Positions 1 to 64,000 of a stretch of DNA of 64,000 nucleotides are shown here, one piece after another. The stretch is taken from positions 3,302,036 through 3,366,035 of the forward strand of contig CP060501.1 of NCBI GenBank assembly GCA_024760545.1. Reading direction: 5' to 3'. A program made the translations under genes and the position numbers. This DNA comes from Nitrospira sp. Its GTDB lineage: Bacteria; Nitrospirota; Nitrospiria; Nitrospirales; Nitrospiraceae. The notes under the pieces are model-generated. The model did no database searches, was not told the origin of the DNA, and saw only the letters and a program-made list of their open reading frames with translations. Positions within the stretch are counted from its first letter, which is position 1. Every line of letters begins with the position of its first letter.

Positions 1-724
1 GGGGGAATGTTTGCGAGCCACGGGATTGGTGAAAAGTTTTCGTAGCCGTAAAGTCGTCAAGGGTGTCGCGATCGAAGTGTACGCGGGTGAGGTGGTAGGG
101 CTTCTCGGTCCGAATGGGGCTGGGAAAACTACCATCTTCGACATGATGGTTGGTTTGTGTCAGCCCGATGAAGGAGAAATAACCTTCAAAGGGGAATCCG
201 TCACCAACCTGCCGATGTATAAACGAGCGCGCCGGGGAATTGGGTATTTGCCACAGGAGTCATCCGTCTTTCGACGGCTTTCGGTGGAGCACAATGTCTT
301 GGCGATTCTCGAAATGCTGGGGTATGCTCGTCACGAACGAAGCCAACGAGTGGATGCGTTGCTCAAGGAATTGGATCTCATCCATATTCGAAAGAGTATG
401 GCCTATGCGCTTTCGGGGGGGGAGCGACGGCGTTTGGAAATTACGCGTGCATTGGCGACCACGCCGTCCTTTATGCTATTGGATGAGCCATTTGCAGGGA
501 TTGACCCCATAGCGGTAGCCGATATTCAACAGATCATCACACGATTGAAAGAGAAGGGGATCGGTATATTGATCACCGATCACAATGTGCAGGAAACGCT
601 GTCGATCGTGGACCGGGCGTATATCATTAACGAAGGATTGATCCTGGAATCGGGGCCTCCCGAAGCGATCGTGCAGAGTGAGACTGCCCGAGCGGTCTAT
701 CTTGGGGAACAGTTTAAGTTATAG
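1..724 (+). CDS. lptB: LPS export ABC transporter ATP-binding protein LptB (5' end at or beyond window edge)
   Basis: LptB is the cytoplasmic ATPase of the LptBFGC complex, which extracts lipopolysaccharide from the inner membrane. The sequence shows a Walker A motif (GPNGAGKTT), the ABC signature LSGGERRR and a Walker B followed by DEPFAG, then the conserved switch region [13 protein letters not shown] at 11 could start a 237-residue protein, but the frame is open to the left edge and family members usually have a few more N-terminal residues, so the true start may lie outside the window. The next gene, rpoN, begins 18 bases after the stop; lptB-rpoN adjacency is common in Gram-negative bacteria and supports LptB over a branched-chain amino acid transporter ATPase (LivF/LivG), its nearest relatives. 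Confidence 0.93.
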
Positions 725-742
725 AGGAATGAATCGTCCGCG

Positions 743-2248
743 ATGAAACTGCGTCTTGATCTAAAGCTCAGTCAAAAGTTAATCATGACGCCGCAACTGC
801 AGCAGGCCATCAAGTTGTTGCAGCTGTCTCGCCTCGAATTGCAACAGAGCCTCACGCAACACCTTATGGAGAACCCTTTATTGGACGAGGTTCAAGCCGA
901 TGTAGAGGAAGGTGATCAGCTGGTCAATGAGGAAAAGGCTGAAGAAACCTCTACCTCGACGGGGCAGGAGCAGTCGGCTGCGGCTGAAACGCCGGAAGAG
1001 CGAGGGTCGCCGGAGGAATTTTCCGCTTCCGGGTGGGAAGAATACTTTGGCAGGGATCGGAGGAACGGCGAGTCCGAATATTCTTCAGCGCAAGACGACT
1101 TTCCCTCATACGAACAAACCGTGGCAAAGGCGACCTCTCTAGAAGAACATCTTCTCTGGCAATTGTCCCTGTCCACACTTCCTGAGCGAGACAAGGAGCT
1201 GGGTCGCTTGATCATCGGCAATCTCGATGACGACGGGTATCTTCGCATTTCGTTGGCTGAAGTGATTGTGGGAACCAGTTTCACTGAAGCCGAAGCAGAG
1301 TCCGTGCTCAAGGACATTCAGACTTTCGATCCGACCGGCGTCGCTGCGAGGGATCTTCCGGAATGCTTGCTGCTACAGCTGGGGCATTTAGGTCGAAACC
1401 CCTTCGGCTCGCTCGGATCACCTCCCGGAGCGCTGAAAGGATCCATTATTGAGAGCATCGTCCTGCATCATTTGAAGGACTTAGAAAAGAAGCAATATGC
1501 CAAGATTGCCAAGGCCTTGAACGTCACGGTTGAAGAAGTGTTTCAAGCCACTAAGATCATCGGAGAGCTCGAGCCCAAACCAGGGCGGCCGTTCACCAAT
1601 ACACAGAACTATGTCATCGTCCCCGATGTGTTTGTGGTTAAAAATGAAGGGGAGTGGGTTGTGCTGTTAAACGATGATGGACTGCCACGCATGAGGATCA
1701 GCCCATATTACAAGCAGCTCATTTCCTCGGGACAGGGCGGAACTCCGGAGACCAAAGCCTACATGGATGAAAAGTTGCGAGCTGCCCAGTGGGTTATCCG
1801 AAGCATTGAGCAGCGCAATAGGACGATCGTCAAAGTCGTTTCCAGTATCGTCAAGTTTCAGGAGCAATTTTTTGACCATGGCGTACAATATCTCAAGCCA
1901 TTGGTTCTCAAGCAGGTGGCCGAAGATATCGGGATGCACGAATCGACGATCAGCCGTGTGACGGCTAACAAATATATGTATTGCCCGCAAGGTATGTTGG
2001 AGCTCAAGTTCTTCTTCAATGCCGGGCTCCAACGAGCCGATGAGCCTTCGGGGATGCATTCTTCCGTTTCCGTCAGAGACATGATTAAGACAATGGTGGC
2101 TGAAGAGGATGCCAAGCGTCCGTTGAAAGACGAAGAGATCGCCGCCAGACTTCGCCATCTAGGCGTGCTCATTGCGAGGAGGACGGTGGCTAAATATCGG
2201 GCTGAATTGAACATTCCCTCCGCCAGCCAGCGCAAACGGTTTTTTTGA
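743..2248 (+). CDS. rpoN: RNA polymerase sigma-54 factor
   Basis: Sigma-54 directs RNA polymerase to -24/-12 promoters that need an enhancer-binding ATPase. The 501-residue product has the glutamine-rich region I at its start (MTPQLQQAIKLLQLSRLELQ), an acidic linker near residues 50-110, the core-binding region, a helix-turn-helix region, and ends with the RpoN box (ARRTVAKYR) that reads the -24 element. Length and domain order match full-length RpoN. It lies between lptB and hpf, the usual position in many bacteria. The ribosome binding site is weak (gagg about 16 bases before the ATG), so coupling to lptB is plausible. No truncation or missing region was seen. Confidence 0.97.
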   Translation: MKLRLDLKLSQKLIMTPQLQQAIKLLQLSRLELQQSLTQHLMENPLLDEVQADVEEGDQLVNEEKAEETSTSTGQEQSAAAETPEERGSPEEFSASGWEEYFGRDRRNGESEYSSAQDDFPSYEQTVAKATSLEEHLLWQLSLSTLPERDKELGRLIIGNLDDDGYLRISLAEVIVGTSFTEAEAESVLKDIQTFDPTGVAARDLPECLLLQLGHLGRNPFGSLGSPPGALKGSIIESIVLHHLKDLEKKQYAKIAKALNVTVEEVFQATKIIGELEPKPGRPFTNTQNYVIVPDVFVVKNEGEWVVLLNDDGLPRMRISPYYKQLISSGQGGTPETKAYMDEKLRAAQWVIRSIEQRNRTIVKVVSSIVKFQEQFFDHGVQYLKPLVLKQVAEDIGMHESTISRVTANKYMYCPQGMLELKFFFNAGLQRADEPSGMHSSVSVRDMIKTMVAEEDAKRPLKDEEIAARLRHLGVLIARRTVAKYRAELNIPSASQRKRFF

Positions 2249-2292
2249 TCGCTGCTGCTTCGCATCCAACGTGATCCAAATTGGAGGTGAGC

Positions 2293-2604
2293 ATGAAGTT
2301 GAGAATTACAGGCCGCCACATGGACATCACGCCGGCGCTCAGAAGCTATGTGGAAACTCGATTCGGTCGATTGGATCGCTATGGGTTAAAGGTGGGATCA
2401 CTCAAAGTTGTACTGGGAGTTGAAAAGCTTCAGCATAAGGGAGAGGTGATCGGTGCGGTCAGCGGCAAGCGAGTGCAAGCCAAGATATCGACTCCGGAGA
2501 TGTATGCCACCATCGATGCGCTCGTCGACCGTGTGGATGCGCAGTTCCGAAAGTGGAAGGAGCGCCTCGTCAGTCATAAGCCAGCCAAGCCGAAGAGGGC
2601 GTGA
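2293..2604 (+). CDS. hpf: Ribosome hibernation promoting factor (short HPF / RaiA family)
   Basis: This family binds the 30S decoding centre and stabilises inactive ribosomes in starvation. The 103-residue product is a short HPF: it has the beta-alpha-beta fold signature (ITGRHMDITPALRSYV near the start, basic KLQHKGEVIG in the middle) and lacks the C-terminal dimerisation domain of long HPF. The start chosen is the ATG at 2293, because GGAGGTGA lies just upstream; the in-frame TTG at 2281 overlaps that ribosome binding site and is unlikely. It sits directly downstream of rpoN, as in Proteobacteria. Confidence 0.93.
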   Translation: MKLRITGRHMDITPALRSYVETRFGRLDRYGLKVGSLKVVLGVEKLQHKGEVIGAVSGKRVQAKISTPEMYATIDALVDRVDAQFRKWKERLVSHKPAKPKRA

Positions 2605-2689
2605 CCTGTTTCTCCAAATGACACCCGCGATGAAAAATACGTGCGGTGCTCCTGACGGACTCCGTTACGGGAGAGGAAGGAGGAACGCG

Positions 2690-2740
2690 ATGCATCGTGT
2701 TTGCCACGGTAGTTCTCATGTGTGGTGGATTCGGTCGTGA
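2690..2740 (+). CDS. Possible 16-codon small ORF between hpf and rapZ
   Basis: The hpf-rapZ gap (2605-2788) holds a near-perfect ribosome binding site (AAGGAGGA, about 2678-2685) five bases before an ATG at 2690. The frame encodes only 16 residues, including a Trp-Trp pair, and ends at TGA 2740. A GTG at 2697 in another frame would give about 36 residues and run into rapZ, but its spacing to the same site is poorer. In Proteobacteria this position often holds PTS genes. It could be a translated leader that couples to rapZ, or chance. Only the strong ribosome binding site supports it. Confidence 0.25.
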   Translation: MHRVCHGSSHVWWIRS

Positions 2741-2788
2741 AAGCCTGATCCGGATATCTTCGGTAGCGGTCGAGGCAATCCTGGACCT

Positions 2789-3655
2789 ATGGCTCGGCTC
2801 AATTTAGTCATCATCAGCGGGTTGTCGGGATCCGGAAAATCCTATGCCCTCAAAGCATTTGAGGATGCCGGGTATTTCTGTATCGACAATCTTCCTCCCG
2901 CTCTGCTTCCAACCTTTGTCGATCTTTGTCATCAGCAGCATGGCGAAATTGCAAATGTCGCTCTTGGTATCGATATACGGGAACGTGTGTTTTTTTCGGA
3001 TTTTGTCGGAATCCTGGAACGAGTCAAAGCGCTTGGCCATGCCATTCAATTGCTCTTCTTCGAGGCTCGTGAGGAGGTATTGATCAGACGTTTCTCCGAA
3101 TCCCGGCGGCCCCATCCCCTCTTGCCAAATCTTCCAGTCCTGGATGGTATTCGATATGAAAAAGAGCGCATGGCCGAACTTCGACGGCGGGCTGATCGTA
3201 TCATCGATACCTCCGATCTGACGGTGCATGAGCTCGGTGAACTGCTTGCCAGGGAGTTCCAGAGGGAATCATCCGACAGGCGGCTCATCATCTCACTCCT
3301 GAGTTTTGGGTACAAATTCGGTGTGCCATACGACATTGATCTGTTATTCGATGTGCGCTTTCTGAAAAACCCATTTTTTGTGCCCGATCTCAAGCCACTT
3401 TCCGGAGATGATCCACGGATCCGTCACTTTGTGCTGACGGATCCGGATGCCACTGCCTTCCTAGAACATGTCGAACAGTTACTGAAGTTCCTTCTGCCGC
3501 TATTTCAGCGAGAGCGGCGTAGTTATCTCACGATCGCAATCGGGTGCACCGGTGGACGGCATCGCTCCGTGGCGATTGCCAGGAGTCTCAGCGAACACCT
3601 CGCCTCCTTGGGGTATGAGGTGGGGCTCAAGCACCGAGATATTGATAAAACATAG
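2789..3655 (+). CDS. rapZ: RNase adapter / nucleotide-binding protein RapZ (YvcJ family)
   Basis: RapZ-family proteins bind nucleotides and, in enterobacteria, deliver GlmZ small RNA to RNase E to control glucosamine-6-phosphate synthase. Seen here: Walker A GLSGSGKS near residue 12, the conserved CIDNLPPALLP segment, the FEAREEVLIRRFSESRRPHPL motif region, and the family's C-terminal GCTGGRHRSVAIA loop near residue 252. The length of 288 residues is normal. It completes the lptB-rpoN-hpf-rapZ set. Whether it has an RNA partner in this lineage cannot be read from the sequence. Confidence 0.94.
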   Translation: MARLNLVIISGLSGSGKSYALKAFEDAGYFCIDNLPPALLPTFVDLCHQQHGEIANVALGIDIRERVFFSDFVGILERVKALGHAIQLLFFEAREEVLIRRFSESRRPHPLLPNLPVLDGIRYEKERMAELRRRADRIIDTSDLTVHELGELLAREFQRESSDRRLIISLLSFGYKFGVPYDIDLLFDVRFLKNPFFVPDLKPLSGDDPRIRHFVLTDPDATAFLEHVEQLLKFLLPLFQRERRSYLTIAIGCTGGRHRSVAIARSLSEHLASLGYEVGLKHRDIDKT

Positions 3656-3716
3656 GTTGTTGCCGGGTTGGCAGCAATCGTGTTCCTTCCGTGATCGCCC
3701 TCCAAAAGCCGTTTCC

Positions 3717-3744
3717 TTGACAGGTAGAGCATATTGACTATACT
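3717..3744 (+). promoter_or_regulatory. Sigma-70-type promoter of the HTH regulator / pilus block
   Basis: A perfect -35 box TTGACA (3717-3722) is followed after 16 bases by TATACT (3739-3744), a five-of-six match to the -10 consensus. It lies 29 bases before the ATG of the HTH gene at 3773, so transcription would start near 3751 and could continue into pilM. Confidence 0.7.
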
Positions 3745-3772
3745 TACCTTTGTGATCAACAAAAGCCGATGA

Positions 3773-4003
3773 ATGGGTGTAAATACGGAAGTGAAACGAC
3801 TTACGCAGTACTCAAAACAGACAGGCTTCAAAGCATATGAGATATGCGACTTATTCGATATTTCGAAGGCCACGCTCTTTCGCTGGGAACGAGAGGGAGT
3901 TATCACTCAGCCGGCTCGTGATTGGAGAAATTGGCGGCTGTATACGCGAAAGAATGTGGATGAAATTGAGAAAGTTATTCGTGCCAGGAAAACCGTCGTG
4001 TAG
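3773..4003 (+). CDS. Small MerR-type helix-turn-helix regulator
   Basis: The 76-residue protein is almost only a DNA-binding domain. Its central part (YEICDLFDISKATLFRWE, about residues 22-39) fits a MerR-like winged helix: an N-terminal helix-turn-helix followed by a wing (REGVITQPARDWRNWRLY) and a final helix. There is no effector domain or cysteine metal site, so it is one of the stand-alone MerR-like proteins. It has its own strong promoter and stops 15 bases before pilM, which suggests cotranscription with, and possibly control of, the pilus genes. That regulatory role is inference; the target is unknown. Confidence 0.75.
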   Translation: MGVNTEVKRLTQYSKQTGFKAYEICDLFDISKATLFRWEREGVITQPARDWRNWRLYTRKNVDEIEKVIRARKTVV

Positions 4004-4018
4004 AGTGACAGGTAACGC

Positions 4019-5125
4019 ATGCTGACTTCGTTTAAAAAGCTCGTAGAAACCGACATCATTGCGATGCTGACTCCTCGCCGGCAATTGGTGGGGCTTGATA
4101 TCGGATCGAGTGCGATCAAGGTTGCCCAGCTTAAAGAAAGTAAGGGACGGTACTTTCTTCAAAAGTTCGGCGTGAAGCCGCTTGAGCCGGAGGTGATAGT
4201 CGACGGGACCGTTATGGACGAAGGTCGTGTGGTCTCGGCTATTCAGGAATTATTCGATGAAGCCAACGTCAAGAACAAGCATGTCGCGATCTCGATCTCA
4301 GGGCATGCCGTCATTGTGAAGAAGATCAGCTTGCCGCCGATGCCGGATGACGAGTTGGAAGGACAGGTAAAATTGGCGGCTGAACAGTATATCCCCTTCG
4401 ACATCAACGAGGTGAACATCGACTTTCATGTTCTGCCATCGGATGCGTCTGGTGACGGACAAGGGGATATGGCGGTGATTCTTGTTGCTGCAAAGAAGGA
4501 CAAAATCAATGAACTGACCGAACTGGTCAAGTCCGCCGGACTGATTCCAATGGTCATGGATGTCGACGCCTTCGCAATTGAAAATATGCACGCGATTAAT
4601 TATCCGATGGCACAGGAAGAAACGACGGCTCTGGTGAATCTTGGCGCGAGCGTGATGAATGTGAATATCATCCGCGCGGGGTCTTCCTTGTTTACTCGAG
4701 ATATCGCATTGGGAGGGAACCGGTACACCGAGGCTATACAGCGGGAGATCGGACTGTCGTTTGAAGAAGCCGAAGAGAGTAAGAAAAACGACCGAGGGAG
4801 TGATGCGGGCGGGCCGTCGCTCAACAATGTCATAGACAGTGTGAATGCAGAGGTCGCGTCGGAGATCGCCCGGACGGTGGATTATTTCAAGACATCGACC
4901 GCCGACTCAGAGCTCAATCGTGTTCTGGTCTGTGGCGGCGTAGCGAGGGCCAAGGGATTGATTCAGCAGCTCGGTGATCGCATGCAACTTCCGGTGGAAT
5001 TGGCTGATCCATTCGGCGAGATTGATGTTTCGGGGTGTGGCGTCGACCCTGACCTACTGGCTGAGCTGGCTCCATCTGCAGCCGTCGGCATCGGTCTGGC
5101 TTTGAGAGCGGTGGGTGACAGATGA
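4019..5125 (+). CDS. pilM: Type IV pilus inner-membrane platform protein PilM
   Basis: PilM is an actin-like cytoplasmic ATPase that binds the N-terminal tail of PilN and links the pilus motor to the alignment subcomplex. The sequence has the actin-fold phosphate-1 loop (GLDIGSSAIKVAQL), the ISISGHAVIVKK segment, the second phosphate loop (ALVNLGASVMNV) and the adenosine region (VLVCGGVARAKGL). With the ATG at 4019 the product has 368 residues; an internal ATG at 4064 would remove 15 residues and give an N-terminus closer to the family's usual form, so the start is uncertain. The stop overlaps the pilN start (ATGA). Confidence 0.93.
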   Translation: MLTSFKKLVETDIIAMLTPRRQLVGLDIGSSAIKVAQLKESKGRYFLQKFGVKPLEPEVIVDGTVMDEGRVVSAIQELFDEANVKNKHVAISISGHAVIVKKISLPPMPDDELEGQVKLAAEQYIPFDINEVNIDFHVLPSDASGDGQGDMAVILVAAKKDKINELTELVKSAGLIPMVMDVDAFAIENMHAINYPMAQEETTALVNLGASVMNVNIIRAGSSLFTRDIALGGNRYTEAIQREIGLSFEEAEESKKNDRGSDAGGPSLNNVIDSVNAEVASEIARTVDYFKTSTADSELNRVLVCGGVARAKGLIQQLGDRMQLPVELADPFGEIDVSGCGVDPDLLAELAPSAAVGIGLALRAVGDR

Positions 5126-5676
5126 TTCGCATTAACCTCCTTCCCGGCGGGCCCAAGGGAAGATCAGCAAAGCCCCAATACGACGTCCGTGCGCAGGTGC
5201 TGCTCGGTGTCGGGGTGATCCTGGTCACGCTAGCCGGCTGTTGGTGGTATTCAGCGTCCTTGGATAGCGAACTGGAAGCTCGGCAAGAGGACAAACGGGA
5301 CAAGGAAAAGCAAGTTGCTCAGCTGAAAGAGCAGGTCAAGCAAGTCCACGATTTCGAGCAAAGGAAAAAGCTGCTTGAAGACAAGAACCGGATCATAGAT
5401 CAGCTTGAGCAATCAAGAATGGGACCGGTGAAAGTTCTCGATCATGTGAGTCAGAGCGTAGAGCCGCTCAAAGTATGGCTCACAAAGTTAGGCGTGTCTT
5501 CCGATGCGGTCGAATTAGAGGGGAAAGCGTTGACAAACGATGATGTGGTCGAATTCGTCAACAATTTGCGCCGCACGGATTACTTTACCGGTATCAACCT
5601 TCAGGAAAGTAAAGCTGCGGTCGAGAACAAGATCAATCTGTACCAGTTTCGGTTGGCCTTTCGTCTGAAAGGGTAG
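5122..5676 (+). CDS. pilN: Type IV pilus assembly protein PilN
   Basis: PilN is a bitopic inner-membrane protein that pairs with PilO. It begins with the conserved PilM-binding tail (MIRINLLPGG), has one membrane helix at about residues 28-48 (VLLGVGVILVTLAGCWWY), a coiled coil (about 50-95), and a ferredoxin-like periplasmic domain. Length (184) is typical. The start overlaps the pilM stop by four bases, and pilO follows after two, so the products are translationally coupled. Confidence 0.92.
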   Translation: MIRINLLPGGPKGRSAKPQYDVRAQVLLGVGVILVTLAGCWWYSASLDSELEARQEDKRDKEKQVAQLKEQVKQVHDFEQRKKLLEDKNRIIDQLEQSRMGPVKVLDHVSQSVEPLKVWLTKLGVSSDAVELEGKALTNDDVVEFVNNLRRTDYFTGINLQESKAAVENKINLYQFRLAFRLKG

Positions 5677-5678
5677 GA

Positions 5679-6317
5679 ATGGCGTTACCCCAACTCAATC
5701 TCGATGCGCTTCGCAATGTGCCGGCTGCGCAAAAGGCTGCCCTCTTGTTCCTCCTGGTCGGCGGCATGGTTGCCGGTTTCTATTTCTATATCGTAGAGCC
5801 GAAGTCCGCAGCCATTGTGGCCATCGAAGCTGAAAACTCCGGGTTGGAGAGTGAAATTCAAACCCTCACGATCAAGGTGAAACATCTCGATGAATTAGTC
5901 GCAGCCAATAAACAGCTTGAAATCGAATTGGCCAAAAAGAAAGAGCGCCTCCCGCCGGAGGAAGAAGCGATCATGCTGTTGAAGCAAGTGTCCGACTTAG
6001 GGGTGCGTTTGGGGCTCGATATCAAACTGTGGAAACCCGGCGCTCAGACTGAAGATCCGTCAAAGCTCTTTGTCAAAATGCCGGTTAATGTCGAAGTGTC
6101 GGGTGTCTATCATACGGCCGCGCTGTTTTTCGACCGTATCAATCGACTACCTCGGATTGTTACGGTATCGGGCCTGAGGATGGGCTCTCCGAAAATCGAA
6201 CAAGGGCGGATTGTGTCGCAAACAACGTTTGACCTGATCGCATATGCTGCGCCGCAAGAAAAGCCCGTTTCCGGAGCATCGGCAAACGCTCCCAAAGTGG
6301 CCCAAGCCGGCAAATAG
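5679..6317 (+). CDS. pilO: Type IV pilus assembly protein PilO
   Basis: PilO forms a heterodimer with PilN in the periplasm and connects the inner-membrane platform to PilP. The 212-residue product has one membrane helix near residues 20-38 (ALLFLLVGGMVAGFYFYIV), a coiled coil rich in Glu/Lys (about 45-90), the family motif region KERLPPEEEAIMLLKQV, and a periplasmic ferredoxin-like domain ending in ITTFDLIAYA-like sequence (QTTFDLIAYA). It lies two bases after pilN. Confidence 0.92.
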   Translation: MALPQLNLDALRNVPAAQKAALLFLLVGGMVAGFYFYIVEPKSAAIVAIEAENSGLESEIQTLTIKVKHLDELVAANKQLEIELAKKKERLPPEEEAIMLLKQVSDLGVRLGLDIKLWKPGAQTEDPSKLFVKMPVNVEVSGVYHTAALFFDRINRLPRIVTVSGLRMGSPKIEQGRIVSQTTFDLIAYAAPQEKPVSGASANAPKVAQAGK

Positions 6318-6331
6318 GGGATCGCGAAACC

Positions 6332-6958
6332 ATGCGTCAATTGGATCTCAGCGAGAAGAAGGCTTGGAGATATTCCGTGGCAGTCGGTGTCGGCACAGCC
6401 TTCTCGTGGAGCATCCTTTTCGGGAGTCTGGCAGCTCAAGCTGAGCCATCTGCCATTCCTGGACAAGTCGCCCCGATGAGGCACAACACCATCAAAATGT
6501 CTCCCGATCCGGAAGTCCCACGGACCACTCCGCCGGCTATGGAAGCCCCATCGATGGGCGTCAATGCTCAGGCGCCTTCCCAGTTGCCATTAACGGATGG
6601 TGTGGCTGGGTCTGGGTATGACCCTTCGGGTCGGCGAGATCCATTCGCCCCCATCATCCAGGAGCTTCAGCCTGGAAAAACCGATTCCTCTCTTCCGCCA
6701 TTACAGCGGGTGACGCTGACGGAGCTCAACCTTATTGCCGTTGTATGGGGAGCCTACGGCTATACGGCTATGGTGCAGACTCCTGAGGGGCATGGGTATA
6801 CCGTTCGGCGAGGGACGAGGATCGGGCAGAACAACGGAGTGGTCAGCGCCATTACCGAGCGTGGCATCATTGTCCAAGAGCGGTTCACGGATGTGTATGG
6901 CACTAAGCAGGAGCGCGAATATGTCAAGCTCCTTCATCCCAAAGAGGGATCAGAATGA
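6332..6958 (+). CDS. pilP: Type IV pilus assembly protein PilP
   Basis: PilP bridges the PilN/PilO complex to the PilQ secretin. The protein (208 residues) has an N-terminal hydrophobic segment (about residues 15-35), a Pro-rich linker, the YDPSGRRDPFAP motif typical of PilP near residues 94-105, and a beta-rich C-terminal domain (LTELNLIAVVWG, then VRRGTRIGQNNGVV). No clear lipobox cysteine is visible, unlike the lipoprotein PilP of Pseudomonas and Neisseria, so export as a signal-anchored or soluble periplasmic protein is more likely. Its stop overlaps the pilQ start by four bases. Confidence 0.88.
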   Translation: MRQLDLSEKKAWRYSVAVGVGTAFSWSILFGSLAAQAEPSAIPGQVAPMRHNTIKMSPDPEVPRTTPPAMEAPSMGVNAQAPSQLPLTDGVAGSGYDPSGRRDPFAPIIQELQPGKTDSSLPPLQRVTLTELNLIAVVWGAYGYTAMVQTPEGHGYTVRRGTRIGQNNGVVSAITERGIIVQERFTDVYGTKQEREYVKLLHPKEGSE

Positions 6959-8934
6959 AACCACTATTTTGTCGCACAGATAGCTTCCTGACAGCTGGAT
7001 GTTTCATCGGAGCCTTGTGGCTGTCGCTCGCCGCTCTGATTATCTGTACAGATATGGCTGTTGGTGCCGAAGAGAGCGGCGTGATGAAGCGGAGTGATGT
7101 GGCGCGGGCAGAAAAGCCTACTCTGCGATTGCTTGCACAAGCCGTGACCGCAATTGATGTGCACCATGAAGCTGACTCGGTGACGGTTGTTATCGCCGGT
7201 GACGGTCAGTTATTCCCCGAGGCCAACTTTTTGGATGAGTCTCGGTTGATCATTGATATTCCAGCCGTATCGTCCACCCTCAGACGATCCGTGGTGCGCG
7301 CCGACCATTACCTGCTGAAGAAGATCAGAGTAGGGCATCATGCCGATAAGGTCCGGTTGGTGTTCGACGTACCGGAACGGCCGGTCTTTTCTCTCTCGCG
7401 CGAAGACAATAACGTCCTGGTGACCCTGAAACCGAGCGAACGGAAAGTACCTTTGGTGGTTGCTGCGAAATTGGAGAGGGAGGAAAGCGTTTCAATCGTT
7501 CCTCGAGCCCGCAAAGCTCTGTTTGAATCTGGAGACCATGTGGTCAGAAGGGCGGCGAGAATTGTCAGCCCGGCACAGCCTCAGTTCAAAGTGCAGCGGG
7601 TGCAGATGGCGGGGGAAAGCGCTCCTGCCGAGAAGGACGACCGATCCGATGACCTTGTGGTAGGACAAACGCGATTCGTAGGTCGGCGCATCTCGCTCGA
7701 TTTTCAGCAAGCTGACATTACCAACATTCTCCGATTGATTGCGGAAGTCAGCGGCTTCAACATCGTCGTGGGAGAAGGCGTCAAGTCGAAAGTCACGATG
7801 AAGATGGTGAGTGTGCCATGGGACCAAGCGTTGGACATGCTCTTGAAGATGAACGGGCTTGGCATGATTCGTCAAGGGAGCATTGTGTGGGTAGATTCGC
7901 TGGCGAATCTTGCGAAGCAGCAGGATGAAGAAGCACGGGCGAAGGATGCCAAGACCAAGGCCGAGGAACTCGTCGACCGCGTCTTTTATATCAGGAATCT
8001 TCAGGCGCAGGAACTCATGCAGTCGCTCCGGCAGAACCTAAGCCCGCGCGGCCTCATGCAGTTTAATGCAGGAAGTAACGCATTGGTCGTGCGGGACACG
8101 GAATCCAAGTTGACTATCCTTAAGCAGCTTGTGGAAGGGCTGGATCTGGAAGTTCCTCAGGTTCAGATTGAAGCGCGCATCGTTCAAGCTGACACCGTGT
8201 ATGCGAGAGGACTCGGCATTCAGTGGGGCTTCCAAGCAGGTAATCGCACACCCACCGATTTCTTTGCCCTCTCGAGCCTTACCGGTCCATTCGGGCAGAT
8301 TGCCGGAACGGGAAGCAATACGATCGATCGGTCCTTTCTGGTCAACTTGCCGGCCCAGGTCGGTGGGTTACCAGCCGTCCCCTCGATTGGCTGGACCTTT
8401 GGAAAGCTTGGTGGCGATTTCGCCTTGGATATGCGGCTCTCAGCCGGAGAGTTGCTTGGTTTGACCAAGGTGATCGCAGCACCGAAGATCACCACACTGG
8501 ACAAGCGGGAAGCGAAAATCTCACAGGGCGAATCGATTCCGTTTCAAACAACATCCTTGCAAGGCACACAAACGACATTTGTCGATGCGAACTTGGAGTT
8601 GAACGTCACGCCGCAGATCACCTCGCGCGACCCGAGGGAAGAGGCGAAACGAATCTTGATGCGCGTACGGGCAACTCGTAATGCCGTCGGCGCACGGAGC
8701 AACCCGGCCGGGCCGAGTATTGATCGACGAGAAGCCACCACTCAGGTGATTGTCAGGGATGGCGAAACAATGGTGATCGGCGGAGTGTTCGTCGATACAC
8801 AAGCCAACAATGTGCAAGGTGTTCCCTATCTCTCTCGCATGCCGGTTCTAGGCTGGTTGTTCAAAAACAAGTCTGAATCGGTCGGGAAACAAGAGTTGCT
8901 CATCTTCCTCACACCGAGCATCATCAAGACCTAG
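6955..8934 (+). CDS. pilQ: Type IV pilus outer-membrane secretin PilQ
   Basis: PilQ forms the outer-membrane channel through which the pilus passes. In order: a signal sequence (about residues 10-38), an AMIN domain (about 60-160) that usually targets secretins to peptidoglycan, a secretin/TonB short N-terminal domain (ISLDFQQADITNILRLIAEVSGFNIVVG is the hallmark region near 245), an N1-type domain (about 340-400), and the secretin domain ending in VIGGVFVDTQANNVQGVPYLSRMPVLGWLFK and ELLIFLTP. The length of 659 fits a one-AMIN PilQ. It is the last gene of pilMNOPQ and is followed by a large hairpin. Confidence 0.95.
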   Translation: MKPLFCRTDSFLTAGCFIGALWLSLAALIICTDMAVGAEESGVMKRSDVARAEKPTLRLLAQAVTAIDVHHEADSVTVVIAGDGQLFPEANFLDESRLIIDIPAVSSTLRRSVVRADHYLLKKIRVGHHADKVRLVFDVPERPVFSLSREDNNVLVTLKPSERKVPLVVAAKLEREESVSIVPRARKALFESGDHVVRRAARIVSPAQPQFKVQRVQMAGESAPAEKDDRSDDLVVGQTRFVGRRISLDFQQADITNILRLIAEVSGFNIVVGEGVKSKVTMKMVSVPWDQALDMLLKMNGLGMIRQGSIVWVDSLANLAKQQDEEARAKDAKTKAEELVDRVFYIRNLQAQELMQSLRQNLSPRGLMQFNAGSNALVVRDTESKLTILKQLVEGLDLEVPQVQIEARIVQADTVYARGLGIQWGFQAGNRTPTDFFALSSLTGPFGQIAGTGSNTIDRSFLVNLPAQVGGLPAVPSIGWTFGKLGGDFALDMRLSAGELLGLTKVIAAPKITTLDKREAKISQGESIPFQTTSLQGTQTTFVDANLELNVTPQITSRDPREEAKRILMRVRATRNAVGARSNPAGPSIDRREATTQVIVRDGETMVIGGVFVDTQANNVQGVPYLSRMPVLGWLFKNKSESVGKQELLIFLTPSIIKT

Positions 8935-8956
8935 CGACCATCTCAAGCGTGTGATC

Positions 8957-9000
8957 AGCAAGAGCATGGCGGCGGCGAAAGGCGCCGCCATGCTCTTGCT
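8957..9000 (+). terminator. Large GC-rich hairpin after pilQ
   Basis: Bases 8957-8974 and 8983-9000 are perfect 18-base complements around an 8-base loop. The stem starts 23 bases after the pilQ stop. It is not followed by a clear T-run (next bases cttatccc), so it may stop polymerase poorly on its own or mainly protect the transcript's 3' end. Confidence 0.6.
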
Positions 9001-9163
9001 CTTATCCCACCGGGTCCCCTTCAACACCATCCAGGGCTGAGCACCAAACTGGAAATGACCATCATTTGAGTTTTGGCGGGGCTGTGTTACCATGCCAGCC
9101 CCTTGTGATGTGTGAGGCATCATTCCGGGATGGAAATGACATGATCTTCTGTCTCTCCCAAAT

Positions 9164-10273
9164 ATGCAGAGTGACGAAATGACTCCAGCTTCGACGGTTA
9201 CTGTTTCCCTAGCTGAAAGAAGCTACGAGATCATCATCCAGACCGGGATTTTGGAGCGGCTCGGGCGGGAGTTGAAGAAGCAGGGAGTGAAAGGAAAAGT
9301 AGGAATTGTCACTGATCGGAATGTGGCGCGGCACTATTTGAAGCACACGTGCGAGGCGATCAGGCGGTGCGGGATTGAACCCATTCCGATCGTGTTCTCT
9401 CCAGGAGAACGCTCCAAAACACTGAAGACGGTGGAACACATTCTCGATGTGTTGGCACGTCATCGATTTGAACGGTCGTCTCTCCTCTTGGCATTGGGAG
9501 GGGGAGTCGTAGGCGACGTGGCTGGGTTTGCGGCCTCGATCTACCAGCGTGGCATCTCGTATGTCCAAGTCCCGACGACACTTGTCGCCCAGGTGGACTC
9601 CAGCGTCGGAGGCAAGACAGGTGTCGATCATCGGCTGGGTAAAAATCTGATCGGCTCGTTTTACCAGCCACGCGCCGTATGGATCGATCCATCGACGCTG
9701 CGGACGTTGCCCGTGCGTGAGTGGGTCGCGGGGCTTGCCGAGGTGATGAAGTATGGCATCATCGCAGACGCGCCGTTCTTTGATTATCTGCAACGAAACA
9801 TGCCGGAGTTACGGAAACAAACTCCTCATGTCGTCGCAACGGTGGTGAAGCGATCGTGTGAGATCAAAGCTGAAGTGGTCGCTGCGGATGAGCGAGAATC
9901 CGATCGGAGGCGCATCCTCAACTATGGCCATACAATCGGGCATGCGCTTGAAGCGTTAGGGGGCTATCAGTCGCTTGTCCACGGGGAGGCTGTCGGCATT
10001 GGATTGGTCCAGGAAGCCGACCTCGCTTGTTTTCAGGGTATGTGTGCCCGTGACGTCGTCGAAGAGATTCGAAGCCTTGTGAAGGAAGCGGGGCTAAGCG
10101 ACCGCCTACCCCGGTGGGCTCCCGTGAAGATATGGAAGGCCATGCTTCATGATAAAAAAGTATCGGAGGGTCGGGTTGTTGGAGTGTGGCCGTTGCGCAT
10201 CGGAGAGGTCCGGATAGCGCCGTTAGAGAAGCGCGTATTTGATCGGTGGTATGCGGCATCGCGGACGACATAA
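9164..10273 (+). CDS. aroB: 3-dehydroquinate synthase
   Basis: AroB converts DAHP to 3-dehydroquinate, the second step of the shikimate pathway, using NAD and a divalent metal. Motifs seen: SPGERSKTL (NAD region), the glycine-rich LALGGGVVGDVAGFAAS, QVPTTLVAQVDSSVGGKTGVD, and the metal-ligand histidine region ILNYGHTIGHALE. The length (369) is typical. The ATG at 9164 and a second at 9179 are both possible; neither has a strong ribosome binding site. It stands alone between the pilus hairpin and nadE. Confidence 0.96.
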   Translation: MQSDEMTPASTVTVSLAERSYEIIIQTGILERLGRELKKQGVKGKVGIVTDRNVARHYLKHTCEAIRRCGIEPIPIVFSPGERSKTLKTVEHILDVLARHRFERSSLLLALGGGVVGDVAGFAASIYQRGISYVQVPTTLVAQVDSSVGGKTGVDHRLGKNLIGSFYQPRAVWIDPSTLRTLPVREWVAGLAEVMKYGIIADAPFFDYLQRNMPELRKQTPHVVATVVKRSCEIKAEVVAADERESDRRRILNYGHTIGHALEALGGYQSLVHGEAVGIGLVQEADLACFQGMCARDVVEEIRSLVKEAGLSDRLPRWAPVKIWKAMLHDKKVSEGRVVGVWPLRIGEVRIAPLEKRVFDRWYAASRTT

Positions 10274-10391
10274 TTCATGCCGAGATCAACCTGAAACCTC
10301 CTTGTGCCGGGGCCATGCTCAGGGGAACAGCTCCTCATCGTAAGATGGCCTATTATTTTTCAGTGTCATAATCCCGGTCGACTGGAGTGCG

Positions 10392-12173
10392 ATGAAGGTA
10401 TTACGGATCGCGATGGCACAAATGAACCCTGCTGTCGGGGATTTGAATGGCAATGTTCATCGGATTTTGTATTGGCTCGGCGAGGCGAAAAAAGCCAAGG
10501 CCGACTTGGTTGCCTTTCCTGAACTGGCGATTACAGGCTATCCTCCCGAAGATCTTCTGCTCAGGCCGCAGTTTGTGGAAGATAATCTACGTGCCCTGAA
10601 CGAGATCATCCCCGCTTGTCGCGGCTTAGTTGCCGTAATCGGCTATGTGGGGCGAGGTGATCAACGTGACTCACGTTCATCGCAGCCATCGATTGGTTCA
10701 GCCCGTCAGCATACGCTCTCCAATGCGGCAGCGCTGATTGGCGATCGCAGGATGGTCGGCAGCTATAGCAAGCGGTATTTGCCGAACTATGGCGTGTTCG
10801 ACGAAAGCCGGTATTTTCACCCCGGGCGGAGGCTTCCGTTGCTCGTGGTCAATGGAACGACGATCGGTGTGAACATCTGCGAAGACATTTGGCTCCCCCA
10901 AGGGCCCACCCGTGTTCAAGCAACGGCTGGGGCGGAGGTGATCGTCAACATCAATGCTTCTCCATTTCACGTCGGTAAAAGCCGCTCGAGGGAGCAGATG
11001 TTGGCGACCCGAGCGCGTGAAAGCGGAGTCATCGTGACCTATACGAATATGGTGGGAGGTCAAGACGAGTTGGTCTTCGATGGGAATAGTGTAATTCTCG
11101 ATCGATCCGGCAATGTGATCGCACGCTGTGGCGCGTTCCGGGAGGAGTTGCTTGTGGCTGATTTACACGTGGATGCCGTTCCCCGCAGGCGCGGGACTCA
11201 CGGACGGAAGAGGGCATTGACGGGAAAGGTGGCTTCAATTGTCGATCGTCTCGCGGTGAACATGCCTGCGACAAAGAAGAAACGAGGTCGAATCGTACCG
11301 GGTTTGGCAGAGCCTTTGGGCGAGGTCCAAGAAGTCTACCAAGCTCTGGTACTGGCTGTGAAGGACTATGTCAGCAAGAATGGGTTCAGGCGGGTCGTCA
11401 TTGGGCTGAGCGGGGGGGTTGATTCAGCATTGACCGCGGCGGTGGCCGTGGACGCGCTTGGGACCACAAACGTCCTCGGGGTGTTCATGCCGTCTCCCTA
11501 TACATCGCATGAGAGCGAAGAGGATGCTGTGGGCCTTGCGCAGTGCCTCGGCATCGACTTGAACGTCATTCCGATTACTCCGACGTTTGAGGCGTATCGA
11601 CAGTCGTTGGCTCCGTCATTCGGCGACCGCGAGGCAGACGCGACAGAGGAAAACCTTCAGGCGCGCATTCGCGGCAATATCCTCATGGCGATATCCAATA
11701 AGTTCGGTCATGTGGTTCTGACCACTGGGAATAAGAGCGAGCTGAGCGTGGGATATGCGACTCTTTACGGTGATATGGCCGGCGGGTTTGCCGTCATCAA
11801 GGATGTGCCGAAGACGATGGTCTATGACCTGGCGAAGTTCAGAAATGGTCGTGATCCGTCACCAGTGATTCCCAAACGCACACTGGACCGGCCACCGAGT
11901 GCCGAACTCAAACCCAATCAGAAGGACGAAGATACGCTGCCCCCGTATGGGGTTCTCGATCCCATCCTTCAGGCATATGTGGAAGAAGACCGATCATTCG
12001 ATGAAATCGTCGAAGCAGGGTTTGATCGCGCCACGGTGGCTCGCGTGATGAAGATGGTCGATAGCAGCGAGTTCAAGCGCCGTCAGGCACCCATCGGTGT
12101 CAAGATCACCCCTCGCGCCTTCGGCAAAGATCGGCGGATGCCGATCACCAACAGGTACCGGAGTATACGGTAG
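10392..12173 (+). CDS. nadE: Glutamine-dependent NAD+ synthetase
   Basis: The enzyme makes NAD from deamido-NAD, ATP and glutamine. The N-terminal half (about residues 5-260) is a nitrilase-fold glutaminase with the Glu-Lys-Cys triad visible in FPELAITGYPPEDLL, SKRYLPNYGVFDE and NICEDIW. The C-terminal half is an NAD synthase domain with the ATP-pyrophosphatase P-loop LSGGVDSALTAAVA, TTGNKSELSVGYATLYGDM and LKPNQKDEDTLPPY. Length (593) matches bacterial two-domain NadE, so it can use glutamine directly. It is upstream of glnB. Confidence 0.96.
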   Translation: MKVLRIAMAQMNPAVGDLNGNVHRILYWLGEAKKAKADLVAFPELAITGYPPEDLLLRPQFVEDNLRALNEIIPACRGLVAVIGYVGRGDQRDSRSSQPSIGSARQHTLSNAAALIGDRRMVGSYSKRYLPNYGVFDESRYFHPGRRLPLLVVNGTTIGVNICEDIWLPQGPTRVQATAGAEVIVNINASPFHVGKSRSREQMLATRARESGVIVTYTNMVGGQDELVFDGNSVILDRSGNVIARCGAFREELLVADLHVDAVPRRRGTHGRKRALTGKVASIVDRLAVNMPATKKKRGRIVPGLAEPLGEVQEVYQALVLAVKDYVSKNGFRRVVIGLSGGVDSALTAAVAVDALGTTNVLGVFMPSPYTSHESEEDAVGLAQCLGIDLNVIPITPTFEAYRQSLAPSFGDREADATEENLQARIRGNILMAISNKFGHVVLTTGNKSELSVGYATLYGDMAGGFAVIKDVPKTMVYDLAKFRNGRDPSPVIPKRTLDRPPSAELKPNQKDEDTLPPYGVLDPILQAYVEEDRSFDEIVEAGFDRATVARVMKMVDSSEFKRRQAPIGVKITPRAFGKDRRMPITNRYRSIR

Positions 12174-12843
<670 letters not shown>

Positions 12844-12901
12844 GGGAAGGGATTCAAGCGGTGGAACATCATCGCAAAGGATCTCGTAAAGGAGGAAGGG
12901 A

Positions 12902-14311
12902 ATGAACGTGCGTGAGGTGTTGGAGTTCGCCAAGAAGCACAGAGTGCAGATGGTGGACTTGAAATTCGTCGATCTGCCGGGCGTGTGGCAACATATGACG
13001 ATCCCCGTGAGCGAACTGACCGAGACGTTGTTCAAGGACGGTTCCGGCTTGGATGGATCATCCATTCGCGGCTGGAAGGCCATCAACAACAGCGACTTGT
13101 TGGTAGTGCCTGACCCGGCGACGGCCTGCTTGGATCCCTTTACCGCGGTGCCGACACTCAGCATGACCGGCAACGTCGTGGACCCGATTTCCCGCGAAAA
13201 TTACGACCGCGATCCCAGATTCATCGCTCAGAAGGCCGAGCGGTATCTTCAAAGCACCAAGATCGGGGACAGTTCATTCTGGGGCCCGGAAGCCGAATTT
13301 TTCATCTTCGACCATGCCCGATACGATCAGAACAGCCACAGCGGCTTCTATTATTTGGATTCTGAGGAAGGCGCATGGAACATGGGGCAAGAGGGGCTCA
13401 ACCTCGGCGGTAAGATCCGCCACAAGCAAGGGTATTTCCCCGTGGCTCCCGCAGATACCCAACAAGATATCCGAAGCGAAATGGTCCTTGAAATGGAAAA
13501 GGTCGGCATCGTGGTGGAAAAGCACCATCACGAGACGGCCTCGGCCGGGCAGGCCGAGATCGATATTCGATTTGATTCCCTCTTACGGACTGCGGACAAG
13601 ATGATGATGTACAAGTACATCGTCAAAAACGTGGCCCGTCGACATGGGAAGACGGCGACGTTCATGCCGAAACCGCTGTTCAATGATGCGGGATCCGGAA
13701 TGCACACGCACCAGAGTATTTGGAATGATGGAAAACCACTCTTTGCCGGGAAGGATTATGCCGGCATTTCACAGCTCTGTTTATACTATATCGGCGGCAT
13801 CCTGAAACATGCGCCGGCATTGGCGGCGTTTACCAACCCGACGACGAATTCCTACAAACGCATCACCCCTGGATTCGAAGCTCCCGTGCTGCTGGCCTAT
13901 TCCAGTCGGAATCGATCGGCCGGCATCCGTATTCCGATGTACTCCCCGAGTCCGAAAGCCAAGCGGATCGAGGTGCGGTTTCCGGACCCGTCCTGCAATC
14001 CGTATTTGGCGTTCTCCGCGATGCTCATGGCGGGGCTTGACGGCATCCAAAACAAGATCAACCCCGGCGAACCGGCCGAAAAAGACCTCTATGATCTCGA
14101 TCCCAAAGAGGCCGCCAGTATCCCGACGATGCCCGGGAGCCTTGATGAAGCGATCAGCAGCCTGGAAAAGGATCACCAGTTTCTGCTCAAAGGAGAGGTG
14201 TTTACCGAGGATCTAATCGAAGCCTGGGTCGGCTATAAGCGAAGCAAGGAGATCGATGCGATGCGTTTGCGTCCGCATCCGTATGAGTTTTTCCTCTATT
14301 ACGATGTGTAG
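12902..14311 (+). CDS. glnA: Glutamine synthetase type I (GSI-beta class)
   Basis: GlnA makes glutamine from glutamate, ammonia and ATP as a dodecamer. The 469-residue protein has the beta-grasp domain ([12 protein letters not shown] near 50), the catalytic signature ([10 protein letters not shown], near 125), the ATP-binding [18 protein letters not shown] region, NRSAGIRIP and the Glu-flap. [11 protein letters not shown] puts a tyrosine at exactly residue 397, the adenylylation site of enteric GS, so this is an adenylylatable form. It has a strong ribosome binding site (AAAGGAGGAAGGG). Partners in this window are PII upstream and the GlnE-like pair at 25694-29760. Confidence 0.97.
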
Positions 14312-14356
14312 CAGAACAGGCGTCGTGAGTAGACAGTAGGGGGTGCCGCTCGACGG

Positions 14357-14746
14357 TCAACGTTTCCCGCATGCGGTCTGCAACAGAGCGCGATCGAGGC
14401 TTGGAGTCTCAATAGGCTGCCAACGGCCATTTTCAATGTAGCCGGCCGCCGACTTGCCGCTTCCCATCTGACGGGAAAATTCCACAACTTGCAGCACGCG
14501 CACGCGAGATTGCGCGCAGTCAAATTCCTTGTGGGTCTTGGCGGACAAGAATCGTGTCGTGTCATTCCACTTGATATCCGTGAGCTGCCAGAGGGTCGCA
14601 CGACTTCCGTCCCGGCGAATCGTCTCCGGATCAAAGTACACGGTTTCCAGACCAGCGGATTGGTACTGTTTCTCGACGGCCACCCAACCCGCAAAGGCCT
14701 GTCCATAGCTGAGGACGAGCATAGCGACCAGCACCAATCGGATCAT
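14357..14746 (-). CDS. Small secreted protein, surface-adhesin E-like
   Basis: The 129-residue product starts with a clear signal peptide (MIRLVLVAMLVLSYGQAFA), predicted to be cut before GWVAVEKQY. The mature part (YFDPETIRRDGS, LTDIKWNDTTRFLSAKTHKEFDC, then Cys-containing VLQVVEFS...LLQTACGK) resembles the small 'surface-adhesin protein E'-like family found in Gram-negative bacteria, with two cysteines that could form a disulfide. An upstream ATG at 14806 would add 20 residues before the signal and is less likely. It is convergent with glnA. Function is unknown; the family name is from memory of the pattern. Confidence 0.65.
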   Translation of the reverse strand: MIRLVLVAMLVLSYGQAFAGWVAVEKQYQSAGLETVYFDPETIRRDGSRATLWQLTDIKWNDTTRFLSAKTHKEFDCAQSRVRVLQVVEFSRQMGSGKSAAGYIENGRWQPIETPSLDRALLQTACGKR

Positions 14747-14934
14747 GGCCGCGCACCCGATTTGTTTTCTAATCCATCCGCCATACAGGTTGAGAGTGGA
14801 TGGCATAAGGACAAACGGTCAAAAAATCAAGCGGCAAATTGTGATGTGGCGGGACAAGAGATCCCATCCTATGGGCCTCTTGAGCCTCATCCTGGCTTAG
14901 AGTATGCTCGCGCTCATAACCGAGGAGGGTGACG

Positions 14935-15696
14935 ATGCCGAAGCGAGTTCGCACGGGGTTGACGCGGAGTGATATTCTCGATCGGTATGTCGAACGGTTC
15001 AAGCAGCAGCTCGTGAAATTTCAACCCTTCCTCTCGCGCAAACGCGGGTCGGCTTCGCTTGAAGATTTCGACGAAACAGCGGAAGAGCTGATCGGTCAGG
15101 TGTTCGGTGCTGCCTCCGATGAATCGGAGGCCTATCTCCTAGCAAAAACGGGAGAGTCCGCGCTCTTACCGGAAGAAGCGCAGGAAAGTGGGACGCACAA
15201 TGTGGAACGCGAGAGTCTACAGCAGCGACGACAAGTACTGGAAAGCTGCCTCGCCGACCTCGAATTGCGTCGCCGTGTGCAGGCGACCAGGAAGGCAAAA
15301 GGAGTTGGGCAGGCACTCGTCGCAGACTATATGTCGCACGAGGTCCGAAGCATCCATAGAGAGGCCTCGATCAAACAAGCGGGGCAGATGTTGCAGAAGC
15401 ACAAAGTCGGTTCACTGATCGTGGACGATGGTTCTCGTTATATCGGGATCATCACCGATTCCGATGTCACCCGCAAAGCGGTCGCCAAAGGGTTGGATCC
15501 CAACAGCACCACTGTCGCCACCTGCATGAGCCGATCAATCGTGACAATCGAAGAAGATGAGTCTTTAGCGGACGCCATGTCGCTGATGAAGAAGCAGGGA
15601 ATCCGGCATCTGCCTGTGACTGCCGATGCCACCATCATCGGCGTACTTTCCGTCTCAGACCTCCTGCGTGCCTTAGAGGCGCAGATATCGTCCTAA
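14935..15696 (+). CDS. CBS-pair domain protein
   Basis: CBS pairs bind adenosyl ligands (AMP, ATP, SAM, NADH) and act as energy sensors. The 253-residue protein has an N-terminal helical, charged region (about 1-125) of unknown role, then two CBS motifs: VADYMSHEVRSIHREASIK...GIITDSDVTRKAVAKG and VATCMSRSIVTIEEDESLADAMSLM...GVLSVSDLLRAL. The start at 14935 has a good site (GAGGAGGG) in front; the GTG at 14929 overlaps it. No catalytic domain is attached, so it is probably a stand-alone regulatory or nucleotide-binding module; the partner is unknown. Confidence 0.85.
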   Translation: MPKRVRTGLTRSDILDRYVERFKQQLVKFQPFLSRKRGSASLEDFDETAEELIGQVFGAASDESEAYLLAKTGESALLPEEAQESGTHNVERESLQQRRQVLESCLADLELRRRVQATRKAKGVGQALVADYMSHEVRSIHREASIKQAGQMLQKHKVGSLIVDDGSRYIGIITDSDVTRKAVAKGLDPNSTTVATCMSRSIVTIEEDESLADAMSLMKKQGIRHLPVTADATIIGVLSVSDLLRALEAQISS

Positions 15697-15881
15697 CGTC
15701 ATGTCCTGCACCACACGCGCATGGCGGCAGGGACGGCGATCCAGCCACTGGTGAGTGATTGTGTCGACTGCCTGCAACGGTGGCGTAGCGGCCAGGCCGG
15801 CAATCGGTTCCTTCCTGGCAATCTGTGCCAGATTCCGCACCTCTTTCGTCTGAGGGATCACCAAGAAAAGTATGACGCCGG

Positions 15882-16499
15882 TTACTCGACGGAGTGGCCT
15901 TCCAGGAACACCGCTTGTTCCAAGGTGCGGAAGAACTGCTGGTAGGGAAGGGGATCCTCAACGGCGCGAAGGTAAAACTGAGCGCTGGCTCGGACGACGA
16001 GCTGCGAATCGTTGCGCTTACGGACGGTGACTGTGAAACGAACCAGATTACTGCGGTGATCGAACGAGCCCCACGTCCGGTCATGACGGTTGAGAACGAG
16101 TAAGGCATCGGGTTGATACAGCAGATAGCTCAGGTCGACACCATAAATCTGCTCATTCTCGACGTATTTCTTTCCTGAGACGACGCCCAGTTCTTCATCG
16201 AGCACCTCTACTTTAAAATCCAAATCCTGCAGAGATGAAACGATTGTTGCCAACATCCTACGCTGATCCACGGTATCAAACACACGCGATTGGGCGGCGC
16301 GAATTTTGACCTGGCTTTCTTCGGAAAGCCAGATTTGCTCGTGCGAGTCCCACTGGTTGACATGCCGCAATTCGTAGGGTGTTGGGCATCCCTGTAACAG
16401 CAGGCAGAGGCCGACAAAGAGGCAGGGGCTCAGCCGCCTCGATCCTGCAAGAGACAAGGTGTGTTCATCACGGTTCCTCTGGTGAGAGACCATATCCAT
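15882..16499 (-). CDS. Lipoprotein, last gene of the four-gene lipoprotein operon
   Basis: The 205-residue product has a hydrophobic segment and lipobox LLLQGC, with Cys38 as the likely lipidated residue; a long polar stretch precedes it, so the real start may be further in. The mature domain carries the pattern shared with the next two genes: residues ending in (S/T)RVFDTVDQRRMLATIVSSLQDLDFKVE and a closing PxxYQQFFRTLEQAVFLE. Its ATG overlaps the TAA of the preceding gene (TAATG). I do not recognise a named family with certainty; proteins of this kind are often annotated as hypothetical lipoproteins of outer-membrane or secretion loci. Confidence 0.75.
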   Translation of the reverse strand: MDMVSHQRNRDEHTLSLAGSRRLSPCLFVGLCLLLQGCPTPYELRHVNQWDSHEQIWLSEESQVKIRAAQSRVFDTVDQRRMLATIVSSLQDLDFKVEVLDEELGVVSGKKYVENEQIYGVDLSYLLYQPDALLVLNRHDRTWGSFDHRSNLVRFTVTVRKRNDSQLVVRASAQFYLRAVEDPLPYQQFFRTLEQAVFLEGHSVE

Positions 16500-16936
16500 T
16501 AATTCTTAGTGACAAAGAGAGACCGTTCCAGTGTGGCGAAGAAATTCTGGTACACCTTGGGATCTTCGACGGGTTTGTTGTTGTAGATGGCATTCGCGCG
16601 AATCATCATACGACCTTCGGCTTCTGAGCGTACCGTGACGGTCACACCCACGACGTCGTAGAAGTTCGGTTCGGCGAAACGCGCAGCGGTCACCAGCCCC
16701 AAAGGCTCATTGGCTCGCTCGATGATGAAACCCAAGTCCTGCAACGCCGCAATGACGCCGCGCATGGCCATTTGGCGATCCTTTATGTCGAAGGACCGAG
16801 TTTGCATACTCCGGATCTTCATCTGCGCCTCAGTCGGCGCCAGCAGATTCTGACTGGGCTGCGGAACGGCGCAGCCTTGCAGGATGACAAGTATGGCGGC
16901 GCCAATGATTCCTGCCACATTCGCTGACTTCATCAT
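16499..16936 (-). CDS. Lipoprotein paralog, third gene of the lipoprotein operon
   Basis: A 145-residue lipoprotein: signal MMKSANVAGIIGAAILVILQGCAV with lipobox ILQGC. The body repeats the family pattern: MQTRSFDIKDRQMAMRGVIAALQDLGFIIE in the middle and a closing DPKVYQNFFATLERSLFV. It is the shortest of the three related genes and keeps only the core domain. GAGG lies in front of the ATG at 16936; the longer reading from 16993 would run into the previous gene's 3' end and is rejected. Function unknown. Confidence 0.8.
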   Translation of the reverse strand: MMKSANVAGIIGAAILVILQGCAVPQPSQNLLAPTEAQMKIRSMQTRSFDIKDRQMAMRGVIAALQDLGFIIERANEPLGLVTAARFAEPNFYDVVGVTVTVRSEAEGRMMIRANAIYNNKPVEDPKVYQNFFATLERSLFVTKN

Positions 16937-16946
16937 TACCTCGCGC

Positions 16947-17558
16947 TCAGAGAGCAAATGCTTCCAGAAAGACAGCTTTTGACAATTTAGCAAAGAAGGT
17001 CTGGTACATCACGGGGTCGCGTAGCATTTCCATCCGTTGTTCGCCAGGTGGAATGCCCTGACGGCCGGCCAACCCTTCTCCCTTCCACACGACCCGGTAG
17101 AACACGACTCTGACTTCCTGGCGCGTGGCCTCGGAATTCACCGGTCTCGTGACCAGCGCGGCGGCGATTTTTTGATGCAGGTCCACGGGCATTACGATAG
17201 GAGGCTGTTGGACGAATACCAGCGGAGTGCTCAGGAGAAAGACGAAAAAGCGAGCGATGTCCTGGCCATATTCTCGAGCACTTCGTTCTTTCGCCGCTCT
17301 TAAAAATCCAACTTCGCGCACGCTTTCTTCAACCTGGAAACCAAGATCCTGCAGGACAGCCGCTGAGGCGGACAATAACTCCGCTTCATCCTTAGTCTCG
17401 AAGAGGCGGGTTTGCATGGCCCGGTTGGCTGCGCTCTCAGGTTTCAGCTGGAACAGTTCGTCCGGTTGTGTATGAGTCACACACCCTACGAACAGGCTCG
17501 ACATGGCAAGATATGTCACCGCCAGAAGTATTCGCTGAGCCACAGATCCGCCATGCAT
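16947..17558 (-). CDS. Lipoprotein paralog, second gene of the lipoprotein operon
   Basis: A 203-residue lipoprotein with signal AQRILLAVTYLAMSSLFVGC (lipid on Cys). It shows the family core MQTRLFETKDEAELLSASAAVLQDLGFQVE, an inserted hydrophobic stretch (FFVFLLSTPLVFVQQPP, about residues 100-118) that could be a second membrane contact, and the same ending PVMYQTFFAKLSKAVFLE. The start at 17558 touches the preceding gene's stop (17560). The in-frame extension to 17696 overlaps that gene and is rejected. Function unknown. Confidence 0.78.
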   Translation of the reverse strand: MHGGSVAQRILLAVTYLAMSSLFVGCVTHTQPDELFQLKPESAANRAMQTRLFETKDEAELLSASAAVLQDLGFQVEESVREVGFLRAAKERSAREYGQDIARFFVFLLSTPLVFVQQPPIVMPVDLHQKIAAALVTRPVNSEATRQEVRVVFYRVVWKGEGLAGRQGIPPGEQRMEMLRDPVMYQTFFAKLSKAVFLEAFAL

Positions 17559-17559
17559 G

Positions 17560-17952
17560 CTAGAACTGGGTGGCGTTGTAGGCAAAGTCACGGACCTTCT
17601 TCTCTTCGTCGTACTTGATGATGATCGTGAGAGTCCGTTGGCGTTGGGAACTCGAACTGTCACGTGAGGTGGTGCCAAGAATGATGATGCTCGCAAAGGA
17701 GGAACTGGCCGTGTCGACGCGATCAGTCGAGACCTTGTCGTAGATCCAGACCTCGCGCCGCTTCTCGTCTGTCGTCACGATATTGGGACTCCCCAGCAGT
17801 TCGGCTACCTGAGAGGCAGGCATTCCAACTTTGACCTCGCCCTGCACCTTGCCGACGGTGAGACGGTCTTCCTTAATTTCGGCTTTGTTACTGCCGCAAC
17901 CTATGGTTGCCATGATCAGACAAAGACTCAGAATCGACCATATCGATTTCAT
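17560..17952 (-). CDS. BamE/SmpA-like lipoprotein, first gene of the lipoprotein operon
   Basis: The 130-residue product has a signal with lipobox MATIGC and a mature part with the BamE/SmpA/OmlA-type pattern: VKVGMPASQVAELLGSPNIV followed by EVWIYDK and a beta-rich ending. BamE-fold lipoproteins are small periplasmic-facing modules; this one need not be the true BamE of the barrel assembly machine. The ATG at 17952 has AGGGGA upstream. It is unlike the three downstream paralogs in sequence but shares their operon, with the next gene starting at its stop. Confidence 0.78.
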   Translation of the reverse strand: MKSIWSILSLCLIMATIGCGSNKAEIKEDRLTVGKVQGEVKVGMPASQVAELLGSPNIVTTDEKRREVWIYDKVSTDRVDTASSSFASIIILGTTSRDSSSSQRQRTLTIIIKYDEEKKVRDFAYNATQF

Positions 17953-18166
17953 TGATGGGTTCCCCTTTCTGTCGTCCCAGTGTGGCGCAGACGTGACTCT
18001 GAGCACAGGCTACTGTGCCTGAGGCGAGGTGTCAATGATGGGAAAGTAAGACGAGATAGACCAAGCAATGAGCGGCCGCGTGTCGGCGAATGGGGCTGCG
18101 GCTCATCCTCTTGAAGAAAGATACCCGTTTTCTCACTGCGATCGGGTACACTGCGCGTCACCCATC

Positions 18167-20002
18167 ATGCCGCCGATCATGCTGCTCAGTTGCGAGTCTC
18201 TTGGGAAGACCTTCGGTATCAAACCGTTGTTCACTGACCTGTCGCTCGGACTGTGCGAAGGCGACCATGTCGGGCTGATCGGCCCCAACGGTTCCGGGAA
18301 ATCCACGTTGCTCAAGATACTCGCCGGCCTTGAGGTGCCGGATAGCGGGACTCGAGCTGTGCGGCGGCAGATCCGCATCGGCTATGTCCCACAAGAGCCC
18401 TCCTTTGCTGAGCAGCACTCGGTCGAGGACACGTTGGCCCAAGTCCTTCTCGACGAGGGACTGGATCCGCATGAGCATGGCGGGCGAATTGCCAAAGCGC
18501 TCAGCCTCGGAGGATTTGTTCGATCCGATCAGGTGGTCTCGACACTTTCGGGAGGATGGAAGAAGCGGTTGGCGATCGCACGGTCACTGATGCTGGAACC
18601 GGACGTGCTGCTCATGGACGAGCCGACTAACCATCTGGACCTCGACGGCATCCTTTGGCTCGAAGACCTGCTGAAGGCTGAGCCGAATGCGTTCATCGTG
18701 ATTAGTCACGATCGGCGATTCCTGGAATCAGTGACCACGCGAATCTGGGAATTGAACCGGAGATACGCCAATGGCCTCTTTCAGGCAAACGGGCGGTACA
18801 GCGAGTTCCTGGAGCAGCGCGACGCGGCCTTGCAGGCACAGGCCGACTATCAGGCGTCATTGGCCAATCGAGTCCGGCGCGAAGTGGAATGGCTCAGGCG
18901 AGGCCCCAAAGCCCGCACGACCAAAGCCAAGGCCCGGATTGACTCGGCGGGACGGCTCATCGACGAGCTGCAGGATATTGAGTCCCGGCAGGGGAGCGCG
19001 TCGGCCGGAATCGACTTCACGGCTTCCGGTCGAAAGTCGAAACAATTGTTGGTCGCAAAAGAGATTGGGAAATCGCTCGGCGGCAAGCCCATCGTGTCCT
19101 GCCTCGACCTCATGATAGGGCCAGGCGAACGGATTGGTCTCCTCGGCCCCAATGGGGGCGGCAAGACCACTCTCCTCAAACTCTTGGCGGGCACGTTGCC
19201 GACAGACAGCGGCACCATCACCCGAGCCGATCGGCTCCGTGTCGTGACGTTCGACCAACATCGCGAGTCGTTGGACCAGCAGGCCACGTTGCGGCGTGCC
19301 CTCGCTCCTGCCGGTGGCGATGCCGTCGTATACCAGGATCGGTCCGTGCATCTGGTCTCATGGGCCAAGCGTTTTCTGTTCAGGCCGGAGCAGCTGGATT
19401 TGCCGGTCTCCCGTCTGTCCGGGGGAGAGCAGGCCCGGTTGCTGATCGCACGGTTGATGCTCCAGCCGGCGGATCTCTTACTCCTCGACGAGCCCACGAA
19501 CGATTTGGATATTCCGACGCTCGACGTGCTGGAAGACAGCTTGCTGGAGTTCGCCGGGGCACTCGTTCTGGTGACGCACGACCGGTGGCTGCTGGACCGC
19601 GTCTCCACCAGACTTCTCGCTCTGGATGGGACGGGGTGCGCCGAGTGGTTCGCCGACTATGCCCAATGGGAATCCGCGCAGGCCAAAAAAACGACGCAAG
19701 AACGAAAATCTCAGATTGCAAAGGAAAGCCTTGGACCGGCGGGGGCGTCCAAACGGAAAGGCTTGTCGTACAAAGAACAGAAAGAATGGGATCAGATCGA
19801 AGTCACGATTCAGAAAGCCGAAGCGCGGGTGGCCGCCTGCCAAGTGGCGGCAAATGATCCATCCATTGCTTCCTCCGCTTCCGATTTACAAGAGCGCTAT
19901 GCAGCGTTGCACACCGCGCAGGCCGACGTCGAACGTCTCTACGCCCGCTGGGCCGAATTGGACGAGAAACGCGCCCAGGCGATCAGCAGCACGAAATTCT
20001 AG
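18167..20002 (+). CDS. uup: ABC-F family ATPase (Uup-like)
   Basis: ABC-F proteins have two fused ATPase domains and no membrane part; they act on the ribosome, and Uup is linked to ribosome/DNA repair functions. Domain 1 has Walker A GPNGSGKST and signature LSGGWKKR; domain 2 has GPNGGGKTT and LSGGEQAR, each followed by DEPTNHLD or DEPTNDLD. The linker (about residues 225-300) is basic and Arg-rich. The C-terminus after the second ATPase is a coiled coil (SYKEQKEWDQIEVTIQKAE onward), typical of Uup's DNA-binding arm. The start is set at 18167 (611 residues); 18179 is also possible. Confidence 0.88.
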   Translation: MPPIMLLSCESLGKTFGIKPLFTDLSLGLCEGDHVGLIGPNGSGKSTLLKILAGLEVPDSGTRAVRRQIRIGYVPQEPSFAEQHSVEDTLAQVLLDEGLDPHEHGGRIAKALSLGGFVRSDQVVSTLSGGWKKRLAIARSLMLEPDVLLMDEPTNHLDLDGILWLEDLLKAEPNAFIVISHDRRFLESVTTRIWELNRRYANGLFQANGRYSEFLEQRDAALQAQADYQASLANRVRREVEWLRRGPKARTTKAKARIDSAGRLIDELQDIESRQGSASAGIDFTASGRKSKQLLVAKEIGKSLGGKPIVSCLDLMIGPGERIGLLGPNGGGKTTLLKLLAGTLPTDSGTITRADRLRVVTFDQHRESLDQQATLRRALAPAGGDAVVYQDRSVHLVSWAKRFLFRPEQLDLPVSRLSGGEQARLLIARLMLQPADLLLLDEPTNDLDIPTLDVLEDSLLEFAGALVLVTHDRWLLDRVSTRLLALDGTGCAEWFADYAQWESAQAKKTTQERKSQIAKESLGPAGASKRKGLSYKEQKEWDQIEVTIQKAEARVAACQVAANDPSIASSASDLQERYAALHTAQADVERLYARWAELDEKRAQAISSTKF

Positions 20003-20098
20003 CAATGGGGAATTCTATCGAGCGCCGAAAAAGGAACACTGCTCCCTATTTGGTTGTTTCTGAGCCGGTCCTCGGAAACGCATTCCAGGCGTATCTTA

Positions 20099-20666
20099 TT
20101 AATAGAAGGAGCGGATGTACGAATGAAAATGCTTTAGTGACATATCCTCATTCAACCTTTCAAAGTCTTCATAATTCCAAGGACGTAGTTTGTTTCTGTG
20201 CGCCACACTCGTTGCTCCACCGATAAACATTCGATAATGCACATGTTTCGGAGGCGAGCTCCCTTTGTCACCTAATATCATGACGTATCTGAGAAATGGC
20301 CAATGGGTTTTAGCTGCCTTAATTACAGCAAGAGCATAGGGCACAGGTATACGTGAACCAACCCATATGCCTTCATGTTCATTGGCCGTGTTACTGTCAT
20401 CTGTCGCAGAAGTATAAAACCCGGCTTTGAAGCCGAGGTGCCTCAGCTCAAAAACGAGATCTTCTGCTCCAGCTAGCAAATTTACCTCTACCGACAAACG
20501 CTGAGGTGTTGCGCTGGCGGGTTGGGCAATTTCCTTAACCTCGCTGATGGATTCTTCCTTTAATCCGATCTTGAGATATTCCTGTGCGAACTGCATGAAT
20601 CGTTCCGAATTGTATATGTGAAACATACGGACGGAAGATTCTCGCGAAATCTCATCCAGAAGCTCT
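20099..20666 (-). pseudogene. 5'-truncated PIN-like nuclease gene, cut by the IS element
   Basis: On the minus strand an open frame enters from the IS boundary (20666) and runs to a stop at 20099. The first native residues read ELLDEISRESSVRMFHIYNS and continue ERFMQFAQEYLKIG, which resembles the end of PIN_8-type (PIN-like) domains found in defence-associated proteins: an ELLEEI helix, a strand, then an (S/T)(D/E)RFxxxA helix. The remaining ~140 residues are an unrecognised C-terminal domain (HWPFLRYVMILGD, PKHVHYRMFIGG). The N-terminal nuclease residues are missing and are not found beyond the IS. An internal ATG at 20626 could still express 175 residues. AT content is visibly higher than in neighbours, suggesting transfer. 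Confidence 0.5.
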
Positions 20667-20694
20667 TGTTGTGCCCCACTTAATATTTGGACAG
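20667..20694 (+). repeat. Left terminal inverted repeat of the IS
   Basis: A 28-base end that pairs with 21899-21925 with a few mismatches and a one-base length difference. It marks the exact boundary at which the PIN-like gene frame is broken. Confidence 0.75.
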
Positions 20695-20716
20695 CACCAG
20701 AAGTCGGGAGGGAGCA

Positions 20717-21064
20717 ATGGAAACCACGATGAAACCTGGTCAGAATGGTCGAGGGCGACGGCGGCGGTGGAGTGGTGAGCAGAAGCTGGCGGTGTTGCAG
20801 GAGTGGCAGACTGGTGTCCCGCTGGAAGAGATCTGTCGGAAATACGCGGTGAATGCGGCACAGATGTATCGATGGAAGCGCAGTCTGGACCAGGGGCTGA
20901 AGGACTCCGGAGAGATGGTCCCGAAGAATGTGGTGGGTGGGCTCCAGAAGCGCATCGAGGAGCTCGAACGGGCATTAGGCCGGAAGGCCTTAGAGGTCGA
21001 TGTGTTAAAAAAAGCCTTCGAGCTCAAAGGGCTCAAATCACCCGAGGGGATATACGGTGGCTAG
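20717..21064 (+). CDS. IS3-family transposase OrfA
   Basis: The 115-residue OrfA carries the helix-turn-helix that binds the IS ends (WSGEQKLAVLQEWQTGVPLEEICRKY and AAQMYRWKRSL, about residues 18-58) followed by a leucine-zipper-like coiled coil (LQKRIEELERALGRKALEVDVLKKAF). The ATG at 20717 has GGGAGGG in front. Near its end lies the A7 run 21007-21013, where a -1 slip would fuse it to OrfB. Confidence 0.88.
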   Translation: METTMKPGQNGRGRRRRWSGEQKLAVLQEWQTGVPLEEICRKYAVNAAQMYRWKRSLDQGLKDSGEMVPKNVVGGLQKRIEELERALGRKALEVDVLKKAFELKGLKSPEGIYGG

Positions 21065-21912
21065 TCCGCATGACAGGCTGCTCGCTCGCCATGGTCTGCC
21101 GAGTCCTCGGCAAGCCACGGAGTTGGTGGTACTATCGGCGGCGCGCGAAGCATGCGCGTCGACTCCGGCGACCCGACATCGAGCTGCTCATTCAGCACCT
21201 GGTGGCCGGCAGTCCGACCTCTTATGGGTATCGGCGAATTCATGCGTTGCTCAAACGACGTGGGGTGTCGTGCAATCCCAAAACAGTGTGGCGGGTCTTG
21301 CAGCGGCGGGGTTGGCTCTCCACCAGTCGTCATCGCGGGCCACGACTCGGACGACCGCATACCGGTCAGGTACGGGTGGCCGATTCCAATCGGCGCTGGG
21401 CCTCCGATATCACCGGCATTCGGGCATGGGATGGCCGCAAGGGCCGCTTGGCCATCATCATCGACTGTGCAGACCGGATGATCTTGTCCTGGCGCTTTGC
21501 CTCACGCATGACCGCCACGGATCTCGCCGAGATGCTGCGCGAGGCGATCTTCCGACGGTTCGGCGAGACCCGCGCTCAGGCCCAGGGCATCGAGTTCCTC
21601 AGCGACAATGGACCGGAGTACACGTCGCACCGATTCCGGCCGTTCGTCCGTGCGATGGGACTGATCCCCTGTCACACGCCTCGGCGGAGTCCGGAGTCAA
21701 ACGGCCTCGCCGAGGCCTTCTTTGGCAGCTTCAAACGGGATTATGTGTATCAAGCCTGCCTGGAGACGTTAGAGAAAGTGGCGCAGCTGCTACCGGCGTG
21801 GATCGAGCACTACAATCACCAGGCCCCGCACAGCGCGCTGAAGATGCGGTCCCCGGCCGAGTGCTATGCCGAGTGGGTCGTCAAAACCAAAACCCTACCT
21901 GTCCAAAATTAG
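21007..21912 (+). CDS. IS3-family transposase OrfB (made by -1 frameshift)
   Basis: OrfB is the DDE integrase-type catalytic part. It lies in the -1 frame relative to orfA, and the slippery run A AAA AAA at 21007-21013 would give an OrfAB fusion. An ATG at 21070 could give a separate product. Seen: an HTH_21-type region (GYRRIHALLKRRGV), then the catalytic triad in RWASDITGI (D), FLSDNGPEY (D) and SPESNGLAEAFFGSFKRD (E), spaced as in active IS3 transposases. No stop or frameshift breaks it, so the element may be mobile. Confidence 0.88.
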   Translation, partial: KKSLRAQRAQITRGDIRWLVRMTGCSLAMVCRVLGKPRSWWYYRRRAKHARRLRRPDIELLIQHLVAGSPTSYGYRRIHALLKRRGVSCNPKTVWRVLQRRGWLSTSRHRGPRLGRPHTGQVRVADSNRRWASDITGIRAWDGRKGRLAIIIDCADRMILSWRFASRMTATDLAEMLREAIFRRFGETRAQAQGIEFLSDNGPEYTSHRFRPFVRAMGLIPCHTPRRSPESNGLAEAFFGSFKRDYVYQACLETLEKVAQLLPAWIEHYNHQAPHSALKMRSPAECYAEWVVKTKTLPVQN

Positions 21913-21925
21913 ATGGGGCAGTACA
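21899..21925 (+). repeat. Right terminal inverted repeat of the IS
   Basis: A 27-base end complementary to the left repeat. It includes the orfB stop codon (TAG at 21910-21912). Confidence 0.75.
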
Positions 21926-22020
21926 TTTTCTTAGACGGCCCTTCTCTACAGTTCCACCTGTTCGTAACCGATAGAGTAGGCGAGAGCCTATATCGGCGCA
22001 TAACCGAAGGGATATCCACC

Positions 22021-22878
22021 ATGCCATCGGCGAGCGAGTTAGTCCAATCCTGCACCACGGTCTTCACCTTGCCGGAGATGTACATCCGTGTGCGGGATGT
22101 GGTGGACGATCCCGACTCGACCATGGACGATCTCGCCAATGTTCTCAAGTTGGACCCAGCTATTTCGGCCAGGGTGCTCCGCATCGTCAACAGCCCGCTT
22201 TATGGGTTTCCCAAACAGATCGACACGATCACTCGCGCCGTGACGCTTCTCGGGATACAGGCGATCAATGACCTCGTTACGGCGACCACCGTCGGACGCA
22301 CTTTTTCCGGGATGACGGTGCAACTCATGGACGTCCCTCAATTCTGGCGCAAAAGCGTGCTCTGCGCTCTGGTCGCGGGAAAGATCGCCAAATCGTGTGG
22401 TATCGCGGATAGCGAGCGCTTCTTTATCGAAGGCCTGCTGCGCGACATCGGCCACCTTGTCCTGTACGAAGCTGTGCCGCAGCGCGCCCAGTCCGCTCTC
22501 ATCGAAGCAGGGTACCTTGAAACCTCCCTGGCTGAAGTGGAGCAGTCCAACATTGGGTGCGACTTTGCTGAAGTAGGGGCCGAACTCATTCGGTCATGGG
22601 GCATGCCCATGCAGATCGAACAGGCCATCCGTTGCCAGCTGAGTCCGAACGATGCCGGCGAGTACATGCTCCATGCTTCCGTGGTGCATCTAGCCGGTGT
22701 CGTTGCCGACCATGAAGAACTCGAGCCCAGCCGTCGCCCTGCCGTACCGCCGTTCAGCCCTCATGCTGTGACCGCCGCTCGGTTTGTACCGGCCAACCTC
22801 CCCGCATTACTAGAGGAGGCGCACACGCAACTGCAAGAGACGCTGGCGCTCGTTTACCCCCTCGCCCTGGCAGCGTAG
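22021..22878 (+). CDS. HDOD domain protein
   Basis: HDOD proteins are catalytically inactive relatives of HD phosphohydrolases and are used as signalling scaffolds. The 285-residue product has the family pattern LPEMYIRVRDVVDDPDSTMDDLANVLKLDPAISARVLRIVNSPLYGF near the start and AVTLLGIQAINDLV, then GLLRDIGHLVLYEAVP where HD-family metal ligands would be. The start at 22021 is preceded by GAAGGGA; the longer frame from 21913 begins inside the IS end and is an artefact of insertion. No output domain is attached. Confidence 0.88.
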   Translation: MPSASELVQSCTTVFTLPEMYIRVRDVVDDPDSTMDDLANVLKLDPAISARVLRIVNSPLYGFPKQIDTITRAVTLLGIQAINDLVTATTVGRTFSGMTVQLMDVPQFWRKSVLCALVAGKIAKSCGIADSERFFIEGLLRDIGHLVLYEAVPQRAQSALIEAGYLETSLAEVEQSNIGCDFAEVGAELIRSWGMPMQIEQAIRCQLSPNDAGEYMLHASVVHLAGVVADHEELEPSRRPAVPPFSPHAVTAARFVPANLPALLEEAHTQLQETLALVYPLALAA

Positions 22879-23064
22879 CACCTTAGAATTTTCCTGTGAT
22901 CAGACAACAATCTCCGAAGTGGCATGTTCGCTGACCGGGTCGGCCTGCATAGGAAGGGTAAATGGAGTGTTGCACCGACTTGACCGGCACCTTCAAGATG
23001 GGCGATCCTCTTGCCTTACTTTTTCCTCGTTGTCGATCTAACACATGTTTCCTACAGGAGCATA

Positions 23065-23808
23065 ATGGTCGACTTCTTGACCAATCTGATTTCGTTGGAA
23101 TGGCTCGCCATCTATTGGGGAATCGGCCTGCTCTTTTTCGCAGCGGAATATTGCTGGCCGTCGCGCGCACTCCTCTATCGCCACGTGTTTCTCCAGGATG
23201 TCGGGGCGTTCATCACCTATCAGGTCTTCTTCGTCGTCGCTACACAAGTGACGGATCGAATCCCATTTCCTGACTATTCACACTGGCGTTGGCAGGCGGT
23301 CCCATTTGGGTTCAAGCTGCTGGTGTTCCTGTTCGTCATGGACGGAATCGCCTACTGGATGCATCGGCTCTGGCATACATCGTGGGGATGGCCGATCCAT
23401 CGCTGGCACCATTCACCGACGGAACTGTACTGGCTGGCCGGTATCCGGGCGAGCCTTCCGCAGGTGGCACTTGCCAACATCCCTTATCTGCTGGCGTTTC
23501 CCCTACTCAAGCCGGTACCGGCACTGTTCTTTCCCCTCTATTCCTACATGCTGATCCTGACAAATAACTGGATGCATATGAACGTGACGTGGCAATCGAA
23601 AAAGCTGGAGTGGTTCTTCGTCACGCCCCGCTACCATCGGGTGCATCACCTGAGACAGATCGGGAGAGCTGGGGCGAATTTCGGGGTCCTGTTTACCGTA
23701 TGGGATCGGCTGTTCGGCACCTATGCGGATCCCGACCAAGTGGAGACGACGGGGCCATACGGGATTTCTGAAGCGGTCCATCCGGTCCGCTTGGCCATCG
23801 GGATCTAG
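23065..23808 (+). CDS. Fatty acid hydroxylase / sterol desaturase family membrane protein
   Basis: This di-iron membrane family hydroxylates or desaturates lipids. The 247-residue protein has several hydrophobic helices (about residues 15-32, 47-67, 85-105, 140-175) and the histidine clusters that bind iron: HRLWH (about residue 107), HRWHH (about 119), HMNV and HRVHH (about 192). The start at 23065 has ACAGGAG upstream; a longer frame from 23011 is less likely. The substrate is unknown; hopanoid, carotenoid or fatty acid are all possible. Confidence 0.85.
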   Translation: MVDFLTNLISLEWLAIYWGIGLLFFAAEYCWPSRALLYRHVFLQDVGAFITYQVFFVVATQVTDRIPFPDYSHWRWQAVPFGFKLLVFLFVMDGIAYWMHRLWHTSWGWPIHRWHHSPTELYWLAGIRASLPQVALANIPYLLAFPLLKPVPALFFPLYSYMLILTNNWMHMNVTWQSKKLEWFFVTPRYHRVHHLRQIGRAGANFGVLFTVWDRLFGTYADPDQVETTGPYGISEAVHPVRLAIGI

Positions 23809-23919
23809 ATAGAGGGTCCTGGCGCATCAGGAGGCCGATTGCTGAGGCCAAACAGGATGTGAATGTAGCGTGGTCGAACCGTCGCGGACTGTCTTTGTGA
23901 TGTCCAGATGGAGGCTGAG

Positions 23920-25500
23920 CTAGAGTATGCCGGCCAGTCGATTCAGACCCAATGTCGTCTGGGCAAAGAACAGCTGCAAGGCCTGGTAGTCCTGAGCATG
24001 CATCGGCTGGTTGCTCGTCGCCCGATCGCAGTAGACGAGTCCGATTGGTTTCGCACCTACCCGCAGGGGTGCGAGGATTGCCGATGTCGGTTTCCAGACC
24101 TCGAGAAAGTCCTGCTTCATGGTTCCAGCCGCTTGATCTGAAAAGTTTGGAACGAGCAGAGGATCGACTCGCTTGAGGACCGTCAGGAAAAACTGGTGTT
24201 CCCGACTGAGCGAACCGGACAGGGACCGGATGTAGGGGGCTAGTGGAGCCACACCAAGCACCAGCCTTCCGACAAGCAGATCACTATCGCTTTGGTTCAG
24301 GAGTGCCAAACCCACGCGGTCAAATCCGGCGTCCTGGTGCAGAGAGGTGACGAATGTGCCAAGTAAGCTGTTCAGGTCCTTCGCACTCTGCAGCGAGTCC
24401 TGAAAGGCTTGGAGTGTTTCAAGCGGCTTGGTCCGAATCGGTGCAGGGGGGAGGTCTTGTGTTGGAGAGACCCGTTGAGGAGGAGACGCTGGTTTCTCAC
24501 CAGTCATCGGTGGGGCGGATGGCTGGCGTGAGGTCGACTCGGTGCTCTCCCGTGATTCGTCTTTTGCCTCGGCGGAGGAGTCGAGCGACAACCCCATCGA
24601 GCGAATGAGCTGGCGTCCTCGGTCCATGGCACGAATCATCAAATCTGCGAACTGCGCTGAAGTAAGCCCGCTTCCGAGGAGGAGTATTCGTTTGGCTTCC
24701 TCAATGGCAGCCTGTGGAGCGGGGTTGGTCGTCACTTCGACCAGCCGGATGGAACCGACGACGACTCCTCTGTAGGTCGGGAACCCGCTTGGCCAACGTC
24801 CCATCACCAGTTCCCCGGGCCTGCTGAAGAGCTCGATAAGATCGTCAGGCAGTTTCCACATCCGAGCCAAAGCTTGAGCCAAAGTCAGACGAGGTATACC
24901 GAGGAGCTGGGTCTCTTGAAGCACACATTCCGCCGGTAGCTTCGCTTTCCGAGAAATGGCTTGGAGGGCTTCAAACAGGTCCGGGTCCTGATACGCAATC
25001 GCCAAGTCTCCGATGGAGTAGAGAAGCGCTGCGGTAAACAACTGGCCCGGCTGCGGGTATTCGATCGCCATGCCCAGTTCGCACGCATAGGTTGCGGAGA
25101 TGAGGGACTTGGCGATCAAGGTTCGAAACTCATGCTGGCGAACAGGCCAATGTCGCAGCTGCTCGACAAGATGCGCGGCGGCCACGAGGGACCGAACGGT
25201 ATCGAGCCCTAACCAGCTGACCGCATGAGGGACCGAGACAATCGTCTGTTGCGGGCTGTAGGCGATGCTGTTTGCGACCTGCAGCACCTTGCATGTCAGT
25301 CCGTGATCGCGGCTAATCACCCGGGCCAGGCTCACGGCGTTGGAATGAGGCCCCATGTGACTCAGGATTTGCTGGCAGGTTGACTGTAGGATCGGAAGGC
25401 AGCGGCTGGACTCATCGAAGAGGGGCTTGAGATTTCGATGGAGGCAAGGACGAATAGAGTCGATCAAGGCCGATTCCGCGGCTATGCCTGACGAAATCAT
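23920..25500 (-). CDS. HDOD-GAF signalling protein
   Basis: A 526-residue soluble protein. The N-terminal half (about residues 20-220) is an HDOD domain (SLARVISRDHGLTCKVLQVANSIAY, HAVSWLGLDTVRSLV, LLYSIGDLAIAYQ). A Ser/Pro-rich linker (about 300-350) leads to a C-terminal GAF-like domain (about 365-520; SILAPLRVGAKPIGLVYCDRA). This arrangement fits an adaptor that joins a small-molecule or redox sensor to an HDOD scaffold. It is the second HDOD gene within 4 kb. No phosphodiesterase or cyclase domain is attached. Confidence 0.85.
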   Translation of the reverse strand: MISSGIAAESALIDSIRPCLHRNLKPLFDESSRCLPILQSTCQQILSHMGPHSNAVSLARVISRDHGLTCKVLQVANSIAYSPQQTIVSVPHAVSWLGLDTVRSLVAAAHLVEQLRHWPVRQHEFRTLIAKSLISATYACELGMAIEYPQPGQLFTAALLYSIGDLAIAYQDPDLFEALQAISRKAKLPAECVLQETQLLGIPRLTLAQALARMWKLPDDLIELFSRPGELVMGRWPSGFPTYRGVVVGSIRLVEVTTNPAPQAAIEEAKRILLLGSGLTSAQFADLMIRAMDRGRQLIRSMGLSLDSSAEAKDESRESTESTSRQPSAPPMTGEKPASPPQRVSPTQDLPPAPIRTKPLETLQAFQDSLQSAKDLNSLLGTFVTSLHQDAGFDRVGLALLNQSDSDLLVGRLVLGVAPLAPYIRSLSGSLSREHQFFLTVLKRVDPLLVPNFSDQAAGTMKQDFLEVWKPTSAILAPLRVGAKPIGLVYCDRATSNQPMHAQDYQALQLFFAQTTLGLNRLAGIL

Positions 25501-25693
25501 AGGAGTTCCTCGGTCGAACGTCTGAAGCTCTATCGGTTAGAACACCACCAAGCTTGAGGAGACGAGGCTCCTTCATTATCTTGCTTGATGTCCGTTTCGA
25601 GGCGCCGGGCCTCCGCATCATCGTGTGGCCATTACCCGATAGTCAGGTCTTCGTGAGGGCTTCAGAAGACTTAGGGGCGTGGCGTGAGGAGAG

Positions 25694-27973
25694 CTAGAGC
25701 TTTCCGTAGGTCCGCTCGAAGAATTCTTTGGTGAGCCTCATATGCTGTTCGACGTCGGTGTGGAGATGCCGAGCGCCGGCCTCCCAGTCGTCTGTGGCAT
25801 AGCCGACACGACGGGCGAGAAAGATAAATTCATCGGAGTCAACGGGCGGGAGGACACGATCTTTCGCGTTGCCACGGACCATGCGGAGGCCGTCGATGAG
25901 CATGCGGATGAAGAAATAGGCCTTGCGAAGATTCTCGCCATCCTGCCTCGTCACGATCCCACAGTCGACCAAGGCGGCCAGGGCCTGCATGGTGTTGGGG
26001 GTGCGTAGGACGGGGAGCCGATGGCCGTGCATGACTTGAAGGTACTGAACAGCATATTCGATATCGACGATGCCACCCGGACTATGTTTCAGGTTCACGG
26101 TGCCGCGCTCGACCAGTTGCTTCAGCTGCTGACGACGCAAGTCGAGGGCTCCAGGAAGATCCCAGGGATGGCCGCTGTAGACATAACTGTCGCGGTGAGC
26201 TTCGACTCGTTTACCGAGAGCGGCATCGCCGGCCACATGCCGCAGTTTGATCAACGACTGGCGCTCGAATGCGGCGGCAAGGCCCTGATCACTGTAGTAG
26301 TTGGAGATCTCGTCGAAGGGGTTGGTCAGAGAGCCTTTCCCACCATGGGGACGGAGGCGTACGTCCAGGTGAAAGATGCCCTCCTGTTTCGCCTCAATCC
26401 ACTGCAAGAGTTCGTGCCCCAGCCGCTCAAAATATTCGCTGTTCTCGATCGGCTGCTTGCCGCCGGTGCGGCCCGCGTCGCCATATACAAACATCACTTC
26501 AATATCTGAGGCGTAACCGAGTTCCTTGCCGCCGAATTTGCCCAGGCCGAGAACGGTGAATGGACAGGGTTTCTTATTCGGCAATCGCGGCGGGCCATAG
26601 AGTTTGTTCAATTTGGCTTGGCAGTCCTTCAAGCTCCGATCGACGATCACTTCGGCCAGTTGGGTGAGTGCCGCGGAAAAATCAGGGAGAGCGGTGCCAG
26701 GCTCGACGATATGCTTCATATCGATGCGAAACAGCTCGCGATCTTTAAAGCTGTTCAGTGCCGCCTTCCTCTCCTCATCGGTTGCAGCCCGATTCACCAG
26801 ACGATCAAGGTCCTTGCGAAGTGTCGCTCGTGGCGCAATAAGGGGCGCATCTCGATAGTCTTGCAGGAGGGGCAGGAGGTTGCTGTATTGGCGCCGCAGA
26901 AAGTCTTCCCAGAGAAAATCGCTGGCGCCCAGCAGACGGGCGAGCAAGGGGAACGTCTTTTTGTCGCTGAGAAAGGCCAAGGCTTTCTGCTGGGCTTTCC
27001 CTTTCGCCTGGTGCATGGTGAGGTCAAGAAACTGGTCAAACGATTCCAAGGCTTTGGTCGGGTCTGGGGCCCAGGTCAGGGCATGCGTGAACTGCTTAAT
27101 AAGCACGGCCGTCAAGCGTAACTGCTGCTGATCAGCTGCGTCAGTCAGCTTCTGGCCGTGGCGGTTGCGGACATAAAAGCGGTCATGAATCTTGCCATTC
27201 TCGACGTCAAATTGCGCTTTGGAAATGTACACGTTGCGCATCGCGAGGGCGTTGGCGAAGGCGTACAAAAAGGCCGGGGTATCGTCCGACCGGATATCCA
27301 TGACTGTGTCGGTCGGGGATTGGCTGTTGTCGAACGTGATCTGGACCGGATTGAGTAGGCCGCTGAAGGATCCGCGCCGCTTACCCAGTTGTTCAACCAG
27401 CCGCCGGTTCACCGCAAAGCGCGCTTCCTCGAATTGTCCCTTGTCGAGCAACATGATGACCGAGTGGAGTGAGTCTGCCAGGAGATTCTGTTGTTCAATC
27501 CCCAACTCCGCGCCTGATACCGGCAAGACCCGGAACACGTCCACAATCTTTTTTCTGCTCAAACTCGGGCTGCTCTTTGCGCGGACACGTGGTCCGTATC
27601 CTGTCCAATTCGTGCGAGCGGACTGCGGGGCGGTTTTGTCGGCAAACGTATAAATCTGTCCTTCTTCAATGTTCAAGCCGAAAGCTGAAAGCAGGCCGCA
27701 AATAGTGGCGAATTCGGAGAAGTAATCGTACGCCACGATCGTCACCTCAAACCGTTTATCGTGCTGTTCAGCAAAGGCAATTGTGCAGGGATGTTCCGAA
27801 GTCAGCTGTGCCGTCAATCGGATATGTTGGGCGATCGTCGTGGGGTCGAACCGCCGGAAATACTCCTGATCCATGCGGGTGAAGAAATCTTGAAGAGCTT
27901 CTTGCGCTACGTCAGGACACAATGGACGAACTGTGTTGAAGATCGGCCCGAGGTCGGGAGAGCTGATCGGCAT
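25694..27973 (-). CDS. ACT-domain GlnE-like nucleotidyltransferase (half-size adenylyltransferase)
   Basis: A 759-residue protein from the ATG at 27973. About residues 74-110 and 208-290 look like ACT domains; the second (DDTPAFLYAFANALAMRNVYI...DRFYVRN) is very close in style to the glutamine-sensing ACT domains of GlnD. The C-terminal half is GlnE-like: FLWEDFLRRQYSNLLPLL, the nucleotidyltransferase core LGLGKFGGKELGYASDIEV (about 474-492, acidic pair D-x-E), LDVRLRPHGGKGSL, and the following helical domain with HSPGGIVDIEYAVQYLQ. Full GlnE has two such catalytic halves in about 950 residues; here only one is present. It is divergent from a second half-size GlnE. Probable substrate GlnA or PII; inference. 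Confidence 0.82.
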   Translation of the reverse strand: MPISSPDLGPIFNTVRPLCPDVAQEALQDFFTRMDQEYFRRFDPTTIAQHIRLTAQLTSEHPCTIAFAEQHDKRFEVTIVAYDYFSEFATICGLLSAFGLNIEEGQIYTFADKTAPQSARTNWTGYGPRVRAKSSPSLSRKKIVDVFRVLPVSGAELGIEQQNLLADSLHSVIMLLDKGQFEEARFAVNRRLVEQLGKRRGSFSGLLNPVQITFDNSQSPTDTVMDIRSDDTPAFLYAFANALAMRNVYISKAQFDVENGKIHDRFYVRNRHGQKLTDAADQQQLRLTAVLIKQFTHALTWAPDPTKALESFDQFLDLTMHQAKGKAQQKALAFLSDKKTFPLLARLLGASDFLWEDFLRRQYSNLLPLLQDYRDAPLIAPRATLRKDLDRLVNRAATDEERKAALNSFKDRELFRIDMKHIVEPGTALPDFSAALTQLAEVIVDRSLKDCQAKLNKLYGPPRLPNKKPCPFTVLGLGKFGGKELGYASDIEVMFVYGDAGRTGGKQPIENSEYFERLGHELLQWIEAKQEGIFHLDVRLRPHGGKGSLTNPFDEISNYYSDQGLAAAFERQSLIKLRHVAGDAALGKRVEAHRDSYVYSGHPWDLPGALDLRRQQLKQLVERGTVNLKHSPGGIVDIEYAVQYLQVMHGHRLPVLRTPNTMQALAALVDCGIVTRQDGENLRKAYFFIRMLIDGLRMVRGNAKDRVLPPVDSDEFIFLARRVGYATDDWEAGARHLHTDVEQHMRLTKEFFERTYGKL

Positions 27974-28032
27974 GGACTTCAGTATACCCGAATGGGTTTC
28001 ATTGTGCGTAGGGGAGAGTATAATGCCCCGCC
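27974..28032. promoter_or_regulatory. Divergent promoter region of the two GlnE-like genes
   Basis: Only 59 bases separate the two start codons. A perfect TATAAT lies at 28019-28024 on the plus strand, and TATACT lies on the minus strand (27986-27981). Each is so close to its gene that transcription would begin within a few bases of the ATG. Good -35 boxes were not found for either. Confidence 0.4.
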
Positions 28033-29760
28033 ATGACTCAATCATCCATTCCGTTTCCGCCGGCACAGGTTCAACCAACAATTCAGACGACTTCCTCCAA
28101 GCCGGATCCCAGGCCCGTCTTGCTCGCGACCAAGAGAAATGCCGAGGAAGTGCGGGCCATTTTGTTAGCCTATGGTCTGCGTGACCCCGGCCAGGCGGAC
28201 CGCAACCTCAGTGCAATGGCAGGCGACCCGATCCAACGCCGCCGGTTGGCCGACATCCTGCCGCTGTTGTTGGAATCGGTCTCCAGAACGGCTGACCCGG
28301 ATCAGGCGCTGAACCATTGGGAGCGCATGTTGTCGCGTGTCGCTCGTACCACATTTTTCGACTATTTGCACAGCTGGCCGCGCATGCTCGATCTCCTCTG
28401 TGTCATTTTCGGTAATAGCGACGCCTTGACCTTCACCCTGATTCGAGACCCGACGTTGGTGTATTGGCTAGCCGAGGAGGATGTTTTGGCCAGATCGCCG
28501 ACGCGGAATGGGTTGGAGAGCGCGCTTCGCGAGAGCATTGAGCATCTTACGTCCAGCCAATTGAGGTTGGACGCACTGCGCCGGTTTCGGCGGCGGGAAA
28601 TGTTACGGATCGGTGTCCGGGATCTGCTGCGTCTCGCCACGGTACCTCAGACGACGGCATCATTGTCCGATCTGGCCTGTCTGCTCATTCATGCGGCCTA
28701 TGAAATTGTCGACGGTGATCTCAGACAACAGTATGGCCTCCCGATGCACCGAAATCGGCAGGGACGATGGGTGGAAACAAGATTCGCCGTGATCGGGATG
28801 GGCAAGCTCGGTGGCCATGAATTGAATTACAGCTCCGATGTCGATCTGCTCTATATCTATGAGTCCGATGACGGGGAAACCAGGGCCCCGGGAGGCAGGC
28901 GCGCCGCCAAGCCGGCCGGTGTCGGCATTTCCAATGAGGAATATTTTGAGATCCTTGCCCGGGAACTGACGCGAGTGTTGATTGAACCTACCAGGGAAGG
29001 TCATGTCTTTCGGGTCGATCTGCGTTTACGGGCGGAGGGATCTGTCGGCCAGTTAGCACGCTCGATCTCGGGCTATCGGCGATACTATCTCAGACGTGGA
29101 CAAGTCTGGGAACGATTGGCGCTCCTGAAGGCCTCGCCGGTAGCCGGTTCGACACGTGTCGGGAACGCATTCTTAGGTGTGGTGAAGCCTTTTATTTTCG
29201 GGAAGCCTGGAAAGAAGACGAGTTTCGCCGAGGCGCTGCCAGTGGTCCACGAAGTGAGGATTGTCAAAGAGATGATCGACACGAAAATAGCAGACCGTGG
29301 GCACGAGCGGCGTGATGTGAAGCTGGGAACAGGGGGTATCCGGGAGATAGAATTTCTCGTGCAGACAATTCAGGTACTGGCTGGGAGGCGGGTTCCGGCA
29401 CTCCTTGACCGCAGTACCCTTGGTGCTTTGGATCGGTTCGCCCGTCGGAAACTGATTTCGGTGAAAGAACGGGATGATCTGGCAGCAGCGTACCTGTTTC
29501 TTCGGGATGTTGAGCATAAGCTCCAGATGGTCCAGGATCTCCAGACCCATGCCCTTCCGGAAAGCCGGATTGAACTCGAGCGATGTGCGATTCGCTTGGG
29601 GTATGGGTCGGAAGATCGGGATCAGGCGAACGAACGGTTTCGTCAGGATCATCAGCGCCATACAAATATGGTTCACCGCATGTTTCTGTCTTTGTTTTCT
29701 GACCCAGAAACCTCCCCCCTTCTCAAAGCGGCACTCTCAACAGCCGCGGGTAACGCCTAA
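28033..29760 (+). CDS. GlnE-like nucleotidyltransferase, second half-size protein
   Basis: A 575-residue protein with one GlnE catalytic unit. It has the N-terminal helical region (FFDYLHSWPRMLDLLCVIFGNSDAL), the nucleotidyltransferase core VIGMGKLGGHELNYSSDVDLLY (about residues 253-274, acidic D-x-D), FRVDLRLRAEGSVGQLARS, WERLALLKASPVAG, and the helical KLGTGGIREIEFLVQTIQV domain. It is most like the N-terminal (deadenylylating) half of enteric GlnE, whereas its divergent neighbour is more like the adenylylating half. Together they could form a split GlnE. The first 30 residues are Pro/Thr/Ser-rich and disordered-looking. Confidence 0.85.
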   Translation: MTQSSIPFPPAQVQPTIQTTSSKPDPRPVLLATKRNAEEVRAILLAYGLRDPGQADRNLSAMAGDPIQRRRLADILPLLLESVSRTADPDQALNHWERMLSRVARTTFFDYLHSWPRMLDLLCVIFGNSDALTFTLIRDPTLVYWLAEEDVLARSPTRNGLESALRESIEHLTSSQLRLDALRRFRRREMLRIGVRDLLRLATVPQTTASLSDLACLLIHAAYEIVDGDLRQQYGLPMHRNRQGRWVETRFAVIGMGKLGGHELNYSSDVDLLYIYESDDGETRAPGGRRAAKPAGVGISNEEYFEILARELTRVLIEPTREGHVFRVDLRLRAEGSVGQLARSISGYRRYYLRRGQVWERLALLKASPVAGSTRVGNAFLGVVKPFIFGKPGKKTSFAEALPVVHEVRIVKEMIDTKIADRGHERRDVKLGTGGIREIEFLVQTIQVLAGRRVPALLDRSTLGALDRFARRKLISVKERDDLAAAYLFLRDVEHKLQMVQDLQTHALPESRIELERCAIRLGYGSEDRDQANERFRQDHQRHTNMVHRMFLSLFSDPETSPLLKAALSTAAGNA

Positions 29761-29978
29761 CTTGATTATCACGCATGTGCTCCAGGAGAAGAGCCTGCTA
29801 CGCTGCCGCCTGCTGAGGATAAAGGCTTTGTGGATAGCATTAATGTGCTCAGTAGATAAAGAAAGCACTCTTAGCTGGGCGAGTAGTTCTGCTATTCCCC
29901 TGCCTCAGTTTAAACATGAGTATAAAGGATATGCTGGAGGTTGATGAACATAGGTGATTCTGGGGGAAAAGCGGAGTC
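29761..29978. other. Intergenic stretch between the GlnE-like gene and the groEL terminator
   Basis: No convincing gene, hairpin or RNA was recognised. Together with the groEL terminator and 3' leader it forms a 307-base gap between converging genes. Confidence 0.4.
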
Positions 29979-30018
29979 TAAAAAACACAAAGGGCCCGGT
30001 GGTTTCCCACCGAGCCCC
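29979..30018 (-). terminator. Intrinsic terminator of groES-groEL
   Basis: On the minus strand an 11-bp stem (arms 30007-30017 and 29992-30002, with one G-U pair) closes a GAAA tetraloop and is followed by a T-rich run (tttgtgtttttt, 29991-29980). This is the cleanest intrinsic terminator in the window. Confidence 0.85.
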
Positions 30019-30038
30019 TCATGCCTTTAATTCGGACT

Positions 30039-30052
30039 GGCGGCTAGCCGCC
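30039..30052. repeat. 14-bp perfect palindrome in the groEL 3' region
   Basis: GGCGGCTAGCCGCC lies between the groEL stop (30068) and the terminator. It could form a small extra hairpin in the mRNA tail. Confidence 0.5.
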
Positions 30053-30067
30053 CGCAGCTTGTAGGGC

Positions 30068-31762
<1,695 letters not shown>

Positions 31763-32062
31763 TTAGCTGGTGAAGATTCCGAGGATGTCTTCTTCCTTGA
31801 GGATCAAACATTCTTCGTCCTCAATCCGAAGCTTGCTGCCCGAATACTTGTCGAAGAGGACTTGATCACCGACCTTGACGTTCTCCACTTTCTTGCCGAC
31901 GGCTTGGACCACTCCCCGTTGGGGCTTTTCCTTTGCTGAATCAGGCACGTAAATTCCACCGGCGGTGCGCTCCAATTCCTCGGTGTACGTGACGAACACC
32001 CGTTCACCCAAGGGCTGGAATCCTTTGGCCACATTCTTTTTTTCCTTCTCGGCTGTACCCAT
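31763..32062 (-). CDS. groES: Co-chaperonin GroES (Hsp10)
   Basis: GroES caps GroEL. The 99-residue protein has the family pattern FQPLGERVFVTYTEELERTAGGIYVPDSAKEKPQ (mobile loop) and VGDQVLFDKYSGSKLRIEDEECLILKEEDILGI. The start at 32062 has a strong AGGAGG site. The gene is the first of a groES-groEL operon. Confidence 0.96.
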   Translation of the reverse strand: MGTAEKEKKNVAKGFQPLGERVFVTYTEELERTAGGIYVPDSAKEKPQRGVVQAVGKKVENVKVGDQVLFDKYSGSKLRIEDEECLILKEEDILGIFTS

Positions 32063-32160
32063 AACAGAACCTCCTCCTGATGAAAGTTAACGCGTTAGGT
32101 GTTGACGGTTGAGAGTTGGGCTGAACTCGATAATGACCCTAGAAGCCTATGACTCGATGG

Positions 32161-32188
32161 AGATAGGCCTTAGTTCATCCAAGTCAAG
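32161..32188 (-). promoter_or_regulatory. Sigma-32-like promoter of groESL
   Basis: On the minus strand CTTGACT (32188-32182) is followed after 14 bases by CCTATCT (32167-32161), close to the heat-shock consensus CTTGAAA / CCCATNT. The same bases also fit a sigma-70 reading (TTGACT, 16 bases, TATCTC). Transcription would start near 32153, about 90 bases before groES. No CIRCE inverted repeat was found. Confidence 0.5.
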
Positions 32189-32319
32189 AGGGGACTCGAG
32201 GGATTTTTATAGCCCTGACATTCTCGCCGCTTCATTGAACCCTCTTACATCGTAACCTATTGTGAAACCGATATTCTAGGGTTTTTTGCGTGAGGGAGGA
32301 AGCGGATTGACCGGAGACG

Positions 32320-33315
32320 TCATGCCCGCAAATGGTCAAAATCTTTGATGTCTTTTTTCATGTAGTCACGAAGGCGTTTGATGATACGCGCTTCCAATTG
32401 GCGGGTCCGCTCCTTCGTAATACCGTATTTATCGCCCAAATCATCCAAGGTGAGGGGGGAGTCGGACAAGATGCGGTTTCGAAGAATGTCCTCATCTCGC
32501 TCCTCGAGGGTTGTTATGAACTCGGCGAGCTTGGCCCGAAAGAGCGTTTTCAGCTGATGATCGGCAATCTGCTCGTCCGCCGGTTCTTGGTGAGACGGCA
32601 AGACGTCCAGCAGCGTGCTTTCCTGGTTTTCTCCGATCGGCTGGTCGAGCGATAGTTCCCAGTTGCCGAGGCGCTGATCCATCTCGATGACGTCGCGCTC
32701 ACGCACGTTCAGACGATCAGCGAGCAATTTGGTGTCGGGCGCGAAGCCGTCCCGTTCGAGTTTTGCCTTTTCCTTTTTTAAATTATAGAACAGCTTTCGC
32801 TGATCCTGAGTCGTCCCGACCTTCACCAGCCGAAAAGTATGCAACAAGTACCGCAGAATATAGGCCCGCGACCACCAAGCCGCATAGGCATAGAATCGCA
32901 CGTTTTTCGAGGGGTCGAATTTCTTGATGGCTTGCATCAGACCAACGTTGCCTTCTTGAATCAGGTCCATGTGATCGGCCCCGGTATGCAGGTACTCGGC
33001 CGCGATCGAGACCGACACGCGCAGGTTGGCCATGATGAGCCTGACAGCCGCTTCGCGGCTGCCGTGCGTTTGGTACTCTTGAAAAAGCTGAAGCTCCTCT
33101 TCTTTGGAAAGGTAGGGGTATCGACGCACCTCGGCCAGGTACTGCTGCAACGCCGTGACCGGTACCACCGCCGTCGTATCGGCTCGGGGGCTTGTTTCGT
33201 GTTCAGGAGCCGGGCTAAGCTCGGCGCTGGCAGGAATCTCGTTCGGCTCCGTCTGAGAGGGCTCCGATTCTTCAGGCTCGTCCGGCTGCGTATCTGTCTC
33301 GTCGAGGATGGACAT
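32320..33315 (-). CDS. rpoH: RNA polymerase sigma factor of the RpoH (heat-shock) type
   Basis: A 331-residue sigma-70-family factor. After an acidic, Pro/Glu-rich N-terminal extension (about residues 1-55) come region 1.2/2 (LQQYLAEVRRYPYLSKEEE, LIMANLRVSVSIAAEYLHTG, DLIQEGNVGLMQAIKKFDP, YAAWWSRAYILRYLL) and region 4 (TLDDLGDKYGITKERTRQLEARIIKRLR). The segment QRKLFYNLKKEK matches the RpoH box and separates it from RpoD and RpoS. The extension is longer than in enteric RpoH (284 residues). It lies just upstream of groESL on the same strand and likely drives it. Confidence 0.87.
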   Translation of the reverse strand: MSILDETDTQPDEPEESEPSQTEPNEIPASAELSPAPEHETSPRADTTAVVPVTALQQYLAEVRRYPYLSKEEELQLFQEYQTHGSREAAVRLIMANLRVSVSIAAEYLHTGADHMDLIQEGNVGLMQAIKKFDPSKNVRFYAYAAWWSRAYILRYLLHTFRLVKVGTTQDQRKLFYNLKKEKAKLERDGFAPDTKLLADRLNVRERDVIEMDQRLGNWELSLDQPIGENQESTLLDVLPSHQEPADEQIADHQLKTLFRAKLAEFITTLEERDEDILRNRILSDSPLTLDDLGDKYGITKERTRQLEARIIKRLRDYMKKDIKDFDHLRA

Positions 33316-33610
33316 GAAGAAGGAAGACTACACTAGATTCCTAGGCTGCAACAATGCTGAAAAAGCCCCGCCCGCTCATGCGGACGTTGAGGAGGCACAC
33401 GATCTTCTCTGGCGCAGAATACAGGATGTGGTGACGGATGGCTCTTCTCCATCAAGACTCGCGGAAGTTCGGTGTTTTTTTGGTTGACAGTCGGGGCGGA
33501 AACAGAGTTAAGCTGTCAGCTTCTTGAGCTTCTAAATCTTCAATGTTTAATGATAAATTGCCGGCGTGTCATAGGTAAAGGTTGAGTTCACGGCTCTCCG
33601 TCAGAAACAT

Positions 33611-34819
33611 ATGACGACTCCTTTCGATAGCATCGAAAACGCAATTCGGGACATCAAGAAGGGAAGGTGCGTCATCTTGGTGGACGACGAGGATCGTGAA
33701 AATGAAGGTGATCTCGTCATTGCAGCGGAGAAAGTGACTCCGCACGTGATCAACTTCATGGCGACGCACGCTCGAGGCCTGATTTGTTTGGCTCTGACGC
33801 CTGAACGGGTAGAAGAGCTGCAATTGCCACAACAGGCTTCCGAGAATACCGCTGCGTTCGGCACCGCCTTTACAGTATCCATCGATGCGCGAAAGGACAT
33901 TACGACGGGAATCTCGGCCGCCGATCGAGCCACGACGATCCATGTGGCGATCGACCCAAAATCCAAGCCGAGCGATCTCGCGCGACCTGGTCACGTTTTC
34001 CCGCTCAAAGCGCAAACAGGTGGGGTGCTCCGTCGCGCCGGACAGACGGAAGGATCTGTCGATCTGGCCAGGTTGGCCGGGCTTCGCCCTGCCGGCGTGA
34101 TATGCGAGATCATGAACGCAGACGGCACGATGGCCCGCGTGCCCGAGCTGACAAAATTTGCCAAGACCCATAAGCTCAAGATGGTCACGGTCAAGGCCTT
34201 GATCGAATACCGCATGAAAAGAGAGACCTTCGTCAAACGTGTCACCAGCGCACGGTTGCCCACGACCTTTGGCGAGTTCGAAGCGGTGGCGTTCGAGAAT
34301 CAGATCGACGGTGTAACGCATATTGCCTTGGTCAAGGGGCATGTCGACGGCGGTCCACCGACCCTTGTTCGTGTGCACTCCGGCTGTCTGACGGCTGATG
34401 CGCTGGGATCGTTGCGTTGCGATTGCCGTGATCAATTGCATGCGGCGATGGAGATCATTCAGAAAGAAGGCCGCGGAGTGCTCCTGTACCTGAATCAAGA
34501 AGGCCGTGGAATCGGGTTGCTGAATAAGATCAAGGCCTATGGCTTACAGGATCAGGGGAGTGATACGGTGGAAGCCAATCTGCAACTCGGGTTTAAGGCG
34601 GATCTCCGGGATTATGGAGTCGGCGCGCAAATTTTGGCGAACCTCGGTTTGCACCAGATCAAATTGATCACGAATAATCCGCGTAAGATCGTGGGAATCG
34701 AGGGCTATGGTCTCAAGGTCGTCGAACGTGTTCCTGTCGAGATCCCCCCGCGCGCGGCGAATGTTCGGTATCTTCGGACGAAAAAAACGAAGCTGGGGCA
34801 TATTCTCAAGAAGGTCTGA
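33611..34819 (+). CDS. ribBA: Bifunctional riboflavin enzyme RibBA
   Basis: The N-terminal part (about residues 1-205) is 3,4-dihydroxy-2-butanone-4-phosphate synthase ([35 protein letters not shown]). The C-terminal part is GTP cyclohydrolase II: the zinc cysteines lie in [16 protein letters not shown], then [21 protein letters not shown] and [11 protein letters not shown]. Both active sites look intact, although the usual VHSEC is VHSGC here. It begins a plus-strand block with ribH and nusB. No FMN riboswitch motif was recognised in the 295-base upstream gap. Confidence 0.95.
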
Positions 34820-34875
34820 AAGTCGCCACCCACGTCCTATTTCTCCGGAATCTGGGCCAAGACGGCTGTTGAAAG

Positions 34876-35409
34876 ATGAAATCTGCGAAGACGGGGCGTT
34901 CCATGGCGGGATTGAAGTTCGGCATCGTCGCGGCGAAGTTCAATCAGCGCGTCACCAGCAAGTTGCTCGATGCCTGTATGGATACCCTCGAGAAACGTGG
35001 TGTGGATACAAGGAACATTGAGGTGGTAAGGGTGCCGGGAGCGTTCGAAATTCCGCTTGTGGCCCGCACATTGGCCAAGTCGAGCCGGTTCGATGCGGTG
35101 ATCTGCTTGGGAGCGGTGATTCGCGGTGACACGCCCCATTTCGAGTATATTAGCTCCGAGGTAAGCCGTGGGATCGGTCAAGCGGCGTTGGATACCGAAG
35201 TGCCGATCATCTTCGGTGTGTTGACCACGGAAACGGTGGCACAGGCGGAGGAACGCGCCGATCCGGGCAAGCTCAATCGTGGTGGTGATGCGGCCACGTC
35301 TGCGATCGAAATGGTGCTGGTCATGAGACGGTTGAAGGGAATCGACCAAGAGCCGGATGCGGGTCGGTCGGCTCATCCACGGCAGGCCGCGCAGCGGCAT
35401 GCGAACTAG
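34876..35409 (+). CDS. ribH: 6,7-dimethyl-8-ribityllumazine synthase
   Basis: RibH condenses the RibA and RibB products to lumazine as an icosahedral or pentameric shell. Seen: FGIVAAKFNQRVTSKLLD, VRVPGAFEIPLVAR, CLGAVIRGDTPHFEYISSEVSRGI and PIIFGVLTTETVAQAEERAD. The length of 177 includes an unusual basic C-terminal tail after the core (about residues 155-177). An internal ATG at 34903 would shorten the N-terminus by nine residues. It lies 56 bases after ribBA and 3 bases before nusB. Confidence 0.95.
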   Translation: MKSAKTGRSMAGLKFGIVAAKFNQRVTSKLLDACMDTLEKRGVDTRNIEVVRVPGAFEIPLVARTLAKSSRFDAVICLGAVIRGDTPHFEYISSEVSRGIGQAALDTEVPIIFGVLTTETVAQAEERADPGKLNRGGDAATSAIEMVLVMRRLKGIDQEPDAGRSAHPRQAAQRHAN

Positions 35410-35412
35410 CGT

Positions 35413-35874
35413 ATGGGATCCCGTCATCAGGCCCGCGAGCGAGCCTTGCAGATTCTGTTTCAGCACGACATTCACGGGAAGGCCGATATTCACCTGGACG
35501 AGTTCTGGCGTGAATACGCGGCGTCCGATGAGACGAAAGAGTTTGCGGAGCGGCTGGTGAAGGGCGTGATGGAACATAAGATGGAACTCGACGCCACCAT
35601 TGGCAAGTATGCGACGAATTGGACGGTGGGTCGTATGCCGATCGTCGACCGCAATATCTTGCGTGCCGGACTGTATGAGTTGCTGTGGTTAGATGAAGTG
35701 CCCGCGAAAGTCACGATGGACGAAGCCATCGAACTTGCGAAGAGTTTCGCCGACGACGAGGCTTCAAAGTTTGTGAACGCGATCCTCGACAAGGCCTTGA
35801 CCACCGAGTCGCGGCTGGCGGAGAAGCGGGCGGATCCGGCTCGGGCGGTTTGGAGGAGAGCGGAAGGTGATTGA
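35413..35874 (+). CDS. nusB: Transcription antitermination factor NusB
   Basis: NusB binds NusE and boxA RNA in rRNA antitermination. The 153-residue product has the family start [19 protein letters not shown], the central [30 protein letters not shown] and the ending [26 protein letters not shown] short basic tail follows. Its stop overlaps the purB start by eight bases. ribH-nusB adjacency is common. Confidence 0.95.
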
Positions 35875-37207
35875 GCGGTATACGCGGCCTCGCATGAAAG
35901 CCATTTGGGATCTCAAGCATAAGTATGAGATCTGGCTGGAAGTCGAGTTGCAAGCGTGCGCCGCGTTCGAGCGGGTGGGACAGGCTCCGCGCGGGACGGC
36001 GGCAAAGATCCGCAAGCACGCGAAGGTCAATGTCGAACGAATCGCCGAGATCGAAAAGGTCACCAAGCATGACGTGATCGCCTTCCTCGAATCCCTCATG
36101 GATACGGTGGGACCGGAGCACCGGTTTCTCCATATGGGGCTTACGTCATCGGACATTGTCGACACCTCACTCGCTGTGCAAATGACGGAAGCCCTCGATC
36201 TGATTCTGGAGGGAATCAAGGAGTTGCTGGTCGTACTGAAACGACAGGCGTTTCGGTATAAGAGCCAGGTAATGGTCGGACGCTCACACGGGATTCACGG
36301 CGAGCCGATCTCCTTCGGGCTTAAACTCGCTCTCTGGTACGAAGAAGTCCGTCGCCACCAGGAACGTCTGCGGTCGGTGCGGAATGAGATCGCAATCGGC
36401 AAACTGTCCGGTGCGATGGGAACCTTCGCGCATCAGGGCCCCGATATCGAAGACTATGTCTGCGCAAAGCTCGGCCTAAAAGCGGATCCGGTCTCCAACC
36501 AAGTGGTCCAACGGGACCGTCATGCGTCCTATTCGGCGGCGCTCGCGTTGCTGGCGGCAAGCATCGAGAAATTTGCCGTCGAGATCCGCCACCTTCAGCG
36601 CACTGAAGTCCTCGAAGCCGAAGAGTATTTCTCCGAAGGTCAAAAGGGATCCTCGGCGATGCCGCATAAACGGAACCCGATCGTCTCGGAAAATCTGTGC
36701 GGCTTGGCGCGGCTGGTGCGGGCCAACAGTGTGGCGGCGATGGAAAATGTGGCCCTCTGGCACGAACGTGATATCAGTCATTCGTCGGTTGAGCGGGTCA
36801 TCATGCCGGACAGCACGATTTTGATCGACTACATGCTTGCCAAGATCACCGATCTGATCAAAGATTTGATCGTCTATCCGGACCGAATGCGCCGAAACCT
36901 GGAACTGACCGGAGGACTCATTTATTCGCAGCGGTTACTGTTGGCCTTGGTTGACAAGGGCGCGCAGCGAAAGGAGTCGTACGAAGCCGTTCAGCGCAAT
37001 GCCATGGCCTCCTGGAGGGGAGGAGGTGGGTTGCAGGAACTGGCAGCGAAAGATCCGTTTATCTCGCAGCATCTTAAGAAACATGAAATCGCAGCCTGTT
37101 TTAACCCCAAATATTACTTGCGTCATCTCGATCAGATCTATCGGCGGGTATTCGGGCGAGGCAAGTCCCGTTCATTCGGCACCGGGAAGAAGGGAACGAG
37201 ATCATGA
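35867..37207 (+). CDS. purB: Adenylosuccinate lyase
   Basis: PurB acts twice in purine synthesis, releasing fumarate from SAICAR and adenylosuccinate. The 446-residue protein has the fumarase/aspartase signature [11 protein letters not shown] (about residue 262), the [15 protein letters not shown]-type region ([17 protein letters not shown]) and [14 protein letters not shown]. It starts with GTG at 35867, overlapping nusB. It opens the purine gene run. Confidence 0.96.
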
Positions 37208-37998
37208 CTCAATCGCTCGTGACGGGACTGATGCTCATTTGGTTGACGGTGGGACCCTTATTATCCGGCGTTCAGGCTGCGGCTGACCGCGAGAAGCTCC
37301 TCAGCGAGCCCGGAGTCTATGGCACGTTTGCAGTATTTGCTCTCGACGAGGAGTGGGTCAAGCAAGACCCCTCGACCCGCATCGCTCATCTGGCGACATT
37401 CAAAGGCGTCGTCGAACAGTATCGGGAGAAAGTGGCGATCGATCTCTACCTGCTTCGTGGGCTGTCCGATCAGGCCGATCTGTTGTTCCGGATCCACGCG
37501 ACGGAATTGCGTGATACGCAGGAATTTCTGGTCGATTTGCGAAGCAGCCATTTCGGGAAGCATCTCAAGACGGCCGGGGTCATGCACGGGCTCACTAAAA
37601 AACCGAATTATGTTCCAGGATTCTCGGATCAGGTAAAGGCTGAACTGAAAACCCTCAGCGAGCCGGGTCCGAAGCCCTATGCCATCGTGATCCCGATCAG
37701 GAAATCGCCCGAATGGTGGGGGCTGGATCAAGAGAAACGGGTGGGGATGATGCAGGAGCATACGGCGGCGACGCTGCCCTATCTGAAGACGGTCAAGCGA
37801 AAGCTTTACCACTCCAGTGGGTTGGACGATCTGGACTTTATCACCTATTTTGAAACATCCAAGCTGGAGGACTTTCATAGCCTCGTGTTGTCGCTCGAGA
37901 AGGTGAAGGAATTCCACTATACGCGCCGGTTTGGAAACCCAACTTTGCTCGGGACGATGAAATCGTTGGACGAGATCATTGAGATGTTGGCGCAGTGA
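37204..37998 (+). CDS. cld: Periplasmic chlorite dismutase (pentameric, lineage I type)
   Basis: Cld is a heme enzyme that splits chlorite into chloride and O2. A signal peptide (about residues 1-25, ending LLSGVQAA) precedes ADREKLL. The product is of the long, Nitrospira-type form: LYLLRGLSDQADLLFRIHA, GKHLKTAGVMHGLTKKPNY, the proximal heme histidine in MMQEHTAATLPYLKTVKRKLYHSSGLDD and, 13 residues later, the distal arginine (VKRKL) needed for activity, matching the spacing of the N. defluvii enzyme. GTMKSLDEIIE closes it. Its ATG overlaps the purB TGA. The substrate in nature is unclear; chlorite detoxification is inference. Confidence 0.93.
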   Translation: MTQSLVTGLMLIWLTVGPLLSGVQAAADREKLLSEPGVYGTFAVFALDEEWVKQDPSTRIAHLATFKGVVEQYREKVAIDLYLLRGLSDQADLLFRIHATELRDTQEFLVDLRSSHFGKHLKTAGVMHGLTKKPNYVPGFSDQVKAELKTLSEPGPKPYAIVIPIRKSPEWWGLDQEKRVGMMQEHTAATLPYLKTVKRKLYHSSGLDDLDFITYFETSKLEDFHSLVLSLEKVKEFHYTRRFGNPTLLGTMKSLDEIIEMLAQ

Positions 37999-38019
37999 GC
38001 TGAATCATCGAGGTCTATC

Positions 38020-38724
38020 ATGGCGACGGGGACGCTTCTTTACGAAGGGAAAGCGAAGAAAATCTTTCTAACGGGCAACCCGGATCAGGTCGTTCAGTAT
38101 TTCAAAGACGATGCGACAGCCTTCAATGCACAGAAGCGCGGCACCATCCTCGAAAAAGGTGTCATCAATAACAAGGTGTCGGAGCGGCTTTTCCGGCTCT
38201 TGGAGCAAAGCGGTGTCCGTACACACTTTGTGGAGCGACTGAACGATCGGGAAATGCTCACGAAGAAGGTGAGGATCGTGCCCGTAGAAGTCGTGGTGCG
38301 CAACGTGGTGGCGGGCAGTTTGGCCAAACGACTCGGACTGAAAGAGGGGAATCGGATTGATCCGGCGCTCGTCGAGTTCTATTACAAGAATGATGCGCTC
38401 GGTGATCCGCTGGTCAATGACGATCACCTTCGACTGATGAACGTGGCGACACCAGGAGTCTTGCGTGAGCTGCGCGAGTTGGGTCACGCGGTGAACAAGA
38501 TCCTCAAACCGTTCTTTGCTGAACGGCAGATGCGGTTAGTCGACCTCAAATTAGAGTTCGGCATCTTTCATAACAAACTGATCCTGGCGGACGAAATTTC
38601 TCCGGACACGTGCCGTTTTTGGGATCTGACGACCGGGGAGTCGATGGATAAGGATCGGTTTCGAAAAGATATGGGGAAGATCGAGGAGGCGTATCAGGAG
38701 GTGTTGAAACGGGTGTGTGGGTGA
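38020..38724 (+). CDS. purC: Phosphoribosylaminoimidazole-succinocarboxamide synthase
   Basis: PurC joins CAIR and aspartate using ATP. The 234-residue protein shows LLYEGKAKKIF, FKDDATAFNAQKRGTI, EVVVRNVVAGSLAKRLG, LRLVDLKLEFG-type text (RLVDLKLEFG) and DEISPDTCRFWD. Short bacterial form. It follows cld by 21 bases, so cld lies between purB and purC. Confidence 0.96.
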   Translation: MATGTLLYEGKAKKIFLTGNPDQVVQYFKDDATAFNAQKRGTILEKGVINNKVSERLFRLLEQSGVRTHFVERLNDREMLTKKVRIVPVEVVVRNVVAGSLAKRLGLKEGNRIDPALVEFYYKNDALGDPLVNDDHLRLMNVATPGVLRELRELGHAVNKILKPFFAERQMRLVDLKLEFGIFHNKLILADEISPDTCRFWDLTTGESMDKDRFRKDMGKIEEAYQEVLKRVCG

Positions 38725-38879
38725 GGAAGGGGATGGCGGGGTCATCCTCCTTGCTCGCGCAACGCGCATGCGGTACTCATGAAATTATGATCAAGGCGGG
38801 CGATGCTCGTTGCATGCGCGCAGTTGAGGACAACCCAGCCATGCCCTTCAACAGTTAAGGGAAGGGAAAAAGAACAAGG

Positions 38880-39095
38880 ATGCTGCGGGCATATTTGAAT
38901 TATGGCCTGATCGCATCGGTGGTGGTCTGGGCGGCCATCGTGGGCATGATGGCCTATCGGTTGAACGAATCGCCCTGGCGCTGGGCCTTTGTCGGCCTGG
39001 TGTTTGCCGGCGGGCTGACCGTCGCGGCCATCTTGTGGATCAAGAGATACGTCGATCGTCAGACCAAATCGGCCGATCAGAGGAGTCAAGAGTGA
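38880..39095 (+). CDS. Small membrane protein, unknown
   Basis: A 71-residue protein with two membrane helices (about residues 8-26 and 35-55) and a charged C-terminal tail ([17 protein letters not shown]). It resembles no family I can name. Its stop overlaps the purS start (GTGA), so it is translated with the purine genes. A 155-base gap separates it from purC. Confidence 0.6.
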   Translation: MLRAYLNYGLIASVVVWAAIVGMMAYRLNESPWRWAFVGLVFAGGLTVAAILWIKRYVDRQTKSADQRSQE

Positions 39096-39331
39096 AAGTC
39101 AAAATTCATGTGACGCTGAAGCAAGGGATACTCGATCCGCAGGGTAAAGCGATTGAGCATGCGCTGGACTCGCTGGGGTTCAAGAATGCCGCTAATGTTC
39201 GGGTAGGAAAGTACATGGAGCTGGAGCTCCAGGAGACGGATAAAACCAAGGCCGAAGTTGAGGTCAAGTCAATGTGCGAGAAGCTTCTGGCAAATACCAT
39301 CATTGAAGAATATCGATATGAGTTGGGATGA
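39092..39331 (+). CDS. purS: FGAM synthase small subunit PurS
   Basis: PurS is the small adaptor of the three-part FGAM synthase (PurS-PurL-PurQ). The 79-residue product has [24 protein letters not shown] near the start, [10 protein letters not shown] and [17 protein letters not shown] at the end. The start is the GTG at 39092 (overlapping the preceding gene); longer frames are not supported. Its presence with the short PurL shows the Bacillus-type FGAM synthase. Confidence 0.94.
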
Positions 39332-39347
39332 ACATGGCGAGGAACTG

Positions 39348-40061
39348 GTGAATATTGGAGTAGTGGTTTTCCCAGGCAGTAATTGCGATCACGATTGTCG
39401 GTACGTGATTCGGGATGTGCTAGGGCAAGATGTGACGATGGTGTGGCATAAGGAGACGTCACTCGCGGGGTTGAACGCGGTCATCCTGCCGGGCGGGTTT
39501 TCGTACGGTGATTATCTCCGGACGGGAGCCATTGCGCGGTTCTCTCCCGTCATGCAAGCGGTGAAGCAATTTGCCGCCGACGGTGGACTGGTGCTCGGGA
39601 TTTGCAATGGATTCCAGATTCTCCTCGAAGCGGGGCTGCTGCCAGGCGCCATGTTGCGCAATAAGTCGTTGCACTTCATCTGCCGCGAGACCTACGTGAA
39701 GGTGGAGAATGCCGCGACACCGTTTACGAATGGATGCACGTCCGGACAAGTGCTCAAGATCCCGATTGCGCATGCGGATGGGAATTACTATACCGATCCC
39801 GTGACACTGGCGAGCCTTCGGGCGAACGCCCAAGTGGTCTTTCGCTATTGCACGGCAGATGGAGAGGTCACAGAAGATGCTTGCCCGAACGGTTCGCTCG
39901 ACAACATCGCAGGTATCCGCAATGCCGAGGGGAATGTGCTGGGTATGATGCCGCATCCGGAGCGCTGCGCAGAGGCGGTGCTTGGTAATGATGATGGGCG
40001 GACTATCTTCCAGTCGATCATTGCGTCGTTGGGGCACAAAAAGTTAGCGCACGTGCGGTAA
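39348..40061 (+). CDS. purQ: FGAM synthase glutaminase subunit PurQ
   Basis: PurQ supplies ammonia from glutamine. The start is the GTG at 39348 (GAGG upstream), giving [17 protein letters not shown]; the longer frame into purS is rejected. The class I glutaminase nucleophile is in [11 protein letters not shown] (Cys), and the His-Glu pair in [10 protein letters not shown]. Length 237. Confidence 0.95.
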
Positions 40062-40210
40062 GCGCTCCATATGCGAGAACAGTCAAGCGAGCTCGACAAT
40101 TGACCGAGAGCGTTGCCGAAGGATTGAAGATGAGAAGTGGTCGCGGTAAAGTGTGGAGGCAGTCAGTCGGTATCAGTCATGATCTTCTTTCATACATGAG
40201 GAGGGTTGAG

Positions 40211-40546
40211 ATGAGAGGTGTAGGTGCAGTATTGGCGGCGGTTGGGTTGTTGGCCTTCGGTTCGGGTGTCAATGCGTTTGCTGCCTCAGATGACGGCAGC
40301 AAGGTGGCGATAACGAGTCCGGCACAGGGAGCCAAGGTGGCGAGTGACGTCGAGGTGGTCTACGAACTTACGAAGGGGAACCAGGCGACGCACGTCCATT
40401 GTTTCGTAGACGGCGAATACCAGAAGGGCTGGAAAGGGACGGTCAAGGGGATGTCACCGGGCAGCCATGAGATCAAGGTCGTGGCGGCAGATAAAGATCA
40501 TCAAACGCTAGCCGCTGAATCAGCCGTGAAGGTGGAAGTACAGTAG
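40211..40546 (+). CDS. Small periplasmic Ig-like protein, unknown
   Basis: A 111-residue product with a signal peptide (MRGVGAVLAAVGLLAFGSGVNAFAA). The mature part is one beta-sandwich-like domain (VAITSPAQGAKVASDVEVVYE, VHCFVDGEYQKGWKG, SPGSHEIKVVAADKD), similar in style to small Ig-like/DUF4399-type modules. AGGAGGG precedes the ATG at 40211. It sits between purQ and purL with its own gaps; a large palindrome follows. Role unknown. Confidence 0.7.
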   Translation: MRGVGAVLAAVGLLAFGSGVNAFAASDDGSKVAITSPAQGAKVASDVEVVYELTKGNQATHVHCFVDGEYQKGWKGTVKGMSPGSHEIKVVAADKDHQTLAAESAVKVEVQ

Positions 40547-40576
40547 AACAATCGGGTTTTGCCTTTCAATCATCTG

Positions 40577-40610
40577 ACCGGCGAGGCACTCGATCGAGTG
40601 CCTCGCCGGT
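40577..40610. repeat. 34-bp perfect palindrome between a secreted-protein gene and purL
   Basis: Bases 40577-40593 and 40594-40610 are exact complements (ACCGGCGAGGCACTCGA and its reverse). It lies 30 bases after the stop of the Ig-like gene and 102 bases before purL. As RNA it would make a long stem; no T-run follows on either strand. Confidence 0.7.
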
Positions 40611-40712
40611 TACGCTTGCAGCGCTTGCGGCTGCGGCATGCATGTCCGGGAGCTGAACAGTCGGGAGATTGGAATATCCCATGGAAGTCTTTATCGCTGT
40701 GACCCTTAGGGC

Positions 40713-42965
40713 ATGATGCAGACCGGCACGTCGCATATCACCAAGGATCTGATCGCACAGCACAATCTGACGGGCGAGGAATACCAAAAAATCCTCGGCA
40801 TTCTTGGGCGCGAACCCAATCTGACGGAATTGGGCATGTTCTCGGTCATGTGGTCCGAGCACTGTTCATACAAGAGTTCGCGTGTGCACTTGAAGAAGCT
40901 GCCGACGACCGGGCCCCGTGTCGTGCAAGGACCCGGCGAAAACGCCGGGGCGATCGATATCGGCGAAGGACTGTGCGTCGTCTTTAAAATGGAGTCGCAC
41001 AACCATCCGTCGTTCATCGAACCCTATCAGGGAGCAGCCACGGGAGTCGGCGGGATTCTGCGCGATATCTTTACCATGGGGGCGCGGCCGATCGCGCTGC
41101 TCGATTCATTGCGGTTCGGGGAATTGCATTCGCAGAAGAATCGTCATCTCATGAAGGGAGTCATCTCCGGTATTGCGGGATACGGCAATTGCATGGGGGT
41201 CCCTACCGTGGGAGGCGAGATCGTCTTCAACGACATCTATGCGCTCAATCCGTTGGTCAACGTTTTTTGTCTGGGTCTTGCTCACAAGGACAAGATATTC
41301 CGCGGCACGGCAGCGGGCGTCGGCAATCCCGTGATTTATTTCGGCTCCAAAACCGGGCGCGACGGGATCCACGGTGCAACAATGGCCTCGGATTCGTTCG
41401 ACGATCAGTCGGACCAAAAACGTCCGACGGTGCAGGTCGGCGATCCGTTTACCGAGAAATTGCTGCTGGAGGCATGTTTGGAATTGATGGAGCGCGATGT
41501 GCTCGTCGGAATTCAAGACATGGGCGCCGCGGGTCTGACGAGTTCTTCTTGCGAAATGGCTTCCCGCGCCGGCAACGGGATCGAGCTGGACCTGACCGTG
41601 GTGCCGAGGCGCGAACCCGGCATGACGCCGTATGAAATCATGCTGTCGGAGTCACAAGAACGCATGTTGATGGTGGCGAAAGCCGGCAAGGAAGACGAAT
41701 GTATCGCAATTTGCCGGAAGTGGGATCTGGACGTTGCGGTGGTTGGAAAAGTGACGGCCGATGGAATCTTGCGTGTGACGGATCAGGGAAAGGTCGTCGC
41801 GGAAATTCCGGCCAAGGCCTTGGCCGACGACGGCCCGCGTTATGACCGGCCCTATCAGCCGCCGGCTTACCAAGACATGTTGACGAACCTGAATTACGAC
41901 GCCATCCCCGATGTGAAAGATGCGAATGCGGCCTTGCTGGCGCTGTTGGAATCGCCGACGATCGCCAGCAAGCGGTGGGTGTACGAACAGTACGATCATA
42001 TGGTGCGAACGAACACGACGGTGCGTCCCGGATCCGACGCGGCGGTGGTGCGGATCAAAGGCACGAACAAAGCGGTGGCGATGACGGTCGATTGCAACAG
42101 CCGCTATTGTCTGTTGCATCCCTATGAAGGCGCCCGTCTGGCCGTGGCTGAGGCGGCGCGCAATCTCGTCTGTTCCGGCGCCGTACCGATCGGCTTGACG
42201 GATTGTCTCAATTTCGGCAACCCCGAGCGGCCCGACATCATGTGGCAGTTCGTCATGGCGATCGAAGGGATGAAAGACGCCTGTGAGCACTTCCAGATCC
42301 CCATCGTGAGCGGGAACGTCAGCTTTTACAATGAAACCAACGGGCTATCGATCTATCCAACGCCCATGCTGGGTATGGTAGGACTTATCGAAGATTCCGA
42401 AAGAACGCTGACCCAGTGGTTCAAGCAGGAAGGCGACGATATTATCTTGCTGGGCTCCACTCGAGAGGATTTGGGAGGATCCGAGTACGTCAAGGTCGTT
42501 CACGCTCGCGAACAGGGATCGCCGCCGTACCTAAGCCTGGATACGGAAAAGGCGCTGCATGATTGCGTACTTTCACTAAGCCGTGACGGACTCTTGCAGT
42601 CCGCGCACGATTGTTCAGAAGGCGGCCTAGCCGTTACATTGGCGGAAAGTTGCATCTCTGCACCAGAACAGACTCTGGGCGCTGTGGTAAGATTGACGAG
42701 AAGCCGGCTTCGAAAAGATGCTGTTCTCTTCGGCGAGAGTCAATCGAGGGTGGTGATTTCCGCGCCGCCGGCTCATCAACAGGCGATTCTCGATCGGGCA
42801 AGGCGCTTCGGTGTGCCGGTGGAAGTGATCGGAGCGGTCACTGGTGACCGGCTCATCGTCCATATGAACGATGAACATTCAACGGAACAAGTGATTGATC
42901 AGCCGGTTGGGATTCTGCATGCTCGGTGGGGCCTTTCCTTGGAGCGAACACTGATCCAAGACTAG
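40713..42965 (+). CDS. purL: FGAM synthase large subunit PurL (small form)
   Basis: The 750-residue protein is the catalytic subunit that works with PurS and PurQ. Motifs: [43 protein letters not shown] (substrate/ATP region), [14 protein letters not shown], and in the second half [21 protein letters not shown] and [14 protein letters not shown]. No glutaminase domain is attached, as expected. It begins ATGATG; either may be used. Confidence 0.96.
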
Positions 42966-42985
42966 TCAAGAGACCGCTGAGGATC

Positions 42986-44416
42986 ATGAACAAAGAACTG
43001 CCAATCCTATCCCCCGACAAGTTTCACGACGAATGCGCCGTCTTCGGCATCTTCGGCCACGAGGAAGCCGCCAATCTAACCTATTTGGGGTTGTATGCGC
43101 TGCAGCATCGCGGGCAAGAGGCGTCCGGGATTGTTGCGGGAGATGGGGAACAGTTCTTCATGCAGAAAGGCATGGGTCTTGTTGCGGATATTTTTCACAA
43201 ATCAGTGCTCGAGAAGCTACCCGGGCACATGGCCATCGGACACAATCGTTACTCTACCACCGGGGGCCACGATTTGAAGAATGTGCAGCCGCTCACCGTA
43301 AATTTTGCGCTCGGCAATTTAGCCTTGGCTCACAACGGCAATCTGATCAATGCCCAAATGCTCCGGCACGAACTGGAAGCCTACGGGGCGATCTTCCAGT
43401 CCACATCGGACAGCGAAGTCATCATCCATCTCATCGCGCACTCACGCGCAGACTCCTTTCTCGCACGGGTCGTCGATGCGCTGAACCAGGTGCGTGGCGC
43501 GTTCTCGGTTGTGTTGATGACCGACAACGGCCTGATCGCCGCGCGTGATCCCTACGGGCTCAGGCCTCTGTGTATTGGGCGCCTACGCAGCGGCTGGATT
43601 GTGGCCTCGGAGACCTGCGCGTTTGACTTGCTCGATGCCGAGTATGTTCGAGAGGTTGAACCGGGTGAGTTGATCGTGATCAGCGATCAAGGGCTCGACA
43701 GCCACCATCCGTTCCCCAAGAAGGATCCGGCCATGTGCGTATTCGAGTATGTCTACTTTGCCAGGCCTGACAGCCGAATTTTCGGGGCCAACGCTGTCTA
43801 CGCCACGCGCAAGGCGTTGGGGCGGCAGTTGGCTCAGGAGTCGTGGGTGCCGGCGGATGTCGTCATTCCGGTCCCGGACTCCGGCGTGCCGGCGGCGCTC
43901 GGCTATTCCGAAGGAGCAGGAATCCGCTTTGAAACCGGGTTGATCCGCAACCACTATGTCGGACGGACGTTCATCGAGCCGGAACAATCGATTCGCCACT
44001 TCGGTGTCAAGGTAAAGCTGAACGCAGTGCCCGAAGTGTTGGATGGGAAGCGAGTCGTCGTCGTCGACGATTCGTTGGTTCGCGGCACGACGAGCCGCAA
44101 GATCGTCAAGATGATCCGACAAGCCGGAGCAAAAGAGGTCCATATGCGGATCAGCTCACCACCGATTCTCTCGCCTTGTTTCTACGGAATCGACACCCCG
44201 ACCAAAAAGGAACTCATCGCGTCCGATCATTCGATCGAAGAAATCCGCAAGTACATCACCGCCGACAGTTTGGCGTATCTCAGCCTTGACGGTATGCTGA
44301 AATCCGCACCGAGGACACCCGATCAGTATTGTACTGCCTGTTTCACAGAGCGCTATCCTATCCCGTTTACCCGCGCAGAAGAGCTTCAGCTGGGCCTGTT
44401 CGAATCAGCGCGCTGA
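42986..44416 (+). CDS. purF: Amidophosphoribosyltransferase (Fe-S type)
   Basis: PurF starts purine synthesis by transferring ammonia from glutamine to PRPP. A short propeptide ends at HDE, so Cys in [13 protein letters not shown] becomes the catalytic N-terminus after cleavage. Seen: [34 protein letters not shown], and the PRPP loop [18 protein letters not shown]. Cysteines in [16 protein letters not shown] and YCTACFTER match the [4Fe-4S] ligands of Bacillus-type PurF. The ATG at 42986 is chosen (GAGG upstream). Length 476. Confidence 0.96.
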
Positions 44417-44434
44417 GCATTCTGTACGGACGAT

Positions 44435-44782
44435 ATGACACCTCCCGACAGCGACAACAAGAATGAGTCTGAGACAAGAGGTCGACTCCGAGTCCCGGTC
44501 GACTATCCTGTGTTATTTACGGGAGATGAAGGGTCAGGCCATGGGACGGTGAGGAATCTGACACTCGCCGGAGGTGAGATTGAGAGCCATGTCCAGGTCC
44601 CTGTCGGGTCGCATGTGTGTCTCCATGTGCATCCTTCGGGCGCTCGGCCCCCGATCATCATTGGCCTCGCCGTCGTCCGTTGGAAGCATGGTGATCGATT
44701 TGGGCTCGAGTTCGTTCGATTTGAAGGCAAGGCGAAGGAACAGCTCGAGGACATGCTGAATCAGCGAGACGCGGTAGACTAG
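44435..44782 (+). CDS. PilZ domain protein
   Basis: PilZ domains bind cyclic-di-GMP. The 115-residue product is a single PilZ domain: the N-terminal arginine cluster (RGRLRVPVDYPVLF) and the later NLTLAGGEIES motif (normally D/N-x-S-x-x-G; here Leu takes the Ser place and Ala-Gly-Gly follows), then VVRWKHGDRFGLEFV. The changed motif could weaken nucleotide binding. It follows purF by 18 bases. Possible link to pilus or surface behaviour is inference. Confidence 0.8.
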   Translation: MTPPDSDNKNESETRGRLRVPVDYPVLFTGDEGSGHGTVRNLTLAGGEIESHVQVPVGSHVCLHVHPSGARPPIIIGLAVVRWKHGDRFGLEFVRFEGKAKEQLEDMLNQRDAVD

Positions 44783-44918
44783 TTCTATCCCCGCCATGCG
44801 GTTGCCGTCAAAAAAATTGCCATGGTAGGATGCAGTCTTCAAGAGCTGAAGGCGTATGCAGCTGCTAAGCTTTTCCATGAAGCAGAAGATCGTGGTCTGT
44901 CGATCACGGGAGGTTGCG

Positions 44919-45449
44919 ATGAAACGGATACTATTTGCGTGTGGACTGCTGACCTTCCCGGTGCTGTGTGTTTCACTGGTTCTTGCAGCCGGATTATTCC
45001 GGGTTGGAGAAAAGGCCCCGTCCTTCACTCTCACGGCCATGACCGGCGAAACCATATCGCTCGAATCCTACAAGGGCAAGGTCGTGGTGTTGGGACTGTT
45101 TCACATTTGTGACCCTTGCATGATGCAGGGGAGTACATTGCAGAAGGTCCATGAGTCTGTGCGAGGCAAGAACGTGGCAGTGCTGGGAGTCAATTCGTCG
45201 GGTGACGGTAAGCCGGAGGTCGGCGAATTCTTGTCTGGTTTCCCGGTCAAAGTCACCTATCCCTACCTTCTGGATCCCGCCAAGGTTACCGATAAACTCT
45301 ATGGTGGGGGAAGGTTTATCCCAAATGTTTATGTGATCGACCAACACGGAGTCATCCGTTGGCAGCGGGTCGGTAATATGGAGTTGGCCGCAGCCGATGT
45401 AATTGTTGCAGAGGTTGAAAAGCTGTTGGCGGGTGGAAACAAGATGTAA
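44919..45449 (+). CDS. TlpA-like thioredoxin-fold protein
   Basis: A 176-residue exported or anchored protein: a signal/anchor (about residues 1-25, RILFACGLLTFPVLCVSLVLAA), then an AhpC/TSA-TlpA-type domain (GEKAPSFTLTAMTGETISLESYKGKVVVLGLFHICDPC) with the redox motif C-D-P-C, and FIPNVYVIDQHGVIRWQRVG. Such proteins reduce cytochrome c apoproteins or periplasmic disulfides. The ATG at 44919 has GGGAGG upstream. Confidence 0.85.
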   Translation: MKRILFACGLLTFPVLCVSLVLAAGLFRVGEKAPSFTLTAMTGETISLESYKGKVVVLGLFHICDPCMMQGSTLQKVHESVRGKNVAVLGVNSSGDGKPEVGEFLSGFPVKVTYPYLLDPAKVTDKLYGGGRFIPNVYVIDQHGVIRWQRVGNMELAAADVIVAEVEKLLAGGNKM

Positions 45450-45608
45450 TGGGCGGGGTCGGATGTTTCTCAGAGCTCGCTGACCACCCGCTGAGACTCT
45501 ATCGAATTAAGAACGTTGGCGGCGGTCGGTCAATGCGCGCTGTGAGAGAAATTTCGGCGATTGACTTGTGGACAATTTAAGACGAAACCGCGAGGAGACA
45601 TACAAGCG

Positions 45609-45848
45609 ATGGATGAGATCGACGAAGGGAAACAAAATTTCCTGGAAATCATACGAGGGGTCGACGGATCTGTGCAAGTGGTAATTCCCGTGACCTCCTC
45701 CAACAGCATGTTCTTGATCTCGTTGACGAAGGGGACGAACAGGAAATTCATCACGGTGCCCGAAGACGATATCATTGACTTGCCCAACGACGCGAGCATT
45801 CAGGCAAAGATCACCAAGACGATCAAGGATGCCATCTCCGCTCTGTGA
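45609..45848 (+). CDS. Small conserved-looking protein, unknown
   Basis: A 79-residue acidic protein (MDEIDEGKQNFLEIIRGVDG, then SNSMFLISLTKGTNRKFITVPEDDIID) with no signal or membrane helix. Start chosen at 45609; GAGGAG lies upstream. It precedes the metallo-beta-lactamase-like gene by 32 bases. Function unknown. Confidence 0.65.
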   Translation: MDEIDEGKQNFLEIIRGVDGSVQVVIPVTSSNSMFLISLTKGTNRKFITVPEDDIIDLPNDASIQAKITKTIKDAISAL

Positions 45849-45880
45849 TCTCTGTGGTGTCGTGAGCCCCGGTACTTGCT

Positions 45881-46483
45881 ATGAAACAAATCTTACCCGG
45901 TATCTGGCAGTGGTCATCGTTTTCAGATGAAAAGCAGCTCGACTTCAACGGCCTGTTACTGACGATCGGTGAATACAAGATTCTCGTTGATCCCCCTCCG
46001 ATGACTGTCGAAGCGAGAGAGATTGTCCGACGAGAGGAGCCGATCGATTACATCATTGTTACCAACCGGGATCACCTTCGAGAAGCTCCTGCCTATCAAG
46101 CTGAGTTGAATTGCCAATTGTACGTGCCGGAGGCTGACGCAACCCAGATGGAAGTGAAACCGACAAGGACTTACAAAGACGGTGAACTTCTGCCAGGTGG
46201 GATCTGGGCAATTCACCTGAGGGATCAGAAGTCTCCGGGAGAATCCGCTTTGTTTATTGAACGGGGACGAGGTGTTCTGATCGTAGGGGATGCATTGATC
46301 GGCAAACCGCCTGGCGCGGTACGTCTGCTTCCTGATGAAAAGTATGCCGACCTCGGGAAAGCCAAGGAAGGACTTCGCCGGCTCTTGAAGTACAGCTTCG
46401 ACAGTCTTCTCGTTGGAGACGGCTGCTCCATCCTGGTCGGTGGCAAGCAGCAGGTGGACCAACTGCTGTCGGTGATGCCATGA
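45881..46483 (+). CDS. Degenerate metallo-beta-lactamase-fold protein
   Basis: A 200-residue protein shaped like the MBL fold: IWQWSSFSDEKQLDFNGLLLTIGEYKILVDPPPM at the start, IDYIIVTNRDHLREA where the metal motif HxHxDH should be, and later IVGDALIG and LVGDGCSIL where the third and fifth ligand regions fall. Only Asp-His of the main motif remains, and the GHG-type histidine is replaced by Asp, so classical dinuclear metal binding is doubtful. It may bind one metal or act as a scaffold. Its last codons overlap the next gene (ATGA). Confidence 0.7.
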   Translation: MKQILPGIWQWSSFSDEKQLDFNGLLLTIGEYKILVDPPPMTVEAREIVRREEPIDYIIVTNRDHLREAPAYQAELNCQLYVPEADATQMEVKPTRTYKDGELLPGGIWAIHLRDQKSPGESALFIERGRGVLIVGDALIGKPPGAVRLLPDEKYADLGKAKEGLRRLLKYSFDSLLVGDGCSILVGGKQQVDQLLSVMP

Positions 46484-47283
46484 CTTTGCGGAACGGCCTT
46501 TCAGAAGAACTGAATCGGCAAGGCAACGAGCACTTCTCGCGAGGGTACTACACCGAGGCGTATACCTGTTACGCCAAGGCGTTGGAGTGTGATCGGCTTA
46601 CCGGTGATCGGCGAGCCCTCGTCGCCACCCTCGGCAACCTGGGCAACATTTGCGCGGTCAGCGGAAGGCGGGATGCGGCTCAGGCGCACTATCAGGAAGT
46701 TTTGGAACTGCAAAAGATCCTTGGCGATGAGAAGGGCATCGGAACGACGCTGGCAAATCTGGGGAATCTCCGGGCGGATGCCGGAGAATGGGACCGGGCA
46801 CGAGCCTATTATCTGGAGGCCCTCGATCTCATGACCAAGACACACGATGAGGCGGCCCAAGCCGTGTTGTTCTCTGACCTTGGTTTGGTGGCCCGGGAAA
46901 CCGGTCTGTTTGACGAAGCGATCCAGTTTTACGAGCGGTCGTTGGCATTGATGCGCCGGTTGGGGAATCTGGGCGGCGTTGCGGACGCGTGGCGCATGAT
47001 CGGCCGCACGTTCTTGATACGAAAACGCTATGGCGATGCCATTGCGTGTTGTCAAACCAGCCAATCAATCTCCGAGCGGTTACGCGACGAACTCCGCGCC
47101 GGCGGTGCCCGTTACGTGCTCGCTCAATGTTATGAGGAGATAGGGCGGCTGCAGGACGCCGCAGATCTGCTCGAACAGGTTGTGTCGATGGACCGCAAAT
47201 ATCGCCTGCCGAAACTTGAAGAAAACACACAGCGCCTGAAGATACTCCAGGCCCGACTCGCTGAGGGATGCATGCATGAGTGA
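46480..47283 (+). CDS. Tetratricopeptide-repeat protein
   Basis: A 267-residue cytoplasmic protein made almost wholly of TPR helices: about six repeats from residue 10 to 250 (for example NLGNICAVSGRRDAAQAHYQEVLEL, DLGLVARETGLFDEAIQFYERSLAL, VLAQCYEEIGRLQDAADLLEQVV). It lacks a signal and an attached catalytic domain, so it likely holds other proteins, perhaps those of the same coupled cluster. It overlaps the genes on both sides. Confidence 0.85.
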   Translation: MTLRNGLSEELNRQGNEHFSRGYYTEAYTCYAKALECDRLTGDRRALVATLGNLGNICAVSGRRDAAQAHYQEVLELQKILGDEKGIGTTLANLGNLRADAGEWDRARAYYLEALDLMTKTHDEAAQAVLFSDLGLVARETGLFDEAIQFYERSLALMRRLGNLGGVADAWRMIGRTFLIRKRYGDAIACCQTSQSISERLRDELRAGGARYVLAQCYEEIGRLQDAADLLEQVVSMDRKYRLPKLEENTQRLKILQARLAEGCMHE

Positions 47284-47710
47284 GCCGACTTCAGCATGGG
47301 AGCGACTTCGCACTGAACTGGTGCGGTCATTCCCCCGGTTCTACGATTTGGAGCCCAACGGACCGCTCATGATGGATCTAGGGGAGGATGGTTGGCTCTT
47401 GGAGGTCAGGCCGGAAGGCACGGTCCTGTGCCAATATGGTGTGGCAATGGAAGATGTCATGGCCCTGATGTCGGAAGGAACGCCGGAGGATTTGGGAACC
47501 GACGAAGTTGCGAAGCAGGCCAAGTATTTTCTTCAGCCGGCGGTGGCCAAGTATAGGGCACTCCTGCTGCAATCTGGGTTTGTTGAGGAGACCGAGATGA
47601 CCGACGAGTTTGTAGCGGTCACCTTTACACGTGCCGTCGATCTGCAGAATCGCCCCAAACTGGAAGACCTTCTTCGATGGTGTTGCCGACAAATCGGAGG
47701 TGCCTCGTGA
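47276..47710 (+). CDS. Unknown 144-residue protein of the coupled cluster
   Basis: No family recognised. It is acidic overall, predicted alpha/beta and soluble: RLRTELVRSFPRFYDLEPNGPLMMDLGEDGWLLEV, VLCQYGVAMEDVMALM, and a closing WCCRQIGG with a Cys pair. It overlaps the TPR gene by eight bases and the methyltransferase start by one, so it is made together with them. Confidence 0.65.
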   Translation: MSEPTSAWERLRTELVRSFPRFYDLEPNGPLMMDLGEDGWLLEVRPEGTVLCQYGVAMEDVMALMSEGTPEDLGTDEVAKQAKYFLQPAVAKYRALLLQSGFVEETEMTDEFVAVTFTRAVDLQNRPKLEDLLRWCCRQIGGAS

Positions 47711-48762
47711 TGCAACGCATTACGAACTTCGATGAGTTTCGAGACGCCATTTCGGCCTATCGCTTGCCCCGGGTGTTGCTGGCGGCGCTGGAACTGGATC
47801 TCTTTACGACGGTCGGCGAACGATCATGGACGATTCCCGATCTTGCCAAGGAACTCAAAGTCAGCGAACGAGGTCTGAGCATTCTCTGTCGTAATCTGGC
47901 CGCGGCCGGAGTCCTACAAAAAAAGGGAGCTATCTATAAGAACACCCGGCTGGGCGCGACGGCGCTGAATGCCAACCATCGCGTCTATCGCGGCGGGTAT
48001 TTGAACCTCATCCGAACCCACTGGGCAGATTGGATGCGACTGTTGGAGTCTGTGCGGAGCGGGTTGCCGATCGATCATGATGCTCCCGACAGTCCAGACT
48101 ACCGCCGACAATTTACGTGGGCCATGCATCACCGGACCTTGGAGATTGCTCCGGCAATTGCGGCACAACTTCACATGAGTCGAGCGAAAACTCTGCTGGA
48201 CCTCGGCGGAGGGCCCGGCACGTATGCGATGGCATTTCTCGCGAAGAATCCCAAGCTTCGTGCCACCGTGTGTGATCGGGAAGCCGCTCTTGAGGTCGCG
48301 AAAGAAATTGCCAGCACTCATAGGACGGGGCGGCGGCTTTCCTACCTCCCGCTCGATTTTTCAAGGGACCCGATAACGGGAGCCTATGACGTCATCTGGT
48401 ACTCGAATGTGCTGCATATTTATTCGCCTGAAGATAATCAGGCCATCTTTTGCCGCGCCCTGGCTGCATTGATGCCGGGTGGTCGACTCATCATCCAAGA
48501 CGCGTTTCTGCACGATCGCGAAGGGTTGTATCCACTGGAAGCAAGTCTGTTTGCGGGATCGATGCTGCTGTTCACGGAAGGTGGAAACACCTATTCAGCC
48601 TCGGAGACGGGGGAGTGGTTGAAAAAGGCCGGATTCGTCGGTATCAAGATGCACGCGCTTAAGAAGGGGACGGGGGACTGGGAGGATGGGATTTTAGAGG
48701 CATCGGCTCCTGGCCCAGGTCTAAGAGCGACCGCCCGCCGAACACGATCAGTAGGAAATTGA
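47710..48762 (+). CDS. SAM-dependent O-methyltransferase-like protein
   Basis: A 350-residue class I methyltransferase with the plant/bacterial O-methyltransferase layout: an N-terminal winged-helix dimerisation domain (LAALELDLFTTVGERSWTIPDLAKELKVSERGLSILCRNL) and a Rossmann domain with the SAM motif LLDLGGGPGTYAMAF, VIWYSNVLHIYSPEDN and MPGGRLIIQDAFLHD. These enzymes act on hydroxylated small molecules such as carotenoids, quinones or polyketides; the substrate is unknown. Its tail (after about residue 320) overlaps a converging gene by 104 bases. Confidence 0.85.
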   Translation: MQRITNFDEFRDAISAYRLPRVLLAALELDLFTTVGERSWTIPDLAKELKVSERGLSILCRNLAAAGVLQKKGAIYKNTRLGATALNANHRVYRGGYLNLIRTHWADWMRLLESVRSGLPIDHDAPDSPDYRRQFTWAMHHRTLEIAPAIAAQLHMSRAKTLLDLGGGPGTYAMAFLAKNPKLRATVCDREAALEVAKEIASTHRTGRRLSYLPLDFSRDPITGAYDVIWYSNVLHIYSPEDNQAIFCRALAALMPGGRLIIQDAFLHDREGLYPLEASLFAGSMLLFTEGGNTYSASETGEWLKKAGFVGIKMHALKKGTGDWEDGILEASAPGPGLRATARRTRSVGN

Positions 48763-49060
48763 GGAACCCGCTGACTCCGCTCGCCATTATGATCGGAGCC
48801 GCGTCAGAATCGATGTTGAGCATCTGAATGATCGTTGCGACGTCCATGGCTAGTCCAACCGTTGCGTAGATCACGCAAACCATCGCGGCCCATCGCAACC
48901 TTAGCCAAACCAAGACAGCAAGCGCGAGTGGGAACAGGATAAAAAAGCCGAGTCTCCACGCCAAGCCTGGCGCCATAGATATGGCGTTCTGATTCAAGAG
49001 CAGTCCCGCCTCGACGAAAAGCAAGCCTAGTAACAGAGTCAGTAAGGCAGTGCGTTTCAT
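48659..49060 (-). CDS. Four-helix membrane protein, unknown
   Basis: A 133-residue protein with about four hydrophobic helices (residues about 5-20, 30-50, 58-76, 90-110) and a Pro/Ser-rich tail (SHPPSPPSPS). The reading frame and helices are convincing, but its last 35 codons run opposite to the methyltransferase 3' end. Function unknown. Confidence 0.6.
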   Translation of the reverse strand: MKRTALLTLLLGLLFVEAGLLLNQNAISMAPGLAWRLGFFILFPLALAVLVWLRLRWAAMVCVIYATVGLAMDVATIIQMLNIDSDAAPIIMASGVSGFLNFLLIVFGGRSLLDLGQEPMPLKSHPPSPPSPS

Positions 49061-49141
49061 TCAGAGACTATAGACCGTAGAGGAAAACGTCGGCAATGGG
49101 TGCCTTGTTGTCGGCAGTTTTGGGATGCTAGCCTGATTTGT

Positions 49142-49582
49142 ATGGATTTCAGCGAGCGGACAGAGAGTGGTCTAGGCGAGCAGGTCTGCCTGCTCATCTA
49201 TGACGCGGAATGCCGACTTTGTGTTTCCACCAAAGCGAAACTCGAGCGGGTAGGAGTTGCCCAAGCAGGGACCAACGTCAGATTTCTTGCGTATCAAAGC
49301 GAGGAGGCCATGAAAGCTCTGGGGCAGGACTACCGCCCTGGTCGCCCTGATATGGCGTTCTTAATCCAATCTTCAGGAGAAGTGCTCCGAGGCTTCGATG
49401 CCTTTCTTCCCTTCATCCCTAACCTCCCTGGCGGAAAACTTCTGCGATGGGGGTTAAGACTCCCTTTCGCAAGGCGGCTGACCGAATTGGGCTATCGCGT
49501 GGTCGCACGCCATCGGTATCGATGGTTTGGCCATGCCAAGCCGGTCGAGAGAACTGAAGCAAGCAATTCCATTCTTTCGTGA
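49142..49582 (+). CDS. DCC-family thiol-disulfide oxidoreductase-like protein (DUF393)
   Basis: A 146-residue protein with the family hallmark DAECRLC (D-x-x-C-x-x-C, about residues 21-27) near the start, VRFLAYQSEEAMKALG, DMAFLIQSSGEVLRGFDAFLPF and a C-terminal RYRWFGH. DCC proteins have a thioredoxin-like fold; roles are poorly defined. The ATG at 49142 is taken; a longer frame from 49100 is less likely. Confidence 0.82.
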   Translation: MDFSERTESGLGEQVCLLIYDAECRLCVSTKAKLERVGVAQAGTNVRFLAYQSEEAMKALGQDYRPGRPDMAFLIQSSGEVLRGFDAFLPFIPNLPGGKLLRWGLRLPFARRLTELGYRVVARHRYRWFGHAKPVERTEASNSILS

Positions 49583-49675
49583 TGCCCCCCTCTTTCGAGG
49601 GGATTCTTCCCACAGCGGGGAATTTACCGGCGATCTCCTCTCTTCCAGAATGCGCTCACTCCTGGAGGAGGGCAT

Positions 49676-50548
49676 ATGTCGCACATGCGGGTCGTGTCGC
49701 AGAGCATTTCTGGTTTCGTTCATGGGACAGACCGAAAATGTAACGTCTTCTGTCATGACCGTTCGAACATGCCGATCTGGCTGGCTGTCGTGGGGCTTTG
49801 TCTTTCGCTTTCTATCGGTCAAGCATGGGGTGAAGTAGGCACGGGAGAAAAAGGAGCGATTGTGGCGGCAGGGTTCGGTTACCAAATCGGCTCTTCATCG
49901 GTGATCGCTGTGAAGATATATGACGCAGGATCGGGCGCAATTTTATCCGATGAAGTTTATGAACTGGCTGTCAAGGAAAGTGAGGAGACGGGCCAGACTA
50001 GTGAGCCACGGATTTTTGCCGGTGGAATCGGACTTGGTGCGACCGACCTTTCCAATTTTGTATTGCGGGTATACGACGCAAATACTGGGGCATTTCAGTG
50101 GGAGGGACGACTCAACCTTGTTCAGCCCGACAAGAAAGGAGCGGGACACGTCATATCGGCTTCGATGCCACAGCGCGCAACTGTCACAAAGGTACACAGT
50201 GTAGCAACGGTTACCGAACAACCCGTGTTCCTCCTGCGTGCATTGAATGCCATAACCGGGTTATCTGTCTGGGAAGATGAATTTACAACGGTGGGCGCTC
50301 GAATTCCTCGAGTACAGCCGATCGCAAGCCGGTCGATCCAGCCGGCCGCGCTCACAACAGTCAGCTCCCATGCATTTGACTTCAGAATTCGTATGTATGA
50401 TCCCAGTGGGAAGAAAGTTCTTTGGGAGGATCAATTATCCAGCTTGGATGCTGATGAAGGCAGCCAAGAATCGTTCAGCGACCGGGCTCATCTCCTTCCC
50501 CCCTGGCCCAATCAGTCGCCGGAAGAGTCTGCCGCAGAGTTAATGTAA
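49676..50548 (+). CDS. Secreted beta-rich protein, unknown
   Basis: A 290-residue product. A very strong ribosome binding site (GGAGGAGGG) supports the ATG at 49676, which gives a 31-residue polar stretch before the hydrophobic signal (MPIWLAVVGLCLSLSIGQAWG). The ATG at 49769 would start the signal directly but has no good site. The mature part has three related beta-strand blocks with similar sequence (VIAVKIYDAGSGAILSDEVYE, VLRVYDANTGAFQWEGR, DFRIRMYDPSGKKVLWEDQ), about 75-110 residues apart, suggesting a repeated fold of propeller type. Function unknown. Confidence 0.65.
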   Translation: MSHMRVVSQSISGFVHGTDRKCNVFCHDRSNMPIWLAVVGLCLSLSIGQAWGEVGTGEKGAIVAAGFGYQIGSSSVIAVKIYDAGSGAILSDEVYELAVKESEETGQTSEPRIFAGGIGLGATDLSNFVLRVYDANTGAFQWEGRLNLVQPDKKGAGHVISASMPQRATVTKVHSVATVTEQPVFLLRALNAITGLSVWEDEFTTVGARIPRVQPIASRSIQPAALTTVSSHAFDFRIRMYDPSGKKVLWEDQLSSLDADEGSQESFSDRAHLLPPWPNQSPEESAAELM

Positions 50549-50598
50549 CGACAACCCACATCCGTTCTATACCGATCCAGGATCATGGGCGAGCGAAG

Positions 50599-52014
50599 CT
50601 ACGAGCGGTTGTGTTCGAAGCTCTCGAGCCACTGGCGGTGGAACTGTTCGTAGGACACGAACAGTTTGTTTTGGAGTGCATTTGCCACTGATGCCTTTGC
50701 TTGAAAGGCATTCAGCAATTCATCGACACGGGCCATGCCCCATCGCTCGATTAGGTAGCGCGTTGCAGAATTCGCTTCTAAATAGGCAACCGTCGAAGTG
50801 CTGGCCGGTAGTGCGCTCCAGGAACCTTCCAGGTAGGCCAACGGAATTACTTTGATATCTCCTTGCATAACGTGATCAAGTTCCGGCCACGCATCTCCAG
50901 CCAATTGCATGGCAAGACCTTCGTTCAACCACGTAGGCAGCGCTCCGCTGCTCGTCCCCAAACGGTCATGGAGCAGCGCATGGACATACTCGTGACGGAG
51001 CACACTGGTGAGCCACTTCCTATCTGTCGTCGCCCCTTGCGTGGGGATCTGAATGCGTCCAAGGTTGGGGTCGTAAAGGCCGTCGGCCCAAGCCGGGCTT
51101 CCGGTCGCCCCTTGAAACGTATCCTTGGCGTGGAGGACGACTATGATCGGCTTCGACGGGAAATGCCCAAACTTCTGCCCGATCTCTCGATAGGCTTCTT
51201 CAAGTATCTCCAGAACTGAGGCCCATGTATTCTGGTCTTCCTCGCCATCAAACTTCACCACAAAATGAGTGCTGCCTCTTACGGTCATATGGGATTCAAC
51301 CGACTGAGTGCGACGAATCTTCGCGGTGACAGCAGCCAGATAGGACTGAAGGGCTGGATCCTGCCGTGCTCGGTCGGCTGCTTGGCGTAAATGTTTCCCT
51401 GCTTCAGCCAGTTCATCTTGTTCTTGTAACAAGTCGGCCATAGCGAGATGTGGGAACGGCTCTTCCGGAACTAGCTTCATCAATTTCGTTAAGAATTCAA
51501 TGCTCAGCGCAGGGTCCCGCTGCTCCCAGTAGGCATGGGCGAGGTTTAAGAGGATCACAGGGTTGGAGTCGTCAATCTCGGCCGCTCTCTTAAACAACTT
51601 GATGGATGCTTTCGTGCCATTGAGCCGTTCCTGTTGCAACCCGAGATTGTTCCACATGACTGCGACGAAGGGTTTGGATTTTCCGTCCGACAAGACCGCT
51701 GGCGGAAGCTCTTTGAGCCTCGTCTCGGCAAGCGCCAGGTTATGTTTTTCGATCTCATCACGAATCGCCTCTAGGAGTGCCTCGTGCGGGGTAGGCGGGA
51801 TCACGCTTTGGTCGAGTGCACGAACCGGTGTCGCTTCACTCTCAGCTGACCGGGTCTGTGGTGGGGCTGGAGGTGGCGCGACAGTCTCCATGGTTTCTGC
51901 GAGCTGTGCAGTTGGTGGTGGCATGACAGGCTTCAGAAACAGGTGGTACCCAACCAGGAGGGCCAGCCCCAATCCAAGCGGCGTGAGAATGTGTGTAATG
52001 TTCCGGCGGTACAT
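50599..52014 (-). CDS. TPR metalloprotease-like protein (peptidase MA type)
   Basis: A 471-residue anchored protein. An N-terminal membrane helix (TPLGLGLALLVGYHLFL) is followed by a Pro-rich linker, TPR helices (about residues 90-220) and a zincin domain with HEYVHALLHDRL (H-E-x-x-H) near residue 325 and a downstream glutamate helix LPTWLNEGLAMQL, the gluzincin pattern of the MA clan. The active site faces the periplasm. Start at 52014 is preferred; 52062 would add 16 residues. Confidence 0.82.
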   Translation of the reverse strand: MYRRNITHILTPLGLGLALLVGYHLFLKPVMPPPTAQLAETMETVAPPPAPPQTRSAESEATPVRALDQSVIPPTPHEALLEAIRDEIEKHNLALAETRLKELPPAVLSDGKSKPFVAVMWNNLGLQQERLNGTKASIKLFKRAAEIDDSNPVILLNLAHAYWEQRDPALSIEFLTKLMKLVPEEPFPHLAMADLLQEQDELAEAGKHLRQAADRARQDPALQSYLAAVTAKIRRTQSVESHMTVRGSTHFVVKFDGEEDQNTWASVLEILEEAYREIGQKFGHFPSKPIIVVLHAKDTFQGATGSPAWADGLYDPNLGRIQIPTQGATTDRKWLTSVLRHEYVHALLHDRLGTSSGALPTWLNEGLAMQLAGDAWPELDHVMQGDIKVIPLAYLEGSWSALPASTSTVAYLEANSATRYLIERWGMARVDELLNAFQAKASVANALQNKLFVSYEQFHRQWLESFEHNRS

Positions 52015-52149
52015 GGGCGCTCGACCACGAGTGTAGCACCCTAAGAAAAGGTGACCAAGCATTCGAGCAAAAACCGTCGGTGGATCCCGACATGCCGTTT
52101 GAGCGGTTCATTGAGGGCTGGAAGGCACTATGCTACGATTCCGTACCGT

Positions 52150-54699
52150 ATGCAAGGTGGTCCTACAGGATTGGGTCCGCACACATCGTTTCAGGAGTTG
52201 TTAGAACGCATCGCGCGACCTATCGAGTTCGCGAGCCGGGATGATTGCGCCCATTTGAAGACGGTCTCAAATCTGAGCGCGTTCATCTCCACACAAGTCT
52301 TGTCAGCCCTTCGGCAAGAAACCTACCCCAAAGCTATTGAAGCTCGCCTGATTTCGTTGCGGGATCTGTTCGTCGATTTTCTGCCGGCGTTACCTCTCGA
52401 CGAGCAACATCGACGATTGCGGGCGGCTATGCTGCTCATCAAGGCACTCCGAGTGGCTGGTCGGTCGCAGCCTGCCCATCCTAATGATTCGTTGGCACAA
52501 TCTTCCCGCGGTTCTGAAGTGGCAAGTGTGAGGCGTCCTGATCTCTGGAACCTTGCGGTTCGGTTCGTCAAAGGTGTCGGACCCAAGCGGACCCATCTTC
52601 TACAACGGTTACGTATTCAGACGGTAGAAGATGCGCTTTGGACCATCCCTTGGCGCTATGAGGATCGTTCAGTAATGACGCCGATCGGGAACCTCGTCCC
52701 TGGAATGGTGGCGTCGATTTGCGGGACGGTCGGCAAATGCGACGCGAAACGGACAAGAAATCGACGGTTGAACGTGCTTGACGTCGGTGTCGAGGATCAG
52801 TCCGGGCGAATGCAGGTGGTCTTTTTCAATCAGCCGTATTTGGAAGATATTCTGACGGTTGGGACTCGGGTGATGATGAGCGGGCGGGTGATCGCCGGTC
52901 GGCAGGGATGGATGGTGCCCCGAATGGATGTGGTCCAATACGAGATCGTCGGAGAAGATACCGAATCGACGTTGCATGTCGGACGAATCGTTCCCATCTA
53001 TCATGAAACCAAAGGATGGACCTCTCGTCAAATGCGGGTGTTGGTGAGGAGCCTGTTGGCAGACCATGGGCTTGAGCTCCATGACCATTTACCGGTGCCC
53101 CTTCGGGCGCGTCAACGGTTGATCCCAATTCATGAAGCGCTGCAGGACGTCCATTTCCCGAAGACCGGCACAGATCCTCAGCTGCTGGAACGAGGGAGGA
53201 CACCTGCGCATCGGCGATTGGCGTTTGAGGAACTCCTGCTTCTCCAGGTGGCGTTAGCGACGAGACGTCGATTGATGCATGATGAGCCAAAGGAGCTGCG
53301 ATTCAATCTGCGGACCCCGCTTGTAGAGAAGCTAGGTCGCCTCTTGCCCTTTCGCCTCACGACGGCGCAGGATCGTGTCATTCGCGAAATATTTCGAGAC
53401 ATGATCTCGACGCAGCCCATGAATCGCTTGGTGCAAGGAGATGTGGGGTCTGGGAAGACAGCGGTCGCCTTGCACGCCATCGTGATGGCCTGCGGATCAG
53501 GATATCAGGCGGCCCTCATGGCACCGACGGAAATTCTTGCCGAGCAACACTATCGAAACCTCTCCGGAACATTTCAGGCCTTGGGCCTTCAAACGATCCT
53601 CGTGCGCGGGGGAGAGAAGGCTTCGGTGAAGCGGGCACAAGCAGAACAGCTGGCCACAGGCGAAATTCAGGTGGCCATCGGCACCCATGCCCTCATTCAA
53701 CAGGGTGTGAAATTCAAGAGTTTGGGTTTGGCGGTGGTCGATGAGCAGCACAAGTTCGGTGTGCTGCAACGGAAGACCCTGATCGATAAGGGTTATACCC
53801 CTGATGTCCTCGTGCTGACGGCCACTCCTATTCCACGGACGTTGGCCATGACGGTGTATGGCGATCTTGATGTATCGGTGATTGATGTGCTGCCGCCGGG
53901 ACGAAAGCCGGTGCGCACGTTTCTATTCGGTGAGGGCCATCGGCGGCGAGCCTATCAGATCTTGCGAGATGAACTCCGCAACAAAAGACAGGCATATGTG
54001 GTCTATCCACTTGTGGAGGAATCGGAAAAGACCGACCTCCAGGCAGCGATTCAGGGTGCCGAACAGTTGCGGAACGGAGAATTTTCTGAATTCAGCGTTG
54101 GCCTGCTGCATGGACGTATGAAGGCAGCTGAGAAGGAAAAGGTGATGGCGGACTTCAAGGCTGGCAACATCCAGTTGTTGGTGGCGACAACCGTGATCGA
54201 GGTCGGCGTCGATGTACCCAATGCGACCATGATGATGATCGAACATGCAGAGCGATTTGGTCTTGCGCAGTTGCACCAATTACGTGGACGAGTGGGACGG
54301 GGCAGCCATCAATCCTATTGCCTGTTGATGGCGGCGAATTTGGGGCAGAGAAAGACTCAGTTGGGACGGCGTCCAGTGGACGACAATCACGAGTCAGTGC
54401 CATCCACGGCAAGGGAGCGTTTGGAAGCGCTCGTCCGCTCCAACGATGGATTTGTGATTGCCGAGGACGATCTGCGGATCAGAGGGCCGGGAGAGTTCTT
54501 CGGCTTACGTCAATGGGGGATGCCGGAATTTCGTGTGGCCAATCTGGTCCGAGACGGTGATTTGTTGCAGCAGGCCAGGCAAGAGGCTTTTTCATTACTG
54601 AAAGCGGATCCAGGCCTGAAAGAGCCGGCGCATGAAGGATTGCGTGAGGCAATGTTACGAAAATGGGAGAAGAAGCTCGAACTGGGTTCAATCAGCTAG
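52150..54699 (+). CDS. recG: ATP-dependent DNA helicase RecG
   Basis: RecG reverses stalled replication forks. The 849-residue product has the wedge/OB region (FVKGVGPKRTHLLQRLRIQTVEDALWTIPWRYEDR), Walker A QGDVGSGKTAVALHA, the DExx box VVDEQHKFGVLQR, ATPIPRTLAMTVYGDLDVS, and the C-terminal ATTVIEVGVDVPNATMM, QLHQLRGRVGRG and RGPGEFFGLRQWG. The start at 52150 is chosen; an open extension to 52051 lies antisense to the neighbouring gene's start. Confidence 0.96.
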   Translation: MQGGPTGLGPHTSFQELLERIARPIEFASRDDCAHLKTVSNLSAFISTQVLSALRQETYPKAIEARLISLRDLFVDFLPALPLDEQHRRLRAAMLLIKALRVAGRSQPAHPNDSLAQSSRGSEVASVRRPDLWNLAVRFVKGVGPKRTHLLQRLRIQTVEDALWTIPWRYEDRSVMTPIGNLVPGMVASICGTVGKCDAKRTRNRRLNVLDVGVEDQSGRMQVVFFNQPYLEDILTVGTRVMMSGRVIAGRQGWMVPRMDVVQYEIVGEDTESTLHVGRIVPIYHETKGWTSRQMRVLVRSLLADHGLELHDHLPVPLRARQRLIPIHEALQDVHFPKTGTDPQLLERGRTPAHRRLAFEELLLLQVALATRRRLMHDEPKELRFNLRTPLVEKLGRLLPFRLTTAQDRVIREIFRDMISTQPMNRLVQGDVGSGKTAVALHAIVMACGSGYQAALMAPTEILAEQHYRNLSGTFQALGLQTILVRGGEKASVKRAQAEQLATGEIQVAIGTHALIQQGVKFKSLGLAVVDEQHKFGVLQRKTLIDKGYTPDVLVLTATPIPRTLAMTVYGDLDVSVIDVLPPGRKPVRTFLFGEGHRRRAYQILRDELRNKRQAYVVYPLVEESEKTDLQAAIQGAEQLRNGEFSEFSVGLLHGRMKAAEKEKVMADFKAGNIQLLVATTVIEVGVDVPNATMMMIEHAERFGLAQLHQLRGRVGRGSHQSYCLLMAANLGQRKTQLGRRPVDDNHESVPSTARERLEALVRSNDGFVIAEDDLRIRGPGEFFGLRQWGMPEFRVANLVRDGDLLQQARQEAFSLLKADPGLKEPAHEGLREAMLRKWEKKLELGSIS

Positions 54700-54706
54700 G
54701 ATATCG

Positions 54707-55030
54707 ATGGGACTTCTACAGCGATTGAAAGACGATTTGCGAGCCGGGATCGCCACTCTGCGCCTGGGAACCGTCCATGCGGCCGGTCGCGCTCTGGAAG
54801 AGACGGAACTGCTCCGAATGAGGCTGGAACTCCGCAAGCTCGACCAGCAACTCTCTGATCTCTTTAAAGACATCGGTGAGCGGGCCATCGACATGAAGGA
54901 GCGTGGCGAAACGGCGGAACGTGTCGTCTATGATGCCGAGATCGTACGCCTCGTGAAAGAGGTTCAAGAGCTCAAAGAGTCGCGGAAGAAGCTGGAGGCT
55001 GAGATGGATGAGATTCGGAACGAGCAATGA
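54707..55030 (+). CDS. Small coiled-coil protein
   Basis: A 107-residue, highly charged protein predicted as one long helix or two-helix hairpin (LGTVHAAGRALEETELLRMRLELRKLDQQLSDLFKD, then EIVRLVKEVQELKESRKKLEAEM). No signal. It starts eight bases after recG and its stop overlaps the exopolyphosphatase start (ATGA). Function unknown. Confidence 0.75.
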   Translation: MGLLQRLKDDLRAGIATLRLGTVHAAGRALEETELLRMRLELRKLDQQLSDLFKDIGERAIDMKERGETAERVVYDAEIVRLVKEVQELKESRKKLEAEMDEIRNEQ

Positions 55031-56001
55031 CGGCGCCGTCTTGTCGCACATTCCGCTTGGCTGGTATCGATATTGGTACACTGACCTGCCGACTCCTTAT
55101 CGCTGACTTGCCTCATGGTGCTTCTCTTAAAGTACTTCGATCAGACCGGCGCATCCTTCGCCTGGGAGAAGGCGTCGATCAAACCAAACGACTCAGCTCC
55201 GCCGCAATGGATCGGGTCATCCGCTGTCTCTGTGAGTGGCGGAATGTCATTGATGGCTATCATGTCGAAGGATCTTCGGTCGTGGCGACGAGCGCCGTCC
55301 GAGACGCCTCGAATCGAGACGAGTTTCTTCAGCGGGTCAAACGAGAAGCAGGGTTCGAGGTAGAAATCATTCCGGGGGACGAGGAGGCTCGACGGACGTT
55401 GCTCGGCATTCGATCCGGCTTGCCGGCCGGAATAGCGGACCTTCTCGCGTTGGACATCGGTGGCGGCAGCACGGAATTTATTCTGGATCGTCCCGGACAG
55501 CCCTCAATCGTCCGCTCCATTGATATCGGAGTAGTCAGATTATGCGAGCGGATTCTGCATCACGATCCGCCGACGGAAGAAGAAATACAGCACGCTCGTC
55601 ATTGGATACAAAAGGACACCGAGGCTGCGGTTGCCGATATGTCGCGATCTGCGGGGCTCACGCTTGTCGGGACGGCTGGAACCATTACGTCGCTCGCCGC
55701 GATGGCGCAGCAGTTACCATCCTATGAGCCGGCGAGAATCCACAACTATGTGCTGAAGCTCGAAACCGTTCGAGAACTGGAGCGCACGCTTCTCAACAGA
55801 ACAAAGACGGAACGAATCGGTCTGCCGGGCTTGGAGAAAAACCGCGAAGAAGTCATCGCTGCTGGGGCAATCATTATCCGAACGATCATGGAGACGCTGG
55901 GGCAACAAGCGTGTCTAGTGAGCGATTTGGGGTTGAGAGAAGGGGTATTGTTCAACCTGGCAATGCGAATAGAGAATCTATCAGTGAGGAAGCATGAGTG
56001 A
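55027..56001 (+). CDS. ppx: Exopolyphosphatase / pppGpp phosphatase family protein
   Basis: A 324-residue single-module Ppx/GppA protein: LAGIDIGTLTCRLLIAD (phosphate-1), VVATSAVRDASNRDEF, LALDIGGGSTEFIL (phosphate-2) and GLREGVLFNLA at the end. It lacks the C-terminal HD-like domain of enteric Ppx (about 500 residues), as in many non-enteric bacteria. It may cut polyphosphate or pppGpp; the sequence alone does not decide. Confidence 0.88.
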   Translation: MTAPSCRTFRLAGIDIGTLTCRLLIADLPHGASLKVLRSDRRILRLGEGVDQTKRLSSAAMDRVIRCLCEWRNVIDGYHVEGSSVVATSAVRDASNRDEFLQRVKREAGFEVEIIPGDEEARRTLLGIRSGLPAGIADLLALDIGGGSTEFILDRPGQPSIVRSIDIGVVRLCERILHHDPPTEEEIQHARHWIQKDTEAAVADMSRSAGLTLVGTAGTITSLAAMAQQLPSYEPARIHNYVLKLETVRELERTLLNRTKTERIGLPGLEKNREEVIAAGAIIIRTIMETLGQQACLVSDLGLREGVLFNLAMRIENLSVRKHE

Positions 56002-56111
56002 AGCTGCGACTGTGCGCGTCGACCGAGCAGCGTCTTGGACTATGACAGTAATGGTTCTTTGTGTGTGCGGTCGGTGAGTTAAGGTAAGTACGCAGGCTGC
56101 CCTCAAGTCTT

Positions 56112-57602
56112 CTACTTCTGCGAATACCAGCGATAGCCTTTGCTTTCGGTGAATTGGGCTTTCGGCGCGCCGCCGGGCTTTTCCAGCAACAGCACCTTGA
56201 AGTCCTGGAGGCCGAACCAGGCTGGATCGGCGAGGTCGTGGTAATGGATGCCTTGCAGCTTGGGGAGCATATCACCTAACGCCCGCTGTAATTCCTCTTC
56301 GGTATAGGCGCGCACGTCGAAGGGCCGGTTTACGGCTTGACAGAATCTCTGGATCGTATAGGTGGCACCGGTGCAGAGGACTTTTGTATCCGGCTTCAGT
56401 CCCAGAAACTGGGGAAGTACAAGGTACCGTTCTTGGAAGCCGAGCCAGCGCACCGCTTGCCGGAGGTGACCGTACTGGACTTCGTATTCGGTGTGCCCGG
56501 GCAGTTTCACTGGGGCCGGCCATCCTTCGTCAACCCCGAACTCCGTGAGAAACGCCCGTCCACCGGGTTTGAGTACCCGCCACAGTTCTGCGACGAAGCG
56601 AATCGGCCCAAGGTTGAAGATCACGGATTCGGGCAGGTTTGCCTCGATCGGAAGGCGAAGACGTCTGATCCAATCCAGTGCTTCTTGATGTTGTGCCGTT
56701 TCCCCGACTCCGCACGCCAATTCGTTTCTGCTCAATTGCACCGGCGTCATGTCCGCCATGTTCTCATTGTCGATCACGAGATCGATGGAATGATCGGCAA
56801 ACGGGAGACATTCCGCGTTGGCGCGTGTGCCGGCAGCATTCCATCCACCTGCTTGAGCCCGAGTGACTTGAAGGTTCAGAAATGGCTGCGTAATATCGAG
56901 CGACAGATATCTGATTCCCTGCTTTTCAAAAGGTAAGAGATCTCGGCCCAGTTCCTGCGCGACATAACCCAGGCCACCGCCGATTTCCAGCAGGGCTTTC
57001 GGCTTGGGATTGAACCACCCCAGTCGTCGTAGTTGGCGCATAAGGAGCCGGCCGTAGGTCAGGCCGGACAGCGCTTCGCTTGGTTCACGGAACAGATGGG
57101 AGACGGTGGTCTCTATCAGGTCAAAATGACGATCGTCTCCTTCATTGTGGGCGAGCTCATGGCGGTGGAATTCTTCCAGGTGCTCTTCACCCTCGAACCC
57201 TTCTTGACCTGACCAGCCTTCGCGGACCTGTTGCAGCAAGATATCCCACTTCGCCTTGTGTCTGTGGCCGCCCGGTGGCTCGGCCCCGTAATAGCACAGT
57301 GAGTAGTTTGGTGTGGCCCATCGTTCGAGGTGCCACTGCCCCGGTTGACCATCGGGTCCACACATGCGGGTGCCATAGGTTTCGAGCAGGGTGCCCACGG
57401 CGTTGTGGCCGTTCATAGCGTGAAGCATGTCCATGCCGGTGCGGTTCAATCGCACCAGCGGCAATTGATCGTCGAGCGGGGCCACCCAGAACTCATCGTC
57501 GGCCTGTTGGTACACAACGAGGTCGGGAATCCGCCAGGTGAGGAGACGCAGCGTCTCGCCGGTCAGGCGTTGGGGAGAGTGGACGGCGGCAGCGGGTTTC
57601 AT
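56112..57602 (-). CDS. PqqD-like domain fused to a SAM methyltransferase
   Basis: A 496-residue protein. The first ~80 residues (LVVYQQADDEFWVAPLDD, then LVRLNRTGMDMLHAMNGHNAVGTLLETYG) look like a PqqD-type fold, the module that binds peptide precursors of RiPPs. A middle helical region (about 115-190) leads to a class I methyltransferase: LLEIGGGLGYVAQEL (SAM motif, about residue 206), LSLDITQPFLNLQ, ADHSIDLVIDNENMADM and LWRVLKPGGRAFLTEFGV. No radical-SAM cysteines. No precursor peptide was found next to it. The PqqD call is by pattern and is tentative. Confidence 0.65.
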   Translation of the reverse strand: MKPAAAVHSPQRLTGETLRLLTWRIPDLVVYQQADDEFWVAPLDDQLPLVRLNRTGMDMLHAMNGHNAVGTLLETYGTRMCGPDGQPGQWHLERWATPNYSLCYYGAEPPGGHRHKAKWDILLQQVREGWSGQEGFEGEEHLEEFHRHELAHNEGDDRHFDLIETTVSHLFREPSEALSGLTYGRLLMRQLRRLGWFNPKPKALLEIGGGLGYVAQELGRDLLPFEKQGIRYLSLDITQPFLNLQVTRAQAGGWNAAGTRANAECLPFADHSIDLVIDNENMADMTPVQLSRNELACGVGETAQHQEALDWIRRLRLPIEANLPESVIFNLGPIRFVAELWRVLKPGGRAFLTEFGVDEGWPAPVKLPGHTEYEVQYGHLRQAVRWLGFQERYLVLPQFLGLKPDTKVLCTGATYTIQRFCQAVNRPFDVRAYTEEELQRALGDMLPKLQGIHYHDLADPAWFGLQDFKVLLLEKPGGAPKAQFTESKGYRWYSQK

Positions 57603-57681
57603 TGCGAACGGCTTTCTGTATCTGGTGTTGGCAGACTACAGGAGCGATCGACAATCCTGCAAGATGGTGATCGACATACGG

Positions 57682-58059
57682 CTAGAGTTGAGAAGGGGTT
57701 GAAGGACTGTCGGTCACTGTCAACTGCCCCCGCATGATGGGATGGATCCGGCACTGATAGGCATATCGACCGGCTGGCAAGCTCGGCACAGTGAAGTACG
57801 ATCCCGGTGGGACTGCACCTGAATCGAATAGGCACTGCCCCCCATCCTCCATGCAGCCGTTATGTGTCACAGTGTGATGGGTCGGTGTCGGATTATCCCA
57901 GCGGATTGGTGTACCGCTGACCACGGTTGCGTTGATGGGAATATAATAGGGCGATCCGTCCTCCATCATGATCTGCACGGGAAAGGATGTGTCCAGAGCC
58001 AGCCCACTTGACCCGACTCCGAGCCATAGGGCAAACGTCACGAGGTAGAACCGGTTCAT
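57682..58059 (-). CDS. Exported plastocyanin-like cupredoxin
   Basis: A 125-residue blue-copper-type protein. Signal peptide MNRFYLVTFALWLGVGSSGLA, then a cupredoxin domain with the first copper histidine in TPTHHTVTHNGC and the loop YAYQCRIHPIMRGQL providing Cys, His and Met (C-x2-H-x2-M). A Cys pair (NGCMEDGGQC) may form a disulfide. It could carry electrons in the periplasm. It starts 458 bases from the upstream end of its methyltransferase neighbour on the same strand. Confidence 0.88.
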   Translation of the reverse strand: MNRFYLVTFALWLGVGSSGLALDTSFPVQIMMEDGSPYYIPINATVVSGTPIRWDNPTPTHHTVTHNGCMEDGGQCLFDSGAVPPGSYFTVPSLPAGRYAYQCRIHPIMRGQLTVTDSPSTPSQL

Positions 58060-58355
58060 GGTGTTACCACTTCATACAAGGCGGTCAAAGCACAAAACCT
58101 CGCGAGTAGGGTGAAGGAATCAGACGCGTTTCCCATATGGATTTATCTTAGCATGGGATTGAACGGGGCCCTCGAAAGCGCTGGACTGCTGCTCAAACTT
58201 CTCCCGTCGATTGCAAAGATAGCTGTCTGATTGGATTCTACTCAAGGGGGCAATGGCCGATCGAGAGAAATAAAAATCGGGTGGTTGCAAGAGGCTGTTC
58301 GTTCATGCTAGATGGAGGCCGTTGCGCCGCCCTGAAACGAAGAGGAGGAATCGGA
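58060..58355. other. Divergent spacer, no gene seen
   Basis: About 296 bases between the start codons of the cupredoxin gene and the histone-like gene. It should hold both promoters, but no clear -35/-10 pair, operator or hairpin was recognised. Confidence 0.4.
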
Positions 58356-58820
58356 ATGGCGAACAAGAAGAAAAAGGCCGTTACGAAAACGGCGTCACAG
58401 AAGAAAAAAGCCGCACCGTCAGCGAAGAAAAAGGCGGCAAAGCCAACGGTGAAGAAACGTGCGGCGGTGAAGCCCTCCAAGCCGGTCTCGAAGAAGAAGG
58501 CCATCAAGAAGGCTGCTGGAAAATCCGCCAAGAAGGCCGCGCCCAAGGTCGGCCGAGCAAGCGCGCCCGTTAAGAAAGCCGCGGCACAAGAAGAAGATGC
58601 CGCTCCACGTAAGCCGCTGGCTGCCAAGCAAGCTGTGCCTATGGAGCCGGAGGACACCGATCTCGATGATGAGGAAATGGTTCAGGATGAGCTGGAAATG
58701 GAAGGCGAGATCGAGGAAGACGACGTTCAAGAAGAATTAGATCTTGACGCCGATGATGGAGGGGACGAGCTTATCGATAAGTCCGAGGACTTGTTGGACG
58801 ACGATTATCGAAACAACTGA
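58356..58820 (+). CDS. Histone H1-like Lys/Ala-rich protein with acidic tail
   Basis: A 154-residue, two-part protein. Residues 1-85 are made almost only of Lys, Ala, Pro, Val and Ser in KKKAAPSAKKKAAK-type repeats, like the C-terminal tail of eukaryotic histone H1 and bacterial H1-like DNA-binding proteins. Residues about 95-150 are strongly acidic (for example DTDLDDEEMVQDELEME). The two parts could neutralise each other or regulate DNA binding. The ATG at 58356 has AGAGGAGGAA upstream; a longer frame from 58281 is unlikely. Confidence 0.8.
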   Translation: MANKKKKAVTKTASQKKKAAPSAKKKAAKPTVKKRAAVKPSKPVSKKKAIKKAAGKSAKKAAPKVGRASAPVKKAAAQEEDAAPRKPLAAKQAVPMEPEDTDLDDEEMVQDELEMEGEIEEDDVQEELDLDADDGGDELIDKSEDLLDDDYRNN

Positions 58821-58937
58821 TAACCAGGCGTTCTTCGATGTATCCCAGCTAGATCCAGAGTCCGTGCTATTCGATGCATGCAACCCATCGCAAGAGCGAG
58901 GGTGGTGATGTCTGATTCACTTGTTGCTTCCACTGAG

Positions 58938-58967
58938 AGCTGCTGGAATTGATCAATTCCAGCAGCT
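58938..58967. repeat. 30-bp perfect palindrome
   Basis: Bases 58938-58952 and 58953-58967 are exact reverse complements (AGCTGCTGGAATTGA and its mate), without any loop. It lies 118 bases after the histone-like gene and 75 before the pentapeptide gene. No T-run follows on either strand. Confidence 0.75.
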
Positions 58968-59041
58968 GCATCTCATCATTCTCCCGTGAAGTACCGACAG
59001 GTGCCCAGTCTCGCTTCTTCCCGTTTCGTCCGTAGACTCCC

Positions 59042-60130
59042 ATGCTAAAGCGCATATCGCGTTGCTGGTATGTAGCCTTGATGGTTGTCTGTGTCATCGG
59101 AACTTATCTCCCTGAAGCCGGTGCAGCGTGCGTCATCGAGACGCTCTCTGGCGAGACCGAGACGGGGATAGTTGTTCATCTTTCGCCCACGTGTTCGCCG
59201 GCTGAACGTGAAGCCCATGCTGTGCCGAGTGCAACGGTCATGGATGCGATAGCCAAAGGGCGTCCTGTCGATCTCACTGGTGTGATCGTCCGCGGAGATC
59301 TCATCTTCGATACCCTCGCTGTAGATATGCCTTCCAACCTCCAGACAGCTGTTCCTGAGACACGGAACCAAGGGGGGCATGCTGATGACGACGAGCAGCG
59401 ATTTGTTCGCGCAGTGCTGAGGATAAGGGACTCTGTGGTCTTGGGGGCGTTACGCCATCATTCCGCCAAAGGCACACTCAGGTTTGAAGGGCCTGTTGAC
59501 TTTCAGGGGTCTCGTTTCAAACAGGGCGTGGATCTCTCGCGGTCAGTATTCCGGGGACCGGTTGAGCTTTCCGGTGCGACATTCGAGAAAGAGGCCTTTT
59601 TCGTTCATGGGCAGTTTGCCCGGGAAGTGGGTTGTAGGGAAACGAGGTTTGGACCCAGCACCAGATTTCATCAGTCCACGTTTGGGGCTTCTGTGGACTG
59701 TACCGGCGCTCTTTTTGACGGCATGGCGGAGTTTCTGGAGGTGAGTTTCGAGCAACCGGCGGTATTCGAGCGGTCGAGATTCGGTTCGGGGACCGGATTC
59801 TCCGGAAGTCGTTTCAAGAGTCGGATCAACTTCGGCGACGCGATCTTCAGCCGTGAAACCTTCTTTGGGTTTGCAGTTTTTGAGAGCGAGGCGGTGTTCG
59901 CCGGTGCCCAGTTCCTGGGACCGACTGACTTTTCAAGTGCTGAGTTCAGACAACGAGACGATCTTGTGAAGGCACGGTTCGACCAGCCACCTCTCTTGGC
60001 CCAAACAAAACGACTTGAACAGGACCAGTCAAGTGGCCTCCTTCAGACCAGGACAGGGCAGTATGCCCTTACCGTAGCCTTCCTCGTGGTGGCAGCTTTG
60101 CTGGTAGCCTACGCGATAAGACTCAAATAA
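59042..60130 (+). CDS. Membrane-anchored pentapeptide-repeat-like protein
   Basis: A 362-residue protein: signal peptide (about residues 1-28), then a region with a cysteine pair (ACVIETLSG...PTCSPAE), then about 170 residues of repeats with a Phe every five residues (for example VDFQGSRFKQGVDLSRSVFRG, TFEKEAFF), and a C-terminal membrane helix (ALTVAFLVVAALLVAYAIRLK). The repeats fit the pentapeptide (A(D/N)LXX-like) right-handed beta-helix family in its F-rich form. It would stand in the periplasm, anchored at its C-terminus. Function unknown. Confidence 0.75.
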   Translation: MLKRISRCWYVALMVVCVIGTYLPEAGAACVIETLSGETETGIVVHLSPTCSPAEREAHAVPSATVMDAIAKGRPVDLTGVIVRGDLIFDTLAVDMPSNLQTAVPETRNQGGHADDDEQRFVRAVLRIRDSVVLGALRHHSAKGTLRFEGPVDFQGSRFKQGVDLSRSVFRGPVELSGATFEKEAFFVHGQFAREVGCRETRFGPSTRFHQSTFGASVDCTGALFDGMAEFLEVSFEQPAVFERSRFGSGTGFSGSRFKSRINFGDAIFSRETFFGFAVFESEAVFAGAQFLGPTDFSSAEFRQRDDLVKARFDQPPLLAQTKRLEQDQSSGLLQTRTGQYALTVAFLVVAALLVAYAIRLK

Positions 60131-60199
60131 AATCGGTGGCGATCCCCAATATATAGAATCCGACTTGCTCGCTTCCCTATAAGTTGGTATAAACACACC

Positions 60200-61012
60200 G
60201 TGGATTCTCCAGCTGAAGGTTCTGAGCAAACAGAGCTTCCCTACCAGGTCCGCGTCGAAAAATTCGAGGGACCACTCGACCTCCTGCTCCATCTTATTAG
60301 AAAAAATGAGATCAATATTTACGACATCCCGGTTGCGATGATTGCTCAACAATATCTCGAATATCTGGAAGCCATGGAAGAGTTAAATCTCAACGTGGCG
60401 GGGGATTTCTTGGTCATGGCGGCGACGTTGTTGCAGATCAAATCCAAAATGCTGCTGCCGGTCGATGAGACGGCTGACGACGAGGAAGATGGGCCGGATC
60501 CACGAGAAGAGCTTGTTCGCAGATTGCTCGAGTATAAGACCTACAAAGAGGCGGCGCGTCAGCTCGACGACCAGGAAAAAACGTGGCGCGAGATCTTTTG
60601 GCGTGAGGACATTCCAGCATTCGATCAGGTTGAAGTTGAAGAAGATCTTTCGTTGGAGAATGTGTCGCTTTTCGATCTGGTTGATGCCCTCAAGGAGGTT
60701 CTCGAGCGGAATCCTAGCAGCCGACTTCTCGAAATTGTTCCCGACAACCTCACGGTTCGCGAACGAATGAACCTCATTCTGGAAATGCTCGAAGGCAAAG
60801 ATTCGGTTTCGTTCGGTGCGCTGTTTGAAGGGCCAAGTCATCGGTTGACGGTTGTCGTCACATTCTTGGCATTGCTTGAATTGATGCGGCTTCGAGTTGC
60901 ACGCGTGTTTCAAGCAGAAACATTCGGGCCGATTCTAGTGTCACGGATGTTCTCGCTGGTGCCTGATCCGGCAGAGCTCGATGAGGTCGATGTAGAATGG
61001 AGGGGAGCATGA
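60200..61012 (+). CDS. scpA: Segregation and condensation protein A
   Basis: ScpA is the kleisin subunit of the SMC-ScpAB condensin. The 270-residue protein starts at GTG 60200 and has YQVRVEKFEGPLDLLLHLIRKNEINIYDIPVAMIAQQYLEYL, the helical middle, and the C-terminal winged helix (VVTFLALLELMRLRVARVFQAE). Its stop overlaps scpB (ATGA). Confidence 0.95.
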   Translation: MDSPAEGSEQTELPYQVRVEKFEGPLDLLLHLIRKNEINIYDIPVAMIAQQYLEYLEAMEELNLNVAGDFLVMAATLLQIKSKMLLPVDETADDEEDGPDPREELVRRLLEYKTYKEAARQLDDQEKTWREIFWREDIPAFDQVEVEEDLSLENVSLFDLVDALKEVLERNPSSRLLEIVPDNLTVRERMNLILEMLEGKDSVSFGALFEGPSHRLTVVVTFLALLELMRLRVARVFQAETFGPILVSRMFSLVPDPAELDEVDVEWRGA

Positions 61013-61806
61013 CTCCACTGACGGTAGACTTGGTTGAGGATATGCCGGAAGCCGGCACGGTAGAGGTCGGCGAGGCAAACGGTACTCCTGAGGATCAGGG
61101 TTTCGAGGATGATGGCGCGCGAAGCGTGGGTGAGCTTCAGGCCATCTTGGAGTCGCTGCTTTTCGTCTCTTCGGAACCGTTGTCCTTGGCGCGTCTCACG
61201 GCGGTGCTCGGAAATGTGGCAAAGGTTGAAGTGGAGTCAGCGTTGCACAATCTCGGTCAAGCGTTTGAACAAGAAGGGCGTGGCGTGCGGCTGGCCGAGA
61301 TCGCGGGGGGGTACCGTCTCGTCACAAAACAGGAGCATGCTCCCTGGATCAAGCGGCTGGACAAGGCCAAGACGGCGGCGAAACTGTCGAGGTCTGCCTT
61401 GGAATCACTTGCGATCATTGCCTACAAACAACCATTGGTTCGGTCAGAAATCGAAGAAATCCGAGGGGTGGAAACTTCCGGTGTGTTGCGAACCCTGCTG
61501 GAGCGAAAGTTGGTGCGAATCGTCGGGCGTAAAGAAGTTCCGGGGCGTCCGATCATGTATGGGACGACCAAATTCTTTCTGGAGCATTTTGGTTTGAGTG
61601 ATCTTTCACAACTCCCGCCACTTCGTGAGTTCAAAGAACTTGGTGACGCGGAGCAGTCACTTCTTCCGATGGATGGCGGGGACATTTCATCTGGTGACGA
61701 GTCGATTGAGACGGTCGAGCTGGATGCAGAGCAGTCGGTGAGTGCGGAACCCCAGGCGTCTGTCATGCTGGACGAGATGTTCGATCCGCTTCAAGCAACC
61801 CAATAG
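61009..61806 (+). CDS. scpB: Segregation and condensation protein B
   Basis: ScpB dimers bind ScpA. The 265-residue protein has two winged-helix domains: LQAILESLLFVSSEPLSLARLTAVL and LSRSALESLAIIAYKQPLVRSEIEEIRGVETSGVLRTLLERKLVRIVGRKEVPGRPIMYGTTKFFLEHFGL. Long acidic ends flank them (about residues 1-40 and 225-265). The ATG at 61009 is preceded by GGAGGGGAG and overlaps scpA; an ATG at 60997 is also in frame. Confidence 0.95.
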   Translation: MTPLTVDLVEDMPEAGTVEVGEANGTPEDQGFEDDGARSVGELQAILESLLFVSSEPLSLARLTAVLGNVAKVEVESALHNLGQAFEQEGRGVRLAEIAGGYRLVTKQEHAPWIKRLDKAKTAAKLSRSALESLAIIAYKQPLVRSEIEEIRGVETSGVLRTLLERKLVRIVGRKEVPGRPIMYGTTKFFLEHFGLSDLSQLPPLREFKELGDAEQSLLPMDGGDISSGDESIETVELDAEQSVSAEPQASVMLDEMFDPLQATQ

Positions 61807-61903
61807 TCAACGGGCGGCACAAGAAACTCAAACGAGGTCGATTGGGAGGCCATTGGCCGTCTAGGCTGAGGCCGGATCGTTGACTTCCGTCTGCCCGAGA
61901 GAG

Positions 61904-62833
61904 CTAGGGCATCGGCTTTTTCGGGGGCGGGGCGTTCTTGAGTCGTTGGAGTTCTGCGTTCTGCTCGTCCACTTTTTTCTGGAGCGCCTTCAGCTCTTCT
62001 TTAAAGGCTTGAAGATCGGCATCATGTTTCCCAATCGGTGCGGCTTGACCAGGACTCGATTGGGGCGATGGTGTGACTGGTGCCACTGCCGCTGGGATCT
62101 GCTGGACAGCAGGAACAGGTTGGGGAGCTGCAAGGACCCTCGCCAATAGCTGATAATCAATCGCGAGCGACCGATCTTCAGATTGTCCGATCCAACTGGA
62201 CCGATCGTAGACGTCCGGACGCACGGCAGCCTCCGGAACGAAGGTGACTTCCCGGTCGCGCAGGCCATCCGTATCGGGAAGCGGACGTGGTTCTTTCTGA
62301 GTCGTGTTGGATTTTTTCCCGGGCCGAAATCGGTACTGAGTCAGCGTGAAATGTAGCGACAGGCCGTCTGCGAAAAGATATCCCGACGTGGTTTCTCTAT
62401 TCTGATTGACCTTTGGAGACTGTGAAATTTCCGGTGCGGAATAGACGTGGAATCCCACCCGCTGATTGGGAGTCGCTTGAGCGAGGGCGGTGACAATGTG
62501 CGGAGTCAGGAACGCAATATCATCCTCAGAGAAAGTGCGAATATCGTTCAGGTTCGTTGACTTCAGCGCCTTGCCGAGTAACAGCAAAAGACCGGTTTTT
62601 TCTTTCGTGTGGACCCCGCGCAAAATGTCTGCGACAGTTGTCTCCGACAGCTTGATGGGATGTGCGGCCTGGAAGGAGTTGGCTGAGACATTCTCAAGGA
62701 ATACTGTGCCAAGAGCAGCCTCATGAATGGGCGTGGGAGGTCGAGGGCCGGCGCAGCCGACGGCTACGAAGCTCAGGCACCCAAGCATCAGAAGGCTCAG
62801 AGTCTGTTTGATAGAAAAACGATGGGAACCCAT
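61904..62833 (-). CDS. Lipoprotein with C-terminal coiled coil, unknown
   Basis: A 309-residue lipoprotein: signal with lipobox VAVGC (about residue 27), a mature domain with SEDDIAFLTPHIVTALAQATPNQRVGFHVYSA and FADGLSLHFTLTQYRF, a Pro/Ala/Gln linker and a C-terminal coiled coil (LQAFKEELKALQKKVDEQNAELQRLKN). The start at 62833 is chosen; upstream codons to 62944 look like the transposase scrap region. I do not recognise the family. Confidence 0.7.
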   Translation of the reverse strand: MGSHRFSIKQTLSLLMLGCLSFVAVGCAGPRPPTPIHEAALGTVFLENVSANSFQAAHPIKLSETTVADILRGVHTKEKTGLLLLLGKALKSTNLNDIRTFSEDDIAFLTPHIVTALAQATPNQRVGFHVYSAPEISQSPKVNQNRETTSGYLFADGLSLHFTLTQYRFRPGKKSNTTQKEPRPLPDTDGLRDREVTFVPEAAVRPDVYDRSSWIGQSEDRSLAIDYQLLARVLAAPQPVPAVQQIPAAVAPVTPSPQSSPGQAAPIGKHDADLQAFKEELKALQKKVDEQNAELQRLKNAPPPKKPMP

Positions 62834-62929
62834 AACCTTGTGTTGTGAACTTGAACTCACGTCGCGTGTAGTGTAGCAGGAACATCGGGCAAAACAAAAG
62901 ACTGTACGGGTACGACACGTAGAACGGTA

Positions 62930-63025
62930 GACCGTAGCCGACATGGTGCTCGAGGAGCTCGGCGGGAGTCAAGTAGCCGAAGGCTTGATGGGATCGGCAG
63001 TTGTCCGCGTTCCCAGTTGCGCTGT
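62930..63025 (-). pseudogene. Remnant of an IS481/IS3-type transposase C-terminus
   Basis: On the minus strand the residues RSHQAFGYLTPAELLEHH match the closing motif of many DDE transposases (ERPHQALGYLTPAE). Just upstream the other part of the motif, RNWER, appears in a different frame, so a frameshift separates the two. No catalytic core remains. It differs from the intact IS at 20667, whose transposase ends with a different motif. Confidence 0.4.
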
Positions 63026-63535
63026 GCGCTTCACGGAGTAGGAAGGTCGGGGAGGCTACATCTCGTTGCGATTCCGCCCCAGATTCCCTATTTGCAAATC
63101 CTACTAAGAGCCTTCAGTAGATTCTCCAGTGTCCCTCAGGGAGCTGCCGTCGTTCATTCAGGATTTCCCCGATAGGCTAGGGAAGACTATTCTGACATGT
63201 TGAGGACAGAACACAGGCGCAAAGATTGGATGCCATATCTGAGGGAGCTAGGGACGAACGCAGACGTATCCCCACTTCTCGACTTCGCTCACGCCTCGTC
63301 GATGAAAGTCGTCAGTCTCTCAATCGGCAGGAGAAATGGTTTGCGTATCCCAAATCTGAGTTTGGTTGGGATGCCTAGGGATTCGAAGCTCTCCAGAACT
63401 CGAGAACGCTTCGTTTTCAGGCAAGGCGATTCCAAGGCATGTCATAAAGGTGCAACCATCGGTTTAGGTCTAACAACATTAATCTAGTTGCAAGTCATTA
63501 ACGTAAAATAATTATTTTGCTATAACAAAGAAGTC

Positions 63536-63564
63536 TTGACGCACCGACGTAGGTTGTATACAAT
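63536..63564 (+). promoter_or_regulatory. Sigma-70-type promoter of the small basic protein gene
   Basis: TTGACG (63536-63541) is followed after 17 bases by TACAAT (63559-63564). Transcription would start near 63571, about 24 bases before the ATG at 63595. Confidence 0.6.
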
Positions 63565-63594
63565 CGCCTCGCGTTGCGGAGGAAGCGAGTTGTA

Positions 63595-63768
63595 ATGGTA
63601 ATTAAGCGCGAGCGCAACAGCACATCACTCAAGACGCCTTCCAGACAACGAATCACGCCAAACGAAAACATTCATCCTCGGTTCTCGCTGATTAGTGGAA
63701 TAGTTCCCAGTGGTGTCTTGACGCTCTTGCGAAAGGAGGGTGGCGGGCGGCTGATCGTTCTGGAATAG
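63595..63768 (+). CDS. Small basic protein of 57 residues, unknown
   Basis: A short, Arg/Lys/Ser/Thr-rich protein (MVIKRERNSTSLKTPSRQRI, ending LLRKEGGGRLIVLE). GGAGGAAG lies about ten bases upstream, and a good promoter precedes it, so expression is likely. No family recognised. The Tat-protein gene follows 67 bases later. Confidence 0.5.
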   Translation: MVIKRERNSTSLKTPSRQRITPNENIHPRFSLISGIVPSGVLTLLRKEGGGRLIVLE

Positions 63769-63835
63769 TTTCAGTAGGTGGAAAGCATCAACCGGAAGTT
63801 TGCAACTCACAGCATACGAAAAGGAGTGATGCAAC

Positions 63836-64000
63836 ATGGAAATGAAAGCGCCACAGGGTTCTGAAAACGCGAAGGAGACGGAAGTTCCTACCGAAGCAGC
63901 TGGATCCTCAAGAAGAGAATTTCTTGGACAGAGTGGGCGCGTCGCAGCAGGCGTCGGCGTGGCGGCATTGTTGGGCAACCTGGGCAACTATGTGTTGTCC
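63836..64000 (+). CDS. Tat-exported protein, 5' part only (runs off the window)
   Basis: The first 55 codons are present, after AAAGGAG. The start is polar and acidic (about residues 1-23), then comes a twin-arginine signal, SSRREFLGQSGRVAAGVG, followed by AALLGNLG. The R-R-x-F-L core predicts export of a folded, probably cofactor-bound protein. The mature part lies outside the window, so no function can be given. Confidence 0.8.
   Translation, partial: MEMKAPQGSENAKETEVPTEAAGSSRREFLGQSGRVAAGVGVAALLGNLGNYVLS

Follow-up and report, generated by a model that had tools for sequence, protein, structure and literature searches.

Results

The window analysed here is a stretch of 64,000 nucleotides from the Nitrospira lineage (nitrifier-like), and the locus under study consists of two divergent genes that encode one GlnE core apiece. 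The minus-strand gene, ACT-GlnE (25694-27973, stop codon included), encodes a 759-aa protein with the order ACT-ACT-GlnE core-helical domain, which is of AT-C type and the putative GS-adenylylating half. The plus-strand gene, short GlnE (28033-29760), encodes a 575-aa protein with a single core of AT-N type, the putative deadenylylating half. A 795-aa ORF of ACT-GlnE, beginning with a TTG at 28081, was rejected because the TTG is not conserved, whereas the ATG at 27973 is common to the relatives, which align from residue 37 of the longer ORF. With the ATG as start, the gap to short GlnE is exactly 59 bases (27974-28032, no strand). Both PF03710 and PF08335 were found in each protein, confirming the original prediction of one GlnE core plus a helical domain per protein, on opposite strands from a shared 59-base region. 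The proteins had also been called half-size; counted by cores this is right, with a single core apiece, even if ACT-GlnE reaches 759 aa. The divergent order of the two genes is kept across the class. In the gap, a -10-like TATACT (27981-27986, minus strand) and a -10-like TATAAT (28019-28024, plus strand) each lie 7-8 nt ahead of a start codon, and both blocks are invariant across 14 aligned intergenic sequences. A sigma-70 consensus scan of the 59 bases found no promoter and left these boxes unflagged; their conservation suggests that they may be the promoters of the divergent pair.

An ACT match (PF24931, 1.8e-6) was obtained in ACT-GlnE only and not in short GlnE. In addition, positions 616-842 of the GlnD model TIGR01693 match residues 59-322 of the 795-aa ORF (2.9e-22), and this best stretch is the ACT tail of the model alone. 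The ACT pair proved homologous to the ACT tandem of GlnD (HHalign probability 99.5, E 5e-23), and the AlphaFold2 model of ACT-GlnE (pLDDT 86) has, besides a single GlnE core, two ACT domains with the beta-alpha-beta-beta-alpha fold. These matches and folds bear out the claim that GlnD-style ACT domains are carried by one of the two GlnE proteins. ACT domain 1 (27455-27787, minus strand), placed by the AlphaFold2 model and VIA matches, extends over roughly residues 63-173, of which 116-136 form a disordered insert, and ACT domain 2 (27071-27346, minus strand; residues about 210-301) is the best conserved ACT. Structural matches of the ACT region include aspartate kinase 3l76 (Z 12.2 over 150 residues) as well as threonine deaminase and CASTOR1 (Z 8.1-9.2); their ligands are diverse, and amino acids other than glutamine are bound. 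In GlnD-lacking genomes ACT2 is under purifying selection as strong as that on the catalytic core (omega 0.04-0.06), and ACT1 is under weaker constraint than ACT2. The Asp in the beta1-alpha1 loops (D83 and D231) is invariant in 30 of 30 ACT-GlnE sequences, which is compatible, and only compatible, with the binding of an amino-acid ligand.

The GlnE nucleotidyltransferase domain of ACT-GlnE (PF03710; 26201-26944, minus strand; 6.2e-42) contains the catalytic acids D490-x-E492 (SDIEV, 26498-26506, minus strand, by motif reading), and the helical domain (PF08335) lies at 25712-26101 on the same strand (4.3e-17). The corresponding features of short GlnE, all on the plus strand, are PF03710 at 28396-29175 (6e-60), the catalytic acids D269-x-D271 at 28837-28845, also by motif reading, and PF08335 at 29263-29694 (7.4e-28). 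Short GlnE aligns with 1v4a at Z 43.6 and 2.2 A over 425 residues, and its best sequence neighbours are the N-halves of single-chain GlnE from other classes of the same phylum. ACT-GlnE aligns with both E. coli GlnE halves (Z 40.5 for 1v4a, 38.1 for 3k7d), so that structure alone fails to separate AT-N from AT-C for its core, and the assignment comes from trees and a motif (G-Y-[AGS]-S-D versus N-[FY]-S-S-D). AT-N-type cores have ELN[FY]SSD in common; AT-C and ACT cores mostly have GYASD or YGSD. The short cores group with AT-N of normal GlnE, with support of 97/94 in the first tree and a 100/99 branch in the second. With support of 100/100 the ACT-linked cores make up a single clade, which falls on the AT-C side. 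Their placement as AT-C itself depends on this tree, which is unrooted; they may alternatively represent a third core of ancient origin and not an altered AT-C. Two actinobacterial GlnE, which in the first tree clustered with each other and not by half, were left out of the second. By these trees the proposed split of GlnE stands: of its two unlike cores, one AT-N-type and one AT-C-side core are present on separate proteins, encoded by separate divergent genes and not joined in one polypeptide.

Both families keep their catalytic residues. D-x-[DE] and the Asp preceding RLRP are invariant in each, as D-x-E in the ACT core and D-x-D in the short core; the catalytic acids were invariant in the ACT proteins (21/21 and 30/30) and likewise in the short family. 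D-x-E is invariant in ACT-linked cores and D-x-D occurs in every canonical core whose motif was read, which means that the chemistry could differ. The NCBIfam bifunctional-GlnE equivalog scored at best 223 and 338 bits, under cut-offs of 487-724, as expected of halves, which marks a GlnE variant and not a plain member.

A search of this genome (99.99% estimated completeness) gave neither a full-length GlnE nor any GlnD scoring above cut-off; the only GlnE cores are two, as are the PF08335 copies. Of the outcomes named beforehand as refuting the idea, a complete GlnE and GlnD elsewhere in the genome or a fold devoid of ACT domains, neither was observed. The window also contains glnB (PII; 12508-12843, plus strand), the sole PII gene by this genome search, and glnA (type I GS; 12902-14311, plus strand). 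In relatives glnD is situated between them, and it is missing from that spot here; the loss is clean, the ancestral operon glnB-glnD-glnA having become glnB-glnA. As had been predicted, GlnA and PII keep their modification sites, Tyr397 of GlnA by alignment (codon at 14090-14092, within a stretch of 12 residues) and Y51 of PII in the T-loop GQEYTIEF. Y51 is unchanged in the GlnD-lacking relatives read; as evidence for PII modification its conservation was rejected as non-diagnostic. We found that GlnD was lost once or twice within one large Nitrospira clade, in which all 24 sampled genomes have retained ACT-GlnE; the short gene adjoins it wherever the contig extends far enough. With GlnD missing, no PII-UMP is made by GlnD in this organism. 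Because neither GlnD nor a second GlnE was found in a near-complete genome, and because the clade lost GlnD while keeping the pair, the bypass of PII-UMP put forward earlier is close to forced. Across the collection, GlnD is still present in 15 of the 20 ACT-GlnE genomes sampled. The idea that ACT-GlnE evolved as a GlnD replacement was rejected, since most such genomes outside the clade retain GlnD; this coexistence in most other lineages indicates that direct sensing is not always a GlnD substitute.

The ACT-AT-C module also occurs in several other phyla, every time with an AT-N-type core except in one incomplete bin; two bins labelled 'Nitrospinota' (L122) and 'Caldilineae' (L124) resemble Nitrospira, may be misbinned and were excluded from this count. 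The module is fused as AT-N-ACT-ACT-AT-C in planctomycetes and one verrucomicrobium, fused as ACT-ACT-AT-C-AT-N in Deltaproteobacteria, Spirochaetes, Fibrobacteres and Omnitrophota, and present as tandem genes in Entotheonella and one proteobacterial bin. No further canonical GlnE was found in the genomes with the fused or tandem module. The ACT-core linkage persists through four gene arrangements, and the nearly constant company of an AT-N-type core is a strong indication that the two genes of the window make up a single functional enzyme pair.

We compared the pair with known systems. It resembles E. coli GlnE (halves 1v4a and 3k7d) in that each protein has a GlnE core and a helical domain, but here the single chain is replaced by the products of two divergent genes, the AT-C-type half bears a GlnD-type ACT tandem and has D-x-E in its core, and the genome is GlnD-free. 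With GlnD it shares the homologous ACT tandem, the nucleotidyltransferase superfamily and the PF08335 helical domain; however, the ACT pair is N-terminal here and C-terminal in GlnD, the core is GlnE-type, and a domain search of the pair gave no match to the HD domain or to NTP_transf_2, the GlnD-type nucleotidyltransferase. The single-chain GlnE of the same phylum's other classes (loci L078-L087) also have two homologous cores, but in one chain of about 1040-1100 aa and without the ACT pair. ACT-ACT-core with D-x-E and an AT-N-type partner is also the layout of single chains from planctomycetes (four loci) and Verrucomicrobia (one), and from Fibrobacteres and others (six), which are fused in two different orders whereas the pair here is split.

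Discussion

The GlnD-PII-GlnE-GlnA bicyclic cascade is a textbook regulatory circuit. In E. coli GlnE, AT-C adenylylates and AT-N deadenylylates (PMC12409994), and the ACT tandem of GlnD is considered its glutamine sensor (PMC3173338). The reading we favour, with more confidence than doubt, is that the pair is a split, GlnD-independent GS adenylylase/deadenylylase with its own ACT sensor on the adenylylating half, the ligand probably being glutamine. The organism's GlnE would then exist as two separate catalytic halves. Of these, the AT-N half on the plus strand would remove AMP from GlnA by phosphorolysis, and the minus-strand AT-C-type half, which bears a GlnD-type tandem ACT sensor in N-terminal position, would attach AMP to the GlnA tyrosine. 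When glutamine is high, its binding to the ACT pair would activate the adenylylating half and turn GlnA off, and at low glutamine GlnA would be reactivated by the short protein. Nitrogen status may in this way be read directly by the ACT-bearing switch enzyme. Unmodified PII may still modulate both halves via 2-oxoglutarate and ATP/ADP, and PII uridylylation would lie outside the circuit because GlnD is gone. Their fusion in other phyla makes it probable that the halves operate together, and they may associate physically.

Regulation could instead run mainly through PII, which we consider unlikely. The split GlnE would still act on GlnA, with an ACT pair that is structural or binds another ligand, and unmodified PII would be the main regulator via 2-oxoglutarate and ATP/ADP. 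This would agree with the retention of glnB beside glnA, its T-loop tyrosine unchanged in the GlnD-lacking relatives read, with the varied ligands of the ACT structural matches, and with the finding that PII signalling can be fundamentally modification-independent (PMC4285133). However, it is GlnD specifically that the ACT tandem resembles, ACT2 and the catalytic core evolve equally slowly where GlnD is lacking, and the link between ACT pair and core is maintained over all four arrangements.

The target and the activity of the two halves can also be questioned. Because both are homologous to GS-ATase halves, GS appears the likelier target; for PII, a possible target, no positive support was found. 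That the pair adenylylates Tyr51 of PII, standing in for GlnD on PII instead of modifying GS, strikes us as very improbable: both halves cluster with GS-ATase halves, no GlnE other than this pair was found in the genome while GlnA keeps its adenylylation-site tyrosine, and the pair is also found in relatives that retain GlnD. Actinobacterial GlnD does adenylylate PII (PMC4285133), the D-x-E differs from canonical GS-ATase cores, and Y51 is retained in GlnD-lacking relatives, although the existence of PII proteins without known modification makes this retention weigh little. Least probable of all is that one protein, the ACT protein or the short one, is active alone and the other is a regulatory pseudoenzyme. 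The D-x-E of the ACT core and the separate fates that separate genes allow would fit such a division, but the catalytic acids are invariant in both families and both genes are kept wherever contigs permit checking.

If the pair is a GlnD-independent GS adenylylase/deadenylylase, it could form part of a monocyclic, GlnD-free circuit, with ACT glutamine sensing on the GS-modifying enzyme, a separate writer and eraser made from one divergent promoter region, and the PII-UMP/GS-AMP cascade collapsed to one cycle across the Nitrospira-like clade; on this fuller proposal we are evenly divided. Evolution would seem to have transferred the upper cycle's glutamine sensor to the enzyme of the lower cycle, after which one nitrifier-like clade dropped the upper cycle. 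The ACT-bearing split pair is a variant of the known GlnE family. No relevant paper on ACT domains on GlnE, nor one describing the single-chain ACT-GlnE of other phyla, was found in the literature searched, most subscription journals lying outside the scope of the search. The GlnD-free clade allows testing of what the upper cycle contributes, and with writer and eraser naturally separate as two smaller proteins, experiments can address activities that E. coli has intertwined within a single chain. The single-chain versions of the module in other phyla provide matched comparisons.

Two divergent GlnE genes and their domains

The original prediction of two divergent genes with GlnE cores, one of them carrying ACT domains, was confirmed by domain matches and AlphaFold2 models. 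The short protein (28033-29760, plus strand; 575 aa) has one GlnE core (PF03710, 6e-60) and a helical domain (PF08335). Domain searches of the ACT protein (25694-27973, minus strand; 759 aa) found an ACT region N-terminal to PF03710 (6e-42) and PF08335 (4e-17), and comparison with relatives revealed that the ATG at 27973 is the start codon that they use. The model of the ACT protein (pLDDT 86) contains a pair of ACT folds plus one GlnE core, that of the short protein (pLDDT 90) a single GlnE core; structural alignment with the solved E. coli GlnE halves gave Z scores of 40.5/38.1 and 43.6/39.8, respectively. The ACT region matched aspartate kinase (Z 12.2) and, with lower Z, threonine deaminase and CASTOR1. 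Furthermore, profile comparison aligned the ACT pair with the GlnD ACT tandem across both domains (probability 99.5, E 5e-23). A further match to the ACT-protein model was the mycobacterial 180-kDa glutamate dehydrogenase, which belongs to nitrogen metabolism (9hv0; Z 10.2, 144 residues): its residues 463-616 aligned with model residues 7-192 (about 27398-27955 in the window), an N-terminal stretch that contains the first ACT domain (ACT1).

In E. coli, glutamine synthetase (GS) is adenylylated by the C-half of GlnE and deadenylylated by its N-half (PMC12409994). In an unrooted tree of 50 cores, the short cores clustered with canonical GlnE N-halves, and the ACT-linked cores joined the C-halves (support 97/94). 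An unrooted tree of 70 cores placed every partner core in the N-half type, AT-N (100/99), and the ACT-linked cores in one clade on the opposite side (100/100). Because the trees are unrooted, they are also compatible with the ACT core being a third ancient core. The motifs agree with the placement of the halves: N-halves carry ELN[FY]SSD[IV]D, C-halves mostly Y[AGS]SDLD and ACT cores GYASD-x-E, with D-x-E found without exception among the ACT cores compared. Since the second acid of nucleotidyltransferases may be Glu, the ACT core is expected to be catalytically active.

Conservation of the pair and loss of GlnD

Searches of the source assembly, which spans 4.8 Mb in 2 contigs and is 99.99% complete, detected no GlnE core or PF08335 copy beyond the window's two, and no GlnD match above cut-off. 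One further weak ACT match fell in a 727-aa ORF outside these genes, probably a RelA/SpoT-type protein. The ACT protein was present in 50 of 59 genomes of relatives, and the short gene adjoined it on the opposite strand wherever the contig reached. Within the phylum the divergent pair is limited to this class; the sampled genomes read from other classes have a canonical single-chain GlnE of about 1040-1100 aa. Several assemblies had no clear ACT-GlnE gene (G035, G041, G044, G049 and G051 from the same order, G209 and G238 from the same family). Since GlnD is retained in at least some of these, the losses of GlnE and of GlnD may have occurred in separate lineages.

GlnD was found in 28 of the 59 relatives and is absent from most of the window's genus. 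Five relatives read directly (L211, L212, L213, L214 and L216) have the order glnB-glnD-glnA; at 12508-14311 in the window, and in a single-contig relative (L215), it is glnB-glnA with 58-66 bases between. One clade of the genus has cleanly lost glnD from this operon, which takes one or two losses on the ACT-GlnE tree. All 24 sampled genomes of this clade kept the ACT protein, in which omega was 0.04-0.06 for the second ACT domain, similar to the catalytic domain, and 0.07-0.2 for ACT1. The T-loop tyrosine of PII (Y51) was unchanged in all GlnD-lacking relatives read, which shows that the T-loop is constrained but not that it is modified. Alignment with solved type I GS showed that the window's GlnA has the adenylylation-site tyrosine.

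ACT-GlnE in other bacteria

One scan across 85,000 species genomes found the module outside Nitrospirota as well, with four arrangements in all. The genes are divergent in this class of Nitrospirota and in tandem, AT-N then ACT-AT-C (AT-C being the adenylylating C-half type), in Entotheonella and a proteobacterial bin. In planctomycetes and a verrucomicrobium a single chain of about 1230-1350 aa runs AT-N-ACT-ACT-AT-C; Deltaproteobacteria, Spirochaetes, Fibrobacteres and Omnitrophota have one of about 1170-1290 aa in the order ACT-ACT-AT-C-AT-N. An Acidobacteria bin has its AT-N gene and ACT-GlnE on different contigs, and among the ACT-GlnE genomes checked a partner was not found in only one, incomplete bin. 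That the halves occur fused in either order argues strongly, on comparative grounds, that the two proteins of the window act together. An origin of ACT-GlnE as a substitute for GlnD was rejected, because most ACT-GlnE genomes from outside Nitrospirota also have GlnD. Two ACT-GlnE contigs, L122 (labelled Nitrospinota, with a divergent pair) and L124 (Caldilineae), resemble the Nitrospira type (43-46% identity to the class query) and may be misbinned.

A proposed mechanism

The pair represents a genuine GlnE variant, both new and conserved. Responding directly to glutamine is not in itself novel, since glutamine also stimulates the GlnE of E. coli; the novelty lies in the split into two proteins, the absence of GlnD and the GlnD-type ACT sensor that the adenylylating half carries. 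None of the open-access literature searched described a GlnE with ACT domains. Beyond the established architecture, homology, placement of the halves, conservation and GlnD loss, family membership suggests that the short protein would deadenylylate GlnA and the ACT protein adenylylate it. Glutamine might further be bound by the ACT pair, as in GlnD (PMC3173338), and turn adenylylation on. PII may stay as an input via 2-oxoglutarate and ATP/ADP (PMC4285133).

The 59-base gap between the genes (27974-28032) holds two outward-facing -10-like hexamers, TATACT and TATAAT, 7-8 nt from the respective start codons. Neither was flagged by a consensus promoter scan, and both blocks are invariant across 14 aligned sequences. 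These invariant hexamers suggest a bidirectional promoter, predicted to give nearly leaderless transcripts and coupled expression of writer and eraser. Elsewhere in the window, two overlapping transposase-like frames (IS3-type orfA/orfB; 20687-21912) lie immediately upstream of an HDOD-like gene (21913-22878), and four small lipoprotein-like genes, some mutually similar by eye, stand in a row at 15882-18006 on the minus strand.
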